Part shown: in pieces, positions 1 to 64,000 of the stretch | Numbering within the stretch: the first letter of the stretch is position 1 | Layout: the number at the start of each line of letters is the position of its first letter | Program-made: the position numbers and the translations under genes | Source: Ectobacillus funiculus | GTDB taxonomy: Bacteria > Bacillota > Bacilli > Bacillales > Bacillaceae_G | Direction: 5' to 3' | DNA length: 64,000 nucleotides | Assembly: GCF_004138295.1 (NCBI RefSeq) | Contig: NZ_SCFM01000030.1 | Location: 1-64,000, forward strand | The notes under the pieces: generated by a model | What the model saw: the letters and a program-made list of their open reading frames with translations, nothing else | The model's database searches: none | What the model was told of the DNA's origin: nothing

Positions 1-57
1 TTTTGTGTTTTGTTCAGTTTTCAAAGAACTTGTCCGTCGCTCAAAGGCGACTTTCTT
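1..57 (-). other. rRNA operon 5' leader (partial, exits window)
   Basis: Read on the minus strand this is the transcribed leader that precedes 16S rRNA in Bacillus. It contains the conserved boxA-like stretch GTTCTTTGAAAACTGAAC at about positions 13-30. A small stem (GTCGCCTTTGAGCGAC) lies upstream of it. The 16S gene itself would begin left of position 1, so no rRNA is inside the window. The assignment rests on the conserved leader motif and the strong promoter next to it. Confidence 0.75.
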
Positions 58-86
58 ATATTAACATCACCGAATTTAGATGTCAA
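58..86 (-). promoter_or_regulatory. rrn promoter, sigma-A type
   Basis: On the minus strand a consensus -35 TTGACA (81-86) is followed by exactly 17 bases and a -10 TAATAT (58-63). It drives leftward transcription into the rRNA leader. The near-consensus elements and spacing fit a strong ribosomal promoter. I did not find an equally good second promoter within the next 100 bases. Confidence 0.8.
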
Positions 87-278
87 CATTTTTTAATGAT
101 GTCCGCTTTATATTTTTTCGTATCAGCGACGTTTATTAATATACCATTGGCTTTAATGAAATACAATACCTTTTTTATTATTTTTACATCATAAAGTGAA
201 CTTCTCTTCCTTTCCCCATATAAATTAAAATACAAACACTTTTGGCATACTACCTATTAGGATAGAGGGGGAAAAAAA

Positions 279-959
279 ATGGATTATGCTGATGCTCTTC
301 TAAAGCTTGGACTTTCGGCTTTTCTCGGCTTTATTATCGGATTGGAGCGGGAGTTAAGAAGAAAGCCCCTTGGCTTAAAAACGTGTCTTGTCATTTCAAT
401 CATTAGTTGTCTCCTTACAATCGTTTCCATTCAAGTAGCCTATCGGCTGCCCAGTCCCGACCACATTCGAATGGATCCGTTGCGCCTCGCAGCACAAATC
501 ATTTCCGGTATCGGCTTTTTAGGAGGCGGCGTAATTCTCCGAAGAGAGAATGACAGCATTGCCGGCCTTACAACAGCGGCAATGATTTGGGGCGCGGCCG
601 GTATTGGCATTACAGTTGGTGCAGGTTTTTATATCGAATCTATCGCTGGAATGCTGTTTCTTATTATAAGTGTGGAATTCATTCCTTTAATGATGAACAC
701 ATTCGGACCTCGACCGCTTCGTCAACGTGAAATTGGTCTAAAAGTAATAGTGAACGATTTGCAAAACGTCCCAACAGTTATGGAAGAAATTCAAGGTATG
801 GGTATTAAAGTAAACAATATGAAGCTAAAAGCACTGGACACAGGGGAGCATTTTCTACAATTAAAGCTGTCAGTTGACCAAAAACTCCGTACGCCAGACC
901 TTTATTTCGCTATCCAAAACATTACAAATGTGCGTGGCACGGAGGTTGAGAGCCTCTAA
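279..959 (+). CDS. MgtC/SapB family membrane protein
   Basis: A 226-residue protein starting at ATG after a clear AGAGGGGGA ribosome site. The N-terminal half has four or five hydrophobic segments with the family's conserved LGFIIGLERE motif near residues 16-25 and a GIGFLGGGVIL motif near 76-86. The C-terminal ~85 residues are a soluble ACT-like domain. MgtC-type proteins act in the membrane and are linked to Mg2+ limitation and ATP synthase control. Whether this one does so is inference. The gene stands alone, oriented away from the rRNA operon. Confidence 0.85.
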   Translation: MDYADALLKLGLSAFLGFIIGLERELRRKPLGLKTCLVISIISCLLTIVSIQVAYRLPSPDHIRMDPLRLAAQIISGIGFLGGGVILRRENDSIAGLTTAAMIWGAAGIGITVGAGFYIESIAGMLFLIISVEFIPLMMNTFGPRPLRQREIGLKVIVNDLQNVPTVMEEIQGMGIKVNNMKLKALDTGEHFLQLKLSVDQKLRTPDLYFAIQNITNVRGTEVESL

Positions 960-965
960 ACCTGC

Positions 966-1014
966 CTCTTCGAGTTGGCTTCCAGCTAGAAATTTATACT
1001 TTCTTACAGTGTAG
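966..1014 (+). repeat. Dispersed repeat, 3' fragment (copy 1)
   Basis: Only the last part of the ~135-bp family is present: TTCCAGCTAGAAATTTATAC followed by TTTCTTACAGTGTA. It lies between mgtC and yugO with no obvious terminator beside it. Confidence 0.7.
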
Positions 1015-1051
1015 CGTATCCGGCTTCTCAATTCTTAGGAGGGAACAACTT

Positions 1052-2044
1052 TTGAGTTCAAATGATTCAATTGTACAAACATCTCGATTGTCCATTCTTT
1101 GGCGCCTAGTTGTTATTATGGGTAGTCTGATTTTATCATTCGGTATTATCGCTCATTTCCTGGAGCCCCAAACCTTCCACACCTTCTTTGACGGAGTTTG
1201 GTGGGCTATTGTAACAACCTTTACCATAGGCTATGGAGACTTTGTTCCCCAAACATATGCAGGGCGCACAGTTGCTATCATTTTAATTTTGCTCGGAACA
1301 GCATTTGGTTCCTACTACATGGTATCATTTGCAACAGAAATGCTGAGCAGACAATATCTGAGACAAAAAGGGAAGTCTACTGTCTCATTTCAAAACCACA
1401 TTATCATCGTAGGCTGGAACGAACGTGTAAAGCAGCTTTTACAGCAATTCGAAACACTTTACCCTAAAACACATCTTGTACTCATTGATGAAACATTACC
1501 TATATTGCCCAAAAAATTTGCCCATTTATTTTTTGTGAAAGGATGTCCCTATCACGATGACACCTTAAAACGAGCAAATATCATAGGTGCCCGAACGATT
1601 GTAATTACTGCCGACCAGGAAAAGGATGAGAGCAGCGCTGATACTCTGTCCGTGTTAACGATCCTCGCAGCAAAAGGATTGAATCCGTCTCTGTATTGTA
1701 TCGTTGAAATATTGACAGCGCAGCAGGTAGATAATGCAAATCGCGCAGGAGCAAATGAAGTCTTGCAAACAAATAAGCTAATAGGTCATATTCTGACCTC
1801 TTCGCTCTTATTCCCAAGCGTCTCGCAAACATTCATTTCCTTCTGCAACCATTCGTCAGAAGCAGGCATTCGCCTCATTCCCCATAATAGCGAAGCAGAG
1901 GAGACGTTTCGATCCTGCAGCATACATTTCCTAGAAAAAGATACTCTGCTGCTCGGAGTGAAACGGGACGGCAAGGATTATATTAATCCTCTCCATCCCT
2001 TTCCACTTTACCCAGATGATCTGTTGATTGTACTTATGAGGTAA
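1052..2044 (+). CDS. yugO: Potassium channel protein with RCK domain (YugO)
   Basis: A 330-residue two-TM K+ channel. A first transmembrane helix lies near residues 15-35, and the pore loop carries the selectivity filter TIGYGD near residue 58. A second helix follows, then a cytoplasmic TrkA-N/RCK domain starting at NHIIIVGWNE (about 115). The start is TTG, chosen because a strong AGGAGGGA sits 7 bases upstream. In B. subtilis YugO passes the K+ signal in biofilms and its gene is next to yugN. Here the 3' ends of yugO and yugN overlap by 11 bases on opposite strands. Confidence 0.9.
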   Translation: MSSNDSIVQTSRLSILWRLVVIMGSLILSFGIIAHFLEPQTFHTFFDGVWWAIVTTFTIGYGDFVPQTYAGRTVAIILILLGTAFGSYYMVSFATEMLSRQYLRQKGKSTVSFQNHIIIVGWNERVKQLLQQFETLYPKTHLVLIDETLPILPKKFAHLFFVKGCPYHDDTLKRANIIGARTIVITADQEKDESSADTLSVLTILAAKGLNPSLYCIVEILTAQQVDNANRAGANEVLQTNKLIGHILTSSLLFPSVSQTFISFCNHSSEAGIRLIPHNSEAEETFRSCSIHFLEKDTLLLGVKRDGKDYINPLHPFPLYPDDLLIVLMR

Positions 2045-2444
2045 GAATCTTTTCCTCTGCCTCTCTCACAAGGGCCTCCCCAGTATCTACATATTTTTGA
2101 TCAACTGGACCGTCTGGATTTTTCGGTTCAGAAAACTGATCGAGTGATGTTAACGCTGAGGTAAAGGTGTTCACACGATCGTCAAGTTCTTCCTCGTACA
2201 CATGAGATAGCAAATAAGGAGTACCAATTCTGACAACCACCCCTCTGGCATCAAGCTCACCATTTACAGCCTCAAATGGAATACGTAAAAATTGATAGCC
2301 GTTGTTATCCGCAAGCTTATAATCAAAAGAACCTCTTTCGTACTCCCAGCCGCCGCCTATTACATAGCCGAGCGGCTTTAAAAGCTGCTCAAGCTTGTAT
2401 AACTGAAATACTTGTCCTTCCAGTTTAGATGAAATAGGGATCAT
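2034..2444 (-). CDS. yugN: YugN-like family protein
   Basis: A 136-residue soluble protein of the YugN family, function unknown. I chose the ATG giving MIPISSKLEG because it matches where the family normally starts and has AAGGA eight bases upstream. An in-frame ATG 45 bases earlier lacks a ribosome site. It converges on yugO and the two stop regions overlap. The yugO-yugN-pgi order is the same as in B. subtilis. Confidence 0.8.
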   Translation of the reverse strand: MIPISSKLEGQVFQLYKLEQLLKPLGYVIGGGWEYERGSFDYKLADNNGYQFLRIPFEAVNGELDARGVVVRIGTPYLLSHVYEEELDDRVNTFTSALTSLDQFSEPKNPDGPVDQKYVDTGEALVREAEEKILTS

Positions 2445-2636
2445 ATCCTTCTTCCTTTCCATAACATATTCTGCATATAGCTTGCCCAAACACGCTCTCT
2501 TCCATTTACAACCAATGAATTAAGAAAAGCGGACAAGGCCCGCCTTTTATGGCAGCGTAGGTTCAGCCCGAAGTCTGCCATTTTGAGCCTTGGGAGCTAG
2601 ACATCACTCCGAAAAGTTATACTTTCTGATCTTGCA

Positions 2637-2768
2637 AAAGAAAACTCGCTGATTGGCGAGCCGCTATGCGAAGACAGAAGCGTAGTTGCACTTATACTGC
2701 ATCCCTAAAATTTCTAAATACGCCAAATCCACTTCCAGCTGGAAATTTATACGTTCCTACAGTGTAAA
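2637..2768 (+). repeat. Dispersed ~135-bp repeat (copy 2)
   Basis: A full-length copy with all landmarks: AAAGAAAACTCGCTGATTGG, GCGAAGACAGAAGCGTAGTTG, CTGGAAATTTATAC and CTACAGTGTAAA. It ends exactly at the A-run that is the T-tract of the pgi terminator on the minus strand. The 190 bases between yugN and this copy contain nothing I recognise. Confidence 0.85.
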
Positions 2769-2772
2769 AAAT

Positions 2773-2807
2773 AAAAAGGACCTTAGCAAAAGCTAAAGTC
2801 CTTTTTT
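2773..2807 (-). terminator. pgi terminator
   Basis: A stem GGACTTTAGC/GCTAAGGTCC with a TTTT loop on the minus strand, followed by a T-run at 2773-2777. It sits directly after the pgi stop codon. Confidence 0.85.
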
Positions 2808-2810
2808 GTC

Positions 2811-4160
2811 TTATTTCAAACGTTGTTCTAATTGCGCTTTTAATTCTTCAAATCCAGGTTTGCCAAGAAGCGCAAACATATTCTTCTTATACGCTTCTAC
2901 TCCTGGTTGATCAAATGGATTTACTCCTAGAAGATAACCGCTCATTGCGCAAGCTTTTTCAAAGAAGTAAACAAGGTAACCAAATGTATACTCGTCCAAT
3001 GTAGGAATGTTTACAATTAGGTTTGGCACGCCGCCATCTGTATGAGCAAGCAAAGTGCCTTCAAATGCCTTTTTATTGACGAAGTCTACTGTTCTTCCTG
3101 CTAAATAGTTTAGGCCGTCTAGATCAGTTTCTTCCGCTTCAATTTCCAACTCATAGCGAGGCTTCTCAACATTTAATACCGTTTCAAATAGATCACGGCG
3201 TCCCTCTTGAACATATTGTCCTAAAGAGTGCAAATCTGTTGAGAAGTTTGCAGATGATGGATAGATTCCTTTTTGGTCTTTTCCTTCACTCTCACCAAAC
3301 AGCTGCTTCCACCATTCTGCGAAGTATTGTAATGCTGGCTCATAGTTAATGAGCATTTCAATCGTTTTTCCCTTATTATATAACGCATTGCGCACAACCG
3401 CATATTGATAAGCTGGGTTTGCCTCCAATTCGGATGTCCCGAAATCTTCATAGCCTTGTGCTGCGCCCTTCATCATCTCTTCAATATTTAAACCGCTTAC
3501 CGCAATTGGAAGCAATCCAACAGCTGTTAATACAGAGTAGCGTCCGCCTACGTCATCAGGGATTACGAATGTTTCATAGCCCTCTTCGTCCGCGAAAGTT
3601 TTTAACGCACCGCGTGCTTTATCTGTTGTTGCAAAAATACGTGTGCGCGCTTCTTCTTTTCCATATTTTTCTTCCAACAATTTACGGAAGATACGGAAAG
3701 CAAGAGCAGGCTCTGTTGTTGTACCAGATTTGGAAATTACGTTAATGGAGAAGTCTTTTCCCTCTAGTACATCCATTAAATCCTTCATGTATGTAGAGCT
3801 GATATTTTGACCCACAAATATAACCTGTGGTGTACGACGCTGTTCCTTCGTTAACGTACCGTAGAAGGAATGGCTCAATGCTTCAATTGCAGCACGCGCT
3901 CCTAGGTACGAACCACCAATACCAATGACAAGCAAAATATCAGAGTCAGATTTAATTTTCTCAGCTGATTTTTGAATACGTGCAAATTCTTCCTTGTCAT
4001 ACGCAACAGGAAGCTCGATCCAACCTAAAAAGTCATTTCCAGTTCCTGTTTTTTCATGAAGCGCATGGTGTGATACCTTTACTGCGTCGCGTAAGTATGT
4101 AATTTCATGCTCACCGAAGAACGATAATGCTTTGGAATAATCAAATTTCACGTGTGTCAT
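2811..4160 (-). CDS. pgi: Glucose-6-phosphate isomerase
   Basis: A 449-residue, full-length bacterial Pgi that interconverts glucose-6-phosphate and fructose-6-phosphate in the cytosol. Family signatures are visible: [11 protein letters not shown] near residue 80, [14 protein letters not shown] near 143-156, [14 protein letters not shown] near 202-215, and a C-terminal [14 protein letters not shown]. The ATG start has GGAGGGAG upstream. It is a single-gene unit with its own terminator. Confidence 0.97.
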
Positions 4161-4268
4161 ATTTCTCCCTCCAAATGTAAAAATTACGTGCCTCTTTCAC
4201 TTTAACTAAACAGCGCTTGTAAATCAAGCAGACCTTTAGGTGTAAGCGTATCCAAAATAAAAGTATCC

Positions 4269-4380
4269 AGAAAATTCGCCAATTGGCGAGGATAGAGGTC
4301 CCAGTTACACTTTTTCCGAAAATCTCCTTCCGCATCGAATTAGCTTTCAGCTGAAAATTTATATTTTTTCACAGTGCAAA
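4269..4380 (+). repeat. Dispersed repeat, diverged (copy 3)
   Basis: A diverged copy that keeps the first hairpin (TCGCCAATTGGCGAG) and the end (CAGCTGAAAATTTATA, CACAGTGCAAA). The middle is poorly conserved. It abuts the T-tract of the terminator of the neighbouring iron alcohol dehydrogenase. Confidence 0.65.
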
Positions 4381-4405
4381 AAAGGCAGTCTTAGCTGCCT
4401 TTTTG
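4377..4405 (-). terminator. Terminator of iron alcohol dehydrogenase gene
   Basis: On the minus strand AGGCAGCTAAGACTGCCT forms the stem-loop and is followed by TTTTTT. It overlaps the region just past the stop codon. Confidence 0.8.
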
Positions 4406-4408
4406 CAT

Positions 4409-5572
4409 TTATAGAGATGCGCGATAAATTTCCATGACATCTTCCTTCGTTAACTTCTTAAAGTTGCCGAACGATCCATTTATGACTGTTTTGTCCGCCA
4501 TAAGCTCAATATGTTCATCGCCAATTTTGTAATCCGCAAGACGCGCAGGAGCACCAATTGATGTCCAGAAGCTGCGTAGCGCTTCAATACCTTCAAGCGC
4601 AACTTCACGATCAGATTTTCCTTCTATTTGTATATCAAATACACCTACAGCAAATTGCTTAAAGCGTAATACATTTTCATCAAGCACATGCTTCATCCAA
4701 TTCGGGAATAATATTGCAAGACCTCCGCCATGCGGAATATCGTATACGGCCGAAACAGCATGTTCAATATTATGAGTCGCCCAATCACCACGTACCCCCA
4801 TTTGCAGTATTCCATTTAACGCCATTGTTCCGCAGTACAGAATTGTTTCACGAAGCTCATAATTTTCCAAATCGTTTACCAATTTGGGAGCTGTTTTAAT
4901 TACCGTTTTTAGCAAGGATTCACAGTAACGATCCTGAAGGAGGGTATTGGTTCCCTGATGGAAATATTGTTCGATAACATGCGACATAATATCGACCATA
5001 CCATAAACCGTTTGATCCTGCGGCACAGTGAATGTATATACAGGATCCAAAATAGAAAACCGCGGAAAGGTAAATGGACTGCTCCATCCATACTTTTCAT
5101 TCGTCTCCCAGTTGGTAATAACAGAGCCTGAATTCATTTCAGATCCTGTCGCTGCAAGTGTCAACACCGTACCAAAGGGGAGTGCTCCATTTGCTGCCAC
5201 CTTGCGCGTAATAATATCCCATACATTCCCCTCATATTTCGCTCCTACTGCAATAGCCTTCGTGCAATCAATCACACTTCCGCCGCCAACAGCTAAGAGC
5301 ACGTCAACATTATGCTCTTTACAGATATCTACACCTTTTTGAACAGTCGTTAAGCGAGGATTTGGCTCTACCCCACTCAATTCATGTACCTCTGTCCCAA
5401 GCTCGTTTAATATATCCATCACCTGATCATATAGACCGCTTCTCTTAATGCTTCCGCCGCCATATACAACCAATACCCTTTGACCATAGTTTGGTACCTC
5501 TACCTTCAGTTGTTCTAGCTGCCCCTTGCCGAAAATAAGCTTTGTTGGGTTATAAAACGTAAAATTCTGCAT
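4409..5572 (-). CDS. Iron-containing NAD(P)H-dependent alcohol dehydrogenase (YugK/YugJ type)
   Basis: A 387-residue group III (iron-type) alcohol dehydrogenase of the butanol dehydrogenase (BdhA/YqhD) class. It has the nucleotide-binding [11 protein letters not shown] near residues 35-45 and [13 protein letters not shown] near 96-108. The metal-site histidines lie in [11 protein letters not shown] (about 195-205) and [14 protein letters not shown] (about 276-289). Length matches B. subtilis YugJ/YugK (about 390). The gene sits beside pgi as in B. subtilis. The substrate cannot be fixed from sequence; butanal-type aldehydes are likely. The 375 bases upstream contain a repeat copy and the yuzA promoter region. 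Confidence 0.88.
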
Positions 5573-5730
5573 GTGTATTCCTCCTTTTTAGTAAGATGAC
5601 TTTCTCTTAAAGGGAATATCCGATTAATACTTATATGAAATAAGAATGGATAACTGAAAAGTCCCTGTTTATCGGTTCACCAAATAGATTCACCGTTTCT
5701 CCACGAGACAACACCCTAAAGCATTAAAGC

Positions 5731-5853
5731 AAAGAAAACTCGCCGACTGGCGAGCCCTGCTCCTGGGCGAAGACAGAGGCGTAGTTGCACTTATAAATTT
5801 CCTGTTACGTTGAATTCGCTACAGGCTAGAGATTTAGCCTTGCTTAAAGTGTA
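5731..5853 (+). repeat. Dispersed repeat with internal deletion (copy 4)
   Basis: The 5' half is intact (AAAGAAAACTCGCCGACTGG, then GCGAAGACAGAGGCGTAGTT). The segment from CTGTATTCC to TTTCC is shortened. It lies in a divergent intergenic region between the iron alcohol dehydrogenase gene and yuzA, with no terminator next to it. Confidence 0.8.
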
Positions 5854-5948
5854 CCAAAAAATATCTGTTTCCTAAAAAAATATGCATAAGGAGATTGTAC
5901 GAAATACATTCTATATAAGGAAGCAATAAAACAAGGAGGAATTCTTAT

Positions 5949-6182
5949 ATGAGCACTTTACAACGTATTGCTTTAGTGTTAACGATAATCGGTGCATTAA
6001 ACTGGGGACTCATCGGCTTCTTCCAATTTGATTTAGTAGCCGCTATTTTCGGCGGACAAGATGCAGCACTATCACGCATTGTATATGGTCTTGTAGGACT
6101 TTCTGGCCTCATCAACCTTGGCTTACTATTTAAACCTTCTGAAGAGCTCGGCACACGCCGAGAAGCCCGGGAAGTACGTTAA
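5949..6182 (+). CDS. yuzA: DUF378 small membrane protein (YuzA)
   Basis: A 77-residue protein with two transmembrane segments (about residues 5-27 and 40-60). It carries the DUF378 signature GALNWGLIGFFQFDLV and a short charged C-terminus. The start follows AAGGAGGAATTCTTAT. Function is unknown. In B. subtilis yuzA lies in the same neighbourhood near yugI. It shares a long bidirectional terminator with yugI. Confidence 0.85.
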   Translation: MSTLQRIALVLTIIGALNWGLIGFFQFDLVAAIFGGQDAALSRIVYGLVGLSGLINLGLLFKPSEELGTRREAREVR

Positions 6183-6185
6183 GTT

Positions 6186-6236
6186 AACCAGAAAATAAAA
6201 AAGAAGGCTATTTGCCTTCTTTTTTATTTTCTGGTT
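6186..6236. terminator. Bidirectional terminator yuzA/yugI
   Basis: A perfect 23-base inverted repeat (6186-6208 and 6214-6236) around a 5-base loop, with GAAGGC/GCCTTC at the core and A-rich and T-rich flanks. It can end yuzA and yugI transcripts coming from either side. Confidence 0.88.
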
Positions 6237-6293
6237 CCCTCATCCTTTTCGAGAAGCATTGTCCCCGATCGCATAACAGACGGCGAAGGCTTT

Positions 6294-6662
6294 TCACTTT
6301 ACCGCATTATGTTCTTGTGACTGCTCAATCCATTCTGTCAGCTTGTCACGCAGCGTATTAAAACCTGCGGCATCCGGCTTTGGAACGCACAGCACTGTCT
6401 GTCTCTTTGATAAAGATGGCTCTTGAATCGCCTTGAGTGATAAGCTAATTTTCCCGCTTTCTTCATCTACAGACAGCACCTTAACTTGTACCTCATCTCC
6501 GACTTTTAAAAAATCACGAATGTCTTTTACGTATCCATTTGTAATTTCCGAGATGTGGACCAAGCCTTGTGTAGATTCATCCAAAGCAACAAACGCACCG
6601 TATCCTTGAATGCCTGTAACCTTTCCTTTCACAACTGTCCCACGATGATATTTGTCCAGCAT
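6294..6662 (-). CDS. yugI: General stress protein 13, S1 RNA-binding domain (YugI)
   Basis: A 122-residue protein. Residues 1-75 form an S1 domain with KGKVTGIQGYGAFVAL, GLVHISEI and VGDEVQVKVLSVD. A short variable C-terminus follows. It is the YugI/GSP13 type, which associates with ribosomes and RNA. The ATG follows TAGGAGTG. It is monocistronic and ends at the shared yuzA/yugI terminator. Confidence 0.87.
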   Translation of the reverse strand: MLDKYHRGTVVKGKVTGIQGYGAFVALDESTQGLVHISEITNGYVKDIRDFLKVGDEVQVKVLSVDEESGKISLSLKAIQEPSLSKRQTVLCVPKPDAAGFNTLRDKLTEWIEQSQEHNAVK

Positions 6663-6803
6663 AGAAACACTCCTATAAATTTACCTTTTCTTCATATTAG
6701 TAAATTATACCACGTGCTCCTATTTCATTCAAAATTACGAAAAATTTTTCTATCATCACGTATAAATTGTAAAAATACGGATACAATACTAACACATGGC
6801 TTT

Positions 6804-8006
6804 CTAGTATTCCCCCCCTTTTTGGGACAAAACATTCATCGTTTTGTCTCTTTTTTTGTCTACAAAACGTTTGATGCGCTTAACTGCCTCCATCAATTGC
6901 TCCATAGAGGTCGCATACGAACAGCGAATATAACCGTTGCCGCTTTCCCCAAATACAGATCCCGGCACAACTGCAACCTTCTCCTCAAGCAATAGCTCCT
7001 CAGCAAATTGCTCCGATGTCATGCCTGTGGAACGAATAGACGGAAACGCATAAAATGCGCCTCCTGGCATATGACATGTTAAACCCATTTCATTAAATGA
7101 TTTCACGATAAAATTTCTTCTCTGCTTGTAGCTTTTCCGCATCGCAATTACATCCCGGTCGCCTGCCCGCAGCGCCTCAATCGCCGCAAACTGCGCCATC
7201 GTCGGTGCACACATAAGCATATATTGATGAATTTTCAGCATATGCTCAAGGAAAAAGACCGGAGCTGCCACCATTCCAAGGCGCCAGCCTGTCATTGCAA
7301 AGCCTTTAGAAAAACCGGAAATTAAAATGGTATGGTCGCGCATGCCCTCAATGCTGGCAAAGCTTGTATATGATTCGTCATACATCAGCTCTGCATAAAT
7401 TTCATCAGACAATACAATCAGATTATAACGTTCTACAACATCAGCAATCGCTTCTAGCTCATCCTTATTTAATGAAGTACCTGTTGGATTGCTTGGTGAA
7501 CAAAGAAGCATCGCTTTCGTATGCTCTGTAATAGCTGCCTCTAGCTCCTCCGGCTGCAGCTTAAATCCGTTTTCAGGACTCGTAGAAACAGAGATTGGAA
7601 TTCCTCCTGCAAGCGTAACAAGCGGTGCATATGCAACAAAGCATGGCTCAATAACAAGCACCTCATCACCAGGATTGATAATGGTTCGTAATGCGATATC
7701 AATTGCTTCGCTTGCCCCTACTGTAATGAGGATTTCTGACGCATCATACGAAACATCGAATTTTCGTTTAAAATAACTAGATGCCTCCTGACGCAGCTCC
7801 AACAGTCCAGCATTTGCTGTATAAGCTGTATAGCCCTCCTCTAGAGAACGAATAGCTGCTTCGCGCACATTCCATGGTGTTACAAAATCTGGTTCCCCAA
7901 CACCAAGTGAAATTACGCCTTCCATTCCTGACGCAAGATCAAAAAATTTGCGGATGCCAGATGGCTTCAGCGATGTTGCTGTTTCAGACAAAGTGAACGT
8001 CTTCAT
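6804..8006 (-). CDS. yugH: PLP-dependent aminotransferase (YugH/PatA-like)
   Basis: A 400-residue fold-type I class I/II aminotransferase. Landmarks are the N-terminal GVISLGVGEPDF, CSPSNPTGT near 170, LSDEIYAELMY near 200 and the PLP-lysine motif SGFSKGFAMTGWRLG near 232-246. Its ATG overlaps the last bases of yugG, so the two are translationally coupled. The C-terminus is a little longer and more basic (KKRDKTMNVL) than usual. The amino-acid substrate cannot be read from sequence. Confidence 0.88.
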   Translation of the reverse strand: MKTFTLSETATSLKPSGIRKFFDLASGMEGVISLGVGEPDFVTPWNVREAAIRSLEEGYTAYTANAGLLELRQEASSYFKRKFDVSYDASEILITVGASEAIDIALRTIINPGDEVLVIEPCFVAYAPLVTLAGGIPISVSTSPENGFKLQPEELEAAITEHTKAMLLCSPSNPTGTSLNKDELEAIADVVERYNLIVLSDEIYAELMYDESYTSFASIEGMRDHTILISGFSKGFAMTGWRLGMVAAPVFFLEHMLKIHQYMLMCAPTMAQFAAIEALRAGDRDVIAMRKSYKQRRNFIVKSFNEMGLTCHMPGGAFYAFPSIRSTGMTSEQFAEELLLEEKVAVVPGSVFGESGNGYIRCSYATSMEQLMEAVKRIKRFVDKKRDKTMNVLSQKGGEY

Positions 8007-8521
8007 GGCGTCACCATCATCCGCTTATCATTATTGTCCCCTTGCTCATACACAATCCCATCATGCTTATACTTCTTCAAAATGAAATGCGTTGTTGTAG
8101 ATAAAACAGAATCCAGCGTAGAAAGCTTTTGTGCCACAAAGCTAGCTACCTCTGACATTGTTTTCCCTTCTAAGACAATAGACAAATCATATGCGCCGGA
8201 CATTAAATAAACAGATTTCACTTCTGGATATCGGTAAATTTTCTCTGCGATTTCATCAAAGCCAACATCACGCTTTGGCGTAACCTTCACATCAATCATC
8301 GCCGTCAAGCCTTCCTTCTCTGTCACCTTCGTCCAGTCAACAAGCGTCACATAATTGACGATTACTTTACTTTCTTCGAATTTCTTCATCATCGTCTGTA
8401 CTTCTTCGACATCAATATCAAGCATTTTTGCCAATGTATCGACTGGCAGACGGCTGTTCTTTTCTAGACATTCTAACAATTCCAGTTCTTTTTCAGTCAT
8501 CGTCTTGAACTCCTTATCCAT
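8003..8521 (-). CDS. yugG: Lrp/AsnC family transcriptional regulator (YugG)
   Basis: A 172-residue regulator. An N-terminal winged helix (about residues 8-62) starts with MTEKELELLECLEKNSRLPV. A C-terminal RAM/Lrp-AsnC ligand-binding domain (about 70-150) includes YRYPEVKSVYLMSGAYDLSI. The gene is directly upstream of yugH and overlaps it by four bases, which suggests the regulator controls its own aminotransferase operon, probably in response to an amino acid. The effector is unknown. Confidence 0.87.
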   Translation of the reverse strand: MDKEFKTMTEKELELLECLEKNSRLPVDTLAKMLDIDVEEVQTMMKKFEESKVIVNYVTLVDWTKVTEKEGLTAMIDVKVTPKRDVGFDEIAEKIYRYPEVKSVYLMSGAYDLSIVLEGKTMSEVASFVAQKLSTLDSVLSTTTHFILKKYKHDGIVYEQGDNNDKRMMVTP

Positions 8522-8734
8522 GTATTTTCACTAAAAGTATACAGGTTATCTAAACCTTTGAAAAATTCTCTTTTTTTTAGTGAGAGGAAGATACGTTTGC
8601 AGCCGCAAGCATCTCTCTATATTATGCCACAATTATCGACTTCGAGGAGACGAAAATATAAAAGACTGTACGAGTTCCCCTAACAGTTCTATCTTTTCCC
8701 GAGCATAGAACATAACGGAATGGGGATGATAGAT

Positions 8735-8868
8735 AAAGAAAACTCGTCGATTGGCAAGCCCTGCCTTTGAGCGAAGACAGAGGCGTAGTTGCACTTATAC
8801 TGTATTCCTAAAATTTCCCGCTACGTCGAATTCACTTCTAGCTGGAAATTTATCCTTTCCTACAGTGT
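8735..8868 (+). repeat. Dispersed ~135-bp repeat, tandem unit a (copy 5a)
   Basis: A full-length copy near the family consensus. Its last TAAA is shared with the first bases of the next unit, giving a head-to-tail tandem. It lies between the divergent genes yugG and yugF. The 213 bases before it hold the yugG upstream region and nothing else I recognise. Confidence 0.9.
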
Positions 8869-9006
8869 AAAGAAAACTCGTCGATTGGCAAGCCCTGCCT
8901 TTGGACGAAGACAGAGACGTAGTTGCACTTGTGCTGTATTCCTAAAACTTCCGACTACGTCAAACTAGCTTCCAGCTAGAAATTGATATTTTCTTACAGT
9001 GTAAAA
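8869..9006 (+). repeat. Dispersed ~135-bp repeat, tandem unit b (copy 5b)
   Basis: The second unit of the tandem is complete and slightly more diverged than the first. It ends only 20 bases before the yugF start codon, so it lies in the yugF 5' region and is one of the few copies not beside a terminator. Confidence 0.9.
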
Positions 9007-9026
9007 AACTAATGGGGTGATAAAAG

Positions 9027-9878
9027 ATGAAGCAACAGGAGCAGTTCCCTCTCCCTCCATTCTCTATCTACGGTATGACAGTCCATTACGAGCTATATAA
9101 TTATGAGCCAAATTCAAACAAAACAACGTTCGTATTAATTCATGGCTTTTTATCCTCTACCTTCAGCTACCGTCGCCTGATTCCGCTGCTCGCACAGCAC
9201 GGGGCCGTTGTCGCTCTCGACTTACCACCGTTTGGAAAGAGTGACAAATCAAAAGATTTTACATATTCGTATCGGAATATGGCAAATATCGTTGTTTCTC
9301 TTGTTGAGCATTTACACCTTTCAAATATCATTCTTGTTGGACATTCTATGGGTGGACAAATTGCATTGTACATTAGCAAACAACGTCCTGATCTTGTGGA
9401 TAAAACAGTACTCATTTGCAGCTCGGGATATTTACCAAAATCACACTTTTCCCTTGTCTACTCCTCGTACTTGCCATTTTTTTATTTGTACATTAAAAAC
9501 TGGCTTGTGCGAAGCGGCGTACTGAAAAATTTGCTCAATGTTATTCATGATCGTTCACTGATTGATGACGAAATGATGCAAGGCTATGCTGCACCATTTT
9601 TTGATGAACGTATCTTCCATGCTTTAACACGCATGATTCGCGACCGGGAAGGAGACTTACCATCCTGTGAACTGCAGCAAATTGAAATACCATCTCTCCT
9701 TATTTGGGGAGAAGAAGATAAGGTCGTTCCTATCTCTGTAGGAAAACGCCTGCATAGTGATTTAAAAAACTCACGATTTATTTCCTATGAAAAAGCAGGC
9801 CATCTGCTTCCGGAAGAAAAGCCGCAGCATGTATATGAGAATATTGTGGAATTTGCCGGCATCTCCGAAGCACAATAA
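9027..9878 (+). CDS. yugF: Alpha/beta hydrolase (YugF)
   Basis: A 283-residue alpha/beta-fold hydrolase. The oxyanion-region LIHGFLSS is near residue 37, and the nucleophile elbow GHSMGG places the serine near 109. The acid is in WGEEDKVVP (about 231) and the histidine in AGHLLPEEKP (about 259). The ribosome site is GGGGTGATAAAAG. The immediate 5' region consists of two tandem repeat copies, so its transcript or promoter must pass through or start within them. The natural substrate is unknown. Confidence 0.88.
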   Translation: MKQQEQFPLPPFSIYGMTVHYELYNYEPNSNKTTFVLIHGFLSSTFSYRRLIPLLAQHGAVVALDLPPFGKSDKSKDFTYSYRNMANIVVSLVEHLHLSNIILVGHSMGGQIALYISKQRPDLVDKTVLICSSGYLPKSHFSLVYSSYLPFFYLYIKNWLVRSGVLKNLLNVIHDRSLIDDEMMQGYAAPFFDERIFHALTRMIRDREGDLPSCELQQIEIPSLLIWGEEDKVVPISVGKRLHSDLKNSRFISYEKAGHLLPEEKPQHVYENIVEFAGISEAQ

Positions 9879-9920
9879 ATAGCTCCCGTTTATTTTTCTG
9901 AATCCATTACGAGCAAATCA

Positions 9921-10035
9921 CGAAAGAAGACGGCCTCGGCATGGAGAGGCACAGCTGCACTTACACTTTGCTCCTAAAATTTCCTGCGTCGAATGTGCTG
10001 CTGGCTGGAGATTTATACTCTTAAAGTGCAGTAAA
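9921..10035 (+). repeat. Dispersed repeat, diverged (copy 6)
   Basis: The 5' hairpin is degraded, but GAGGCACAGCTGCACTTACA, CTCCTAAAATTTCC, CTGGAGATTTATAC and TTAAAGTGCAGTAAA remain. It ends at the T-tract of the yugE-side terminator. Confidence 0.7.
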
Positions 10036-10065
10036 AAGATGAGTCCACACAAGACTCATCTTTTT
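10033..10065. terminator. Terminator between yugF and yugE
   Basis: AAAAAGATGAGTC and GACTCATCTTTTT pair perfectly around a 7-base loop. It is symmetric, so it can serve the convergent yugF and yugE. Confidence 0.85.
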
Positions 10066-10089
10066 CATTCCCTATGACCAAACCGAGCT

Positions 10090-10341
10090 CTATCTGCAGC
10101 TTCCTGCATTTTTAATGCTCAACAGTCTCTCTGCAAGCTGCTTGCATTTTTCTATCGCAACGACTTCTTCAAAGGACATAAAATAAACATGCTGAATTTT
10201 TCTGGAAATGTAGTCAGCATCATCAAATGAATCAGCAATTTGCACGACATCGACAGCTTCGGTTTCGTAAAAGTCAGAACCATAGCTAAACGGATCCCAT
10301 TCCTTTACTATCTCAACCATCTGTGCGTACACGTTGTCCAT
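10090..10341 (-). CDS. yugE: DUF1871 family protein (YugE)
   Basis: An 83-residue acidic protein of the YugE/DUF1871 type. The start MDNVYAQMVEIVKEWDPF is chosen because AAGGAG lies 8 bases upstream. An open frame continues further 5' but has no ribosome site and is not typical of the family. Function is unknown. It is divergent from patB, about 100 bases away. Confidence 0.8.
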   Translation of the reverse strand: MDNVYAQMVEIVKEWDPFSYGSDFYETEAVDVVQIADSFDDADYISRKIQHVYFMSFEEVVAIEKCKQLAERLLSIKNAGSCR

Positions 10342-10440
10342 AAATTTACTCCTTTTTTTTACAAGATTGACTTCTTTCTTTATTGTAACACATACGCTAT
10401 GCTGAAAAAAAAGGGTATCAACAAGGGAGGATGAACATTT

Positions 10441-11610
10441 GTGAAAGAATTTGATAAAACGATCCATCGACGCGGAACCAATTCTGTGAAATGGGATTTA
10501 CATAAGGACGATGACTTGCTGCATTTATGGGTGGCAGATATGGATTTCGCTGCACCACAAGCGATTCAGGACGCTCTGCGGCAACGAGTAGAGCATGGGG
10601 TTTTCGGATATACATTTGGCAGCGAGGATTTATACCGCGCCATTATCCATTGGACAAAGGAACGTTATGCATGGAGTATCGAGAAAAGCTCCATTGTGCT
10701 TACACCTGGTGTCGTGCCTGCGTTAGGTGTCGCCGTTCAAGCCTTCACAGCTCCAAGTGACAAGGTACTTGTTCAATCCCCCGTATATGCGCCATTTTTT
10801 GATATGGTGACGAAAAACGGACGAGAGGTAGTAATAAATCCCCTCATTATCCAAAATGGTCAATATGAAATGGATTGGGAAGACCTAGAGGCCAAATTCA
10901 AGCAAGGAATTCGCCTTATGATTTTGTGCAGTCCCCATAATCCTGTTGGACGTGTATGGACGAAGGAGGAGCTGCAGCGACTAGGTAAGCTGTGTATAGA
11001 GTATGATGTAATCATCGTATCAGATGACATTCATGCCGATATTATTTTCAGCGGACATGTTCATACACCGCTCGCTTCTCTGTCGGACGACCTTGCTTCA
11101 CGTACTATTACCTGTATGGCTCCAAGTAAAACATTCAATATTGCCGGCTTACAAGCATCGGCTTCTATTATTCCAAACGAGGTGCTTCGAAAGCAATTTA
11201 CAAAGATCTTACACCGACAAGGCTTCTACTCCTTGAATCTGTTCGCTTCAACAGCAATGGAGACAGCTTATACAAGCTGCGAGGAGTGGCTAGATAATCT
11301 ACTAGTGTATTTAGAAGAAAATGCTCAGTTTGCATATAAATATATTCAAACTGAAATACCAGAGCTAAAACCATATCAACCTGAAGGAACATACTTGCTT
11401 TGGGTGGATTGTTCAAAGCTGGGACTATCAAAGGAAGCTCGTCTCAATCTTCTGCAAAAGAAGGGAAAAATCGTTGTCGAACCAGGCGAGAAATTCGGTC
11501 CCGGCGGCGAAGGATTTATCCGTCTCAATCTCGGTTGTCCAAGATCTATTTTGCAGGAAGCGTTGATTCGTTTGCGAGATGCAGTAAAGAACTCCACGCA
11601 AAATGTATAA
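10441..11610 (+). CDS. patB: Cystathionine beta-lyase / MalY-PatB family aminotransferase
   Basis: A 389-residue PLP enzyme of the MalY/PatB class, starting with GTG after GGGAGGATG. It has WVADMDFAAPQ near residue 30, SPHNPVGRVW near 162 and the PLP-lysine motif APSKTFNIAGLQ near 225-236. It ends with FIRLNLGCPR, typical of the family. PatB enzymes cleave the C-S bond of cystathionine and cysteine conjugates. In B. subtilis patB is next to kinB-kapB. Here kapB is nearby but kinB is absent. Confidence 0.9.
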   Translation: MKEFDKTIHRRGTNSVKWDLHKDDDLLHLWVADMDFAAPQAIQDALRQRVEHGVFGYTFGSEDLYRAIIHWTKERYAWSIEKSSIVLTPGVVPALGVAVQAFTAPSDKVLVQSPVYAPFFDMVTKNGREVVINPLIIQNGQYEMDWEDLEAKFKQGIRLMILCSPHNPVGRVWTKEELQRLGKLCIEYDVIIVSDDIHADIIFSGHVHTPLASLSDDLASRTITCMAPSKTFNIAGLQASASIIPNEVLRKQFTKILHRQGFYSLNLFASTAMETAYTSCEEWLDNLLVYLEENAQFAYKYIQTEIPELKPYQPEGTYLLWVDCSKLGLSKEARLNLLQKKGKIVVEPGEKFGPGGEGFIRLNLGCPRSILQEALIRLRDAVKNSTQNV

Positions 11611-11640
11611 AAGCAGTCCCACAGTACGTGGGACTGCTTT
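11610..11640. terminator. Bidirectional terminator patB/sodC
   Basis: A perfect 13-base stem (AAAGCAGTCCCAC and its complement) around a 5-base loop. It starts on the patB stop codon, reaches the sodC stop codon, and has T-rich tails both ways. Confidence 0.9.
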
Positions 11641-12175
11641 ATTTTTTTGCGTCCGCTGATCTCTTCACAATCACTCCGCAGGCTAAACGCTTGCCAGACT
11701 TTCCTGTCGGCTGCGTCATGCCATCATCCGCATTTTCTGTAATAATAAGAGAGGCTCCATCTTTACGACGCAGCGTACTCTTCCCTTCCTTCAAAGATGC
11801 GTTCGGTGCCATAATTTCTGCTTTAATTTCTCCCTTATCATCCGCAATTAAATTTGGTAGATCACCGTTTTCCGCTCCATTCTGGTTCAGCAAACCATGC
11901 TCTTTTCCCCCAGGGTTAAAATGATTGCCCGAAGAAGAAAAATCAGGTGCCTTGCATACCCCTACTTCATGGATATGAAAGCCATGCGGACCAGGTTTAA
12001 AGCCTTTTGCTTCAATTTTAATCTGCAAGCCGCCCGGCTGGTCAGAAAGGGTTGCCTTCCCCACTTCGTCTCCAGATTCATTTTGCAGCTTCACTTCTAC
12101 TTCCTTCGGCTCACCTTGATCACAGCCTGCAAGAAGAGCCAGCACAAAACACGCATCTAACAGTTTTCGTTGCAT
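11639..12175 (-). CDS. sodC: Cu-Zn superoxide dismutase-like lipoprotein, metal site incomplete
   Basis: A 178-residue secreted lipoprotein. The signal peptide ends in the lipobox LLAGC (Cys18), and the start ATG has AGAGGGGGA upstream. The SodC beta-barrel follows, with GFHIHEVG (His67, His69), His85 in GNHFNP, His93, Asp105 in GDLPN, and the Cys74/Cys166 pair expected for the disulfide. Two canonical ligands appear replaced: the zinc histidine before GDLPN is Glu102, and the copper histidine in the LxIxH motif is Thr146 (SLIITENADD). B. subtilis YojM is likewise a SOD-like protein with altered copper ligands. Dismutase activity is therefore doubtful. Confidence 0.85.
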   Translation of the reverse strand: MQRKLLDACFVLALLAGCDQGEPKEVEVKLQNESGDEVGKATLSDQPGGLQIKIEAKGFKPGPHGFHIHEVGVCKAPDFSSSGNHFNPGGKEHGLLNQNGAENGDLPNLIADDKGEIKAEIMAPNASLKEGKSTLRRKDGASLIITENADDGMTQPTGKSGKRLACGVIVKRSADAKK

Positions 12176-12234
12176 ACAATCCCCCTCTACATTCATTCTT
12201 TCCTTATCTTCCCCCTCTCAGAATAAAACATACT

Positions 12235-12353
12235 AAAGAGAACTCGCCGATTGGCGAGCCCTGCCCTTGGGCGAAGACAGAGGCGTAGCCCTACTTATAC
12301 TTTCTCACTACATCGAATTGTCTTCTAGCTAGAACTTTATATTTTCTTAAAAT
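12235..12353 (+). repeat. Dispersed repeat (copy 7)
   Basis: The 5' half is complete, with AAAGAGAACTCGCCGATTGG and GGGCGAAGACAGAGGCGTAG. The middle is shortened and the end reads TTTATATTTTCTTAAAAT. It abuts the A-run of the next minus-strand terminator. Confidence 0.82.
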
Positions 12354-12380
12354 AAAAAAAGCCCGCCTCAGAGGCAAGCC
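12354..12380 (-). terminator. Terminator of the small membrane protein gene
   Basis: On the minus strand GCTTGCC pairs with GGCGGGC (two G-U pairs) around TCTGA, followed by seven T. Confidence 0.7.
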
Positions 12381-12383
12381 CAC

Positions 12384-12590
12384 TTATTTTGATGCCGGTG
12401 TATCCGATACCGCATTGTCCATTTCCTTTAAATTCTGTTCCATCTGTTCAAATTGCTGCTGCTCTCTCTTAGAGACCTTTATAAACATTCTCCATGTAAA
12501 AACCGCACCAAAAATAAACAACAAACACGTAACCGCCGCTGGAATATACTCAAGCTTGTTTTCTGGAAAATACAAAGGTAGCATGATCAT
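12384..12590 (-). CDS. Small single-pass membrane protein, function unknown
   Basis: A 68-residue protein with one hydrophobic helix (about residues 17-35). A hydrophilic C-terminal tail of charged heptad character (KREQQQFEQMEQNLKEMD) could form a short coiled coil. AAGGAGTG lies just upstream; the ATG six bases later is an equally possible start. I do not recognise a family. It has its own terminator and lies between sodC and kapB. Confidence 0.65.
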   Translation of the reverse strand: MIMLPLYFPENKLEYIPAAVTCLLFIFGAVFTWRMFIKVSKREQQQFEQMEQNLKEMDNAVSDTPASK

Positions 12591-12719
12591 TCCACTCCTT
12601 TACAGACGAGCATGGTTATTCTTTTTTACATTATATAGAATTACACTCAAAAAATATAGCAAGGACTTTTGACAGGCATCTTGCAAATTCGGTACGATGG
12701 AAAAAAAGGAGGTTAAAAG

Positions 12720-13103
12720 ATGGAGGACTCACTTAAAATTGGTGATATTGTAACAGGTATATATAAAACAGGGAAATATATCGGGGAAATTACTGATATA
12801 AGACCACAGCACTATCTCGTTAAAGTATTGGCTGTTTTGAAACACCCAACACAAGGGGACTTGCATAGCGTCAAACAAGCAGATGTGCCATTTTTTCATG
12901 AACGCCGTGCTTTGGCTTTTCGAGAGCAAACAAATATCCCGCAGCAAATGGTAAAACGATACGAAGATGAAATTCCAGATTACAAGGAGTCACTTCGCCA
13001 AGCTTTAGAGCGGCAAAAGAAAGATTTGCAGGAGGATGGTTCTCCTTGGGCAGAGCGTTCCCTTGAAAATCTAAGCAGCTTACGGCTTGACTACAAGCTA
13101 TAA
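12720..13103 (+). CDS. kapB: Kinase-associated protein B (KapB)
   Basis: A 127-residue protein. The N-terminal ~60 residues form a small beta-barrel (IGDIVTGIYKTGKYIGEI and LHSVKQADVPFF). The C-terminal half is helical (PDYKESLRQALERQKKDL). The ATG follows AAAGGAGG. In B. subtilis KapB is needed for KinB to feed the sporulation phosphorelay, and the gene is directly after kinB. No histidine kinase gene is near it here, so its partner must lie elsewhere or differ. It converges with kapD. Confidence 0.88.
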   Translation: MEDSLKIGDIVTGIYKTGKYIGEITDIRPQHYLVKVLAVLKHPTQGDLHSVKQADVPFFHERRALAFREQTNIPQQMVKRYEDEIPDYKESLRQALERQKKDLQEDGSPWAERSLENLSSLRLDYKL

Positions 13104-13145
13104 CACATGCGTCAGTACATATAATATAAGCTCATACATTACTTC

Positions 13146-13256
13146 CAAGCTCACATGGCGAAGACAAACGCGTAATTGCACTTACACTGTATTCCTAAAA
13201 GTTCCTGATACGTCGAATTCACTTCGAGCTGAAAATTTATACTTTCTCAAAGTAAA
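13146..13256 (+). repeat. Dispersed repeat lacking the 5' hairpin (copy 8)
   Basis: Begins at about GGCGAAGACAAACGCGTAAT and runs through CTGTATTCCTAAAAGTTCC, CGTCGAATTCACTTCGAGCT and AAAATTTATACTTTC. It abuts the kapB/kapD terminator. Confidence 0.8.
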
Positions 13257-13259
13257 ACT

Positions 13260-13295
13260 AAAGACCAAATTACTACTAACAGTAATTTGGTCTTT
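13260..13295. terminator. Bidirectional terminator kapB/kapD
   Basis: A perfect 15-base stem (AAAGACCAAATTACT and its complement) with a 6-base loop. It overlaps the kapD stop codon. Confidence 0.9.
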
Positions 13296-13917
13296 AATTC
13301 GTACTCACCTTTTTCATTAATTTTGTAAAATCAACTAAGTCACCAATCTTCGTTGGAGCTGGCTTAAGCAAGTATTCTTTATCCTTTTCCACTAGCTTAA
13401 AAATACTGTACGTTGTCAGTGCATCATCTAACGCACGATGATGCTTACCCGTCCCTTTTTTCCCATATGATTCTATTGCCTTCCAAAGACCCGTTTGATT
13501 GCGGTCTCCAAAAAAACGTTTGTATTCCAGCGACAAGTCACGGTGCTTGCCCTTAAGAGGATAAGAAATATTTGCCAGCCCACAGTTTTGCTTTAATACC
13601 TTTACATCCATATTGCCCCATGTAACAACTGTACTTGGATATGTCGATTCGTAGTTCATCAACCGTTCAATTAGTTCAGAAAAGGAAATCCCACTATCAA
13701 TAGCTTCCTGCCTAATATTCAAAAATTTTTTGCACCGTTCTGTCAAAATAGGAAACTTTTGCGGCTTTACATATGAGGAGAATGTGTCAATTACTTCATC
13801 ATGAACAACCGCTACAATCCCAACCTCAATGATTTCCGGAACGAACCCGCCCGGCTGTCTCTTGTTTTCCGGCATCGTAAACTCAAAGTCTACAAATAAA
13901 AATTGCTGCTCATTCAT
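13294..13917 (-). CDS. kapD: 3'-5' exonuclease family protein KapD
   Basis: A 207-residue DEDDh-type exonuclease-fold protein. The ExoI motif VDFEFTMPE is at the N-terminus, ExoII lies around TWGNMDVKVLKQNC (about 110-123), and ExoIII is KHHRALDDALTTYSIF near 157-172 with the catalytic His and Asp. In B. subtilis KapD inhibits the KinA branch of sporulation initiation. RNA or DNA is the likely substrate by family. It has its own promoter region. The 278 bases between it and the next terminator hold nothing I recognise. Confidence 0.88.
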   Translation of the reverse strand: MNEQQFLFVDFEFTMPENKRQPGGFVPEIIEVGIVAVVHDEVIDTFSSYVKPQKFPILTERCKKFLNIRQEAIDSGISFSELIERLMNYESTYPSTVVTWGNMDVKVLKQNCGLANISYPLKGKHRDLSLEYKRFFGDRNQTGLWKAIESYGKKGTGKHHRALDDALTTYSIFKLVEKDKEYLLKPAPTKIGDLVDFTKLMKKVSTN

Positions 13918-14216
13918 GACATCCCTTCCTTACCTTTTCTTTCCGTCTCATGTACCTCCATTATAGCACGTATCCACTAAAAACGCGGCGCTTCTCTCTG
14001 CTGTTTCTCCATAATTTCTCATTGTGATGTATCTTATATATATGTAACAGCAAGACAAATATTTTCATAAAACAACGCTGACAAGACGAAAAATGAAAAA
14101 ATTGTTCCATTTTTTGCAGAAAATACAGCATTCACTAAAGAATAGCTTGTCTTATCATTATTTTTGTATCGGATGCTACAAGGATTCAACATCTATCAGC
14201 CTAGCTTAAGGTATAC

Positions 14217-14245
14217 AAAAGGAAGGAGCAATGCCCCTTCCTTTT
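14217..14245 (-). terminator. Terminator after the 14.2-14.7 kb membrane protein gene
   Basis: AAAAGGAAGG and CCTTCCTTTT pair around a 9-base loop; on the minus strand the tail is TTTTGTATAC. Confidence 0.75.
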
Positions 14246-14248
14246 CAT

Positions 14249-14710
14249 TTAAAATCTTGGTTCGTTTTTCCGAATCAGGAAAAGATGAAGCGGGAAGAAC
14301 AAGGAACCTGTTATAAGATGAATAACCGTAAATAAGACCGAATTTGTTGTATATCGCTCTAACAGCAAATACATAATCCAAATAGCAAGAATAAGAGAAA
14401 CTATTGATGAAATGAAATTAACAATCGGAATGAAGTTTAAAATAAAACACGCAACGAAGACCCCCAGCACTTTCCAGCCGGTCTCTGGACGCAAGTAGTC
14501 TGGCATCTTTGACTCTACCAAATCTCCCCATGTTTTACAGTTCAAAATGGGGATGAACGCAAAATATGCATCTTCAAGACCTTGCTTTTTTGCCATCGTG
14601 TGCAACGCAAATGCCGATAATAAATAAGCAGCAATACCCCAAATGATCATAATAATAGTAAAAACGATTCCCCACGCAAGCATGTGCTCCACTAACACTT
14701 GATCTTCCAT
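14249..14710 (-). CDS. Polytopic membrane protein, function unknown
   Basis: A 153-residue protein with about four hydrophobic segments (residues 12-36, 44-52 weak, 80-112, 126-146). A central soluble loop carries the conserved-looking KTWGDLVESKMPDYLRPETGW. The architecture resembles small DUF-type Bacillus membrane proteins, but I cannot name a family. The ATG has GGGAGG upstream. It is monocistronic with its own terminator, divergent from alkD. Confidence 0.7.
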   Translation of the reverse strand: MEDQVLVEHMLAWGIVFTIIMIIWGIAAYLLSAFALHTMAKKQGLEDAYFAFIPILNCKTWGDLVESKMPDYLRPETGWKVLGVFVACFILNFIPIVNFISSIVSLILAIWIMYLLLERYTTNSVLFTVIHLITGSLFFPLHLFLIRKNEPRF

Positions 14711-14836
14711 GTGCAGCCTCCCTTATGATGTTATTTTATGCTATGCACTGTTTATTCATATGCCATCCAAGGGTTGGACTATAACATGCCCTAGCCTGTA
14801 TGATAACGAGAACAAGGATAAAAAGGAGATGTTTGT

Positions 14837-15526
14837 ATGCATCCATATTCCAGAGCCTTACAAGCCTATTTCGAACGGTACCGAAACTTAGAAAAAGCGG
14901 AACCTATGGAACGTTATATGAGAAATCAATACCCGTTCCTCGGCATGCAAGCTCCGGAGCGGACACAGCTGCTTCGCGAGTTTCTCAAGGAGCATGGTAT
15001 CCCCTCAAAGGAAGAACTCCCTAACATTGTACAAGACCTATGGAGCTTACCTGAAAGGGAGTTTCAAATCGTCGCTCTCAACCTGCTAGAGAGGCAGCAT
15101 AAAATTGCCGACGAAACCTTTCTCCCCCTTCTAGAGAGCATCATTACAACAAAATCATGGTGGGATACCGTTGACTATATCGCCCCGCGCTTAGTTGGTC
15201 TCGTTTTTGCCAGAAAGCCGCATCTCATTCAGGATTATATCCCTAAATGGATGGCATCAGGCAATATCTGGCTGCAGCGCACCTGCCTTTTATTTCAGCT
15301 GAAGTACAAGGACAAAATGGATACAAATTTGTTATTTTCCCTGATTCAAGAGCTCAGCCATTCAAAAGAGTTTTTTATCCAAAAAGCAATCGGCTGGGTA
15401 TTGCGTGAATACGCAAAAACAAGCCCGCACACCGTTTTACAGTTTGTTTCTACACACACACTTGCTCCTCTAAGCAAAAGAGAAGCACTTAAGCATATTC
15501 AGCACACAATTGGGCATACTGAATAG
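14837..15526 (+). CDS. alkD: DNA alkylation repair protein, AlkD family glycosylase
   Basis: A 229-residue all-helical HEAT-repeat protein of the AlkD family. The family signature SWWDTVDYIAPRLVG is near residue 111, containing the tryptophan and aspartate used for base excision. A second motif, FFIQKAIGWVLREYAK, is near 180-195. AlkD removes positively charged alkylated bases such as 3-methyladenine and 7-methylguanine. The ATG follows AAAGGAG. It is a single gene upstream of a repeat copy and the glyS T-box. Confidence 0.9.
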   Translation: MHPYSRALQAYFERYRNLEKAEPMERYMRNQYPFLGMQAPERTQLLREFLKEHGIPSKEELPNIVQDLWSLPEREFQIVALNLLERQHKIADETFLPLLESIITTKSWWDTVDYIAPRLVGLVFARKPHLIQDYIPKWMASGNIWLQRTCLLFQLKYKDKMDTNLLFSLIQELSHSKEFFIQKAIGWVLREYAKTSPHTVLQFVSTHTLAPLSKREALKHIQHTIGHTE

Positions 15527-15540
15527 GGTACATATCTCGT

Positions 15541-15667
15541 AAAGAAAACTCGCCGAGTGGCAAGCCGATAGGCGAAGACAGAGGCGTAGTTGCACTTATA
15601 CTGTATTCCTAAAATTTCCGACTACGTCGAATACACTTCGAGCTGGAAATTTATATTTAAAGTGCAA
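15541..15667 (+). repeat. Dispersed repeat (copy 9)
   Basis: A near-complete copy (AAAGAAAACTCGCCGAGTGG, CGTAGTTGCACTTATACTG, CTACGTCGAATACACTTCG, GGAAATTTATA) with a short 3' end. It is followed at once by a hairpin with AAATCACA/TGTGATTT arms that overlaps the glyS promoter. Confidence 0.88.
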
Positions 15668-15694
15668 AATCACATAAGCTGCAGCTAACCTGTA

Positions 15695-15723
15695 TTGTGA
15701 TTTTTTGCGTAACGTGTTAGAAT
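15695..15723 (+). promoter_or_regulatory. glyS promoter
   Basis: -35 TTGTGA (15695-15700), 17-base spacer, -10 TAGAAT (15718-15723). The -35 lies in the right arm of an AAATCACA/TGTGATTT hairpin that could be the alkD terminator. Confidence 0.65.
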
Positions 15724-15729
15724 ATGGAC

Positions 15730-15935
15730 AGTAATTTTCATATTGTAGCGATGACAGACAAATAAGTACTTGCACCGCAGCGATTCAGGGATAGTGAAAG
15801 CCTGAAAAACGCAAGGAAACGGCAGTCTCGAGCCATACTTGATAAAGTGGGCATGCATCCGCATGTCAACTAGGGTGGAACCGCGTGCATACAAGCTCGT
15901 CCCTAGGCATTACGCCTAAGGATGAGCTTTTTTAT
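15730..15935 (+). promoter_or_regulatory. T-box leader (glycine) of glyS
   Basis: A tRNA-sensing T-box riboswitch. The invariant T-box AGGGTGGAACCGCG is at 15872-15885. The likely specifier codon GGC (Gly) is at 15821-15823, in the same sequence setting as in the B. subtilis glyQS leader. The TGGA at 15876-15879 predicts pairing with a tRNA acceptor end with discriminator U, as in tRNA-Gly. The leader ends in a terminator stem (15893-15928) followed by T6. Uncharged tRNA-Gly should switch the leader to the antiterminator and allow glyS expression. Confidence 0.95.
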
Positions 15936-15963
15936 GTTTTTTAATTTAAGGAGGGTGTTAACT

Positions 15964-17340
15964 ATGGCTTCAATGGAGCAAATCGTAAACTTAGCGAAGC
16001 ATCGCGGCTTCGTATTTCCAGGCTCTGAAATTTACGGCGGCTTAGCAAATACTTGGGATTATGGTCCGCTTGGTGTTGAACTGAAAAACAACGTCAAAAA
16101 AGCTTGGTGGAAAAAATTCATTCAAGAATCTCCGTACAATGTCGGTCTTGATGCAGCAATCCTCATGAACCCGCAAACTTGGGTAGCATCTGGTCACGTA
16201 GGCAACTTCAACGATCCAATGATCGACTGCAAAAATTGTAAAGCGCGTCATCGCGCTGACAAGCTGATTGAAAATGCGTTAGAGGCAAAAGGCATTGAAA
16301 TGATTGTTGATGGTCTTTCTTTCGACCAAATGGCTGCATTAATCCAGGAGCATGATATCGCATGCCCAGATTGCGGCAGCAAAGACTTTACAGAAATCCG
16401 TCAATTTAACCTAATGTTTAAAACGCATCAAGGTGTAACACAGTCAAGTGCTAATGAAATTTATATGCGTCCAGAAACAGCACAAGGTATTTTTGTTAAC
16501 TTTAAAAACGCACAGCGTTCCATGCGCAAAAAGCTGCCATTTGGTATCGGTCAAGTCGGAAAAAGCTTCCGCAACGAGATCACACCTGGTAACTTTACAT
16601 TCCGTACACGCGAATTCGAGCAAATGGAGCTGGAGTTCTTCTGTAAGCCTGGTGAAGATTTAGAATGGTTCACATATTGGCGTGAGTATTGCAAAAATTG
16701 GCTATTAGCTCTTGGTATGAAGGAAGGCAGCATGCGCCTTCGCGATCATGGAGAAGATGAGCTGTCTCATTACTCTAATGCAACAACAGACATCGAGTTC
16801 AAATTCCCGTTTGGCTGGGGCGAACTTTGGGGTATTGCAGATCGTACAGACTTTGATCTTAAGCGTCATATGGAGCACTCTGGCGAAGACTTCAACTATG
16901 TTGATCCTGCTACAAACGAACGCTATGTTCCTTATTGTATCGAGCCATCCCTTGGCGCGGACCGCGTTACATTAGCATTTTTATGTGATGCATATGAAGA
17001 AGAGCAGCTAGAAAACGATTCACGTACTGTGCTACGCTTCCACCCGGCTCTTGCACCATTTAAAGCAGCTATTTTGCCATTATCGAAAAAGCTATCAGAA
17101 GGTGCAACTGAAGTGTATGCAGAGCTATCGAAGCACTTTATGGTAGACTTTGACGAAACAGGCTCTATCGGCAAACGCTACCGCCGCCAAGATGAAATCG
17201 GTACGCCATTCTGTATTACATTTGACTTCGATTCTGTAGAAGACAAACAAGTAACAGTACGCGATCGTGATACAATGGAGCAGCTTCGTATGCCAATTAG
17301 TGAATTGAAAAGCTTCTTAGAACAAAAAATCGTGTTTTAA
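15964..17340 (+). CDS. glyS: Glycyl-tRNA synthetase, single-chain dimeric type
   Basis: A 458-residue class II aminoacyl-tRNA synthetase. Motif 1 region: [20 protein letters not shown] zinc-ribbon-like insert has cysteines in CKNC (about 87-90) and CPDCGS (about 134-139). Motif 2: [19 protein letters not shown] (about 202-220). Motif 3: [10 protein letters not shown] (about 330). The C-terminal anticodon-binding domain follows. The ATG after AAGGAGGGTGTTAACT is preferred over an in-frame upstream ATG inside the terminator. This is the single-chain enzyme found in B. cereus and many Firmicutes, not the alpha2beta2 form of B. subtilis. Confidence 0.96.
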
Positions 17341-17351
17341 ACTTACTTATA

Positions 17352-17393
17352 AAGAGAAAAGCCGCATAAGGTCGATTATGCGGCTTTTCTCTT
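17352..17393 (+). terminator. glyS terminator
   Basis: A perfect 18-base stem (AAGAGAAAAGCCGCATAA and its complement) with a GGTCGA loop, just after the stop codon. Confidence 0.88.
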
Positions 17394-17456
17394 CTTCATA
17401 TTCTTATTTTCCTTGTGCATACTAACAAGACAGACACAAGCGAAAAGGAGATAAAA

Positions 17457-17615
17457 ATGAATCAAACACAACGAGATAAGGAAACTCGCTCCCTCGAAGC
17501 AACAGAACGAATTGCCCGCATTGAGGATCCGCAAGGCAATGAAGTGGATGATCGAATAACAGAGGACCGGAAACCGATTGACCGTGTTCGTCTTGATATG
17601 ATCAATATGGACTAA
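17457..17615 (+). CDS. Small highly charged protein, function unknown
   Basis: A 53-residue protein with no hydrophobic stretch and rich in D, E, R and K. It starts at the ATG that follows AAAAGGAGATAAAA. The strong ribosome site and a downstream terminator-like hairpin make it a likely gene. I do not recognise a family. Confidence 0.55.
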   Translation: MNQTQRDKETRSLEATERIARIEDPQGNEVDDRITEDRKPIDRVRLDMINMD

Positions 17616-17654
17616 TACATACATATACGAGCAATATCCCCTTGCCATTAAGAC

Positions 17655-17694
17655 TGAAAAAAGCCTAAAACTTAATCAGTCTTTCGGCTTTTTT
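17655..17694. terminator. Possible terminator after the 53-residue gene
   Basis: AAAAAGCC pairs with GGCTTTTT across a long 18-base loop and is followed by T-rich sequence. The loop is larger than usual, so confidence is moderate. Confidence 0.45.
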
Positions 17695-17800
17695 ATTATC
17701 CAAAAGAAAAAATGTCACATCTGCCTCACAAACCAGCTAACGTAGCAATAGCTGATTTCACAAACAGTTATTCAATTTCCATTTTTTTCATGATTAATTA

Positions 17801-17830
17801 TTGACATCATTTAATACCTGGTACTAATAT
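17801..17830 (+). promoter_or_regulatory. fabH promoter with FapR-type operator
   Basis: -35 TTGACA (17801-17806), 18-base spacer, -10 TAATAT (17825-17830). The near-palindrome TTAATACCTGGTACTAA (17811-17827) fills the spacer and overlaps the -10. It matches the FapR operator pattern TTAGTACCT-x-x-TACTAA known from B. subtilis fatty-acid genes. FapR bound there would block polymerase until malonyl-CoA rises. Confidence 0.8.
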
Positions 17831-17874
17831 TAGATTATAAAACTAGATATAAAAATGGTAAAGGGGATGAACGA

Positions 17875-18873
17875 ATGCAATCAAAAGCAAGAATTACAGC
17901 TATTGGGACCTATATACCTGAAAATAAGCTTACTAATGATGATCTAGAAAAAATGGTAGATACAAATGATGAATGGATTGTGCAAAGAACAGGCATGAGG
18001 GAAAGAAGAATTGCTGGTGATAATGAGTATGCCTCTACACTAGCTTTTAAAGCTATTAAAAACTTAGCAGAACAGTATCATAAAAATATTGCTGACGTGG
18101 ATTGTATTCTAGTTTCAACAACTACGCCTGATTACGCTTTTCCAAGTGTAGCCTGCCAAATCCAAGAGCATTTTAATATTCCGCATACAGGCGCTATGGA
18201 TCTTAATGCAACTTGTGCGGGCTTTACATATGGATTACACTTGGCAAATGGTTTAATTACATCTGGTCTTCATCGTAAGATTTTAGTTGTAACAACAGAA
18301 ACCTTATCTAAAGTTACAGACTACACAGATCGGACGACATGTATCTTATTTGGAGACGGAGCCGCCGCTGTCTTAGTAGAAAAAGATGAAAAATTTCCGA
18401 GCTTTATAGCTACTCATATGGGAACAAATGGAGGAGGCGGCATGCATGTATATCGTACCAATTTGTCCACTACCATGTTCGGGAACCCCTTGAGCACACG
18501 TGAAAAGATGGTTCAAAACGGAAGAGAAGTATATAAATGGGCATCACGTACACTGCCAGTTGGCATCAAAGAATTATTACGTCAAGCAGAACTGCCAATG
18601 GATGAAATAAGCTGGTTTGTTCCGCACAGTGCCAATTTACGAATGATTGAATTAATATGTGAAAAATCGGGTTTCCCGCTCGATAAAACATTAACAAGTG
18701 TAGAATATATGGGGAATACCTCTTCTGTCTCCATTCCATTAGCCTTACAAATAGGGATCAATGAAGGCAAATTAAAAAATGGAGACACTCTTTTGCTTTA
18801 TGGCTTTGGAGGCGGCCTTACACATGCTGGACATATCGTTAAATGGAATTTAACCAAGAAGTATGGACAATAA
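17875..18873 (+). CDS. fabH: 3-oxoacyl-ACP synthase III (KAS III, FabH-type)
   Basis: A 332-residue KAS III that condenses an acyl-CoA primer with malonyl-ACP to start fatty-acid synthesis. The catalytic triad is present: Cys114 in NATCAGFTYG, His251 in VPHSANLRMIE and Asn281 in YMGNTSSVSIPLA. The ATG follows AAGGGGATG. A FapR-type operator covers its promoter, which fits the second FabH of Bacilli (FabHB in B. subtilis). The gene is not part of the B. subtilis order around it and its codons look more AT-rich than those of glyS, so it may have moved here. Confidence 0.92.
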   Translation: MQSKARITAIGTYIPENKLTNDDLEKMVDTNDEWIVQRTGMRERRIAGDNEYASTLAFKAIKNLAEQYHKNIADVDCILVSTTTPDYAFPSVACQIQEHFNIPHTGAMDLNATCAGFTYGLHLANGLITSGLHRKILVVTTETLSKVTDYTDRTTCILFGDGAAAVLVEKDEKFPSFIATHMGTNGGGGMHVYRTNLSTTMFGNPLSTREKMVQNGREVYKWASRTLPVGIKELLRQAELPMDEISWFVPHSANLRMIELICEKSGFPLDKTLTSVEYMGNTSSVSIPLALQIGINEGKLKNGDTLLLYGFGGGLTHAGHIVKWNLTKKYGQ

Positions 18874-18877
18874 CAGC

Positions 18878-18915
18878 AAAAAGGTGCATCAACTAATTGT
18901 TGATACACCTTTTTA
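18878..18915 (+). terminator. fabH terminator
   Basis: AAAAAGGTG-C-ATCAAC pairs with GTTGAT-A-CACCTTTTT around a 5-base loop, six bases after the stop codon. Confidence 0.85.
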
Positions 18916-18976
18916 CAATTCAATCAAACAAGCTAGATACTTTTCTTTCGAAAAACGCATTGCAACCTATATTCGC

Positions 18977-19273
18977 CTAAGAACCGCTTACCTTACTTCC
19001 CCCAAAGCCGCTCTTTGCTTTTCCTTTCGCAATGGATGATTTTTTGCTTTTGTATTCATCGGTATCCGGGTATGCTGTATTCCCAACATAAAAATAACGA
19101 TAATGACGAGAAGCTGTATCATCACACTCCCACTCGTCGTCACCATAGTCATATTCGTATTTAGAGCAATATGGATCTTCTGGCTTAGGAGGCAGTTCAT
19201 CATCCCCGCATCCAGCCAATGTGCCTCCGAGTGCTGCTGTTACGCCAAGCATAATTTTTTTTGTTTTCTTCAT
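18977..19273 (-). CDS. Acidic lipoprotein behind a Mn2+ riboswitch, function unknown
   Basis: A 98-residue lipoprotein. The signal peptide MKKTKKIMLGVTAALGGTLAGC ends in lipobox LAGC. The mature part is acidic (YDYGDDEWECDD) with two further cysteines and many Asp, Glu and Tyr residues. It has a Gly/Ser/Lys-rich tail ending GFGGSKVSGS. The ATG has GGGGAAATATGG upstream. I do not recognise the family. The riboswitch upstream makes a role in manganese handling at the cell surface plausible (inference), with the acidic residues as possible metal ligands. A longer open frame upstream runs into the riboswitch and is not coding. Confidence 0.75.
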   Translation of the reverse strand: MKKTKKIMLGVTAALGGTLAGCGDDELPPKPEDPYCSKYEYDYGDDEWECDDTASRHYRYFYVGNTAYPDTDEYKSKKSSIAKGKAKSGFGGSKVSGS

Positions 19274-19315
19274 CCATATTTCCCCTTCCCTTTGGCAAGT
19301 ATGTCCAAGGACATC

Positions 19316-19447
19316 AAAAAGACCTTTGCCGATAGCGGCAAAGGTCTTGCAAGACATAGTTTGCATGTCAACAAAGCCGGTGAATCAAATAATTCACGTC
19401 ATGACGACTTTGTTTCAGGGCATTTCCCCTGAAGCTACTCCCCTTTG
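19316..19447 (-). promoter_or_regulatory. yybP-ykoY manganese riboswitch
   Basis: On the minus strand the aptamer begins AAAGGGGAGTAGC (19434-19446). It continues with ACAAAGTCGTCATGACGTGA, then TCACCGGCTTTGTTGACAT and GCAAGACCTTTGCC. These match the conserved helices and the two Mn2+-binding loops of this riboswitch class. The last strand pairs with GGCAAAGGTCTTTTTG to make an intrinsic terminator at 19316-19347. High Mn2+ should stabilise the aptamer and allow read-through into the lipoprotein gene 43 bases further on. Confidence 0.95.
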
Positions 19448-19540
19448 AATCCTGTATGCTGTTATACGCTACATTTTATAATATATTCAGAATGATGTAA
19501 ATGATATCCTTTTTAGAACGTTGTAAGGTTTTTTATGTAT

Positions 19541-19921
19541 TTAACTCCGCTTTTCCTTCACTGCCACCGTACAACGCGATACACAAATGAGCTGTTCATC
19601 CTCATCTACAATTCTCACATCCCAAACCATCGTCGTTTTCCCCTTATGAAGCGGTGTCCCAATTGCCGTCACAGTCCCGCTTCGCTTTGAGCGTATATGG
19701 TTTGCATTAATTTCAAGACCGAAGCAAAGCTCGCGTTCCGGGTCAATTAGATGATAGGTTCCCATGCTGGCCACTGTTTCAGCAAGTACTACCGATGCAC
19801 CTCCGTGTAAATACCCAAAAGGCTGATGCGTCCGTTCATCCACCGGCATTGTTGCAATCACCTTTTCCTCATTGATCTCCACCAGCTTAATTCCAAGTAA
19901 ATCAATTAACGTCTGCTTCAT
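19541..19921 (-). CDS. yuxO: Hotdog-fold thioesterase (YuxO/MenI type)
   Basis: A 126-residue PaaI/YuxO-type hotdog thioesterase. It has the family motif PFGYLHGGASVVLAE near residues 34-48, with the His-Gly-Gly and the catalytic Glu, and a second strand EINANHIRSKRSG. YuxO-like enzymes hydrolyse acyl-CoAs; 1,4-dihydroxy-2-naphthoyl-CoA in menaquinone synthesis is the leading candidate substrate. The ATG follows GGGGAAGAGT. It is monocistronic here, not next to comA as in B. subtilis. Confidence 0.85.
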   Translation of the reverse strand: MKQTLIDLLGIKLVEINEEKVIATMPVDERTHQPFGYLHGGASVVLAETVASMGTYHLIDPERELCFGLEINANHIRSKRSGTVTAIGTPLHKGKTTMVWDVRIVDEDEQLICVSRCTVAVKEKRS

Positions 19922-20031
19922 ACTCTTCCCCTTTCCATCTTAAACCTCTCAGTTGCTTATTACCAAAATATGTATAAACCATACCATTTTACTGAAAACT
20001 ATCACTGTAATCAGAAAAGGAGGCAACGTCT

Positions 20032-20784
20032 GTGAAAAAACTATGGTACCTTGCATTAGCATTATATTTCTGTACCCATATTGTACCAAACTACGTATTC
20101 GCTTATCAGCCTGCACGCTCACAGGAAGAAAAAAATGTAGAAGTGGGAACAAAAAAACAGGAAGGGAAAACAGATTACTTTCATTACCAGCTCACTATTC
20201 CTACGTTTGATCATATCCAAAACAAAGGTTTCGAAAAAAAATTGAATTCTTATTATGAAACAAACATCCTTTCCTTTAAGAAGAAACTTGAAGCAGAAGC
20301 GAAGAAATATTATGATGCAGCAGAGCAAACTCCAACGGCACTGCATCCATACGTCGCTCATGTTGACTATAAGATTACGTTACGTAAGGCACCCCTTTTA
20401 AGCTTATATATTAGCTACTATCAGTATACTGGCGGAGCACACGGGATGTACGAATGGAAAGCAAATACCTTTGATATAGATAAAAAGAAAGAACTCTCAC
20501 TCACAGATTTATTTCAGCAGGACAGCAAATTTATCGACATCATCAAACAAGAAATAAAAAGGCAAATTGACCAAGACAGCGGCAAGTTTTTCCCAGATGC
20601 AGCAGCACTCGTAGATAAAGCAACCACCTTCAAATTTTTTCTCGAACCGGAGCACATTGTTTTGTATTATCCACTCTATGAAATTGCACCGTATGCAAGC
20701 GGAATTCAAACGTTTCGAATTCCTTATACATTGCTGGAAAATGATTTAAAATCAAATTATCGAAAAATTTTGATTGACAAGTAA
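20032..20784 (+). CDS. Secreted DUF4163/DUF3298 domain protein (RsiV-like ectodomain)
   Basis: A 250-residue exported protein with a signal peptide (residues 1-24, KKLWYLALALYFCTHIVPNY). A DUF4163-like region (about 45-130) is followed by a DUF3298 domain (about 140-245). The GGAHGMYEWKANTFD motif is typical of the pair, and YYPLYEIAPYASGIQTFRIP is near the end. Such pairs occur in RsiV (lysozyme sensor) and PdaC. Here there is no transmembrane anchor or deacetylase domain. The start is GTG with AAAGGAGG ahead. The ligand is unknown. Confidence 0.8.
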   Translation: MKKLWYLALALYFCTHIVPNYVFAYQPARSQEEKNVEVGTKKQEGKTDYFHYQLTIPTFDHIQNKGFEKKLNSYYETNILSFKKKLEAEAKKYYDAAEQTPTALHPYVAHVDYKITLRKAPLLSLYISYYQYTGGAHGMYEWKANTFDIDKKKELSLTDLFQQDSKFIDIIKQEIKRQIDQDSGKFFPDAAALVDKATTFKFFLEPEHIVLYYPLYEIAPYASGIQTFRIPYTLLENDLKSNYRKILIDK

Positions 20785-20802
20785 AACCTTTGTCGTTACG
20801 AT
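20774..20802 (+). promoter_or_regulatory. bioY promoter
   Basis: -35 TTGACA (20774-20779), inside the end of the previous gene. A 17-base spacer and -10 TACGAT (20797-20802) follow. The predicted start site falls inside the BirA operator. Confidence 0.6.
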
Positions 20803-20803
20803 A

Positions 20804-20834
20804 ATGTTAACTTTAACCACTAAGGGGTTGACAT
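20804..20834 (+). promoter_or_regulatory. BirA (biotin repressor) operator
   Basis: ATGTTAAC (20804-20811) and GTTGACAT (20827-20834) are near-perfect inverted arms separated by 15 bases. This matches the TTGTTAAC-N15/16-GTTAACAA operator of Bacillus BirA. It overlaps the transcription start and reaches to within 5 bases of the bioY start codon, so biotinyl-AMP-BirA should repress the gene. Confidence 0.88.
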
Positions 20835-20838
20835 TGGG

Positions 20839-21417
20839 ATGCGTAAATTTCGTACGGTGGATTTAACATTAGCAGCCATGTTTGTTGCACTCATGGCAAT
20901 TGGTGCAAATATTACATCGTGGGCTCCATTTTTACAGGTGGCAGGCGTACCTCTATCTATGGGTCCATTTTTTGCAATTTTAGCAGGCTTGTTACTGGGC
21001 AGCAGGCTCGGTGCATTTTCCCTACTTGTATACACGCTTGTTGGGGCAGCAGGCGTGCCAGTATTCGCAAAGTTTGGTGCTGGCTTTGGTGCTGTGTTTG
21101 GTCCGACAGGCGGTTTTATCTTATCTTATATCGCAGCTGCCTATGCGGCTGGCAAAATTGTAGAGCTTAAAAAATCTCCAGGCTTTGGAACATTTCTTAT
21201 TGCTTCCTTAGTAGGGATTGTTCTCGTTTACTTCCTTGGAACAAATTATATGTTCTTCGTTTCCAATGGCAAGCTGGGCTATGCCGCTGCTTGGGAAATC
21301 ATGACCTGGTTTATGGTAAAGGATTTTGTATTTACAATACTGGGAGCAATAATTGCCCCGCGTCTGTATCGCGCTGTATCTCGTTCAGCAGCTGTTGGAC
21401 GCAAGCAATCAGCTTAA
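20839..21417 (+). CDS. bioY: Biotin transporter BioY
   Basis: A 192-residue S-component of the biotin ECF transporter with about six transmembrane helices. Family motifs include GVPLSMGPFFAILAGLLLG (about 37-55), VYTLVGAAGVPVFA (about 66-79) and FGPTGGFILSYIAAAY (about 88-103). The EcfA/EcfT partners are not nearby. The ribosome site is AAGGGG within the operator. Regulation by BirA is read directly from the adjacent operator. B. subtilis YuiG occupies the same locus. Confidence 0.93.
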   Translation: MRKFRTVDLTLAAMFVALMAIGANITSWAPFLQVAGVPLSMGPFFAILAGLLLGSRLGAFSLLVYTLVGAAGVPVFAKFGAGFGAVFGPTGGFILSYIAAAYAAGKIVELKKSPGFGTFLIASLVGIVLVYFLGTNYMFFVSNGKLGYAAAWEIMTWFMVKDFVFTILGAIIAPRLYRAVSRSAAVGRKQSA

Positions 21418-21425
21418 TGGCCTAC

Positions 21426-21463
21426 AAAAAGATGACGCGTCCATGAGGATGCGTCATCTTTTT
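21426..21463 (+). terminator. bioY terminator
   Basis: AAAAAGATGACGC pairs with GCGTCATCTTTTT, with an inner GTCC/GGAT stem. The T-tract runs directly into the minus-oriented repeat copy. Confidence 0.88.
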
Positions 21464-21597
21464 ACACTGTAAGTAAGTATAAATTTCCAGCTAGGAGCTA
21501 ATTCGACGTAGCCGGAAATTTTAGGAATACAGTATAAGGGCAACTACGCCTCTGTCTTCGCCCAAAGGCAGGGCTCGCCAATTGGCGAGTTTTCTTT
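21461..21597 (-). repeat. Dispersed ~135-bp repeat, minus orientation (copy 10)
   Basis: A full-length copy in reverse orientation, starting TTTACACTGTAAG directly at the bioY terminator T-tract and ending GGCGAGTTTTCTTTA. It separates the convergent genes bioY and pepA. Confidence 0.9.
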
Positions 21598-21604
21598 ATG
21601 TCTC

Positions 21605-23095
21605 CTAATCCTTCTTCTGTCCAAAGCGCTCGGCAAGCATCGCCAACGTGCGAACCATCACTCCTGTTGCGCCGGCAGGACCTAGATCGTGCTCACTTTT
21701 CGTATCAGAGGTTCCCGCGATATCAAGATGTACCCAAGGCGTATTTTCGGCAAATTCACCGAGAAATGCTCCCGCCATAATCGCATGGCCATCGCGGCCA
21801 GGAGAATTATTTAAATCAGCAAACTTGCTGTTGCGAACGCGCTCCTTGTCACGTTCAAAAATCGGCAGCCTCCAAATGGTCTCATCCGTTTTGAATGCAG
21901 CTGCAAGTACCTGCCCATAAAACGCTTCATCGTTTGTCATCGCGCCTGTTGTGTGATTGCCGAGTGCGACAATCACACCGCCCGTTAAAGTCGCCACGTC
22001 CACTAAGTAGTTCGCACCTAATTGCTTTACATATGTGATACCATCGGCTAATGCAAGTCGACCTTCGGCATCCGTATTTAAGACTTCTATCGTTTTTCCG
22101 CTCAGGGAGGTAATCACATCATCAGGCTTAAAAGCGGTTCCGCTTACCATGTTATCTGTAATCGGAATGACTGCTGCAATGTTTTTCTTTGGACGCAGCT
22201 CACCGATAATTTCCATAGCACCAAGTACAGAAGCAGCTCCTCCCATGTCTCCCTTCATACCAACCATACTTTCCCGCGGCTTTAAAGAATACCCGCCCGT
22301 GTCATATGTAATCCCTTTTCCGACAAAACCAATGACGTCCGTCCACTCCTCTTTTCCTTTATAAAGGAGTGCGACCATTTTCGGAGGATTAACAGACCCC
22401 TGATTGACCGCAAGCAATGCGCCGGCTCCCATCTTCTCTAGGTCCGCTTTTTCAAGAACTTTATACTCCATATTATATTTCTTCGCCAGCTCCACAGCAT
22501 AATCCGCAAGTTCTACAGCCGTCAGCTTATTTGGCGGCATATTCACCAGCGTACGTGCGGAATTTGTTGCACGTCCATACGTATAGCCGACTGTAAGTGC
22601 AGCCTGCACTTCTTCGCGTTCTTCCTTTGTAATCACGGTAAGCGCATCAAGAGCTTTCTGTGCTGCTTGCTTTGTTTTATACGTTTCAATATGATATGTA
22701 CCAAGGCAGTATGCTTCCGCCAAAATGTGTGCCGCATGAAGCGCTGTAATATCTCCAGCTACAAATGAATCTAGCAGCACAGACAAATTCTTTAGGTTCA
22801 CGCTTTTCAACGTTTTGAATAGCCTGACGAAAGAATGGCGCAGCACCTCTGTCGTATACCTCTCCTTTTTGCCAAGCCCAACAAAGTAATAGCGTTTTAC
22901 ATTTGTTTTTCCTAGCGTATGCACCTTTGACACCGCTTTTTTCTTGGCGGAGATTTCGCCTTCCGCTAATAAAGCTGTAATATGTCCATCTAACGAATCA
23001 TCAATTTCCTTGATGAATGGGCTCATATCCTTGCCTTCGAATACAGCGACAACAACTGCTTCATAGCTGCTGAGCTGCTCCTGTGTTTGAAACAT
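21605..23095 (-). CDS. pepA: Leucyl aminopeptidase (PepA/YuiE)
   Basis: A 496-residue M17 cytosol aminopeptidase. The N-terminal macro-like domain spans about 1-160. The C-terminal di-metal catalytic domain has [16 protein letters not shown] (about 250), [14 protein letters not shown] (about 272) and the M17 signature [12 protein letters not shown] (about 336-347). The start was set at MFQTQEQ because GGAGGTGGGG precedes it; an in-frame ATG 15 bases upstream lies within that ribosome site. It releases N-terminal amino acids in the cytosol. Confidence 0.94.
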
Positions 23096-23163
23096 AATCC
23101 CCACCTCCATCGCAACTTCTCTTCCATTATAATCCTATTCCCCTACATATGAGAACTTCAATT

Positions 23164-23544
23164 TCAATGTTCCTCCATATACAAAAGCAGTTGCGGAAGC
23201 CTTGGAAGCACATGCACTTCTTCAAACGGGATACGCTCTATGCTTGTTGGCATACGCTGTAAGCAATCTTCGATAAATGGATACACCTTTTCTAAATCGA
23301 GTGACCAATGAAAGGGCCGATAGGGCTGTAAATAGTTATGCGCAGCCTGCATCATCAGTCTGGCTCCCTTTACATTTCCATAACCGTAATGATACAAAGC
23401 AACACTCATCTGCAAGAGCCCTTTTAAAAAATAATTGTCACGTTCTGTCAGCCACATTGCCTCCAACAAATCGTGACATGTATAATAATCTCCCTCATTA
23501 TAAGCAATAAAAAATTCGTAATACTCCATCGGATAATCTGCCAT
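23164..23544 (-). CDS. DUF309 domain protein
   Basis: A 126-residue helical protein of the DUF309 family. It has the signature EGDYYTCHDLLEAMWL near residues 16-31 and FLKGLLQMSVALYHYGYGN near 37-56. The ATG giving MADYPMEYYEF is chosen because GGAGGG lies 7 bases upstream. Function is unknown; the conserved HDLLE-W and LLQ patterns suggest a small-molecule or metal pocket (inference). It lies just downstream of the Spo0E-like gene, divergently. Confidence 0.82.
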   Translation of the reverse strand: MADYPMEYYEFFIAYNEGDYYTCHDLLEAMWLTERDNYFLKGLLQMSVALYHYGYGNVKGARLMMQAAHNYLQPYRPFHWSLDLEKVYPFIEDCLQRMPTSIERIPFEEVHVLPRLPQLLLYMEEH

Positions 23545-23754
23545 TATCCATCCCTCCATTTACCATTTCCGCTCTTTATTTCTTCATAATTTTACCAAAA
23601 ATCATGAAGAAATATCGAAAAATACGGCTTGGATAGGAATCTATCACTAATTTGTTATCGCTTGCAAAATGATACTTGCGATACACTCTTCCCTATGTTA
23701 ACGTTATATCATAAAAGGACAATCCTTCACTACAGAAGAAAATGAGGGCTGTGT

Positions 23755-23943
23755 ATGAATGGGAATTTATGCATTTTAATGGACGAAATAGAGCGCATAC
23801 GTATAGAAATGCATGATGCAGCTATACAAAAGGGATTTCTGCACGCCGAAACAGTCAGAATTAGTCAAATTTTAGACAAGCTCATTATCCAGCATCAAAA
23901 ACAAACCCAAGATAGAAAATACCAATATTCGTTATATCAATAA
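23755..23943 (+). CDS. Spo0E-like aspartyl phosphatase family protein
   Basis: A 62-residue protein predicted as a two-helix hairpin. The Spo0E-family core SQILDKLI (family SQELD) lies near residue 37, after an amphipathic first helix (LMDEIERIRIEMHDAA). Spo0E, YisI and YnzD dephosphorylate Spo0A~P and restrain sporulation. The second core residue is Ile instead of Glu, seen in other members. The ribosome site (GAGGG) is only moderate. It is monocistronic. Confidence 0.8.
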   Translation: MNGNLCILMDEIERIRIEMHDAAIQKGFLHAETVRISQILDKLIIQHQKQTQDRKYQYSLYQ

Positions 23944-23958
23944 AGTAATTTTACAAAT

Positions 23959-24055
23959 TAACGAAGACAGCAGCGTAATCGCACTTATACTGTATCCCTC
24001 AATTTCTCACTACGTCGAATTGTCAGCTAGAAATTTATACTTTCTTAAAGTATAA
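23959..24055 (+). repeat. Dispersed repeat lacking the 5' hairpin (copy 11)
   Basis: Begins at GAAGACAGCAGCGTAATCGC and keeps TACTGTATCCC, CACTACGTCGAATTG and CTAGAAATTTATAC. It abuts the T-tract of the yuiC terminator. Confidence 0.82.
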
Positions 24056-24080
24056 AACAAGCCGCTCTTGCAAGCGGCTC
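24052..24080 (-). terminator. yuiC terminator
   Basis: AGCCGCT and AGCGGCT pair around a 6-base loop; on the minus strand TGTTTTAT follows. Confidence 0.75.
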
Positions 24081-24132
24081 TTTGTTGTAAGGACATCTTC
24101 ATAGAAATAATCTAGAACAAAGCTGCTCTAGA

Positions 24133-24774
24133 CTATCTTTGCTTTCGATATTGCTGTCGAAATACTTGCATTGCCTCATTTTCATTCAAACGCTTTAACT
24201 CTTCTTCTGTTAAGGTTCCATTTCCTACCTTCACTACGTAAATCTTAAGGTTCCGTTTTCCCCACTGTTTATATACATCCTGCACAGTATCGTAATACAG
24301 ATCAAGAGAATTTCCCTTTATGGCTCCACCCTTATCCGCCACTACACCATAGCCGTAGCCCGGAATAAATAAAATGGTACCAATCGGGAATACCCTTAAA
24401 TCTGCAGCGATAGTAGAGTATAGATCCCTTTTAACTCGCACACCTGAATACGTAATGCCATAGGATGGATCACTTGCATCTTTCCCTGTTGATTCTACTC
24501 CTGCCGTGTAGCCCGTTGCTGTCACTGTAATTGAATGATAATTTGACCAATCAACTGCCTGTTCAAGCGGCACGGTTTGCGATTGCGTATTCAGCTCCGC
24601 TGCTGTATACGCTGGAGGCTGTGCTGCAGCAGCCTTGATCACTGTCCGATTTTCATACCATTGTTTTAGGTCAAGAATAGTAACACCTGAAAACGCTTGG
24701 AATGTAACAAAAAGAGCCGCACTAAATAAACATGTCATAACTATCCGAATGAAAAATTGTCTAAATATGGTCAT
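24133..24774 (-). CDS. yuiC: 3D-domain secreted protein (YuiC)
   Basis: A 213-residue protein with an N-terminal membrane/signal segment (about residues 5-28), a linker of about 50 residues and a C-terminal 3D domain (about 75-185). The domain has [30 protein letters not shown] and a [12 protein letters not shown] motif with the conserved aspartates. 3D-domain proteins such as Sps/YuiC and MltA cores are lytic transglycosylases acting on peptidoglycan. The start is uncertain: this ATG has AAGGAG 14 bases away, and an upstream ATG has none. Confidence 0.85.
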
Positions 24775-24926
24775 GCTTGTTCTCAACACTCCTTCACGCT
24801 TAGTGTTGACCAACATGACACTACTTTATGCACACAAAAAACGGATACATTTAGGAGGCCTTCTGCAGGAGAGTAACCCGGCACAAAATGCGCAGTTCAG
24901 GCAGCGTCTTGAAAATTATGCTTTGT

Positions 24927-25046
24927 AAAGAAAACTCGCTGATTGGCGAAAACAAAGGCGTATTTGCACTTATACTATATTCCTAAAACTTCCGACTTCG
25001 TCAGATCGGCTTTCAACTAGAAATTTATACCTTTTAACGATGTAAA
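24927..25046 (+). repeat. Dispersed repeat (copy 12)
   Basis: Starts TAAAGAAAACTCGCTGATTGG and lacks the second small hairpin. It keeps GTATTTGCACTTATACTATA and CTAGAAATTTATACC. It ends in GATGTAAA at the yuiB terminator T-tract. Confidence 0.85.
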
Positions 25047-25068
25047 AAACCTCCACAATAGGAGGTTT
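25044..25068 (-). terminator. yuiB terminator
   Basis: AAACCTCC and GGAGGTTT pair around ACAATA; on the minus strand TTTTTTACA follows. The stem overlaps the yuiB stop codon. Confidence 0.8.
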
Positions 25069-25384
25069 AAAACATTTGGTATCCTCGTTGCCGAAGCATA
25101 CGAATCGTTACACCTGATAACGCTGCACCGACTAAGCCTGTCGTTAAAATAATCATATCGGCTTGACCAAGAGCAAGTATATGTGACTTTAATGCAAGAA
25201 ACGATGCGGCCGGACTTTTAAAATACTCGACCACACTTACTTTATCGATAATAAATATGCAGACAAGCGGATACACAATGACCATCACCCATGTAGCCCG
25301 TAAAATCATATTTAACAGAAATCCAATTCCAAAGAACAACACAAAAAATAACAGCATTGAAATTAGTAACACCGGTATACTCAT
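25067..25384 (-). CDS. yuiB: YuiB-like membrane protein
   Basis: A 105-residue protein with three hydrophobic segments (about residues 3-25, 28-45 and 75-92), of the YuiB type. The start MSIPVLLISM is preferred because GGGGAGA precedes it. Function is unknown. The order yuiC, yuiB, ndh-like is kept as in B. subtilis. Confidence 0.8.
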   Translation of the reverse strand: MSIPVLLISMLLFFVLFFGIGFLLNMILRATWVMVIVYPLVCIFIIDKVSVVEYFKSPAASFLALKSHILALGQADMIILTTGLVGAALSGVTIRMLRQRGYQMF

Positions 25385-25458
25385 GTCTGTCTCCCCTTCT
25401 CCCATTTCTTCTCTTTTTAGTGTACTTGACAGCTTTTGGAATCGTCAATTTCCACATT

Positions 25459-25503
25459 GCAAAAAAAAGAGCAAAAACAGCTCACGCCGCTTCTGCTCTT
25501 TTA
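25459..25503 (-). terminator. ndh terminator
   Basis: On the minus strand AAAAGAGCA pairs with TGCTCTTTT over a structured loop, followed by a run of eight T. Confidence 0.7.
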
Positions 25504-25507
25504 CATA

Positions 25508-26716
25508 TTAAAAGAAATTCAATTTTCCTTTTTTCAATACCAACAAAGGTCCACCAAGCAAGAATAAGTAACGGTTATCGATAATTTTCTTCATAAAGGC
25601 CGCCTGCCAGCCGGTTAGTTTCTTGCCAAATACAACACCAATGCCGTCATCGTGGCCTAATGAACATACAGAACCTTTATTATCAAATGTGAATGATTCA
25701 AGCTCGCCTTTGCCACGAACAAGAACTGCTAAGTTTTTCCCAAGATTATAGCCCTCTTGAATTGCAATTTGTGCAGTTGGCGGGTATGGGCGATCATTTT
25801 CAGGGCTGAAAATAAGAGCGGCATCTCCTACGATAAATACATCATCATGACCAGGAGCACGTAAGAATTGATCTACCTTAATACGACCGCGCATTGCTTC
25901 AAAGCCAGATTCTTCTACAAGAGAGTTACCACGAACACCCGCAGCCCATACTACTGTTTCAGCTTTAATTTCCTCAATTTTGTCATCCTTACTGACAATG
26001 ATGCCTGTTTCAGTTGCTTCTTTAATTGCTGTACCGATGCGGAATTCTACACCTTTTTTCTCAAGGAATTTCACCGCATATTCAACAAGCTCCGGATCGA
26101 ATCCAGGAAGCGCAGTTGGTGCAGCCTCTACACACAGTATGCGCACTTTTTCACGAGGGAGGTCATATTCATGCACAAGCTCAGGTACACGGTTTGCTAA
26201 TTCTGCTACGAATTCGATACCTGTAAAGCCTGCACCGCCAACAACGATTGTTAATAACTCGTCACGTTTCTCAGTTGCATAACGAGAGAACATATATTCA
26301 ATATGATCGCGGATTTGACGTGCGCCATTAATGTTTGCAATAGAGAATGCATGCTCCTTCAAGCCTTTGATACCGAATGTTTCAGACTCAAAACCTAAAC
26401 CAACTACAAGATAGTCATACTCAAGCTCACCATTTTTCAAAATAACACGCTTTTCTTCCCCGCGGATTTCCACTACTGTATCCAACACAAAATTTACTTT
26501 ACTTGTATCAATTACATCTTTAATGTTTAAACGAGTCTTATCATGATGCAGTGTACCAGCTGCATTCTCATGCAACCATGTTGTTTGATAATGATAGCTG
26601 TTATTATTCACAAGTGTAATTTCAGCTTCATTGACCGATAACAACTTCTGTAGGCGCACAGTAGTAATCATACCACCATAGCCAGCACCCAAAACAACGA
26701 TTTTTGGCTTTCTCAC
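25508..26716 (-). CDS. ndh: Type II NADH dehydrogenase (YumB/Ndh)
   Basis: A 402-residue FAD enzyme. The N-terminal FAD-binding motif is [11 protein letters not shown], and the NADH-binding Rossmann motif is [17 protein letters not shown] near 155-171. VWAAGVRG lies near 260, and FIVGDAA and the C-terminal membrane-anchoring amphipathic region follow. It passes electrons from NADH to menaquinone without proton pumping. The start is taken as GTG (VRKPKI), with AAAGGG about 11 bases upstream. An in-frame ATG further up gives a non-family N-terminus. A Rex operator lies 70-87 bases upstream. Confidence 0.92.
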
Positions 26717-26785
26717 CCTAATCACAACCCTTTTTATATATTTATAAATGAAAAATGAAGAATCACAACATCCAATTGCCACCCT

Positions 26786-26803
26786 TTGTGAATTTCCTCA
26801 CAA
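26786..26803. promoter_or_regulatory. Rex operator upstream of ndh
   Basis: TTGTGAATTTCCTCACAA is an 18-base inverted repeat (TTGTGA-N6-TCACAA) matching the Rex box of Gram-positive bacteria. Rex represses NADH-oxidising and fermentative genes when NADH/NAD+ is low. B. subtilis ndh is a known Rex target. Confidence 0.82.
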
Positions 26804-27139
26804 GATAAACCAAGAAGATTTAATGGAAATTTTTTATAAATATATGAACAACCAATATATCATATACTATATTAGTCTTTTTTGTGTCAATTTTCAAGCA
26901 AATCCTAATATACAATAATATTCTCTCTTTTTCCTACCATCCTCGCTCTTCTTTTTATCGAATAGTCTTGATTACAAAAGGAGAATCACAAAAGTTTTCT
27001 TTTTTTAACCAATATTTCCCACACAAAGTATGATATCATTTTCTATGGGCAGCTGGATTTTTATGTAAAGGGCGCAGTGTCTTTTGCATAAACTGTACCT
27101 AGCATCTGCTTTAAATATATGATGATGGGGGCGTAAATA
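26804..27139. other. Divergent promoter region ndh/yumC
   Basis: A gene-free, AT-rich stretch of about 340 bases between the divergent genes. A possible ndh -35 TTGACA lies on the minus strand at 26885-26890, with weak AT-rich -10 candidates 15-20 bases further on. The yumC start has a GATGATGGGGGCG leader. No repeat copy or other element is seen. Confidence 0.5.
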
Positions 27140-28129
27140 ATGTCAGGAACTGAAAATGTATACGATATTACTGTTATCGGCGGAGGTCCTACAGGGTTGT
27201 TCACTGCGTTTTACGGCGGCATGAGGCAAGCTAGTGTAAAAATTATTGAAAGCCTGCCACAGCTTGGCGGTCAGCTCTCTGCGCTCTATCCAGAGAAATA
27301 TATCTATGACGTAGCGGGATTTCCAAAAGTTCGTGCACAGGATCTCGTCAACAATCTGAAAGAGCAGATGCGTAAATTTTCCCCAACCATTTGTCTGGAT
27401 GAATCTGTACAGATATTAGAAAAACAAGAGGACGGAGTTTTCAGGCTTGTTACAAACAAAGAAGCTCACTACTCCAAAACTGTTATTATCACAGCGGGAA
27501 ATGGCGCATTCCAGCCTCGCCGCTTAGAGCTTAAAAGCGCACGGCAATATGAAAAGAAAAACCTGCACTATTTTGTAGATGATATGAGCAAATTTACTGG
27601 CAAAAAGGTTGTTGTATTCGGGGGCGGCGACTCTGCAGTAGATTGGACTCTCATGCTCGAACCAATTGCAGAACAAGTAACAATCGTACACCGTCGTGAT
27701 AAATTCCGTGCACATGAACACAGCGTCGAAAATCTAATAAATTCCCACGCACATGTAAAAACACCATATGTTCCTGTTGAGTTAATAGGCGATGACAACA
27801 TTAAGCGGGTTGTCGTTCAACACGTACAAACAGGAGAAAGCATTACTATTGATGTAGATGATGTAATCGTGAACTATGGCTTCGTTTCCTCCTTAGGTCC
27901 CATTAAAGATTGGGGTCTCTCCATCGAAAAAAACAGCATTGTCGTAAACTCCAAAATGGAGACCAACATTCCTGGTGTTTATGCAGCCGGTGATATTTGT
28001 ACATACGAAGGAAAAGTAAAATTAATTGCTTGTGGTTTCGGCGAAGCACCAACAGCAGTCAATAATGCAAAAGCATACATCGATCCAAAAGCAAAAATCC
28101 AACCGCTCCACAGCTCTAGCATGTTCTAA
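27140..28129 (+). CDS. yumC: Ferredoxin/flavodoxin-NADP+ reductase, thioredoxin-reductase-like (YumC)
   Basis: A 329-residue FAD/NADPH enzyme. The N-terminal motif is [19 protein letters not shown], and [18 protein letters not shown] near residues 38-55 is typical of this FNR class. The NADPH-binding [15 protein letters not shown] is near 157-171, and [10 protein letters not shown] near 283. The redox CxxC of thioredoxin reductase is absent, as expected for TrxR-like FNRs. It reduces ferredoxin or flavodoxin. Its stop codon TAA is shared with the first bases of a repeat copy. Confidence 0.93.
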
Positions 28130-28263
28130 AGAAAACTCGCCGATTGGCGAGCCCTGCTCTTGGGCGAAGACAGAGGCGTAGTTGCACTTACACTGTATTC
28201 CTAACATTTCCGACTATGTTGAATTGTCTTCTAGCTGGAAATGTATACTTTCTTACAGTATAA
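28128..28263 (+). repeat. Dispersed ~135-bp repeat starting on the yumC stop codon (copy 13)
   Basis: A full-length copy. Its conserved first bases TAAAGAAAACTCGCCGATTG provide or overlap the yumC stop TAA (28127-28129). It ends at the A-run of the following hairpin. Confidence 0.92.
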
Positions 28264-28304
28264 AAAAAAGGCCTGTTGTACATGATGTACTTCAGGCCTT
28301 TTTA
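28264..28304. terminator. Terminator downstream of yumC
   Basis: AAAAAGGCCTG and CAGGCCTTTTT pair, with TGTAC/GTACA inside. It is symmetric and has T-tracts on both strands. The repeat copy is inserted between the yumC stop codon and this terminator. Confidence 0.88.
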
Positions 28305-28419
28305 TATGAAAATAGGACAAACTCTTATATTTTTCAAAATACATTGTAAAACATTTATTTTTCTGTCTACAATGGAATCTATATAGAACACTTCACCTTT
28401 TAAAAGCGAGGAAATAACT

Positions 28420-29673
28420 ATGGAAGAATTACAGCAAAATCAAAAGCTTTCTGTTCCACTGCTTAGTGCTTCACTATTTCGGAATTCCAATTTCTTGTAT
28501 TTGTGGGCAGCCACACTATTTTCCAGCTTTGCGCTTGCCTTTTTTATGTTTTCACAAACGTGGTATATCGTTAAAACGCTTGATTTAGAAGCATCTCTTG
28601 GCCTGGTCTTCCTTGCCTCAAGTGTACCGCGTCTCATCTTTATGATTGTCGGTGGTGCGGTCGCTGACAAGTTTCCAAAGAAAAACATCATGTTTTTTTC
28701 CAATCTCATTCGGGCCATTCTTATAGGGTCTATTCTTGTTTGGCTGCTTTTCGGCCATATCACCTTATATACATTCATGTTGTTTGCCTTGTTTTTCGGC
28801 TTGGCTGATGCGTTTTTTTGGTCTGCAGACGGTTCTATCTTGCCAGAGCTAGTAAAAAAGGACAAGCTCACGCAAGCTAACTCTATTACACAAATGACAA
28901 ACCAGTCGTCACTTATTCTCGGCCCAATGCTGGCTGGTGTAATTATTAAAGTTGGCGACTACGAAACAATTTTCATCATTACGATCGTCATGCTCATCAT
29001 CTCAGCTATTCTTGTACAATATATTCAGATGGAGGCACAAAAAGGAGAGCAGCAGCACAATAAAGATATGCTTACTTCGATTAAAGAAGGGATTTTGTAT
29101 GTAAAACAGTCCCCTTTTCTGACAACTCTGTTGATTTGCAGCGCCTTCTTAAATTTCTTTCTAATTGGACCTATGCAAATCGGCTTCCCAATTTTCGTGA
29201 AAACCGTTCTGCACGGCGACTCCCTGCACTTTAGCTATTTAGAGGGTTCTGCCGGGGGCGGCATGGCAGTGGGCGCTATTCTTGTTGCTGTGTTAAACAT
29301 TAGAAAACATCGCGGCTGGTTTTGTATCATCATGCTCTTTTTATCAGGTGTTTCCTTCTTTCTGCTCAATTACACTGAAACGCTCTGGCAGGCGCTGCTT
29401 GCAGCATCCATATTCGGTATAACACTTGCTATGGCAGCAATTCCACTTATGAGCGTGATTCAATCAACCGTACAGGAGGATATGATGGGACGAGTTATGA
29501 GTCTGCTTATGCTATCCTCAATGGGATTGATTCCCGTATCATATGCAGGGGCATCCCTTCTCTTAACACTTGGCCTATCCGTTTTAACAATTATGAAGCT
29601 CGGGGCCATCGCTCTTATTTTATTTGTTCTATTCGTTGCACTTCGTGTGCCCACTGTGCGGACGTTTGATTAA
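28420..29673 (+). CDS. MFS transporter (drug/macrolide-exporter-like, MFS_3)
   Basis: A 417-residue membrane protein with about 12 transmembrane helices. It has the MFS-type loop GGAVADKFPKKNIMF between TM2 and TM3, a central hydrophilic loop near 205-220 (MEAQKGEQQHNKDM), and LMSVIQSTVQEDMMGRV in the second half. These are typical of the MFS_3 group (enterobactin or macrolide exporters). The substrate cannot be deduced. It is monocistronic with its own terminator. Confidence 0.85.
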   Translation: MEELQQNQKLSVPLLSASLFRNSNFLYLWAATLFSSFALAFFMFSQTWYIVKTLDLEASLGLVFLASSVPRLIFMIVGGAVADKFPKKNIMFFSNLIRAILIGSILVWLLFGHITLYTFMLFALFFGLADAFFWSADGSILPELVKKDKLTQANSITQMTNQSSLILGPMLAGVIIKVGDYETIFIITIVMLIISAILVQYIQMEAQKGEQQHNKDMLTSIKEGILYVKQSPFLTTLLICSAFLNFFLIGPMQIGFPIFVKTVLHGDSLHFSYLEGSAGGGMAVGAILVAVLNIRKHRGWFCIIMLFLSGVSFFLLNYTETLWQALLAASIFGITLAMAAIPLMSVIQSTVQEDMMGRVMSLLMLSSMGLIPVSYAGASLLLTLGLSVLTIMKLGAIALILFVLFVALRVPTVRTFD

Positions 29674-29700
29674 ACTTACAGGGAAAACTGTTATACGTAC

Positions 29701-29731
29701 AACAAAAGCATCGGCTGGCGATGCTTTTGTT
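29701..29731 (+). terminator. Terminator after MFS gene
   Basis: AACAAAAGCATCG and CGATGCTTTTGTT pair around a 5-base loop. It lies 28 bases after the stop codon. Confidence 0.8.
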
Positions 29732-29765
29732 GTACGTTATATATTATTTCGTTTCCATCATTCTT

Positions 29766-30140
29766 CTACAACGTCAGTTTTCTGCCATTCTTTTGTTTAT
29801 GTTGACGCCATAATACTTTCACAATAATACTCGTACGTATAAACATATACACGTATCCGCCCACAACAAATAATGCCCAGTTTTCTCCCTTCTGCAGCGC
29901 CGTTAAAAAATTGCCGTATTCTGTACCACTTTGTCCAATGGAGTTTACGAGAAATATGATCGGAACAGACAATAAAAACATGAGATTAAACAAGTTAAAC
30001 ATTCTCTCCCGCGGATGATTGCTGCCTGTTAGTACATGCATAACCGTGAGTGCTAAACCAATTGCAATGCACAAGTAGTAGCAAATCCAAACCCACGGCG
30101 GCAAGGTTGGTGCAATAGCCGCATTAACTTCCTGAACCAT
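29766..30140 (-). CDS. Membrane protein, function unknown
   Basis: A 124-residue protein with three hydrophobic segments (about residues 15-38, 50-68 and 88-108). A short N-terminus is followed by a basic C-terminus (WRQHKQKNGRK). The ATG follows GAGGGGGATAGCT. I do not recognise a family. It converges with the MFS gene. Confidence 0.7.
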   Translation of the reverse strand: MVQEVNAAIAPTLPPWVWICYYLCIAIGLALTVMHVLTGSNHPRERMFNLFNLMFLLSVPIIFLVNSIGQSGTEYGNFLTALQKGENWALFVVGGYVYMFIRTSIIVKVLWRQHKQKNGRKLTL

Positions 30141-30315
30141 AGCTATCCCCCTCTACATCCTGTACATATTCGAAATGCTGTTTCCAATTCCCTTTCTTAC
30201 TTCAAGCTTTTTATACCCTGTGATGCAAAAGTTATAAAAAAAGACAAATTCTTGTCATAAAATTTGCCTGCCTTTCATGATAATAGTTATATCAACACTT
30301 GGCGATGCTCTCCAA

Positions 30316-30393
30316 CACATATACTATATCCCTAAAATTTCCAACTACATTGAATTGTCTTCAAGCTGGAAATTTATACTTTCTTAAAGTGAA
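30316..30393 (+). repeat. Dispersed repeat, 3' part only (copy 14)
   Basis: Begins near ATACTATATCCCTAAAATTT and ends CTGGAAATTTATAC, TTTCTTAAAGTG. It abuts an A-run that leads into the YjcZ-like gene's 3' flank. The rest of the 311-base gap holds promoter sequence for the gene at 29.8-30.1 kb and nothing else I see. Confidence 0.8.
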
Positions 30394-30452
30394 AAAAAGA
30401 ACCCTCCCGTTCCAGAGAAGATTCCTTGTAAGCATATAATTTTTATCATTTA

Positions 30453-30656
30453 CTAGTAGCCATAACCGTAGCCGTAACCATAGCCTCCGCCAAAGCCTCT
30501 GCCATAACCTCCGCCCCAGCTTGCACCAACAATAATCAACAGAATAAATAGAACTACGATAATCGCAAACCCAAAACCAAATCTATGACCATGACCATGG
30601 CCATGGCCACGTCCGCAGTTTCTGTCATTTGCACCTTGTACGACATTTTCACTCAT
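30453..30656 (-). CDS. YjcZ-type small Gly/Tyr-rich sporulation-associated protein
   Basis: A 67-residue protein. A His/Gly-rich N-terminal part (CGRGHGHGHGHRFGF) is followed by the hydrophobic helix FAIIVVLFILLIIVGASW typical of the YjcZ family. A C-terminus of Gly-Tyr repeats (GGYGYGYGYGY) ends it. The ATG follows AAGGAGGAAGACAG. YjcZ-like proteins are associated with spores. The His-Gly repeats could bind metal (inference). Confidence 0.78.
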   Translation of the reverse strand: MSENVVQGANDRNCGRGHGHGHGHRFGFGFAIIVVLFILLIIVGASWGGGYGRGFGGGYGYGYGYGY

Positions 30657-30808
30657 CTGTCTTCCTCCTTATGTTAAAAGTCTTAGGAATCATTTCCTAA
30701 AACCAATAGACTCGATGTATACTATTCATCTGAAAGGGACATGGGATGGGCAAAAAACAAAAACAGGCTTACACCTAGAGCATGTTTTTCTCGCGCCGCC
30801 TGCACTAT

Positions 30809-30930
30809 CGTGGCTATTGGTGAGCCGTTAGGCGAAAACAGCAGCGTAGTCGCACTTACATCTTATTCCTAAAATCCCCCGCTACATTGATCTCTCTTCT
30901 AGTTGAAAATTTATACTTCTAAAGAATAAT
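30809..30930 (+). repeat. Dispersed repeat, diverged (copy 15)
   Basis: A degraded 5' hairpin (GGCTATTGGTGAGCC), then GGCGAAAACAGCAGCGTAGT, TTATTCCTAAAAT, and TTGAAAATTTATACTT. It abuts the T-tract of the XRE gene terminator. Confidence 0.78.
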
Positions 30931-30931
30931 A

Positions 30932-30968
30932 AAAAAAGACTGATAGCATGTGCGTATCAGTCTTTTTT
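30932..30968 (-). terminator. Terminator of the XRE regulator gene
   Basis: AAAAAAGACTGATA and TATCAGTCTTTTTT pair perfectly around a 9-base loop; it lies 67 bases after the stop codon. Confidence 0.82.
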
Positions 30969-31034
30969 ACCGTCTCTCCATTCGGCTGCAGATAAACAAT
31001 GGAGAAACGCGAAGGCATCTGGCGTATCCTTCGA

Positions 31035-31268
31035 TTATACATTTAAATAATGAAAAAACTCTGTTAGGCTAATCCCTAGTGCTAAACATATTTTCCGCAG
31101 AGAAGAGATTGTTGTACTACGCTGTCCCCGTTCAATCATACCAATGAAGTTTTTATGAAGTTCAGCTCGTTCCGCAAGCTCGGCCTGGGAAAGTCCTTTT
31201 CGCAGCCTCTCACTTTTGATCGTGTTTCCAATTTGAACCAACAATTCATCCTGTCTTTCCACTTTCAA
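31035..31268 (-). CDS. XRE-family helix-turn-helix regulator
   Basis: A 77-residue protein that is almost entirely one HTH_3 domain (about residues 8-66). LRKGLSQAELAERAELHKNF forms the HTH, followed by GMIERGQRSTTISSLRKI. This single-domain form resembles controller (C) proteins of restriction systems and SinR-like or phage regulators. No restriction or phage genes are adjacent. A small palindrome ACCACTATGGT at about 31300 upstream could be its own operator. It borders the structured region at 31.4-32.1 kb. Confidence 0.85.
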   Translation of the reverse strand: MKVERQDELLVQIGNTIKSERLRKGLSQAELAERAELHKNFIGMIERGQRSTTISSLRKICLALGISLTEFFHYLNV

Positions 31269-31362
31269 TCACCAACGTATAGTATATTACAAAAAGAACC
31301 ACTATGGTGTGTAAAAATGATTACAAAAGTAACTTTTATAAGAATTTTTATAAGCTTTATTT

Positions 31363-31842
31363 ATATTGAACTACCCCCACTTACTCGCTAACGCTCCTTT
31401 CCCACAAGGGGACTTCCGTTGGTCGAAGGTGGGAGATTCCGTATCCTCTTCCTAAGAAGCGAAATACAGAGCCATTCAACAGGCTTATCATAGGGCAAAT
31501 AGGGAGAGCTCACACTTTCTTGTAAGGGATAAATGTCACCGAGGCGACTTTGCCTCTTGCAAGGAGTGATAGCTGCTTCTCTTTTTTCACCCTATACGTG
31601 TTGCGATGTTCTTGCATCAATGCGCCCACCATTCTGGAGCTAGATCCTCTGGCCTTTGCGGCAAAATGGTGGTAATGCAAGAACAGATTGTGCCACTCCA
31701 AATGAAGTCAGGCTTCTGTTTCTTCTAACCAAACATGCTAGGCGATTGCCTAGCCGACATTCATCCCCCACTTACCACTGGGCTACGCCCATCACGTGCT
31801 TGAAGTGGAAGTCTTCTGTCGGAAAATGATAAAATACCCACT
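31363..31842 (-). mobile_element. Decayed IS200/IS605-type (IscB/TnpB-like) element, both hairpin ends kept
   Basis: Both ends carry subterminal multi-stem hairpins of the kind found in IS200/IS605-like elements. At 31365-31440 CCCAC..TT pairs with AAGGTGGG around an inner CCC/GGG stem, with the flank TTGAACTACCCCCACTT. At 31754-31822 CCGAC/GTCGG encloses CCACTT/AAGTGG and GGGCTACGCCC. Between them only a 63-codon minus-strand frame (31510-31701) survives. Its HYHHFAAKARGSSS vaguely recalls an HNH motif. No transposase is left. The family call rests on end structure only. Confidence 0.4.
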
Positions 31843-32056
31843 CTTTTCTTGTCCCTTCTTAGAGACAAACATGCAACATCCTTGCCTTGATTTCCGGACA
31901 GGCAATTCAGTGTTGTCTATACAATCCTTTGAAAATACAAAGCTCCCATAGACAGCTCCAAATCACGGCAAACAGCTTCTTGACCTGTGCATGCAGCGTG
32001 ATTATTGTTCACTCCAATGATTCATACTAATCGACATACTTGACCATGTATTCCCT
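31737..32056 (-). ncRNA. Candidate structured non-coding RNA upstream of the decayed element
   Basis: Downstream of a good minus-strand promoter the sequence folds into a row of stems: AATCACG/CGTGATT (31961-32003) and GTCTAT..CTTTG/CAAAG..ATAGAC (31915-31953). They continue with TTGCCT/AGGCAA (31882-31905), TTGTC/GACAA (31849-31868), the cruciform at 31754-31822, and a perfect GCTAGGC-GATT-GCCTAGC (31737-31754). There is no open reading frame. It could be the guide-type (omega/HEARO-like) RNA of the neighbouring element or an unrelated small RNA. Confidence 0.45.
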
Positions 32057-32062
32057 AACTAT

Positions 32063-32091
32063 ATCATACCCAAACTAGACAATATTGACAA
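32063..32091 (-). promoter_or_regulatory. Promoter driving the structured region
   Basis: On the minus strand -35 TTGTCA (32086-32091), a 17-base spacer and -10 TATGAT (32063-32068). It points away from yutM into the gene-free region. Confidence 0.55.
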
Positions 32092-32411
32092 GCATTTAAA
32101 CGTTGCTATTTGCGTTCCTATCATTCACAATATTTCATGTTTTATCCAAAAGTTCCACTTCTTCACAATTCTATTAAACCATTACTTTCTTTGATTCAGT
32201 ACTAAACAAACTAGACCCTCTCAACACACGAATTTCGCAATTCATTGTCAAGAAGGTCAACAATATGAACCGTTATAGGCACGCACTTATCAAGGCCGAT
32301 TCTAAGATTGTGACCCTCTCTGTAGACGCAGCAGGATTCCCTGCCCTCTACGCATGCTTTGTTCTGCGGAAAAACTGAATTACTGCCGGTGATTTATTCA
32401 GCTTCGCAGTA
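32092..32411. other. Gene-free stretch upstream of the structured region
   Basis: About 320 bases between the promoter at 32063-32091 and the end of yutM. Short open frames exist on both strands but lack ribosome sites and recognisable motifs. GTAGAGGGCAGGGAATCC and its surroundings could fold, but I see no clear terminator for yutM. Confidence 0.4.
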
Positions 32412-32765
32412 CTAACACTGCTCTGGCGTTCCTGCATTTGCCGCTGTACGGAACGAGGAACCGCAGCCGCATGTTGCGATAGCATTTGGATTATCAATCG
32501 TAAATCCACCGCCAAGCATAGATTGCTTATAATCGATTTTTACTCCTTGTAAAATCGGAGCATCTTGTTTATCAATAAGGAATTTCACACCGTGAAACTC
32601 GAGTATCTCATCCTGCTCATTCGCATCCTTCTCGAAGCCTAAACCGTAGGAAAGACCACTGCAGCCGCCGCCATTTACTGCAAGGCGTACATATTGCTCA
32701 CCTTCCCCGGCCTCTTTAATCATTTCTTGAATTTGGTATGCTGCTTGTTCTGTTACAATAATCAT
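32412..32765 (-). CDS. yutM: HesB/IscA-type iron-sulfur cluster carrier (YutM/ErpA-like)
   Basis: A 117-residue A-type carrier. The three conserved cysteines are Cys35 in GGGCSGLSYG and the C-terminal pair in ATCGCGSSF (about 99-101). GVKFLIDKQDAPILQG is typical of the family. It carries and inserts Fe-S clusters. The suf operon 16 kb away supplies the machinery, and yutI (NifU-like) is close by. The ATG follows AAGGTGTTATAG. Confidence 0.92.
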   Translation of the reverse strand: MIIVTEQAAYQIQEMIKEAGEGEQYVRLAVNGGGCSGLSYGLGFEKDANEQDEILEFHGVKFLIDKQDAPILQGVKIDYKQSMLGGGFTIDNPNAIATCGCGSSFRTAANAGTPEQC

Positions 32766-32850
32766 CTATAACACCTTCCCTTCTTGCCCTATTATACCCT
32801 TTAGACATCTCTCTCCTCAAACAGAGAGACTTGCTTAATGTTGGTAGCCT

Positions 32851-33705
32851 TTAGTAATAATATATGCCGGTGCAAATCGTTTCAGCAGGACCCTTCATCA
32901 AGACAGTACCATCTTCTGTCCAGGTGATAAACAAATCGCCCCCTGCCAAATGAACAATTGTCTCCACGCCTTTTTCCATTTTATCGTTTAACACAGCCGC
33001 AACTACCGCAGCACATGCTCCTGTTCCACACGCTTGCGTTATACCAGAGCCTCGCTCCCATACGCGAAAATTCATTTCCTTCTCATTAACAATCTCAACA
33101 AATTCTACATTTACACTATCTGGGAACATTTCATGCTTTTCTAATACCGGACCAAGTGTTGTAAGCGGTGCATCTTCAATACGATCCACAAAAATCACGC
33201 CGTGCGGATTCCCCATAGAAACGGCAGTCAGCTCATAACGGCGATTTTCATATAAAAACTCTTCGATGATAAACGGTGTTTCTCCTTCTCCAAGCATCGG
33301 GATTTCGCTTCTTGTCAAGCGCGGTTGCCCCATATCAATTGTAACAAGCGTTACCTTTCCGTCCTGAACCGTCACTTCTGCGTGCACCGGTCCGGACAAC
33401 GTATCAATCGAGAATACTGTATCCTCTACTAAGTTATGCTCGTACGCATACTTTGCTACGCAGCGCAAACCGTTACCACAGCTTCTCGCCTCAGAACCAT
33501 CACGGTTAAAAATCCGCATTTTCACCGGTGCGTTCTCCGAAGGACAAACTAAAATCATACCGTCCGAGCCAATCCCAGTGTTTACATCTGAGACTCGACG
33601 GGCAAGTTCCGGGAGCATTGCCTCCTCTAGCTGTTCTTCAAACAGATTGACGTAAATATAATTATTACCAAGACCATGCATTTTCGTAAAGGAAAATTGA
33701 TTCAT
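32851..33705 (-). CDS. dapF: Diaminopimelate epimerase
   Basis: A 284-residue cofactor-independent epimerase converting LL- to meso-diaminopimelate for lysine and peptidoglycan. The two catalytic cysteines lie in [16 protein letters not shown] (about residue 76) and [14 protein letters not shown] (about 226). [14 protein letters not shown] is the typical N-terminus. The ATG follows GTGGAGTAAAAG. It is monocistronic or co-transcribed with yutM (gap of 85 bases). Confidence 0.96.
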
Positions 33706-33844
33706 CTTTTACTCCACTCCAAAAAATATATTTATCTAAGTATAAAATGAGATGTTTTTGAACACAATAGAGATATCCCCCGTTTCTCATTATAAAAGGA
33801 AAAGCCCATTAGACAGGGTTTTTTCTTTTTTTATACTTAAATAA

Positions 33845-33914
33845 TAAAGTATCAGGGCAACTACGCCTCTGGCTACGCCCAAGAGCAGGGCTTGCCAATC
33901 GGCGAGTTTTCTTT
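33845..33914 (-). repeat. Dispersed repeat, 5' part, minus orientation (copy 16)
   Basis: In reverse it runs from GTTTTCTTTA back through TTGCCAATCGGCGAG, CCAAGAGCAGGGC, GCTACG and GGGCAACTACGCCTCT. The 3' half is deleted. The left neighbour is a T-rich tract after a CCC/GGG hairpin (33797-33830). Confidence 0.82.
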
Positions 33915-33956
33915 ATTTTATCCAAAAGTGGAAAAGCATCGCCTATAAGACCATGC

Positions 33957-34196
33957 TTAAAACATTGGATTTTCTTCCAAATATTCATATATATTTTCAA
34001 TGAGCTTGTCCGGTGTCTCTCCTGTTACGACCTCTCCGTTTACTAAAGCGTAAGGGCCATCATAACAAATACCGCAATAGCCGAGACAACCATACTCAAT
34101 GACATCTAGATTTGAATCCTTCTCCAGCACCGCCCGCGCCTTTTGCGAACCGTTCGCCAGATTGCTGACACAAAACTCAATAATTGGTTTTATCAC
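33957..34196 (-). CDS. yuzB: YuzB-like DUF1450 protein
   Basis: A 79-residue protein starting with GTG after GAGGTGAAAAGTA. It has the conserved cysteines of the YuzB/UPF0349 family: [10 protein letters not shown] near residue 7 and [19 protein letters not shown] near 36-54. Four Cys suggest a metal or Fe-S site, not proven. It is divergent from yutJ as in B. subtilis. Confidence 0.88.
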
Positions 34197-34394
34197 TACT
34201 TTTCACCTCACTCCCCTTACTGTAATCATTTTTATTTTTTTCGTCAATATTCTTATTTTCCTTATATTTACCTATATTCATTGCTATTTTTTCATGAATT
34301 CGTTATATTTTTGTTGGGCATCATACGAAGAAAGTTTTGTCAATATGATTTCTATATGCAAAAGAACCATTCTATAGTAAAGGGGGACTCCCTC

Positions 34395-35462
34395 ATGAAG
34401 CACCTTGTACTTGTCGGTGGCGGATACGGCGGAATGAGAGTCTTACAACGTTTTCTTCCAAACGATCTTCCAGACGATGTTCAGATTACTTTGATTGACA
34501 AAGTTCCATACCATTGCTTTAAAACAGAATACTATGCACTTGTAGCAGGCACAACCTCAGATACGCATGTTCGCATGGCATTTCCAGACCATTCTCGCTT
34601 AGAGAAGAAATACGGTGAAGTTGTTCATATTGATCTTGAAAATTGCTTCGTAGAACTGAAGAACGGGGAAAAAATTCAGTATGACGACGTTGTGATCGGA
34701 CTCGGCTGTGAGGACAAATATCATAACGTACCTGGTGCCCAGGAACATACACTAAGTCTGCAATCCATTGAAAAAGCGCGACAAGCATACCAGCATCTAA
34801 ACGATTTAAAACCGAATGCAGTAGTTGGCATTGTTGGCGCAGGCCTAAGCGGAGTTGAGGTTGCAAGTGAATTACGCGAAAGCCGATCAGATTTGACAAT
34901 TTACTTATTTGACCGCGGCTCACGCATCCTCTCCATGTTCTCTGAGCGTCTAAGCTACTATGTGGAGGATTGGTTTATCGATCACGATGTAACAATTATC
35001 CGTAATTCTAACATTACGAAGGTAGAACCAGGCATTGTATATAACCACGACGAAGCGCTGCCATGCGATGCAATTGTCTGGACAGCAGGCATTCAGGCAC
35101 ACCATATTGTACAACAGCTGCCAGCCGAAAAAGATAACATGGGACGTGTTCTAACAACAAAGTACCATAACATACCAAATTTCGAGAATGCTTATGTGAT
35201 TGGAGATTGTGCGCACGCCAATCATGCACCGTCCGCCCAGCTAGCTGAGGCACAGGCTGAGCAAGTTGTCAGCATCCTGCAAAAAAAATGGAAGAATGAG
35301 CCGCTTCCAGAGGAGATGCCTATCATCAAGCTCAAAGGGGTACTCGGCTCCCTCGGGAAAAAACGTGGATTTGGCTTACTAGCTAACCAAACACTCGTCG
35401 GACGTGTGCCGCGTTTATTAAAATCGGGGTTGCTTTGGATGTACAAACATCATAATGGATAA
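34395..35462 (+). CDS. yutJ: NAD(P)/FAD oxidoreductase, NDH-2-like (YutJ)
   Basis: A 355-residue flavoprotein. It has KHLVLVGGGYGGMRVLQRFL at the N-terminus, the NAD(P)H motif VGIVGAGLSGVEVASELR near 148, AIVWTAGIQAHHI near 228 and AYVIGDCAHA near 271. The ATG follows AAAGGGGGACTCCCTC; longer upstream frames lack a ribosome site. It is related to Ndh but shorter and without the C-terminal membrane anchor, so quinone reduction is uncertain. Confidence 0.9.
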   Translation: MKHLVLVGGGYGGMRVLQRFLPNDLPDDVQITLIDKVPYHCFKTEYYALVAGTTSDTHVRMAFPDHSRLEKKYGEVVHIDLENCFVELKNGEKIQYDDVVIGLGCEDKYHNVPGAQEHTLSLQSIEKARQAYQHLNDLKPNAVVGIVGAGLSGVEVASELRESRSDLTIYLFDRGSRILSMFSERLSYYVEDWFIDHDVTIIRNSNITKVEPGIVYNHDEALPCDAIVWTAGIQAHHIVQQLPAEKDNMGRVLTTKYHNIPNFENAYVIGDCAHANHAPSAQLAEAQAEQVVSILQKKWKNEPLPEEMPIIKLKGVLGSLGKKRGFGLLANQTLVGRVPRLLKSGLLWMYKHHNG

Positions 35463-35488
35463 AAGAGCGAGGATCTCGCTCTTTTTTT
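35461..35488 (+). terminator. yutJ terminator
   Basis: AAGAGCGAG pairs with CTCGCTCTT around GAT, followed by seven T. The T-tract runs into the minus-oriented repeat fragment. Confidence 0.85.
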
Positions 35489-35541
35489 ACACTTTTAAGA
35501 AATGAAGTATAAATTTCTAACCGGAAAGGCAGTCAACGTCG
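35486..35541 (-). repeat. Dispersed repeat, 3' fragment, minus orientation (copy 17)
   Basis: TTTACACTTTTAAGAAATGA, AGTATAAATTTCTAACCGG and GTCAACGTCG match the last ~55 bases of the family in reverse. It fills exactly the space between the yutJ T-tract and the yuzD stop codon. Confidence 0.75.
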
Positions 35542-35844
35542 TTACAAATATTTTTCAATCTCCTCATATACATCCTTCAAGCGCGGATTTCCTTCCCCCA
35601 CAATACAATCATTCACAAGGACAACTGGGTAAAATAATTCTTCGTCTACAACACGCTGCGCAAACAATTGCTTACGGGGATTGTCCTGCTGTTCAAAAAT
35701 ATCGATATACTCAAATTGAAACAATTGCTCTGGATACTTACGTCTGATTGCCGCCTGCAACCATTCAAATGTCTCAATTGATGAAGGCATGCCAACGCAG
35801 CTAGCACAAATCACCTTTGCCCCATAAACGCTAATTTTTACCAT
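35542..35844 (-). CDS. yuzD: YuzD-like DUF1462 protein
   Basis: A 100-residue thioredoxin-fold protein of the YuzD family. It has VYGAKVICASCVGMPSS, with a CxxC pair (Cys13, Cys16), near the N-terminus and PVVLVNDCIVGEGNPRL near residue 73. A role in Fe-S or thiol chemistry is suggested by its place between yutJ and yutI, not proven. The ATG follows AGGAGGGTGATGT. Confidence 0.88.
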   Translation of the reverse strand: MVKISVYGAKVICASCVGMPSSIETFEWLQAAIRRKYPEQLFQFEYIDIFEQQDNPRKQLFAQRVVDEELFYPVVLVNDCIVGEGNPRLKDVYEEIEKYL

Positions 35845-35994
35845 ACATCACCCTCCTGACATGCTAGCTTTAAAATGCATATACTATAAGAGAAGATTCT
35901 GTTTGTCTGATCTCATTGTGGAAAGCTAAGAGATATCAATAGATTTTTCGCTTTATAATGATTATAATAAAAGAGAAGAAAGGAGTCGATAACA

Positions 35995-36231
35995 ATGGCA
36001 AACGAAAACATGTTTGAAGAAGTTCAGGAAGTATTAGATAAATTACGTCCATTCTTGCTTCGCGATGGCGGAGACGTAGAATTGGTTGACATTGAAGAGG
36101 GTATTGTAAAATTACGTTTGATGGGTGCTTGCGGCAGCTGCCCGAGCTCTACTATCACATTAAAAGCAGGTATTGAGCGTGCTCTTTTAGAAGAAGTTCC
36201 CGGCGTTGTAGAAGTAGAACAAGTATTCTAA
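35995..36231 (+). CDS. yutI: NifU-like Fe-S scaffold/carrier (YutI)
   Basis: A 78-residue NifU C-terminal-domain protein. The cluster-binding CxxC is in [16 protein letters not shown] (about residues 42-57). [14 protein letters not shown] near 20 is typical. It binds and delivers Fe-S clusters. AAAGGAGTCG precedes the ATG. Its stop codon TAA overlaps the first bases of a repeat copy. Confidence 0.94.
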
Positions 36232-36356
36232 AGAGAGAACGGGTCCTGTCCTTAGGCGAAGACAGAGACGTAATTGCACTTACACTTTGTTCTTACAATT
36301 TCCTGCTAGATGGAATGCGCTTCTATCTGGAAATTTATGCGTTCTTAAAGCGTAAT
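36230..36356 (+). repeat. Dispersed repeat starting on the yutI stop codon (copy 18)
   Basis: A diverged copy beginning TAAAGAGAGAACGGGTCCTG, with the TAA being the yutI stop (36229-36231). It keeps GGCGAAGACAGAGACGTAAT, CTGGAAATTTATG and TTAAAGCGTAA. Confidence 0.8.
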
Positions 36357-36411
36357 ACAAAAAGCACACTCGTCCCTTGAAAAGAGTTATACATTCTTTT
36401 CTTTTACTTTT

Positions 36412-36547
36412 AAAGAAAACTCGCCGATTGGCGAGCCCCGCTCTTGGGCGAAGACAGAGGCATAGTTGCCCTTATACTGTATGCCTAAAATTTCCGACTA
36501 CGTCGAATTCACCTCTAGCTGGAAATTTATACTTTCTTACAGTGTAA
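36412..36547 (+). repeat. Dispersed ~135-bp repeat (copy 19)
   Basis: A full-length copy close to consensus, 56 bases after copy 18 and in the same orientation. It ends CTTACAGTGTAAA at the A-run of the next hairpin. Confidence 0.92.
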
Positions 36548-36578
36548 AAAAAGCTGCTGCTTAAAAATCAGCTTTTTA
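36543..36578. terminator. Terminator-like hairpin between yutI and yutH
   Basis: AAAAAGCTG pairs with CAGCTTTTT around a loop of about 12 bases. Its minus-strand T-tract touches copy 19. Confidence 0.65.
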
Positions 36579-36606
36579 GGGCAGATGCTTGTGATAGATG
36601 AAATTG

Positions 36607-36638
36607 AAAAGAGACCTTTTTAGAAGGTCTCTTTTTTG
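36607..36638. terminator. Second terminator between yutI and yutH
   Basis: AAAAGAGACC and GGTCTCTTTT pair around a 9-base loop, with TTTTTT after the right arm. It probably ends yutI-side transcripts. No gene occupies the nearly 500 bases from yutI to yutH. Confidence 0.75.
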
Positions 36639-36728
36639 TCACCTTTAGAACTATCTTTAAACGTACTGCTTCATACTGGGGACTAGCCTTAGTACGGCCA
36701 TCTCACAAGTTTGAAACGTCCGCTCTGT

Positions 36729-37739
36729 TTAACGCTGCAGCCAGTCAATTTCTCGAATACCAAGTTTTTGAATAGGAAGGTGTACCATTTTATAAAAACC
36801 GCTCAGAAAGCTCTCAAACTCACTGGAGCGTTCGACCATCTGTTGGAGGTTCTCATAGTGCATACTTCGCACCTCCTCCTTGTTGGTTAAGTAATATCCT
36901 TCAACTATTTCAAAATACTGCAACGGACAGAGGAGACGGGCAAACAGCATCCGCCATCCAAAGGAAGAGAGGGGGCTTACGCTTTCATAATCGGTGAGAA
37001 ACTGCAGAATCCGTTTCTCGGCATCATCCTGCTCTTCCATGTAAGTGTGACGGATCCACTCTGCCAAATCGCGGGTTGGGTGATCGTATACCCATTCCAC
37101 CGGGATCTTGATACGCTTTGTTTTTTGCCATGTTTGCGATGTGAAGCGCTGCTGGCAAATGGCAGCAGCATCAGTTAGCTTTGGATCATCGTCTAATTCG
37201 GTATCTACAACGTACTGAATTGCGTTTTCTGTTATTCCTAAGTAATATGGGAACGATTCAATAAATAGTCTCTCAAACGGATCAGCAGGATGAGTACCGA
37301 CTTTTCCTTGCCAAAACTTTTCGAGTTGGTCAAGCCGCTTTTCCCAAAGGCCTTTCCATTCACCAATACGATTCAATTCTATAATTTCTTCTGGAAACAG
37401 CTTGCTGCGTTCATGGAAGGCTGCCAACTCCTTCCCTTCGCTCAGATTAGGTATCTGTCGGTCCATCTGCCGCATAGTTTTGAGCAAGCAATAGTTTTGG
37501 TTCGCGATTTCACTTACATAATAACCGTGTATAGTCGGAACAAAGGAGGCCACACTCAAATCTCCTTGCTCTGTCATATAATCACTCAATTTTTTCATCT
37601 CAACAAGCTCCTCTTCTTGAAACTTGCCGACAGGCACGAGGATGTACACCTTGTTGCGAATCCAAAAACTTTGGTACGGGCCGAATGAAGCAAGCTCGCT
37701 AACGGTGATTTGATATTGATCGAACAACTCTTGTATCAT
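36729..37739 (-). CDS. yutH: Spore coat-associated protein, CotS-like kinase fold (YutH)
   Basis: A 336-residue protein of the YutH/CotS family (aminoglycoside phosphotransferase-like fold without obvious catalytic motifs). It has IRNKVYILVPVG near residue 28, ELAAFHERSKLFPE near 105 and PVEWVYDHPTRDLAEWIRH near 215. YutH in B. subtilis is a sporulation gene linked to the coat. The ATG follows GAGGTGAAATAG. It is divergent from yutG. Confidence 0.87.
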   Translation of the reverse strand: MIQELFDQYQITVSELASFGPYQSFWIRNKVYILVPVGKFQEEELVEMKKLSDYMTEQGDLSVASFVPTIHGYYVSEIANQNYCLLKTMRQMDRQIPNLSEGKELAAFHERSKLFPEEIIELNRIGEWKGLWEKRLDQLEKFWQGKVGTHPADPFERLFIESFPYYLGITENAIQYVVDTELDDDPKLTDAAAICQQRFTSQTWQKTKRIKIPVEWVYDHPTRDLAEWIRHTYMEEQDDAEKRILQFLTDYESVSPLSSFGWRMLFARLLCPLQYFEIVEGYYLTNKEEVRSMHYENLQQMVERSSEFESFLSGFYKMVHLPIQKLGIREIDWLQR

Positions 37740-37872
37740 CTATTTCACCTCGTGTTTTTACTTCTATGTATATGAACGTGTTCGATTGTTTTACCTATTT
37801 TTTCATAGGTGTTGTCTCGTCACATAATAAAGCGTCTTTACGTATAGAATATTAAAAAGAAAAGGTGATATG

Positions 37873-38364
37873 ATGACTAAAGGAAAACAAATTGGCGAAA
37901 AAGCAATGGAGCTTCTGCAACAGCGCGGCGTAACGATTGAGCATATCGCAGAGCTTGTTTATTTCCTGCAAAAAGACTACCATCCAAATCTTGCTATGGA
38001 AGACTGCCGCTATAACGTAGAACGCGTATTATCAAAACGTGAGGTACAAAATGCGCTTGTCACCGGAATACAGCTTGATGTGCTAGCAGAGAAAGGCCTA
38101 CTAGAAGAACCTTTGCAAACTATTATAAAAAATGATGAAGGCTTGTATGGAATTGATGAGGTTGTCGCTTTGTCCATCGTCAATGTATATGGCTCTATTG
38201 GGTTTACAAACTTCGGGTATGTAGACAAAGTAAAGCCAGGTATTTTAAAAATGTTGAATGATAAATCCAGCGGATATGTGCATACATTTTTAGACGACAT
38301 CATCGGTGCGATTGCTGCTGCAGCATCCAGCCGCCTTGCCCACCGCGCAGCACATGCAGAATAG
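37873..38364 (+). CDS. yutG: Phosphatidylglycerophosphatase A-related protein (YutG)
   Basis: A 163-residue protein of the YutG/PgpA family. It has GVTIEHIAELVYFLQKDY near the N-terminus, NDEGLYGIDEVVALSIVNVYGSIGFTN (about 90-116, abbreviated by its GIDE and GSIG cores) and FLDDIIGAIAAAASSRL at the end. PgpA dephosphorylates phosphatidylglycerophosphate, but the Bacillus homologue lacks clear membrane helices, so the substrate is uncertain. The second of two adjacent ATGs is used because AAAGGTG then lies 5 bases upstream. Confidence 0.85.
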   Translation: MTKGKQIGEKAMELLQQRGVTIEHIAELVYFLQKDYHPNLAMEDCRYNVERVLSKREVQNALVTGIQLDVLAEKGLLEEPLQTIIKNDEGLYGIDEVVALSIVNVYGSIGFTNFGYVDKVKPGILKMLNDKSSGYVHTFLDDIIGAIAAAASSRLAHRAAHAE

Positions 38365-38444
38365 AAAACAGCATCAGCTGATCTGCTCTTATAGTAAAAC
38401 CACGCGTGTCTACAACGCGTGGTTCCATGTAAGGTATTTATAGC

Positions 38445-38491
38445 AGTCTTCCGTGTGTCCCCTTACCACAGAAGGCTCTTTCTTCTTTTTT
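38445..38491 (+). terminator. yutG terminator
   Basis: AGTCTTCCGTG pairs with CACAGAAGGCT (one mismatch, one G-U) and is followed by a T-rich tract that runs directly into the minus-oriented repeat. A second hairpin (AACCACGCGT/ACGCGTGGTT) lies upstream at 38397-38423. Confidence 0.65.
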
Positions 38492-38624
38492 ACACTTTAA
38501 GAAAGTATAAATTTCTAGCAGGAAGATAATTCGACGTAGTTAGAAATTTTAGGAACAAAGTATAAGGGCAACTACGCCTTTGTCTTCGCCCAAGGGCAGG
38601 GCTCGCCAATCGGCAATTTTCTTT
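38489..38624 (-). repeat. Dispersed ~135-bp repeat, minus orientation (copy 20)
   Basis: A full-length reverse copy, starting TTTACACTTTAAGAAAGTAT at the yutG T-tract and ending GGCAATTTTCTTT. It separates yutG from the HAD phosphatase gene. Confidence 0.9.
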
Positions 38625-38631
38625 GGCGGCT

Positions 38632-39411
38632 TTATTTCAATAATCCTACCATTTCAAGCCCATGCAGGATGCCATTTTCTTGAACGTCCTTTGTAACATG
38701 CTTAGCTGCCTTTTTTACGTCATCGGGCGCATTTCCCATTGCAACACTATTTCCCACAAATTGCAGCATTTCAATATCATTTAAGCCATCACCAAAAGCA
38801 TACACTCGTTCCGCCGTGAAATCGAATGCATCCATCACAGCCTGCAGCCCTCTTGCCTTAGATCCTCCCGCAGGCAAAACATCGGTTGATAGCGGATGCC
38901 AACGTACAAAACGAAACTGTTCAAACGCATCTGCATATTGTGCTTCATCTTCATTCTTACAAAATAATAAAGATTGATAGATTTCACGTTCCTCAAGATA
39001 TTTCGGATTATGTGTTGGGTAACGCTCAATTTTTAACGTACTCATGCTTTCTTCCATGTAAGGATGGTTCTCAACCGTTGCCTTCATATCTTCATGATCC
39101 ATATAGACTAGCGGATGGTCATTTGTCGCAGCAGCACGAGTAAGGGCTGCTAGTGTTTCGGTCGACAACGGATTTTTATAAAGAACCTTATTATTTGCGA
39201 CTACATACTGTCCATTGTAGCTTACATACGTATCAATCTCTAATTCCTTGCGAAGCTCTTCAAACATAAAAGGAGCACGTCCGGTAGCAATTGCAACCTC
39301 ATGTCCTTTTTCCTTTAATGCTCCAATTGCCTGCTTCGTAGCGAGCGGCAATTGTTTGTCATGATCCAAAAGCGTCCCGTCTATATCAAAGAAAATTAGT
39401 TGTTGTTTCAT
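38632..39411 (-). CDS. Cof-type HAD-family phosphatase
   Basis: A 259-residue HAD hydrolase of the Cof (IIB cap) subfamily. Motif I is FFDIDGTLLDHD with the nucleophile Asp, motif II is AIATGRAPFMFEEL, and motif IV is AFGDGLNDIEML near residue 206, followed by NSVAMGNAPDDVKKAA. Such enzymes dephosphorylate sugar phosphates or flavin precursors. The substrate is not readable. The ATG follows GGGAGATACG. Confidence 0.9.
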   Translation of the reverse strand: MKQQLIFFDIDGTLLDHDKQLPLATKQAIGALKEKGHEVAIATGRAPFMFEELRKELEIDTYVSYNGQYVVANNKVLYKNPLSTETLAALTRAAATNDHPLVYMDHEDMKATVENHPYMEESMSTLKIERYPTHNPKYLEEREIYQSLLFCKNEDEAQYADAFEQFRFVRWHPLSTDVLPAGGSKARGLQAVMDAFDFTAERVYAFGDGLNDIEMLQFVGNSVAMGNAPDDVKKAAKHVTKDVQENGILHGLEMVGLLK

Positions 39412-39504
39412 CGTATCTCCCGCCCCTATGAATCGTATCGTGATAAAAGTAAGTAAATTACTTTGCTTCCCTCGCTATTATATAAGAAATAGATTCCAAA
39501 ATCT

Positions 39505-39530
39505 AGAATATCCCCTTTGGCAGGGGATAC
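39505..39530 (-). terminator. Possible yutF terminator
   Basis: TATCCCC and GGGGATA pair around about 8 bases right after the yutF stop codon. The T-tract is poor, so this may only be a stabilising hairpin. Confidence 0.4.
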
Positions 39531-40300
39531 TATATTTTCTCTATCCACTCCGTTAAAGAATGGATCACATGTGTTGGCTGTGTTTCATACTCGCGCAGTT
39601 TTTCAACAGTCGTGACCCCTGTATGCACAAGCAATGTGTCCAGTCCAGCCTGAATACCTGCCATAATATCAGTGTCATAGTTGTCCCCAACCATAATTGT
39701 TTCTTCCTTTGTTGTCCCTATCACCTTTAGCGCTTGCTCCGTAATAATGGATTCAGGCTTGCCAATAAAAATAGGTTTTGTCTCCGTTGACACAGCAACA
39801 ACAGAGGTAAGAGAACCATTTCCTGGCATCATACCGCGTTCTGTCGGCAACGCAATATCCCCATTTGTCGAAATAAAGGTTGCACCGTTGCGCACGGCTA
39901 GACATGCTTTTGCAAGCTTTTCATATGTAATATCGCGGTCGATACCCATTACGACAAAATCCGGGTTGGTATCATCAAAGGTAAACCCTTTCTCTACAAG
40001 CGCTGCATGCAATCCTTCTTCACCAATCATGTAAATCGTAGCAGTAGGCTTTTGTTCATAAATAAAGTTTGCCGTTGCTTGACTTGTTGTAAATACTTGC
40101 TCCGGTGCCGCTGGAATATCCAAACTCATTAGCTTGTCCGCTACCTGCTCAGGCTTACGCGATGAGTTATTTGTCACAAATAAGTATGGTATCCCTTTTT
40201 CTTGCAAAGCTTTCACAAAATCGCTTGCTTCCTCAATCTTTTCTTCCCCTTTATACATCGTTCCATCTAAATCAATCAAATAACCTTTATATGATTTCAT
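39530..40300 (-). CDS. yutF: HAD-superfamily phosphatase YutF (NagD type)
   Basis: A 256-residue HAD hydrolase of the IIA/NagD class. Motif I is YLIDLDGTMYKG, motif II is FVTNNSSRKPEQV, GKPESIITEQAL is near residue 176, and motif IV is MVGDNYDTDIMAG near 199. NagD-type enzymes act on small phosphoesters such as p-nitrophenyl phosphate and nucleotides. The ATG follows AAAGGAGAAGGAAAAG. Confidence 0.92.
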   Translation of the reverse strand: MKSYKGYLIDLDGTMYKGEEKIEEASDFVKALQEKGIPYLFVTNNSSRKPEQVADKLMSLDIPAAPEQVFTTSQATANFIYEQKPTATIYMIGEEGLHAALVEKGFTFDDTNPDFVVMGIDRDITYEKLAKACLAVRNGATFISTNGDIALPTERGMMPGNGSLTSVVAVSTETKPIFIGKPESIITEQALKVIGTTKEETIMVGDNYDTDIMAGIQAGLDTLLVHTGVTTVEKLREYETQPTHVIHSLTEWIEKI

Positions 40301-40473
40301 CTTTTCCTTCTCCTTTACATATGGAACCGTTTTTATTCCGAATCAAAAAAGCGTTTACACGGCTTGGACGTAATTCTGTATACGCAGGCTTAATCTGCCA
40401 TATGCACAAGAAACTGCTGTAACCGCAGTAAATGGGATAAAATACTAATACAACTTTTCTTCCTGATTCCCTC

Positions 40474-40914
40474 TCATAGGTTCGTAAACGCTGACACAGG
40501 ACCGAGCTCTTGCTCGAGATAACGACGTACATGGGAAGGATACGCCTCAATGACAGCACGTTGTTCCTGCAAAGCTGCTATTACTTGTTCATGCTGCACG
40601 CTTATATAATCTTGTACAAGCATCTTGCGAAGACGGACAATCTCCTTTAGTCCCTCTCCCTCTTTCAACTGTACGACCTTTTCATCCACTAAAATGTCGA
40701 TAATATCCTCATAACTTCCTGGATCTCTCATAATAAAGCCATCAATGATCGCATTCCCAACATCTAAAATACAATCAATCATAAGCTGTGCCATTCGTTC
40801 TAGAGCATATTGATCGATCTGCTGTACGTACTCCTCCTTAGCAGAAAAAACAGCCATTGTCTGCTCCAAACATTGCAGTGTTTGTTCAATTTTTTTCCGA
40901 TCTACGAAATACAT
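40474..40914 (-). CDS. yutE: HepT-like DUF86 protein (YutE)
   Basis: A 146-residue helical protein of the DUF86/HepT fold. The HepT RNase motif R-x4-6-H-x-Y reads RKMLVQDY here (near residue 100), with Gln where the catalytic His is expected. No MntA-type nucleotidyltransferase partner lies next to it, so it is unlikely to be a working toxin. B. subtilis YutE is likewise solitary. The ATG start is chosen over an upstream GTG that overlaps the ribosome site AAGGG. Confidence 0.85.
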   Translation of the reverse strand: MYFVDRKKIEQTLQCLEQTMAVFSAKEEYVQQIDQYALERMAQLMIDCILDVGNAIIDGFIMRDPGSYEDIIDILVDEKVVQLKEGEGLKEIVRLRKMLVQDYISVQHEQVIAALQEQRAVIEAYPSHVRRYLEQELGPVSAFTNL

Positions 40915-40941
40915 AACTGTCACCCTTTACCTTTTTACTTT

Positions 40942-41049
40942 AAAGAAAGCCTGCCGATTAGCGAAGACAGCGGCGTAGTTGTACTGACACTTCATTCCTA
41001 AAATTTCCGAATACATCGAAGCTGGAAATTTATACTTCCTTAAGGTGTG
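40942..41049 (+). repeat. Dispersed repeat, shortened (copy 21)
   Basis: TAAAGAAAGCCTGCCGATTA, GCGAAGACAGCGGCGTAGTT, TTCCTAAAATTTCCGAATAC, GCTGGAAATTTATACTT. It ends before an AAAAAAGCGC hairpin arm. The remaining sequence up to the next gene at 41.3 kb shows only promoter-like AT-rich DNA. Confidence 0.85.
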
Positions 41050-41296
41050 ATAAAAAAGCGCACTCTTTTAGAAAATATTCACTTTCATTGTAGCGCTTTA
41101 TACAGGAAAAATCGATATTTTTCAAATTCAACTTTCCTCCTCACTCTGTTATAGTTAAAAGAGGGTACATGTATTAAAACTGGAGACAACAAGCAGCTCG
41201 CTCCTCTGTACCAAACATTTCGTTGCAATTCAGCTCTTCATAATCTAAATTCAAAGCTATGCTCAAAGTAGAGCGGTAAAAAAGGGGGTAAAACAT

Positions 41297-41566
41297 ATGT
41301 CAGAACGTTTTTTTCTGTATGATGATACTGTAACAACGCAAACACGTTTTGTTAGCTTTATGGGGGAAAAAGAGCGTTACGATTTAGCATTGGTTATATC
41401 TGACCGTTATTACGGTAAAGTATTGGTTCTAGATATTTTGCGAAACAAGTTTGCCATTATCGGCCGAGATGATCTAGACGAACCTGGATATTTAGAACAT
41501 GCATATGATCTTGATGAAGAGGGAGCAGAAGAGCTTCGTTCATTTTTATATGAAGTCATTATGTAA
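41297..41566 (+). CDS. DUF3055 protein
   Basis: An 89-residue acidic protein matching the DUF3055 pattern: N-terminal SERFFLYDDTV, then TRFVSFMGEKERYDLALV and a C-terminal YLEHAYDLDEEGAEELRSFL. The ribosome site AAGGGGG precedes the ATG. Function is unknown. It is monocistronic and followed by a repeat copy. Confidence 0.82.
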   Translation: MSERFFLYDDTVTTQTRFVSFMGEKERYDLALVISDRYYGKVLVLDILRNKFAIIGRDDLDEPGYLEHAYDLDEEGAEELRSFLYEVIM

Positions 41567-41576
41567 CCGTTTTATT

Positions 41577-41709
41577 AAAGAAAACTCGCTGATTGGCGAG
41601 CCGCTAGGCGAAGACAGAAGCGTAGTTGCCCTTATACTGCATTCCTAGAATTCCTAAATGCGTCAAATGGGCTTCCAGCTGGAAATCCATACTTTCCCTA
41701 CAGCGCAAA
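41577..41709 (+). repeat. Dispersed ~135-bp repeat (copy 22)
   Basis: A complete copy resembling copy 2 (GCTGATTGGCGAGCCGCTAG variant without the second hairpin). It ends CCTACAGCGCAAA at the A-run of the following terminator. Confidence 0.9.
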
Positions 41710-41711
41710 AA

Positions 41712-41760
41712 AGTGTAAGCGCCTTTTCTTAGCTTAACAGGCATACAAGGCGCTTTTTTC
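41712..41760. terminator. Terminator after the DUF3055 gene
   Basis: AAGCGCCTT and AAGGCGCTT pair across a loop of about 21 bases that itself contains AGCTTAACAG. TTTTTTC follows. Confidence 0.7.
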
Positions 41761-41845
41761 TTTTATTCCAAAAATTATCCTGAAGGCAGGAGCAGACCGT
41801 GGAACGGGACAATGTCCCAAGCTTCTTGCTATTTTCATCCCCCTC

Positions 41846-41880
41846 AAAAAAAAACGTACAGATTGTAATCCGTACGTTTC
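41846..41880 (-). terminator. yutD terminator
   Basis: AAACGTAC pairs with GTACGTTT, with GATT/AATC inside. On the minus strand a run of nine T follows. Confidence 0.85.
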
Positions 41881-42181
41881 ACTTTTTTATTTTCTTCAAG
41901 ACGAAATACGCACAGCCAAAATTACAAAACTCATACAAGTACTCAGACAATGTGCTGATTCTCGTATCATATGTTGCGCGTTGGCTGCTGTCTTCAAAAA
42001 AACCGCGAAGCCTCAGTTGATTATAGCCCCAATCACCAACAATATAATCGTATTTATTTAAAATTTCAGCATAGCGCTCTTTAAACGCCTGTTCGTTAAA
42101 GCCCTCTCTATATTCGTCCATCAGTTCGTAGGAAATGTTGTTGATGGTGACCGTTTTCGTTATTTCTTCTTTTTGTTCCAT
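41879..42181 (-). CDS. yutD: YutD-like DUF1027 protein
   Basis: A 100-residue protein with the DUF1027 pattern YELMDEYREGFNEQAFKERY (about 19-38) followed by YDYIVGDWGYNQLRLRGF. Function is unknown but the gene is conserved across Bacilli next to lipA and yutC. The ATG follows AAAGGAAAGGCAAAGCG. Confidence 0.9.
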   Translation of the reverse strand: MEQKEEITKTVTINNISYELMDEYREGFNEQAFKERYAEILNKYDYIVGDWGYNQLRLRGFFEDSSQRATYDTRISTLSEYLYEFCNFGCAYFVLKKIKK

Positions 42182-42301
42182 CGCTTTGCCTTTCCTTTCT
42201 GCGCATGATTATCCTAATCCTATCATAAAGAGTGACAACCAACAATTTCTAATCTGAAAAAGGCATTACTGACAAATGATAAGTCTAAGGAGGTGAAAGT
42301 A

Positions 42302-42928
42302 ATGAAGAGACTATTGCTAACAACCGTTGCCGCCCTTTCCCTCTTAACAGCCTGTCAGGCCAGGGATACAGCTGAAGTGGGAAAAGGGGGTGATGCGCTT
42401 CAGCAGGAAGAGGGCGGGCGTGTCCTTCTATCCAATGAGGGAAATACAAATAGCATGTACAGACATGACTCCAATACGGGCGAGATGCGATATGCCACAA
42501 CAAATATGGGGTATTCACGCAGACAAAAAAATGACAGTGCAGACCGTAACCGCAATCAGGTTGCCTATATTGACAGAGAAAGACTTGCCAATATTATTAC
42601 CGATCTAGAAATTAAGATGCCGGACGTAACAGATGCAGCAACGATGGTGACGGACGATGAAGTATTTGTTGTCTATCGGGCTAACACAACCAATCCAAAG
42701 CTCGTTCAAGATCAGGTCCGCAAAACCGCTCTCTCTGTCGTACCGCGCTACTATCATGTATATACCTCCACAGAGCAGAAGCTAATGACACAAATGGAGG
42801 GCTTAAAATCTGGAAAAATGAACAACACCGAATTCTCTCACACAATTGACATGTTAAAGCGGGAAATGAGCACCAACCCGCATTTGAACAATCAACGTGA
42901 TGATTCGATGCAAAATACGGTGAAATAG
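42302..42928 (+). CDS. yutC: YhcN/YlaJ-family sporulation lipoprotein (YutC)
   Basis: A 208-residue lipoprotein. The signal peptide MKRLLLTTVAALSLLTAC has lipobox LTAC. A low-complexity linker follows, then the YhcN/YlaJ domain (about 75-185) with RERLANIITDLEIKMPDV and DDEVFVVYRAN. YhcN-type proteins sit in the inner membrane of spores. The start follows AAGGAGGTGAAAGTA. It is divergent from yutD and convergent with lipA. Confidence 0.88.
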   Translation: MKRLLLTTVAALSLLTACQARDTAEVGKGGDALQQEEGGRVLLSNEGNTNSMYRHDSNTGEMRYATTNMGYSRRQKNDSADRNRNQVAYIDRERLANIITDLEIKMPDVTDAATMVTDDEVFVVYRANTTNPKLVQDQVRKTALSVVPRYYHVYTSTEQKLMTQMEGLKSGKMNNTEFSHTIDMLKREMSTNPHLNNQRDDSMQNTVK

Positions 42929-42929
42929 T

Positions 42930-42960
42930 ACAAGCAGCTGAATGTTCAGCTGCTTGTTTT
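42930..42960. terminator. Terminator between yutC and lipA
   Basis: ACAAGCAGCTGAA and TTCAGCTGCTTGT are inverted, with TTTT after the right arm. It can serve yutC and, less well, lipA. Confidence 0.75.
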
Positions 42961-42979
42961 CCTAGGAGAAAGGCTCGCT

Positions 42980-43876
42980 TTAGTTCGCTTGTGCATTATG
43001 CTCCTGTGCAGATTTTACTTGCTCATCAGCATGATAAGACGAGCGGACAAGCGGACCCGCCTCACAATGGCTGAAGCCTTTCGATAGTGCAATTTCCTTA
43101 AGTTCTGCAAATTCGGCTGGAGACCAATATTTTACAACTGGTAAATGCTTCTTAGTCGGCTGCAGGTATTGTCCAAGAGTAACAATATTAACATTGTTAG
43201 CACGTAAATCGTCCAATGCCTCCACAATTTCTTCCTTCGTTTCTCCAAGCCCAATCATAATGCTTGATTTCGTTGGAATATCTGGCTGCATTTCCTTTGC
43301 ACGGCGTAAAAATTCAAGAGAGCGATCATATTTTGCACGTGCACGAACACGATCAGATAAGCGACGTACTGTCTCAATGTTATGGTTGAGAATATCAGGA
43401 CGCGCATCCATTAGCATTCTTAGATTTTCCTCCACACCACCCATATCAGAAGGCAATACTTCAATAGATGTGAATGGATTTTTACGGCGTACTGCGCGAA
43501 CTGTTTCCGCAAAGACTGCCGCTCCCCCATCCTTCAAATCATCGCGGGCAACTGCTGTAATTACAACGTGCTTCAAGTTCATTTGGAAGACAGAGTCTGC
43601 TACACGCTCCGGCTCCTGAAGATCTAATTCTGTTGGTAAACCTGTTTTGACCGCGCAGAAACGGCATGCACGTGTACAAATAGCCCCAAGAATCATAAAG
43701 GTTGCCGTTCTTCTTACCGCCCAGCATTCATGAATATTCGGGCATTTTGCCTCTTCACAAACCGTATGCAGGTTTTCCGAGCGCATCATTTTCTTTAGGC
43801 TCGTATAGTTTTCGTTTGTGTTTAATTTAATTTTTAACCACTCTGGCTTACGCATATGTTCCGGTTTATTTGTCAT
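42980..43876 (-). CDS. lipA: Lipoyl synthase
   Basis: A 298-residue radical-SAM enzyme that inserts two sulfurs into octanoyl groups on lipoyl domains such as GcvH. The auxiliary cluster motif is [12 protein letters not shown] (about residues 41-52) and the radical-SAM motif CTRACRFC (about 67-74). The start [15 protein letters not shown] matches the family and has GGAG eight bases upstream. Its substrate protein gene gcvH and the Fe-S genes lie within 16 kb. Confidence 0.96.
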
Positions 43877-44042
43877 AATCATCACTCCACTTTTTTCCGC
43901 ATACTTCACAGTAACATATCTATTTTAAAGGAATTTTGCAAAATGCTCAAACATTGCGTGCCATTACCATTAATTTCCCATTATGAAATATCGTGTATAT
44001 CCCAAACTATAAAGAGTAACGGCTGGAAAGGAGCTTATACCC

Positions 44043-45041
44043 GTGTATAAAAAACTCTTCCTTCTCATGAGCATTAGTTTGCTTCTTCTTCAAGGAAAAG
44101 TATACGGAGAGGCAAATGATAAAGAGAAGATTTACAAAAAACGAATGGCATTATATAAGGAAATGGAAAGTGTAACATTTATTCCTTGGTATTACTACGC
44201 TGCAATCGATCAGTATGAGCGCAACGTTCGATCTGTACGACGCGATATTCCGAAAAAGCAAAACGGTGTGATTTCCATTTATTTCAAACCGGAAATATGG
44301 TCCGGTCCTAATAATCCAAACCAAGGAGATAGTAATCCTTACACAATTGGGTTATTTGGAGGAATGGGATTAGATGGGAATGGAGATGGCTCCGCTGACT
44401 CAAATAATGACAGAGATGCATTGTATACGATGGCTACAACACTCAGCCATTTCGGAACAGATCGTGACCATTTAAAAATTGCGCTTTGGGAGTATTATCA
44501 ACGCGCCAAAACAGTTGAAATTATTTTAGGGTATGCCCGTATTTATCATCATTACGGCCGGTTACAAATTGAAGGAAATGCGTTTCCTGTACCAGTGCGA
44601 AGCAATCATAGCTACCGCAGTACCTTTGGTGATAAACGAAGCTTCGGCGGAAGGCGCATGCATGAAGGGACAGATATCTTTGCCGCTCACGGCGTTCCTG
44701 TTCGCGCAACATGCTATGGCATTATAGAATTAAAGGGCTGGAACCGTCTAGGCGGTTGGCGCATCGGGATTCGTGATCTAAACAACAACTATCATTATTA
44801 CGCTCACCTAGGAGGCTTTGCAAAGAATATAGCGATTGGACAAATTGTCGAGCCAGGTACCGTAATTGGCTTCGTCGGCAACACTGGCTATGGACCGCCA
44901 GGAACAGCAGGGAAATTCCCGCCGCATCTTCACTATGGAACATATAAAGATAACGGCTATATGGAATGGGCATATGACCCGTACTATCAGCTTAGCTTTT
45001 GGGAACGCCAGGAACGGCAAGCGCTTAAGAAAAACCGGTAA
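44043..45041 (+). CDS. lytH: Sporulation M23 peptidase LytH (YunA)
   Basis: A 332-residue secreted protein. A signal peptide (about residues 1-22) is followed by an N-terminal region with SIYFKPEIWSGPNNP. The C-terminal LytM/M23 domain has RRMHEGTDIFA (about 205-215) and PPHLHYG (about 295), which provide the zinc ligands. LytH (YunA) is the sporulation L-Ala-D-Glu endopeptidase that trims cortex side chains. The start is GTG after AAAGGAG. Convergent with yunB. Confidence 0.92.
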   Translation: MYKKLFLLMSISLLLLQGKVYGEANDKEKIYKKRMALYKEMESVTFIPWYYYAAIDQYERNVRSVRRDIPKKQNGVISIYFKPEIWSGPNNPNQGDSNPYTIGLFGGMGLDGNGDGSADSNNDRDALYTMATTLSHFGTDRDHLKIALWEYYQRAKTVEIILGYARIYHHYGRLQIEGNAFPVPVRSNHSYRSTFGDKRSFGGRRMHEGTDIFAAHGVPVRATCYGIIELKGWNRLGGWRIGIRDLNNNYHYYAHLGGFAKNIAIGQIVEPGTVIGFVGNTGYGPPGTAGKFPPHLHYGTYKDNGYMEWAYDPYYQLSFWERQERQALKKNR

Positions 45042-45077
45042 ATCAAGCTGGAGGTTTATACTTTCCTACAGTGTCAA
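45042..45077 (+). repeat. Dispersed repeat, 3' fragment (copy 23)
   Basis: Only AATCAAGCTGGAGGTTTATA, CTTTCCTACAGTGTCAAA remains, placed directly after the lytH stop codon and before the yunB-side terminator. Confidence 0.72.
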
Positions 45078-45081
45078 AATA

Positions 45082-45122
45082 ACGAAGAGGTATATGATCT
45101 AACATGTCATGTACCTCTTTTT
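45082..45122. terminator. Terminator between lytH and yunB
   Basis: AAGAGGTA and TACCTCTT pair, extended by TATGA/TCATG, with TTTTT after the right arm. Confidence 0.8.
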
Positions 45123-45130
45123 ACTATCAA

Positions 45131-45907
45131 TTATGAATTCTTTTCCTTTATAGCAGGAAGTGCCGGACTTGCGCCATTTGTTCCGCCATTATGATAGTAA
45201 CTCGGAACGTCTCCCTGAATAATCTTAATCATGAGCGGAATATCCGTTTTGACCGTCGTTTCCTTCGTCTCAAACGGAATAATGACCTTCAGCATCACCT
45301 CGACCTCCATAACAACCTGCACCATCGCATTATTAATCCCATACGGCTTAACTTGCTCCTTTACCTTTGCGCTTACATTTCCAACAGTTGTAAAGCTAAC
45401 AGGAATTTTAGGTCCTATGTTTCCGAGAATGGCGTTCTTCGTTACCTGTCCGAGAGGTACCGTGAATAGGATGCCCTCATCAGCTAAACTTTTTGCCAAA
45501 TTGACCTTTGTCGTTCCTTGAATGCCTAGCTTCTCAACATTTCCCTTTTCCGCTGCATGCAAATATTTTTCCATAGTAGTTGTCGTAGACGTCACGATGG
45601 AGCTTACCATTTGCGCATTAACATCGACAGATGATACATTGCCATCGTTATCCTTTTCCACTTTTACAAGTTTTTCTGTGTTTAATCCTTCTGACAGCCT
45701 ATCCTCTACAGCCTTTGTCATAATAACAATAGCAAGCCGCTTCGTTTCTACTTCCGCATAAGACATCAGCGTCGGTTCAATACCTTTATTTACAAGCCAT
45801 AGTCCTTGAACGCTCAGCACGAGAAAAAGGAAAAATGAAATCATCAGCACATACCGGAATGGGAGCGGACCGCGGCGAAGCCTGAAGCTGCGTCGTATTC
45901 TGCGCAT
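45131..45907 (-). CDS. yunB: Sporulation protein YunB
   Basis: A 258-residue protein. A basic N-terminus (MRRIRRSFRLRRG) is followed by one membrane helix (about 18-38). The extracytoplasmic domain carries MSYAEVETKRLAIVIMTKAV near 48-67 and GNIGPKIPVSFTTVGNVS near 170-187, the YunB signature. The ATG after AGGAGGGGTTTTTGT is used instead of an upstream open extension. YunB is needed for normal sporulation in B. subtilis. Confidence 0.9.
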   Translation of the reverse strand: MRRIRRSFRLRRGPLPFRYVLMISFFLFLVLSVQGLWLVNKGIEPTLMSYAEVETKRLAIVIMTKAVEDRLSEGLNTEKLVKVEKDNDGNVSSVDVNAQMVSSIVTSTTTTMEKYLHAAEKGNVEKLGIQGTTKVNLAKSLADEGILFTVPLGQVTKNAILGNIGPKIPVSFTTVGNVSAKVKEQVKPYGINNAMVQVVMEVEVMLKVIIPFETKETTVKTDIPLMIKIIQGDVPSYYHNGGTNGASPALPAIKEKNS

Positions 45908-45961
45908 ACAAAAACCCCTCCTTCCTAACCATATGTATGCAGGAAGAAGGGACAATATCTG

Positions 45962-46264
45962 TCAAATCATTTTTAGCATTGCATCGCGACCAATCATGCC
46001 GACTGTAATACCGAGTCTCTCAGCCTCATACGTGACAGATTCTAAAGGTGCCTCAAGAAGCTGTTCAATCGTACGTACACCTACTGCACGCCCTGCAATA
46101 ATGCCGCGATCACGCAGCTTTTCGTTCAATAAAGCAACATCAAGCGCACCACACATAATATAGCCCTTCTCGCTCATCACCGCTAGCAGATTTGTTTTTG
46201 GGAGCTTCACGCTTACCGCCAAAAAGGTATGATTGTCGATGACAATGGGCTCCAATGTAACCAT
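45962..46264 (-). CDS. yunC: YunC-like DUF1805 protein
   Basis: A 100-residue protein of the DUF1805 family with LAVSVKLPKTNLLAVMS (about 14-30) and YIMCGALDVALLNEKL (about 33-48). Function is unknown. The ATG follows AGGAGTGTGAGAAGCA. It lies between yunB and yunD with short gaps, so the three may be co-transcribed. Confidence 0.9.
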   Translation of the reverse strand: MVTLEPIVIDNHTFLAVSVKLPKTNLLAVMSEKGYIMCGALDVALLNEKLRDRGIIAGRAVGVRTIEQLLEAPLESVTYEAERLGITVGMIGRDAMLKMI

Positions 46265-46314
46265 TGCTTCTCACACTCCTCTCCTTTTATCTGTATGAAA
46301 GGAGAAAGCAGATG

Positions 46315-47742
46315 TTACAATTTCATTAAAGTGTCTTGTAATACGTCACGCAGCAGCTCCGGCAGAAAATACTTTTTCTCAGTCGCATTTGCAAGCTCAG
46401 GATAAATGTATCCAAATGTAAACATATCAAGCGTGCCCACTGAATACACCCGCTCCGGCTCAAGCTGGCGTCCATTCACCAGTACCTCTTTTAACAACAG
46501 CTTATTCCCCGGAATGTCGTCAGGAGTCACTTCGAGGCCAGAATAAATCATTTTCCCCATTACTTTGCCGCGAAAACCAAGACCCTTAATTTCTAGCTGC
46601 TCAGTCTGTGGTCTATGCGCTTTAATAATGACCTCCCGCAATGTTTTTCCTGTAATAAGCAAACGGCATGGATTAATAGGATGAGGACAAATACGGTGAA
46701 TATCCCGGCGCGTAATATGTCCCTGAGGAAGTGAATCAAGCAGCACTCCTGCATTCAGCATGCCAATTTCCGCATCACACCACTCCTTTAAAGAATCTGC
46801 GAGCATTTTATTGAATGCTGTTTCTTCATACCAATGTGCGTGCAAAGTTTCTTTTAATTCAACAACAGGCTCATTCATTAGCTGTTCACTTTCTTCCTGC
46901 AGCATCCGCATGCTCTGATCCATCCCAGCATCAGTATATCCGCCAAGAAGCTTAGAGGGGATCACACGTGCCTGCTTGCTTATAAGCTTCTTCTTTGTAA
47001 ATTGCAGCTTGACATGCCCCACGTACTGTCCCCATTTCCCCGTACAACAAAGAAGGGTGTCGTTCACAAGCAGTCCGGTTTCAAACAAGTGATGCGTATG
47101 CGCACCAAGAATAACATCAATATCATAATGCTCAGCGATGTATTCATCCTCATTGCGCCCAAGATGAGATAAAAGAATAACCGCATCTGCCTGATGCCGA
47201 ATCTCCGCCAATACCTCCTCTAACGCCTCATATGGGTCACTAACTTTCCAGCCAAGCTGCGAATAGAACGCCTCATATGCAACTGTAAGGCCAAAAAATG
47301 CAATGACAGCTCCGTTTGGCAATGTGTACAGATCATACAGCTTCGTCCAGCTCGGACGACTTCCGTTCTCTTCAAATAAATTTGCAAGCAGCACTTGAAA
47401 CTTTGCTTCTTCATACAGCTCAGCTAATTGCTTTTTAGAGAGCGTAATGCCTTCATTATTTCCGATGGTTACATAATCGTACCCTGCCCCGTTCAATAGC
47501 TTTACATTCCCCTTGCCGCCCGTTGCTTCAGAAATCACATGGAATCTATCGATATGATCACCAATGTCTAATATAAAAGCAGCTTCTCCCTGCTGCTTAT
47601 GCCTTTGTTTCTCCTGCCGGACAAACCGGGAAATAGAACTCCATTCTTCAAAATGACTATGTAAATCATTGGTATGGTATAAATGAACGACTGCTTCTTG
47701 GTCTGGTTTCAGAAAACAACACTCCTCTCTCCGTTTGCCCAT
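46315..47742 (-). CDS. yunD: 5'-nucleotidase-like metallophosphoesterase (YunD)
   Basis: A 475-residue protein. The N-terminal calcineurin-like phosphoesterase domain has HLYHTNDLHSHFE (metal Asp/His), DIGDHIDRF, TIGNNEG, LLSHLGRNED and GAHTHHLFE. The C-terminal 5'-nucleotidase domain (about 290-470) has GMLNAGVLLDSLPQG. No signal peptide is visible, so it acts in the cytosol on nucleotides or related esters. The start is uncertain: this ATG has a weak ribosome site, and an in-frame TTG 39 bases upstream has none. Confidence 0.87.
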   Translation of the reverse strand: MGKRREECCFLKPDQEAVVHLYHTNDLHSHFEEWSSISRFVRQEKQRHKQQGEAAFILDIGDHIDRFHVISEATGGKGNVKLLNGAGYDYVTIGNNEGITLSKKQLAELYEEAKFQVLLANLFEENGSRPSWTKLYDLYTLPNGAVIAFFGLTVAYEAFYSQLGWKVSDPYEALEEVLAEIRHQADAVILLSHLGRNEDEYIAEHYDIDVILGAHTHHLFETGLLVNDTLLCCTGKWGQYVGHVKLQFTKKKLISKQARVIPSKLLGGYTDAGMDQSMRMLQEESEQLMNEPVVELKETLHAHWYEETAFNKMLADSLKEWCDAEIGMLNAGVLLDSLPQGHITRRDIHRICPHPINPCRLLITGKTLREVIIKAHRPQTEQLEIKGLGFRGKVMGKMIYSGLEVTPDDIPGNKLLLKEVLVNGRQLEPERVYSVGTLDMFTFGYIYPELANATEKKYFLPELLRDVLQDTLMKL

Positions 47743-47989
47743 CTTCTTTATCGTTTTTAGCTCAGAAGACTCCCTCCTCAACTTGTGTGGAGGCGGAAGT
47801 GTTCAACTTACTTGCGTACAATATAGAAGGAAATGACAATTGTACAAGTCTCTTACTTTAAATTATGTTATTTCAACAAGAAAAATCAATAAAAAGAGCA
47901 GGTTTCTAAAAGAGATTTTTTCTTAGAAAAGCGGACATAATCCGGTTTATCGGCTAAAGGAGCTATATCCGATAAGCTGCTTTATATTC
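47743..47989. other. Intergenic region yunD-suf
   Basis: About 250 bases with no gene. A second hairpin TTATCGG/CCGATAA (47947-47975) lies left of the suf terminator. The yunD upstream region includes GAGGAGGGA at about 47771-47779, too far from the chosen ATG. No repeat-family copy is present. Confidence 0.5.
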
Positions 47990-48034
47990 AAATCAAACAG
48001 GCTTTAGGAACGTTCCCTAAAGCCTGTTTGATTT
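47990..48034 (-). terminator. suf operon terminator
   Basis: A very long stem: AAATCAAACAGGCTTTAGG pairs with its complement (one bulged C) around AACGTT. It is followed by T-rich sequence on the minus strand. Confidence 0.88.
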
Positions 48035-48074
48035 GTTTCACTATAACATCTAATCCGTTAAGGCAATAAGAGTC

Positions 48075-49472
48075 TTAACCGATAGAACCTTCCATCTCGA
48101 ACTTAATGAGACGGTTCATTTCAACTGCATATTCCATTGGAAGCTCACGTGTGAATGGCTCGATGAAGCCCATAACAATCATTTCTGTTGCTTCCTGCTC
48201 AGAAATACCACGGCTCATGAGATAGAATAATTGCTCTTCAGATACCTTTGATACCTTCGCTTCATGCTCAAGTGAGATATTGTCGTTCAAAATCTCATTG
48301 TATGGGATTGTATCGGATGTGGATTGGTTATCCATAATGAGCGTATCACACTCGATGTTTGAACGGGAACCTTCCGCTTTACGACCAAAGTGAACAATAC
48401 CACGATATGTCACTTTTCCACCGTGCTTTGAAATAGACTTAGACACAATTGTGGAGGATGTGTTTGGCGCTAAGTGAATCATTTTCGCACCTGCATCCTG
48501 ATGCTGACCTTTACCAGCAATTGCGATAGAAAGCGTCAAGCCACGTGCACCTTCTCCTTTTAGGATAACCGCAGGGTATTTCATTGTCAGCTTAGACCCG
48601 ATATTACCGTCAATCCATTCCATTGTCGCATTCGCTTCACAAACTGTACGCTTCGTTACAAGATTGTAGACGTTGTTTGCCCAGTTTTGAATCGTTGTAT
48701 AACGGCAGTAGCCGCCCTTTTTCACGATAATTTCTACAACGGCACTATGCAGTGAGTTTGTTGTATAAACAGGAGCTGTACAACCTTCTACATAGTGAAC
48801 GTGCGCATCCTCATCAACAACAATTAATGTACGCTCAAACTGTCCCATGTTTTCAGAGTTAATACGGAAATACGCTTGCAAAGGTGTATCAACCTTAACT
48901 CCTTTTGGAACGTAGATGAAAGAGCCTCCAGACCAAACTGCAGAGTTTAATGCTGAGAATTTGTTATCAGTTGGAGGAACTACCTTTCCGAAATGCTCAC
49001 GGAAAATATCCTCATTCTCTTTAAGAGCACTGTCTGTATCTTTAAATACGATTCCAAGCGCTTCAAGGTCTTCCTTCATGTTGTGATATACAACCTCAGA
49101 TTCATACTGAGCGGATACACCCGCAAGGTATTTTTGCTCTGCTTCCGGAATACCTAGTTTATCAAATGTTGCTTTAATTTCATCAGGTACTTCATCCCAA
49201 GACTTTTCGGACTTCTCAGATGGCTTTACGTAATACGTGATTTCATCGAAGTTTAAGTCATTTAAGTCTCCGCCCCATTGCGGCATTGGCATGTTGTAGA
49301 AATGCTCCAGTGACTTCAAACGGAAGTCAAGCATCCACTGTGGCTCACCCTTCATGCGGGAGATTTCTTCTACGATTTCTTTTGTTAATCCGCGCTTAGA
49401 ACGGAAAATTGATACGTCTTTATCTTTAAATCCATATTTATAATCGCCGATATCCGGCATTTGCTTCGCCAT
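48075..49472 (-). CDS. sufB: Fe-S cluster assembly protein SufB
   Basis: A 465-residue SufB, last gene of the operon. It has the beta-helix core with [20 protein letters not shown] (about 232-251), the key C-terminal [19 protein letters not shown] (about 370-388) and [17 protein letters not shown]. It forms the SufBC2D scaffold that builds Fe-S clusters. The ATG follows GGAGGGAAATAAA, 30 bases after sufU. Confidence 0.97.
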
Positions 49473-49502
49473 TTTATTTCCCTCCTTAATATCCCGAGAG
49501 CA

Positions 49503-52439
<2,937 letters not shown>

Positions 52440-52457
52440 GATTATCCTCCTATCCGC

Positions 52458-53240
52458 TTACGCTTCTTGCTCTGCTTCGTCTTCGATGCCGAGTTCCTTT
52501 TTAATCCAGTCATATCCTTCTGCTTCTAGACGTTGTGCCAATTCTGGACCACCAGATTTTACAACGCGACCGTTCATCATAACGTGTACAAAATCAGGCG
52601 TGATGTAGTTAAGAAGACGTTGATAGTGCGTGATAATTAAGCAACCAAAGTCTTCACCACGCATTTCGTTGATTCCTTTAGAAACAACCTTTAACGCATC
52701 GATATCTAATCCAGAATCGATTTCATCTAAGATAGCAAACTTCGGCTGAAGCATCATTAATTGAAGAATTTCGTTACGCTTCTTTTCGCCCCCAGAAAAG
52801 CCTTCGTTTAAATAACGCTGTGCCATTGCGGAATCCATTTCCAAGAAGTCCATGTTTTTGTCCAATGTACGGATGAATTTCATTAGAGAAATTTCATCGC
52901 CCTCTTCACGACGTGCATTCATTGCAGAGCGAAGGAAGTCTGCGTTTGTTACGCCGTTAATTTCGCTTGGGTATTGCATTGCCAAAAATAGACCTGCGCG
53001 AGCTCTCTCGTCAACTTCCATTTCTAATACATCTTCAGCATCAAGCGTAATGCTTCCGCTTGTTACTTCATATTTCGGATGACCCATAATTGCAGAAGAT
53101 AACGTTGATTTACCCGTTCCGTTCGGACCCATGATTGCATGGATTTCTCCGCCTTTTACTTCAATGTTTACGCCTTTTAAGATTTCTTTTTCATCAATGG
53201 ATACATGCAGATCCTTAATTGTTAAAGTTGAACCAGCCAT
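52458..53240 (-). CDS. sufC: Fe-S cluster assembly ATPase SufC
   Basis: A 260-residue ABC-type ATPase, first gene of the operon. Walker A is IMGPNGTGKSTLSS (about 34-47), the signature is GFSGGEKKRNEILQL (about 147-161) and Walker B is FAILDEIDSGLDID (about 167-180). It drives structural change in SufBC2D. The ATG follows GGAGGTATTGTG. Its promoter region is AT-rich with repeated GAGAAT words. Confidence 0.97.
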   Translation of the reverse strand: MAGSTLTIKDLHVSIDEKEILKGVNIEVKGGEIHAIMGPNGTGKSTLSSAIMGHPKYEVTSGSITLDAEDVLEMEVDERARAGLFLAMQYPSEINGVTNADFLRSAMNARREEGDEISLMKFIRTLDKNMDFLEMDSAMAQRYLNEGFSGGEKKRNEILQLMMLQPKFAILDEIDSGLDIDALKVVSKGINEMRGEDFGCLIITHYQRLLNYITPDFVHVMMNGRVVKSGGPELAQRLEAEGYDWIKKELGIEDEAEQEA

Positions 53241-53679
53241 CACAATACCTCCAGTTTATTTCTATATAGAAGAAAAATTGTTATAGAACTTTCACATTCT
53301 CATTTTATTCTCATTCTTATTTTATATCAATTAAAATTATATATCAAACAGTTATAAAATTTTCGGAATTTTCTAACCACTAAACACCCAACTGCTTTGT
53401 ACCATTTTATCATTTGTATTTTTTTGTGTTTTACGCTTCCTTCAAACGCACTGTATGTATTTTTTGAACCCTCCGCGCAACTATACGTTCTTAAAGTGTA
53501 AAATGAACTCGAGCACCATTATACTACACTATCCTCAAAAAAAATAATGTGCTTGTCTAAATTGCTTGCAAAAAAACAGGCTCTATATGCACTTGAATTA
53601 GGAAATATGTTATAGAGCTCCCGCAGCAGCATGAAGGCCCTGCTAAAGCGCCTAACTTTCACTTTTAATCTGAAGTACT
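53241..53679. other. suf upstream region
   Basis: An AT-rich control region without genes. At 53295-53325 the minus strand carries repeated AATGAGAAT words that recall Fur/PerR half-sites but do not form a clear palindrome. A fragment of the repeat family's end (TATACGTTCTTAAAGTGTAA) may be present at 53482-53501. The stretch 53560-53680 holds nothing I recognise. Confidence 0.4.
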
Positions 53680-53685
53680 ACATAT

Positions 53686-53807
53686 GGTCTCCGACTAGCA
53701 AGCCGTTAAGCGAGGACAGGGACGTAGTTGCCCTTGCACTGCATTCCTAAAATTTCCGACTGCGTCAAAATGGCTTCTAGCTGGAAATTTATACTTTCCT
53801 ACAGTGG
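53686..53807 (+). repeat. Dispersed repeat (copy 24)
   Basis: A degraded first hairpin (CCGACTAGCAAGCCG), then GCGAGGACAGGGACGTAGTT, GCATTCCTAAAATTTCCGAC, CTAGCTGGAAATTTATACTT and CCTACAGTGG. It abuts the metQ terminator. Confidence 0.88.
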
Positions 53808-53811
53808 AATC

Positions 53812-53846
53812 AAAAGAACCCCTGCGGGAATCACAGGGGTTCTTTT
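53812..53846 (-). terminator. metNIQ operon terminator
   Basis: AAAAGAACCCCTG and CAGGGGTTCTTTT pair around 9 bases. It is the end of the minus-strand met operon. Confidence 0.88.
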
Positions 53847-53886
53847 CAGCCTTGAAGCCTTCAAAACCTACCGGACTTCAAATGAT

Positions 53887-54714
53887 TTATTTACTTGCAG
53901 GGATAACAGCACCTTGATATTTTTCTTGAATGAAATCTTGAATTTCTTTAGACTGCAGTACATCTACCAATGTTTGCAGTTCTTTACGCTTTTCATCACC
54001 CTTGCGGACAACTACTAAGTTAGAAGGAACAACATCACTTCCTTCAAACGCAATGCCGTATTTTTTAATATCTACTTTCCCCTCAAGCGCATAGTTTGTG
54101 TTAATTACCACAGCATCTCCTTCCCCATTTTTAAAGGAAGTAGCGAGAAGTTTCGCCTCAATCAATGTTGAAAAGTCTAGTTTCTTTGGATTTTCTACGA
54201 TATCTTCCACACGTGCATTCGCACCAACGCCCTCTTTAAGCTTGATTAACCCAGCTTTTTCAAAAATCGGAAGAATACGTCCATGGTCACTGAACGAGTT
54301 GCTCATAATAATTTTTGCACCTTCTGGAAGATCCGCTAAGCTTTTGTACTTTTTAGAATAAATTCCAATCGGCTCCTTATGAACTTCACCAATGCTCACA
54401 AAGTCATAACCTTTTTTCTCCATCTCTAAGTCTAAATACCCTGGAGTTTGGAAATAGTTTGCATCAATTTCTTTTTCCTTTAATGCAACGTTTGGTAAAA
54501 CATAGTCTTGAAACACCTTAACTTCAAGATCAATTCCTTTTTTTGCAAGCAATGGCTTTGCTGCTTCTAAAATTTCAGCATGCGGAACAGCGGATGCACC
54601 GACAATTATTTTTGTTTTTCCATCAGCTGTTTTTTCCTTTGTAGTGTCTGTTCCGCCGCAAGCCGCTAAAGCAAGAACAAAAACAGCTACAATGAGACTA
54701 AGCAGTTTTTTCAT
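53887..54714 (-). CDS. metQ: Methionine ABC transporter substrate-binding lipoprotein MetQ
   Basis: A 275-residue NlpA-family lipoprotein. The signal peptide ends in lipobox ALAAC. The mature domain has IIVGASAVPHAEILEAAKP (about 35-53), DYVLPNVALKEKEIDANYFQ (about 70-89) and GDAVVINTNYALEG (about 196-209). It captures D/L-methionine outside the membrane. The ATG follows GGGAGGAACGCAAA, 17 bases after metI. Confidence 0.95.
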   Translation of the reverse strand: MKKLLSLIVAVFVLALAACGGTDTTKEKTADGKTKIIVGASAVPHAEILEAAKPLLAKKGIDLEVKVFQDYVLPNVALKEKEIDANYFQTPGYLDLEMEKKGYDFVSIGEVHKEPIGIYSKKYKSLADLPEGAKIIMSNSFSDHGRILPIFEKAGLIKLKEGVGANARVEDIVENPKKLDFSTLIEAKLLATSFKNGEGDAVVINTNYALEGKVDIKKYGIAFEGSDVVPSNLVVVRKGDEKRKELQTLVDVLQSKEIQDFIQEKYQGAVIPASK

Positions 54715-54731
54715 TTTGCGTTCCTCCCTAA

Positions 54732-55400
54732 TTACCTTTTATCTAACTTTTTAGTAAAATAATCTCCAGTAAACTGGATGATAAACACAAGAATTAAAAT
54801 AGCCACTGTCGCAACAAATGTTAATAATGGATTGCTTCCTTGGAATCCTTCTAAATAGGCAAAGTTTCCAAGCCCTCCAGCTCCGATAACGCCGGCCATG
54901 GCCGTATAGCTAACAAGAGCGATCGCCGTAACAGTAATCCCTGAAACTAAGGCTGGCAATGCTTCTGGTATAAGCACCTTAAAAATGATTTGTCCATTAG
55001 AAGCTCCCATCGCATAAGACGCCTCTATAACACCTTTATCAATCTCGCGGAGCGCAATTTCGACCATGCGGGCATAAAACGGTGCTGCACCAATGATTAA
55101 AGCAGGCAGTGCAGCATTGGCTCCTAGAATACTTCCCACAAGTAACTTTGTAAACGGAATAAGCAGTACAATCAATATAATGAAGGGGATTGAACGAAAT
55201 ATGTTTACAAACAATCCAATCACCGTATTGACAGCCTTGTTTTCCCACATATTACCTTTATTAGTTAAAAACAAAAGTAATCCTAATGCTAGTCCTAGAA
55301 TGAATGTAACTGTAACTGAAATAGCTGTCATATAGATGGTTTCTTGCGTTGCATCGATTAGTTTTTCCAATTTAATTAGCTCTAACCACTCATTGTTCAT
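54732..55400 (-). CDS. metI: Methionine ABC transporter permease MetI (MetP)
   Basis: A 222-residue permease with five or six transmembrane helices. The EAA loop is GVIEASYAMGASNGQIIFKV (about 124-143). TYMTAISVTVTFILG-type sequence near residue 20 marks the first helix. The start MNNEWLELIKLEKL follows GAGGTGGTCGAAT and overlaps metN by 11 bases, so translation is coupled. Confidence 0.95.
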   Translation of the reverse strand: MNNEWLELIKLEKLIDATQETIYMTAISVTVTFILGLALGLLLFLTNKGNMWENKAVNTVIGLFVNIFRSIPFIILIVLLIPFTKLLVGSILGANAALPALIIGAAPFYARMVEIALREIDKGVIEASYAMGASNGQIIFKVLIPEALPALVSGITVTAIALVSYTAMAGVIGAGGLGNFAYLEGFQGSNPLLTFVATVAILILVFIIQFTGDYFTKKLDKR

Positions 55401-56418
55401 ATTCGACCACCTCAACTTCTACCATCTTACCTCGAATAAAAGCAATGGCTCTTACAATCTCCTCATTCTTACCTTGAAGCTGAACAAACAATGTCCCATA
55501 GGAGCCTTTTTGCGTTTGGGAAATTTCTCCTTGCAAAATATTAACATCCACTTCAAAATGACGAATCAAATCCGTAATAAGGGGCTTCTCCGCAGCATCA
55601 CCAACAAATGTTAATTTTACAATCTTCCCGCCTGGATACTTATGAAGCAGTTGTCCAATTGTTTCTCTTGCTTCATCTGATTCAGTAACCTGCTGCACAA
55701 ACTTTTTGGTTGTTGCATGTTTGGGATGTTTGAATACTTCCAGAACTTCGCCTTGCTCCACAATGTTCCCACTCTCAATAACAGCCACACGATGGCAAAT
55801 TTTTCGAATTACATGCATCTCATGAGTAATGAGCACAATCGTCAAGCCGAGTCTTTCATTAATATCAACTAATAAATCCAAAATAGAATCTGTTGTTTGC
55901 GGATCAAGAGCAGATGTTGCTTCATCACACAGCAGTACCTTTGGATTATTTGCAAGCGCACGCGCTATGCCAACACGCTGCTTTTGCCCGCCGCTAAGCT
56001 GTGATGGATACGCATCTCCCCGCCCCTCTAGTCCAACCAAACGAATAAGTTCATCAACACGTTTTTGGCGCGCTTCTTTTGGAACCCCAGCGATTTCTAA
56101 TGGAAACGCTATGTTTTCGCGTACCGTACGGGACCAAAGAAGATTAAAATGCTGGAAAATCATCCCGATTTCTTGACGAGCCTTGCGCAGCTCCTTGCCG
56201 CGAATCGCAGAAATAAGACGCCCTGCCACTGTAATACGGCCGGAAGTGGGCTTTTCCAGCTGATTCAGCATACGTATTAATGAGCTTTTCCCAGCTCCGC
56301 TATATCCAATAATGCCAAAGATTTCTCCTTGGCGAATCTCTAAATTTGCATCATGAACAGCTGTAACTGTTCCACTTTTTGAACGGTAGATTTTCTGGAC
56401 GTTCTCTAGTAGAATCAA
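55390..56418 (-). CDS. metN: Methionine ABC transporter ATP-binding protein MetN
   Basis: A 342-residue ATPase. Walker A is GIIGYSGAGKSSLIRML, the signature LSGGQKQRVGIARAL and Walker B VLLCDEATSALDP. A C-terminal NIL (ACT-like) domain (about 265-340), which binds methionine and gives feedback inhibition, contains VKLTFVGDAAEKPLITDLIR. First gene of the operon, under SAM riboswitch control. Confidence 0.97.
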   Translation of the reverse strand: MILLENVQKIYRSKSGTVTAVHDANLEIRQGEIFGIIGYSGAGKSSLIRMLNQLEKPTSGRITVAGRLISAIRGKELRKARQEIGMIFQHFNLLWSRTVRENIAFPLEIAGVPKEARQKRVDELIRLVGLEGRGDAYPSQLSGGQKQRVGIARALANNPKVLLCDEATSALDPQTTDSILDLLVDINERLGLTIVLITHEMHVIRKICHRVAVIESGNIVEQGEVLEVFKHPKHATTKKFVQQVTESDEARETIGQLLHKYPGGKIVKLTFVGDAAEKPLITDLIRHFEVDVNILQGEISQTQKGSYGTLFVQLQGKNEEIVRAIAFIRGKMVEVEVVEYEQ

Positions 56419-56454
56419 TATCCTCTCACCTCTTCATTACATCATATTTTACAG

Positions 56455-56627
56455 TAAAAAAACCTCTCTGCTTCAGACAAGCAGAAAGGTTTCGAACAAT
56501 CGCCGTATATCCTTTCCTCTCATCTCTCAAAGCATTCGCTTCGCAGGAATTGGCACCATTTCAACATGTGCTGACGGTTGCCGGGCTTCACAGGGCTCAG
56601 TCCCTCCACCTCTCTTGATAAGAGAAC
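56455..56627 (-). promoter_or_regulatory. SAM-I riboswitch (S-box) with terminator
   Basis: On the minus strand CTTATCAAGAGAGGTGGAGG opens the aptamer. GGACTGAGCCCTGTGAAGCC, CGGCAACC and GGTGCCAATTCC follow. These are hallmark S-box elements. The aptamer closes with GAGAGATGAGAG. A terminator stem AAACCTTTCTGCTT/AAGCAGAGAGGTTT with TTTTTTT lies at 56455-56494. SAM binding should terminate transcription before metN. Confidence 0.97.
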
Positions 56628-56676
56628 ATCAAGCATAAATTACCTGATGTGTTTCATGTTTTATCATATCATTGAA

Positions 56677-56705
56677 ATTCTATCAATCTCACATATCTAT
56701 GTCAA
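56677..56705 (-). promoter_or_regulatory. metNIQ promoter
   Basis: On the minus strand -35 TTGACA (56700-56705), 17-base spacer, -10 TAGAAT (56677-56682), about 50 bases upstream of the SAM aptamer. Confidence 0.75.
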
Positions 56706-56828
56706 CAATAATAAATTATTATTTTAAGAAAATCATAAAGTAAATTACGCCATGATTTTAATACATTTCTCTATACTTAAAATACAGAAAATTATTATTT
56801 TTGAAATTTTTCAAAAAAATATAAATAT

Positions 56829-56856
56829 GCAAAAAAAAAAGCGAGCATTTAAGCTC
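56829..56856 (-). terminator. Terminator of the yusD-yusF group
   Basis: GAGC-TTAAAT-GCTC on the minus strand followed by a run of ten T. Short stem but a very strong T-tract. Confidence 0.7.
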
Positions 56857-57193
56857 CCTTTTCTAACGGCTTGCATATATGAAACAGCGATTCTGCCAAT
56901 AAAAGTGTTCGGTATGATCCTATATACTCCGTTCCCTTCCACCTTAGCAGCAGTTGTAACCGAACAAGACCGCTTACTAAACTATGTAAGTCCTCTTCTT
57001 TCCAAAATGTAATCGTATCTGTTCCCTTTATTCCTTCTAACAATGTGATTTCATGGCGTGACATTTTTAAAGCACAGCTTTCTTCCTTAAACCGAAAACA
57101 CATAACCTTTTCCTCCAAAGGCAAAAGCGGCTCTAAATGCTGCTGAGTGCTTGCATAATTTGCAAACGACCGCAACAATGCTTGTAACGTCAT
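56849..57193 (-). CDS. yusD: YusD-like protein, function unknown
   Basis: A 114-residue soluble protein in the position of B. subtilis yusD. It has MTLQALLRSFANYAS at the start and ITLLEGIKGTDTITFWKEED in the middle. The fold resembles small SCP2/sterol-carrier-like proteins by pattern only (inference). The ATG after GAGGAGTGATGGAA is chosen over upstream candidates. Its stop region overlaps the terminator. Confidence 0.7.
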   Translation of the reverse strand: MTLQALLRSFANYASTQQHLEPLLPLEEKVMCFRFKEESCALKMSRHEITLLEGIKGTDTITFWKEEDLHSLVSGLVRLQLLLRWKGTEYIGSYRTLLLAESLFHICKPLEKGA

Positions 57194-57280
57194 TTCCATC
57201 ACTCCTCGTGAATAAGGTGTTGTATATATTTTCCATTTATTCACAGAGCAACCCTTTAATAATAGCTCGACATTTTCTTC

Positions 57281-57601
57281 TTATTTCTTAGGAAATATGT
57301 CGAGTTTTTGCAATTCATTATAAATAAAGTCTACTGACTGGAACGCGTACATTCGTTTCGCAACAATGCCGCGCTTGAAAACAAGCAGGCACGGCACACT
57401 TTCAATCTCATATCGCTCCGCCAAATAAGGAGCATAATTGAGATTGACTGTACCGACTGTAAGCTCAAGCGCCGCCTCTACAACTGTTAACATCCTCTTC
57501 GCAAGCTGGCACGTTCCACACATGGGCGTCTGCACATAAAGAACTGTTGCTTCTTCCTCTTGAATGTTGCTTTCCACATCTTCCCCTGTCCATTCAATCA
57601 T
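57281..57601 (-). CDS. yusE: Thioredoxin-family protein (YusE)
   Basis: A 106-residue thioredoxin-like protein. The active site is CGTC in VQTPMCGTCQLAK (about residues 25-37) and the cis-Pro region is ESVPCLLVFKRG (about 71-82). A short acidic N-terminus precedes the domain. It is a cytosolic thiol-disulfide exchanger with unknown partner. The ATG follows AAGGATGACGTGA, 11 bases after yusF. Confidence 0.9.
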   Translation of the reverse strand: MIEWTGEDVESNIQEEEATVLYVQTPMCGTCQLAKRMLTVVEAALELTVGTVNLNYAPYLAERYEIESVPCLLVFKRGIVAKRMYAFQSVDFIYNELQKLDIFPKK

Positions 57602-57612
57602 TCACGTCATCC

Positions 57613-57954
57613 TTACTTTAAAAATTCTGCATACACGTCTATATCTGCTCCAAGCAACACGCTTGCAAGGTGCTGCACTGGTGCTGTCGCTACTTCCCGG
57701 TACGTACGGTCAATATACAAATGTTCTGCATGCGGGAATTCACGCTTGAATTGCCTGCGAAGCTTCTCGCCTGCTTCATCTGCATCAACCAGTATGTACA
57801 CCTCTTTATCATAGAGCTTGTCAACAAATTCGTCCATTTTAGATGAACTGATCGTTCCATTTGTGCATACGATTTCTACAGGCTCTTTAATAAGATTTGC
57901 AATTTTCTTCTTATCGGATCTTCCCTCAACAATTATCACTTTTTCCATTTCCAT
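57613..57954 (-). CDS. yusF: Toprim-domain protein (YusF)
   Basis: A 113-residue single Toprim domain, related to small primase/RNase M5-type proteins. The catalytic Glu is in VIIVEGRSDKKKI near residue 10 and the DxD in VYILVDADEAGEKLRRQF near 52-69. It is likely to act on DNA or RNA phosphodiesters. The ATG start is chosen over the preceding GTG. It is likely co-transcribed with yusE and yusD. Confidence 0.88.
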   Translation of the reverse strand: MEMEKVIIVEGRSDKKKIANLIKEPVEIVCTNGTISSSKMDEFVDKLYDKEVYILVDADEAGEKLRRQFKREFPHAEHLYIDRTYREVATAPVQHLASVLLGADIDVYAEFLK

Positions 57955-58076
57955 CACTGTGCATCACCCGACTAATGTAGACTATGATACAACCTTAATA
58001 TATAGTATATTCTTTCTTTTCGTCTTGTTTCCTGTTTTATCGAAACTGACCATACGCAAATATTGTCAATTTTGCT

Positions 58077-58209
58077 AAAGAAAACTCGTCGATTGACAAA
58101 CCGGCAGGCGCAGACAGAGACGTAGTTGCACTTACACTTTATTCCTAAAATGTCCCGATATGTCGAGTTAACTTCTCGTTGGAAAATTTATATTTTTTTA
58201 AAGTGTAAA
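58077..58209 (+). repeat. Dispersed ~135-bp repeat (copy 26)
   Basis: A full-length copy, somewhat diverged: TAAAGAAAACTCGTCGATTG, GCGCAGACAGAGACGTAGTT, TTATTCCTAAAATG, TTGGAAAATTTATA, TTAAAGTGTAAA. It abuts the gcvH terminator. Confidence 0.88.
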
Positions 58210-58242
58210 AAGCAAGAAGGAGACGGTTTGTCCGTCTCCTCA
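58209..58242 (-). terminator. gcvH terminator
   Basis: GGAGACGG and CCGTCTCC pair around 4-5 bases. On the minus strand TTCTTGCTTTTT follows. Confidence 0.75.
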
Positions 58243-58246
58243 TTCT

Positions 58247-58630
58247 TCACCCTTGATTTGTCATTTTCTCATATTGCTCAGCAGTTAATAAGCTATCAAG
58301 CTCAGTTGCATCCGCAAGCTCAACAACTACCATCCACGCACCTTCGTACGGAGACTCATTCACAAGCTCAGGGCTATCACTTAACTTTTCATTTACTTCC
58401 ACAACTTTACCGCTCACAGGCGCATAAAGTTCAGAAACTGTTTTCACGGACTCTACGCTACCAAACGGCTCATTCGCCTTTAATGCAGCACCAACCTCCG
58501 GAAGCTCCACAAATACAATATCACCAAGCTCATGCTGCGCAAACTCAGTAATACCGACGATTACACGGCTCCCATCTACTTTCACCCATTCGTGCTCTTC
58601 AGAATAACGCAACTCTTTAGGAATGTTCAT
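58247..58630 (-). CDS. gcvH: Glycine cleavage system H protein
   Basis: A 127-residue lipoyl-carrier protein. The lipoylated lysine is in [18 protein letters not shown] (about Lys63). [15 protein letters not shown] is the usual N-terminus and [13 protein letters not shown] near 97. It shuttles the methylamine group of glycine between P and T proteins, and in B. subtilis it is also the lipoyl relay. LipA, which finishes the lipoyl group, is encoded 15 kb away. The ATG follows GGAGGGGACAAAA. Confidence 0.96.
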
Positions 58631-58679
58631 TTTTGTCCCCTCCATATTTTGTATCAATTATGTAAATGCCCAGTCGGCA

Positions 58680-59036
58680 TTACAGCCATTCTCTCTCAAA
58701 CTGCTCTTCATTAAAGCCAACTGTCACCTTGCTGCCATTTGTCACAATAGGACGCTTAAGCAGCATGCCATCGGATGCAAGCAGATCTAGCATTTCCTCT
58801 TCACTTGCCGTCTTCAATGTATCCTTTAAGCCAAGCTCGCGATACTTCATACCGCTCGTATTGAACAGTTTCTTCAAATCAAGATCGCTTGCCTGATGCA
58901 GCTTGCGCACCTCTTCCTTAGACGGCGGATTTTCTACAATATGTATCATGTTGTAGGAAATATCATGCCCTTCAAGCCATTTTTTTGCCTTTTGGCATGT
59001 TCCGCATTTCGGATAAGAATAAAATGTTACTGTCAT
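58680..59036 (-). CDS. yusI: ArsC/Spx-family protein (YusI)
   Basis: A 118-residue thioredoxin-fold protein of the ArsC/Spx family. A CxxC redox pair lies in YPKCGTCQKAKKWL (Cys10, Cys13) and the RPIV motif LLKRPIVTNGSKV near 90. It could act as a redox enzyme or as a transcription factor partner like Spx. In B. subtilis it also sits beside gcvH. The ATG follows GGTGATAGGT. Confidence 0.9.
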   Translation of the reverse strand: MTVTFYSYPKCGTCQKAKKWLEGHDISYNMIHIVENPPSKEEVRKLHQASDLDLKKLFNTSGMKYRELGLKDTLKTASEEEMLDLLASDGMLLKRPIVTNGSKVTVGFNEEQFEREWL

Positions 59037-59224
59037 ACCTATCACCTGCCCTTTACTATCTGTATTGTAGCATAGATGGGTATTTTTTTCCTAATTTGCT
59101 CACCTATGGCAAGCTTTATACTACTCTTCGCTGTCTATTATGTTTATCCTGCAAAGTGTTCTTGTTCGCTATCGAGAACGATGTGCACTCTCACATATTT
59201 CAAAGCAGCAGTGTCCTCTTGATT

Positions 59225-59241
59225 TTGGCACACAACTTGCA
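59225..59241 (+). promoter_or_regulatory. Sigma-54 (-24/-12) promoter of the aldehyde dehydrogenase gene
   Basis: TTGGCACACAACTTGCA has the invariant GG (59227-59228) and GC (59239-59240) exactly 10 bases apart, with TTGGCA and TTGCA at consensus. The start site should be near 59252, about 30 bases before the ATG. Confidence 0.88.
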
Positions 59242-59281
59242 TGTATAAAAGGTGAATATAGTGAGAATAGGGGGAATGAGG

Positions 59282-60820
59282 ATGGCTTACGCAACAAAAA
59301 TGATCTACGCAGTACCAGGTGAACAGGGTGCAAAAATTTCATTTAAAAGCCGATACGACAATTTTATCGGAGGGAAATGGACAGCTCCAGTTGATGGACA
59401 ATACTTTGATGCAATATCCCCTGTTACTGGGCGAGTGTTTTGTCAGGTAGCACGTTCACAGGCTGAGGATATAGAGCTGGCACTTGACGCCGCTCATGCC
59501 GCAAAAGACAAATGGGGCAAAATGTCAGTTGCAGATCGTGCAAACATTTTAAATAAAATCGCGGATCGCATGGAGCAAAATTTAGAAATGCTGGCCGTGG
59601 CAGAAACATGGGATAACGGAAAACCAGTTCGTGAAACTCTCAATGCCGATCTTCCGCTAGCAATTGATCATTTCCGTTATTTTGCAGGCTGCATCCGCGG
59701 ACAAGAGGGTACGATTGGTGAGGTTGACCAAGATACTGTTGCGTATCATTTTCATGAACCTCTCGGCGTTGTGGGTCAAATTATTCCTTGGAACTTCCCG
59801 CTTCTTATGGCAACGTGGAAGCTTGCTCCTGCTCTCGCGGCTGGAAATTGCGTTGTGTTAAAGCCAGCAGAGCAGACACCTGTCAGCATTATGGTATTGG
59901 TAGAGCTTATTGCTGATTTACTTCCAGACGGTGTCCTGAATGTTGTAAATGGTTTCGGTCTTGAAGCCGGTAAGCCGCTTGCTTCAAGCAATCGCATCGC
60001 CAAAATCGCGTTTACAGGAGAAACAACAACAGGTCGTCTTATCATGCAGTATGCCTCGCAAAACCTGATCCCTGTTACGCTTGAACTAGGCGGAAAATCG
60101 CCAAATATTTTCTTTGAGGATGTGCTTGATGCAGATGATGATTTCTTTGATAAAGCAATCGAAGGATTCGTATTATTTGCATTGAACCAAGGTGAGGTTT
60201 GCACGTGCCCTTCGCGTGCGCTCATCCAAGAGTCCGTCTATGACCGCTTTATGGAGCGGGCCCTGCAACGCGTAAATGCGATTAAGCAAGGCAACCCGCT
60301 TGACCCTGACACAATGATTGGTGCACAAGCCTCCGCTGAGCAGCTTGAAAAAATTCTTTCCTATATTGATATTGGTAAACAAGAAGGTGCCGAGCTTCTA
60401 GCAGGAGGCGGGCGCAACGTATTAGATGGTGACTTAGAGAACGGCTATTATGTAAAGCCAACCGTATTTAGGGGTCACAATAAAATGCGCATTTTCCAGG
60501 AAGAAATCTTTGGTCCAGTTGTTTCTGTTACAACATTTAAAACACCGGAGGAAGCGCTCCAAATCGCCAATGATACGCTTTACGGCTTAGGTGCAGGCGT
60601 TTGGACACGCGATATCAACAAGGCATACCGCTTCGGCAGAGCGATTGAGGCAGGACGCGTTTGGACGAACTGCTACCACTCCTACCCTGCCCACGCGGCA
60701 TTCGGCGGATACAAAATGTCAGGTATCGGCCGTGAAACACATAAAATGATGCTCAGTCACTACCAACAAACGAAAAATATGCTTGTGAGCTACAGCCCGA
60801 AAAAATTAGGATTCTTCTAA
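59282..60820 (+). CDS. NAD+-dependent aldehyde dehydrogenase (AldB/AcoD/ExaC type)
   Basis: A 512-residue aldehyde dehydrogenase, the same length as E. coli AldB. It has the cofactor region [20 protein letters not shown] (about 169-188), the general base Glu268 in [12 protein letters not shown], and the nucleophile Cys307 in [13 protein letters not shown]. The substrate is probably acetaldehyde or a related short aldehyde. The ATG after AGGGGGAATGAGG is used. Transcription is predicted from the sigma-54 promoter; the DUF779 gene follows in the same direction. Confidence 0.92.
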
Positions 60821-60826
60821 AAAACA

Positions 60827-60861
60827 AAAGCTTCCGCTTGCCTCTCGCAGCGGAAGCTTTC
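60827..60861 (+). terminator. Hairpin between the aldehyde dehydrogenase and DUF779 genes
   Basis: AAAGCTTCCGCT and AGCGGAAGCTTT pair around 10 bases. The T-tract is weak (TTTC), so it may partly terminate or protect the upstream mRNA end and lower DUF779 expression. Confidence 0.6.
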
Positions 60862-60880
60862 ATATTAGGAGGTGTACACT

Positions 60881-61237
60881 ATGGAAACAATACAGCGAGT
60901 TACCGCAACCGATGCAGCACTTTCGCTTATTCAGTATTTACAAAGTAAGCACGGTCCTCTTCTCTTTCATCAATCAGGCGGCTGCTGTGACGGAAGCTCG
61001 CCAATGTGTTATCCAGCAGGTGATCTTTTAATCGGAGATCATGATAAATTACTCGGTTATATAGGGGGCTGCCCATTTTATATTGCCCATGCACAATATG
61101 AGTATTGGAAACATACACAGCTTATTATTGATGTAGTGGATGGCAGAGGAGGAATGTTCTCACTCGAAGGACCAGAAGGAAAACGATTTTTAACACGATC
61201 GCGCGTATTTACCGCTCAAGAACTACAGCAGCTCTAG
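60881..61237 (+). CDS. DUF779 protein, aldehyde dehydrogenase partner
   Basis: A 118-residue protein of the DUF779 family, typically encoded next to AldB/AcoD-type dehydrogenases. The conserved cysteine-rich motif QSGGCCDGSSPMCYPAG (about residues 32-48) and IGGCPFYIAHAQYEYW (about 61-76) could bind a metal. An accessory role for the neighbouring aldehyde dehydrogenase is inference from context. The ATG follows GGAGGTGTACACT. Confidence 0.88.
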   Translation: METIQRVTATDAALSLIQYLQSKHGPLLFHQSGGCCDGSSPMCYPAGDLLIGDHDKLLGYIGGCPFYIAHAQYEYWKHTQLIIDVVDGRGGMFSLEGPEGKRFLTRSRVFTAQELQQL

Positions 61238-61339
61238 AAAAGCGGAATCGACACGATTTATCCCTAGAGGAAATGATTCTTCATAAATTTACTTTTTTGC
61301 AAATGGCAGGATTGTCTCCTGTCATTTTTTATATAAATG

Positions 61340-61399
61340 TGCCGATAAATCGTCCAATTCGTGCCGTTTTTTCGGCACGAATTGCCAAACTTTCGGCAA
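61340..61399 (+). promoter_or_regulatory. Candidate enhancer (UAS) of the alcohol dehydrogenase promoter
   Basis: A perfect 11-base inverted repeat AATTCGTGCCG/CGGCACGAATT (61356-61366 and 61373-61383) is flanked by outer half-sites TGCCG (61340-61344) and CGGCA (61394-61398), about two helical turns away on each side. It is centred about 95 bases upstream of the expected start, the usual place for activator sites at sigma-54 promoters. Confidence 0.65.
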
Positions 61400-61436
61400 A
61401 CGCTTTCATTTTGTGCACCCCTACACAGCTAAAAAG

Positions 61437-61453
61437 TTGGCATAGCTTTTGCT
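61437..61453 (+). promoter_or_regulatory. Sigma-54 (-24/-12) promoter of the alcohol dehydrogenase gene
   Basis: TTGGCATAGCTTTTGCT has GG (61439-61440) and GC (61451-61452) with the required 10-base spacing. The start site should be near 61464, about 36 bases before the ATG. Confidence 0.88.
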
Positions 61454-61499
61454 TTTATAAAAGATGTAGTGTGAAAATAAAAAAGGGGGAGATTTGAAA

Positions 61500-62531
61500 A
61501 TGAATACAAATAAAATGATGAAGGCGGCCATTGTAAATGAGTTTAAACAGCAGCTTGAAATTAAAGAAGTACCGATTCCTGAAATCGGCTACGGTGAAGT
61601 GCTTGTCAAAATTAAAGCTTGCGGCGTCTGCCATACAGACCTTCATGCCGCACATGGCGATTGGCCGATAAAGCCAAAGCTTCCGTTAATTCCAGGACAT
61701 GAAGGTGTCGGGATTGTAGAGGAAGTAGGTCCTGGCGTAACCTCCATTAAAGAGGGGGATGCAGTCGGCATTCCTTGGCTGTACTCCGCTTGCGGTGAAT
61801 GCGAATATTGCTTAACCGGACGCGAAACATTATGTCCGCATCAATTGAATGCCGGCTATTCCGTGGATGGCGGCTATGCTGAGTATTGTAAAGCTCCTGC
61901 CAATTACATCGTTAAAATCCCAAATGGTCTCAGCTTTGAAGAGGTTTCTCCCATTTTCTGCGCTGGTGTGACAACGTATAAAGCATTAAAAGTATCCGAA
62001 GCGCAGCCTGGTGATTGGGTTGCGATTTACGGAATCGGCGGTCTCGGACACGTTGCCTTACAATATGCAAAAGCGATGGGCTTTAACGTAATTGCTGTTG
62101 ATATTCAAGACGACAAGCTTGAACTAGCCACAAAGCTAGGTGCAGATATTACAATTAACGGCTTAAAGGTAGATCCTGTCCAAGAAATTTATGAACGTGT
62201 TGGCGGTGTCCAATCCGCTATCAGCGTCGCTGTAACAAAACGGGCTTTTGAACAAGCCTACCGCTCTGTGAAACGCGGCGGCACTCTCGTTGTTGTTGGT
62301 CTTCCAAACGATGAACTGCCAATCCCAATTTTCGATACTGTCTTAAATGGCGTAACGGTAAAAGGCTCCATCGTCGGAACGAGAAAGGATTTACAGGAAT
62401 CCCTTGCCTTTGCAGCACAAGGCAAAGTTCGTACAAATATTGAAGTACAGCCGCTCGATAACATTAATGAAGTATTTCAGCGTATGGAAAAAGGACAAAT
62501 TAATGGTCGCATTGTCTTAACGATGGCTTAA
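61500..62531 (+). CDS. Zinc-dependent alcohol dehydrogenase (AdhP/AdhT type)
   Basis: A 343-residue medium-chain dehydrogenase. The catalytic zinc region is [17 protein letters not shown] (about 39-55) with [13 protein letters not shown]. The structural zinc cysteines are in [15 protein letters not shown]. The NAD(H) motif is [18 protein letters not shown] (about 165-182). It interconverts ethanol-type alcohols and aldehydes. The ATG after AAAGGGGGAGATTTGAAA is preferred to an in-frame TTG overlapping the ribosome site. Paired with the aldehyde dehydrogenase gene under sigma-54 control. Confidence 0.94.
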
Positions 62532-62576
62532 AATTTGTCTACAGTCGTATCCTCACTCTGCACACAAAATACTCTT

Positions 62577-62604
62577 GCCCCCGTGTAAAAACGGGGGTCT
62601 TGTA
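62577..62604 (+). terminator. Alcohol dehydrogenase terminator
   Basis: CCCCCGT and ACGGGGG pair around a short A-rich loop, with TCTTGT after the stem. It lies between the convergent adh and regulator genes. Confidence 0.7.
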
Positions 62605-62710
62605 TCAGATTAGCAAGGGTCCTGATTCAGCAAATCCAGTCTTATTCCTGATGCAAATAATACTCGCATTGCTTTAGTATGAGAAAAGATCAAACTGTGT
62701 CTGGTTCTTC

Positions 62711-64000
62711 TTATGTCCCAGTGTCCCCCTTTTTTTCATTCAACAAATAACGAAGCTTTCGCATTGTGATTTGCAAGCGTTTTGCTGCTTCACTCCGATT
62801 TCCAAGCGTATTTTGCAGCGCCTTAAGAATAAAAGCTTTCCCAATTTGGGATTCCAGCTGCTTGACCTGTGCAAGCACATCCTCAAGATGAACATCATCT
62901 TTTTTCTCAAATGTTGTTAAAACACTCTGACTCCATGTACGTAAATACTCCTCGAGCTCATGATTTTGTTTGCCCGTATCATCTGATTCCAGAGCGGACG
63001 GCATACGTATAGAGGCCCCCTCTGTATCCCAAAGTGGTAAATCCGCCTCTGTGATAACGGTCTGATCAGAATCAAGGAGCGCAATCGTTCTCGCGACAAA
63101 ATTGGCAAGTTCCCGAATATTGCCTGGCCAGTGATACTCCTGTAAATGTCTGATCGCACCCTTACTAAATGATATATTTCCGCTTCCATACCGCTCTAGC
63201 ATATGTTGAATCAACAATGGAATATCCTCTTGCCGCTCTCGAAGGGGCGGAATCTTTACATGAACGACATTCAATCTATAAAATAAATCCTCGCGAAAGG
63301 TTTTCTTTCGAACAGCTTCCTGTAAGTTTTCATTGGAGGCAGCAATTACTCTAGCATTTGTACGCAACACCGCTGTACCACCGACACGCATAAACTCGCG
63401 CGTCTCTAATACGCGCAGCAGCTTCACTTGAATTAGGTGGGAAGCCTCTGCTACCTCATCCAGGAATAACGTGCCTTTACTCGTAAGCTCAAACAGGCCT
63501 TTTCTCTGCTGCGCCGCCCCAGTAAAGGCCCCCTTCTCATGACCAAACAGCTCGCTCTCGAGAAGCGACTCGGAAATGGCCCCGCAGTTCACGCCAATAA
63601 ACGCTTCCTTGCTGCGCGGACTCGCTTCATGAATAAAGTGAGCCAGTACCTCCTTGCCCGTGCCAGTCTCCCCTTCTATTAAAATATTTACCGGCTTTTG
63701 CGCTACCTTGTAAACAGTTTGAAGCAACTGCTTCATTTTCTCACTCTTCCCAATTACAAGACCGCTTCTTACTGCTGCCTCCTGTAAATACTGATTAACA
63801 GATTCATCTCCTCCGGCAAGCAGTTCATCTATTTGCTGCTCTAATATATCTATATCATCAAACGGTTTCTCCAAATAATTGCTTGCCCCCAGTTTCATGG
63901 CATCAACAGCTGTTTGAATCGTGCTGTAGCCTGTCATAATTACAGCTTTACATGCCGGCTGCTGCTGTTTCAAATATTCTAATAAGGATAGACCGTTTGC
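62711..64000 (-). CDS. NtrC-type sigma-54-activating response regulator (5' end cut by window)
   Basis: At least 429 residues are visible and the reading frame stays open to position 64000, so the N-terminus with the phospho-Asp is outside. Visible parts are the end of a receiver domain (VIMTGYSTIQTAVDAM with the conserved Thr, NYLEKPF with the conserved Lys), then the AAA+ domain with Walker A GETGTGKEV and the sigma-54 contact loop KGAFTGA. A Fis-type HTH (NRSEAAKRLQITMRKLRYLL) ends the protein. It is the likely activator of the two sigma-54 promoters beside it. A sensor kinase gene probably lies just beyond the edge. Confidence 0.93.
   Translation of the reverse strand, partial: ANGLSLLEYLKQQQPACKAVIMTGYSTIQTAVDAMKLGASNYLEKPFDDIDILEQQIDELLAGGDESVNQYLQEAAVRSGLVIGKSEKMKQLLQTVYKVAQKPVNILIEGETGTGKEVLAHFIHEASPRSKEAFIGVNCGAISESLLESELFGHEKGAFTGAAQQRKGLFELTSKGTLFLDEVAEASHLIQVKLLRVLETREFMRVGGTAVLRTNARVIAASNENLQEAVRKKTFREDLFYRLNVVHVKIPPLRERQEDIPLLIQHMLERYGSGNISFSKGAIRHLQEYHWPGNIRELANFVARTIALLDSDQTVITEADLPLWDTEGASIRMPSALESDDTGKQNHELEEYLRTWSQSVLTTFEKKDDVHLEDVLAQVKQLESQIGKAFILKALQNTLGNRSEAAKRLQITMRKLRYLLNEKKGDTGT

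Follow-up and report, generated by a model that had tools for sequence, protein, structure and literature searches.

The window analysed here, a stretch of 64,000 nucleotides from Ectobacillus funiculus, carries a manganese riboswitch followed on the reverse strand by a gene for a small lipoprotein. The riboswitch (the Mn2+ or yybP-ykoY class, RF00080), comprising aptamer and expression platform, is placed at positions 19309–19449 (−) by its RF00080 match, and the gene for the 98-residue lipoprotein lies at 18977–19273 (−), stop codon included. A sequence resembling a ribosome-binding site, AAGGGAAGGGG (19282–19292 (−)), precedes the ATG by 8 nt. Upstream of the riboswitch, a candidate sigma-70/A-like promoter, TTTACA-17-TAAAAT (19473–19501 (−)), agrees with the consensus at 10 of 12 positions; the region has three promoter-like sites where shuffled sequences give 2.0 (sd 1.2), and the argument for this one is therefore its position and not its score. 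A terminator-like hairpin stands 3′ of the lipoprotein gene (18876–18916 (−)), and hence the lipoprotein transcript is probably monocistronic. The locus is a known switch in front of an unusual gene, and the span of 18977–19447 given for it in the earlier note is correct.

In a search of 701 bases, RF00080 is matched at 19294–19455 (−) with 39.3 bits (E 4.1e-9), and a search of the whole genome returns the same match (E 7.6e-9). The Rfam gathering score for RF00080 is 45, and a search of the window at Rfam gathering scores consequently misses the aptamer. Matches to RF00080 at E ≤ 0.01 occur in all 19 genomes of the bacterial family, of which only five pass the gathering score, so that a score below the cut-off is the usual case here. 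The earlier note had called the aptamer and its terminator unmistakable: both are present, but the word is slightly strong for a match under the curated cut-off with one unusual loop base. A family model, R1, gives the window aptamer 137 bits and the other lipoprotein-linked aptamers scores within 137–141 bits, all of these sequences—the window's included—being among the 16 rows on which R1 was trained. The leader of 191 nt folds at −64.2 kcal/mol (z −4.26), and none of 200 shuffles does as well. A match to GlmZ_SraJ over the same stretch (24.6 bits, E 0.00065, Rfam gathering score 60) was discounted, being a different model's score for these very stems and this terminator. Two further RNAs were recorded elsewhere in the window: a SAM riboswitch at 56517–56624 (−) (87.4 bits) and the Bacillus sRNA ncr1241 at 6793–6855 (+) (65.3 bits).

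The structure of the aptamer was assessed in an alignment of 16 sequences from the family, of which four precede the lipoprotein, 11 precede frames whose translations look TerC-like, and one precedes another gene, with P1.1, P2, P3 (in two parts), and P4 placed from the fold of the window sequence. In this four-helix structure, 97.8% of cells are paired against 91.5% in shuffled alignments, a value that none of 500 shuffles reaches, while versions of the structure slid along the alignment pair only 26%–49% of cells. Two-sided changes are found in 9 of 29 pairs (equalled in 1 of 500 shuffles), and the covariation score is 0.262 against 0.133 (0 of 500). The number of further pair types, at 19 against 17.9 (159 of 500), shows no excess over chance. 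Covariation thus supports a four-helix junction of the window aptamer's type.

The switch helix P1.1, formed by CAAAGG (19442–19447 (−)) and CCUUUG (19339–19344 (−)), is paired in 16 of 16 sequences and, because it is invariant in all of them, has no covariation to support it. Its 3′ strand also lies in the 5′ arm of an intrinsic terminator hairpin of 13 pairs with a loop of four, followed by a T run (19319–19348 (−)). In the terminator, 98.1% of cells are paired; all changes are one-sided, and none of its values exceeds those of shuffles. Through the shared strand, P1.1 and the terminator are mutually exclusive, which is the arrangement expected of an ON switch as far as letters can tell. The terminated form is computed at −40.9 kcal/mol and the aptamer form at −25.6 kcal/mol, both taken without ligand or tertiary contacts, and OFF therefore looks like the default. 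The anatomy of the leader supports a predicted Mn2+-dependent regulation of the lipoprotein gene.

The metal loop in L3 reads U-C-A-U-G-A-C (19398–19404 (−)), as placed by the aptamer alignment and matched by eye to the loop letters of Lactococcus lactis. By this match, the equivalent of A41, the invariable Mn2+ sensor in L. lactis, is the A at 19402, and U46-C47-A48 and C52 of the window occupy the corresponding L. lactis places. Positions 7–16 and 42–48 of the window row, which bear on L1, L3, and the sensing A, are invariant in 16 of 16 sequences. In excerpts of PMC9190785 and PMC6754395, the Mn2+ site of L. lactis consists of G9, U39, C40, A41, U44, and C45, with specificity for Mn2+ conferred by N7 of the invariable A41, and U43 forms a U-turn in L3. 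At the place equivalent to U43, the window carries a G (19400) where a U is usual: among 25 distinct aptamers fitting the search pattern, only that of the window shows G, and the other 24 have T. That the window aptamer is a yybP variant sensing another divalent ion, or one that has drifted into a poor sensor, would explain this base, and variants of altered metal specificity 'seem likely' according to a passage of PMC7266159; we nonetheless regard this as improbable, given that the sensing A, the UC preceding it, and the C that matches C45 are all intact and that the three sister riboswitch–lipoprotein pairs retain the U. The aptamer of Xanthomonas oryzae, moreover, also differs in its L3 sequence and yet senses Mn2+ (PMC6754395, in part), and hence the G of the window is a caveat on affinity and not a refutation of Mn2+ sensing.

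The predicted protein has a signal peptide over residues 1–21 and the lipobox LAGC, with Cys22 as the lipid-bearing cysteine. The signal was judged by eye, and Cys22 is invariant in 45 aligned members of the family. A mechanically called ORF of 129 aa, beginning at 19366, was rejected as the gene start because relatives begin at the shorter start, which also has the site resembling a ribosome-binding site and gives a signal peptide with a lipobox. No Pfam family matches the lipoprotein at E ≤ 1, and the sole NCBIfam match is to LptM over residues 1–23, that is, over the signal peptide, with an E-value of 0.21 and below the cut-off. The earlier note's claim that the gene encodes a lipoprotein of 98 residues and not a Mn2+ exporter—TerC, MntP, and P-type ATPases being multi-pass proteins—is borne out by the lipobox and by the lack of a Pfam match. 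Its acidic stretch, YDYGDDEWECDD, spans residues 41–52 (19118–19153 (−)), and the two mature cysteines reported besides Cys22 are Cys36 and Cys50. In the branch with the riboswitch the mature protein has 14–18 D/E residues, and a single operon copy taken for comparison has 12, so that acidity is only partly specific to that branch. Members of the riboswitch branch also have a shorter segment between the cysteine module and the tail, and this segment carries PDTD.

Conservation was read from an alignment, A2, of the window protein with 44 of the 57 loci found in named genomes, 13 having been omitted (near-copies, and L146 with its short frame). W48, C50, and D51 are invariant in the 45 aligned members, as are G89-F90-G91-G92 within the conserved C-terminal tail SGFGGSKVSGS (18980–19012 (−)). 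The AlphaFold model is weak (mean pLDDT 65.6), with four short strands and one helix; a fold search with it gave no match (best PDB match E 4.7), and consequently no metal site can be drawn. No solved relative of the family was found at E ≤ 1.

Other Bacillaceae were suggested as a place to look for the same pair, and there it is present. A protein search finds the lipoprotein family in 17 of the 19 family genomes, and the aptamer lies directly upstream of the lipoprotein in four of the 19, the window genome included, belonging to two genera: the window genome (G000), Ectobacillus antri (G001, locus L092), and G003 of genus g1, and Bacillus sp. 165 (G017, locus L091) of genus g3. The pair is absent from G002, which belongs to the same genus as the window genome and has no member of the lipoprotein family, from 13 genomes of genus g2, and from G018 of genus g4; it is narrow in distribution for that reason. 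GlyRS-like, thioesterase, and PdaC-like neighbours are common to the window, G001, and G003, Pfam having named the thioesterase and PdaC genes of the window and resemblance the rest. The lipoprotein directly adjoins the GlyRS-like gene in G001 and G003, and in the window a KAS III-like gene (17875–18873 (+)) lies between the two.

Three of the six species pairs give a finite dS (2.47, 1.92, and 0.32, with dN/dS of 0.07, 0.10, and 0.01), and in the other three synonymous sites are saturated; dN does not exceed 0.19. The lipoprotein is under purifying selection, as taken from the dN/dS of the three pairs with finite dS. It is accordingly most improbable that the terminated leader is itself the product, a regulatory RNA to which the lipoprotein is incidental: its terminator is strong, as such an RNA would have it, but the switch has remained beside its frame over a divergence that saturated synonymous sites or came close to doing so.

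Scans with R1 around and upstream of other members of the lipoprotein family returned no further aptamers, with only 13.7-bit matches besides the known ones; they covered 82 loci (25 plus 57 named) and then 82 stretches (22 around and 60 upstream), with some genomes represented twice and 27 weak or partial lipoprotein rows left out. R1 is sensitive enough for this purpose, since it recovers 10 distinct P2-less aptamers, unlike its training rows, at 73–91 bits. Viral contigs, in a search able to show close relatives only, and plasmids yielded no relative of the lipoprotein. No riboswitch–lipoprotein pair was found in the portions of the literature covered, a scope that excludes the gene lists of the two primary riboswitch papers of 2015, which may contain it; the only co-mention found of yybP-ykoY, manganese riboswitch, and lipoprotein places the lipoprotein in a SAM-I table row.

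Several other RF00080 aptamers were noticed in the window genome and its relatives. At L002 (window genome, C82:207267–207354 (−)) and L055 (G002), P2-less aptamers precede small FbpB-family proteins (PF13040, E 4.6e-14 and 3.4e-8), with, by eye, an apparent second terminator between aptamer and frame; a Mn2+-type riboswitch before a homologue of the Fur-regulated basic proteins would link Mn2+ to the iron-sparing response. The aptamer at L003 (window genome, C110:24453–24538 (+)) precedes a 66-aa frame rich in His, Ser, and Lys (1721–1921) with only a weak Pfam match below the cut-off (E 0.051), and that at L005 (window genome, C82:70769–70850 (+)) is followed, after about 200 nt, by a Spo0M gene (PF07070, E 6.9e-21). 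At L004/L150 (window genome, C117:6607–6685 (−)) and the sister loci L060 and L065, the aptamer is followed by a frame that we take to be YkvA/DUF1232-like and then by TerC, identified as PF03741 in the window genome; L060 and L065 have, between the two, a frame presumed to be DedA-like. Finally, P2-less aptamers with two terminators by eye lie some 500–900 nt before a presumably HtpX-like frame at L061 and L063 (Gottfriedia-type genomes G014 and G015), and L063 carries between aptamer and frame a 148-aa lipoprotein-like frame that looks unrelated to the window's protein.

The lipoprotein has been described as unknown, and it is uncharacterised; it is, however, not isolated, as its family is tied to an ATP-grasp ligase of the glutathionylspermidine-synthetase type (GSP_synth) and to DUF350. 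Of 397 genomes in a sample of the order, 117 contain the family according to profile A1, and these represent 44 of 135 genera. The scan of named genomes, made with one peptide pattern and thus missing relatives that do not show it, gave 57 loci, none titled as belonging to the Bacillus cereus group. By tblastn, 55 of these carry GSP_synth on the strand of the lipoprotein and 52 carry DUF350; L091 and L092 alone lack both, and they are also the two with the aptamer. Thus the DUF350–lipoprotein–GSP_synth cluster is present neither at these two loci nor around the window copy, whose neighbours are KAS III-like and thioesterase-like genes. In Robertmurraya yapensis (L099), the order is lipoprotein, DUF350, a 159-aa protein of unknown type, a GSP_synth-like gene, and a gene that we assume from its GYGD motif to be K+-channel-like. 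Pfam identifies DUF350 at L099 and GSP_synth (PF03738) in the operon of the window genome, an enzyme whose closest solved relative is Escherichia coli YgiC (E 1e-14).

An operon-type copy of the lipoprotein is kept in all four riboswitch genomes, directly before a GSP_synth-like frame recognised by Pfam in the window genome, by tblastn in G001 (L093) and G017 (L126), and by resemblance in G003. All four riboswitch-linked proteins fall together in a single clade (100/99) of a 48-row tree, on a stem of 0.73 changes per column, and group with five operon-type copies from the same bacterial family (nine rows, 99/96). The exact sister of the riboswitch clade is unsure (91/50), the midpoint root serves for drawing, and the Gottfriedia copies, although of the same bacterial family, fall elsewhere. 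The simplest account is one duplication, loss of the neighbours, and gain of the riboswitch; a later transfer between the two genera that carry the pair may have followed. The window gene seems to be an orphaned duplicate of the lipoprotein gene from a peptide–polyamine-ligase-like cluster, placed under a Mn2+ ON switch, a reading that rests on the ligase at 55 of the 57 named loci, on the riboswitch at the exceptions, and on the operon-type copy that the four genomes keep.

We favour, with somewhat better than even confidence, the reading in which a Mn2+ ON riboswitch controls this single duplicated cluster lipoprotein and so supplies an extra, Mn2+-inducible dose of a cation-binding protein that is perhaps a partner or substrate of the ligase. 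At low Mn2+, CCUUUG would join the terminator hairpin and transcription would end about 40 nt upstream of the start codon. With Mn2+ bound between L1 and L3, P1.1 (CAAAGG/CCUUUG) would keep CCUUUG and block the terminator, allowing the lipoprotein to be made. The protein would then be exported, anchored through the lipid on Cys22, and display a short acidic Cys36–Cys50 module and a Gly/Ser tail. Having arisen by duplication from the lipoprotein/DUF350/ATP-grasp cluster, with its neighbours lost and a riboswitch gained, its most likely job would be that of an additional cluster lipoprotein at the membrane under high Mn2+, a cation-binding protein of the envelope, and it may still serve as partner or substrate of a ligase encoded elsewhere. 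The sequence itself establishes the aptamer, the overlap of P1.1 with the terminator, the lipobox, the kinship, and the conserved association of switch and gene; the response to Mn2+, export, cation binding, and ligase partnership are what we infer here. Ligase partnership would fit the C-terminal tail and the relatives' gene neighbourhood, the link being to paralogues of the window gene. Cation binding would be consistent with the protein's acidic module and its Mn2+-type control, and also with the part that TerC proteins, one of them under a riboswitch, play in metalating exported Mn2+ enzymes (PMC10550928, in part). The protein may be the surface metal binder suggested earlier: its E. coli counterpart DUF1190 has been termed a metal-chelating lipoprotein (PMC11237479, in part), but homology to it did not extend past the region of the lipobox.

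The same acidic, cysteine-containing, membrane-anchored protein might act independently of the ligase cluster, buffering Mn2+ at the surface or serving as its metallochaperone, in concert with TerC-type proteins in the metalation of exported enzymes. The ligase is missing from the neighbourhood throughout the riboswitch branch, aptamers of the same P2-bearing type stand before TerC-like frames in G001, G003, and G017, and the window genome has a P2-less aptamer before its TerC operon; in Bacillus subtilis, the TerC proteins MeeF and MeeY serve in metalating the Mn2+ enzymes that the cell exports, and meeY is under riboswitch control (PMC10550928, in part). We consider such a role somewhat unlikely, as operon copies that have no riboswitch conserve W48, C50, D51, and the tail to the same degree—so that these serve more than a Mn2+-only role—and the AlphaFold model offers no drawable metal site.

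Rather unlikely, too, is that Mn2+ induces the lipoprotein as an additional substrate for GSP_synth, with a polyamine attached to its C-terminal Gly/Ser tail. A GG terminus is shared by E. coli YgiB and YjfM, by 39 of the 45 aligned proteins, and by all 13 loci omitted from the alignment; the six that end in GS are three riboswitch proteins and three operon copies, all of the same bacterial family, of which Gottfriedia, ending in GG, is also a member. A terminal serine differs from the glycine carboxylate of glutathione, which counts against a substrate role, the conservation of the tail may have other causes, and YgiB and YjfM are not detectable homologues. In favour of such a role is the peptide–spermidine ligase activity reported for E. 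coli YgiC and YjfC (Pederick 2023, as cited in passages of PMC12568646 and PMC10948618). A bolder statement of the whole, that a Mn2+-sensing RNA directly controls a lipoprotein of a peptide–polyamine-ligase system which, produced at high Mn2+ as an acidic envelope protein and either polyamine-tailed or free, tunes cation binding at the membrane surface, we hold to be distinctly unlikely as it stands. If true, it would link Mn2+ homeostasis to protein polyaminylation, a link that was not found in the portions of the literature covered.

The genes behind Mn2+ riboswitches are a main clue to Mn2+-handling proteins, and the pair described here would bring a gene of an unexpected type into the set that bacteria switch on when manganese is plentiful. 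A family of ligase-associated lipoproteins would thereby gain a concrete stimulus, Mn2+, together with a small target for purification, and a route would open to the purpose of the widespread DUF350/lipoprotein/ATP-grasp clusters (yjfLMC in E. coli). Should the protein bind cations at the membrane, an envelope step would be added to a regulon of exporters and TerC proteins.

Among known systems, the leader most resembles the yybP-ykoY ON switch of L. lactis yoaB, to whose aptamer its letters are, we believe, nearly identical overall. Both have a four-helix aptamer with GGGGAGUAG in L1 and UCA in L3, and in both a strand of P1.1 doubles as a strand of the intrinsic terminator. The window differs in the G at the U-turn position of L3 and in the gene downstream, which encodes a lipoprotein where that of L. 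lactis is an efflux gene. In L. lactis, Mn2+ stabilises P1.1, whose 3′ segment is otherwise taken by the terminator (PMC11087558, in part). A second comparison is with meeY/ykoY and other TerC genes under Mn2+ riboswitches in the Bacillaceae, the window aptamer being of the P2-hairpin type that is found before the TerC-like frames of the sister genomes; TerC is, however, an integral membrane protein, in contrast to the 98-aa lipoprotein without a Pfam family encoded in the window.

For the protein, the comparison is with E. coli, where yjfL (DUF350), yjfM (DUF1190), and yjfC form one cluster and ygiB and ygiC another, YjfC and YgiC being annotated in RefSeq product names as peptide–spermidine ligases. 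The DUF350 protein of the family's cluster is similar to YjfL (pairwise E 1.8e-16). Assignment of the lipoprotein itself to DUF1190 (YgiB/YjfM) was tried and rejected, as neither the window protein nor its relatives match PF06693; hhalign, comparing the profiles, aligned no more than 28 columns, at the lipobox (12.4% probability, E 0.0023). By sequence comparison, then, the Bacillaceae lipoprotein holds the place of DUF1190 in the cluster and yet is no detectable homologue of it. Operons of DUF350, DUF1190, an ATP-grasp enzyme, and a K+ channel have been described, with DUF1190 termed a metal-chelating lipoprotein (PMC11237479, in part). Like that operon and the two E. coli clusters, the relatives of the window lipoprotein stand with DUF350 and a GSP_synth ligase, and the operon's K+ channel has its counterpart in the K+-channel-like gene of Robertmurraya; the riboswitch-linked lipoprotein, in contrast, has left the cluster.
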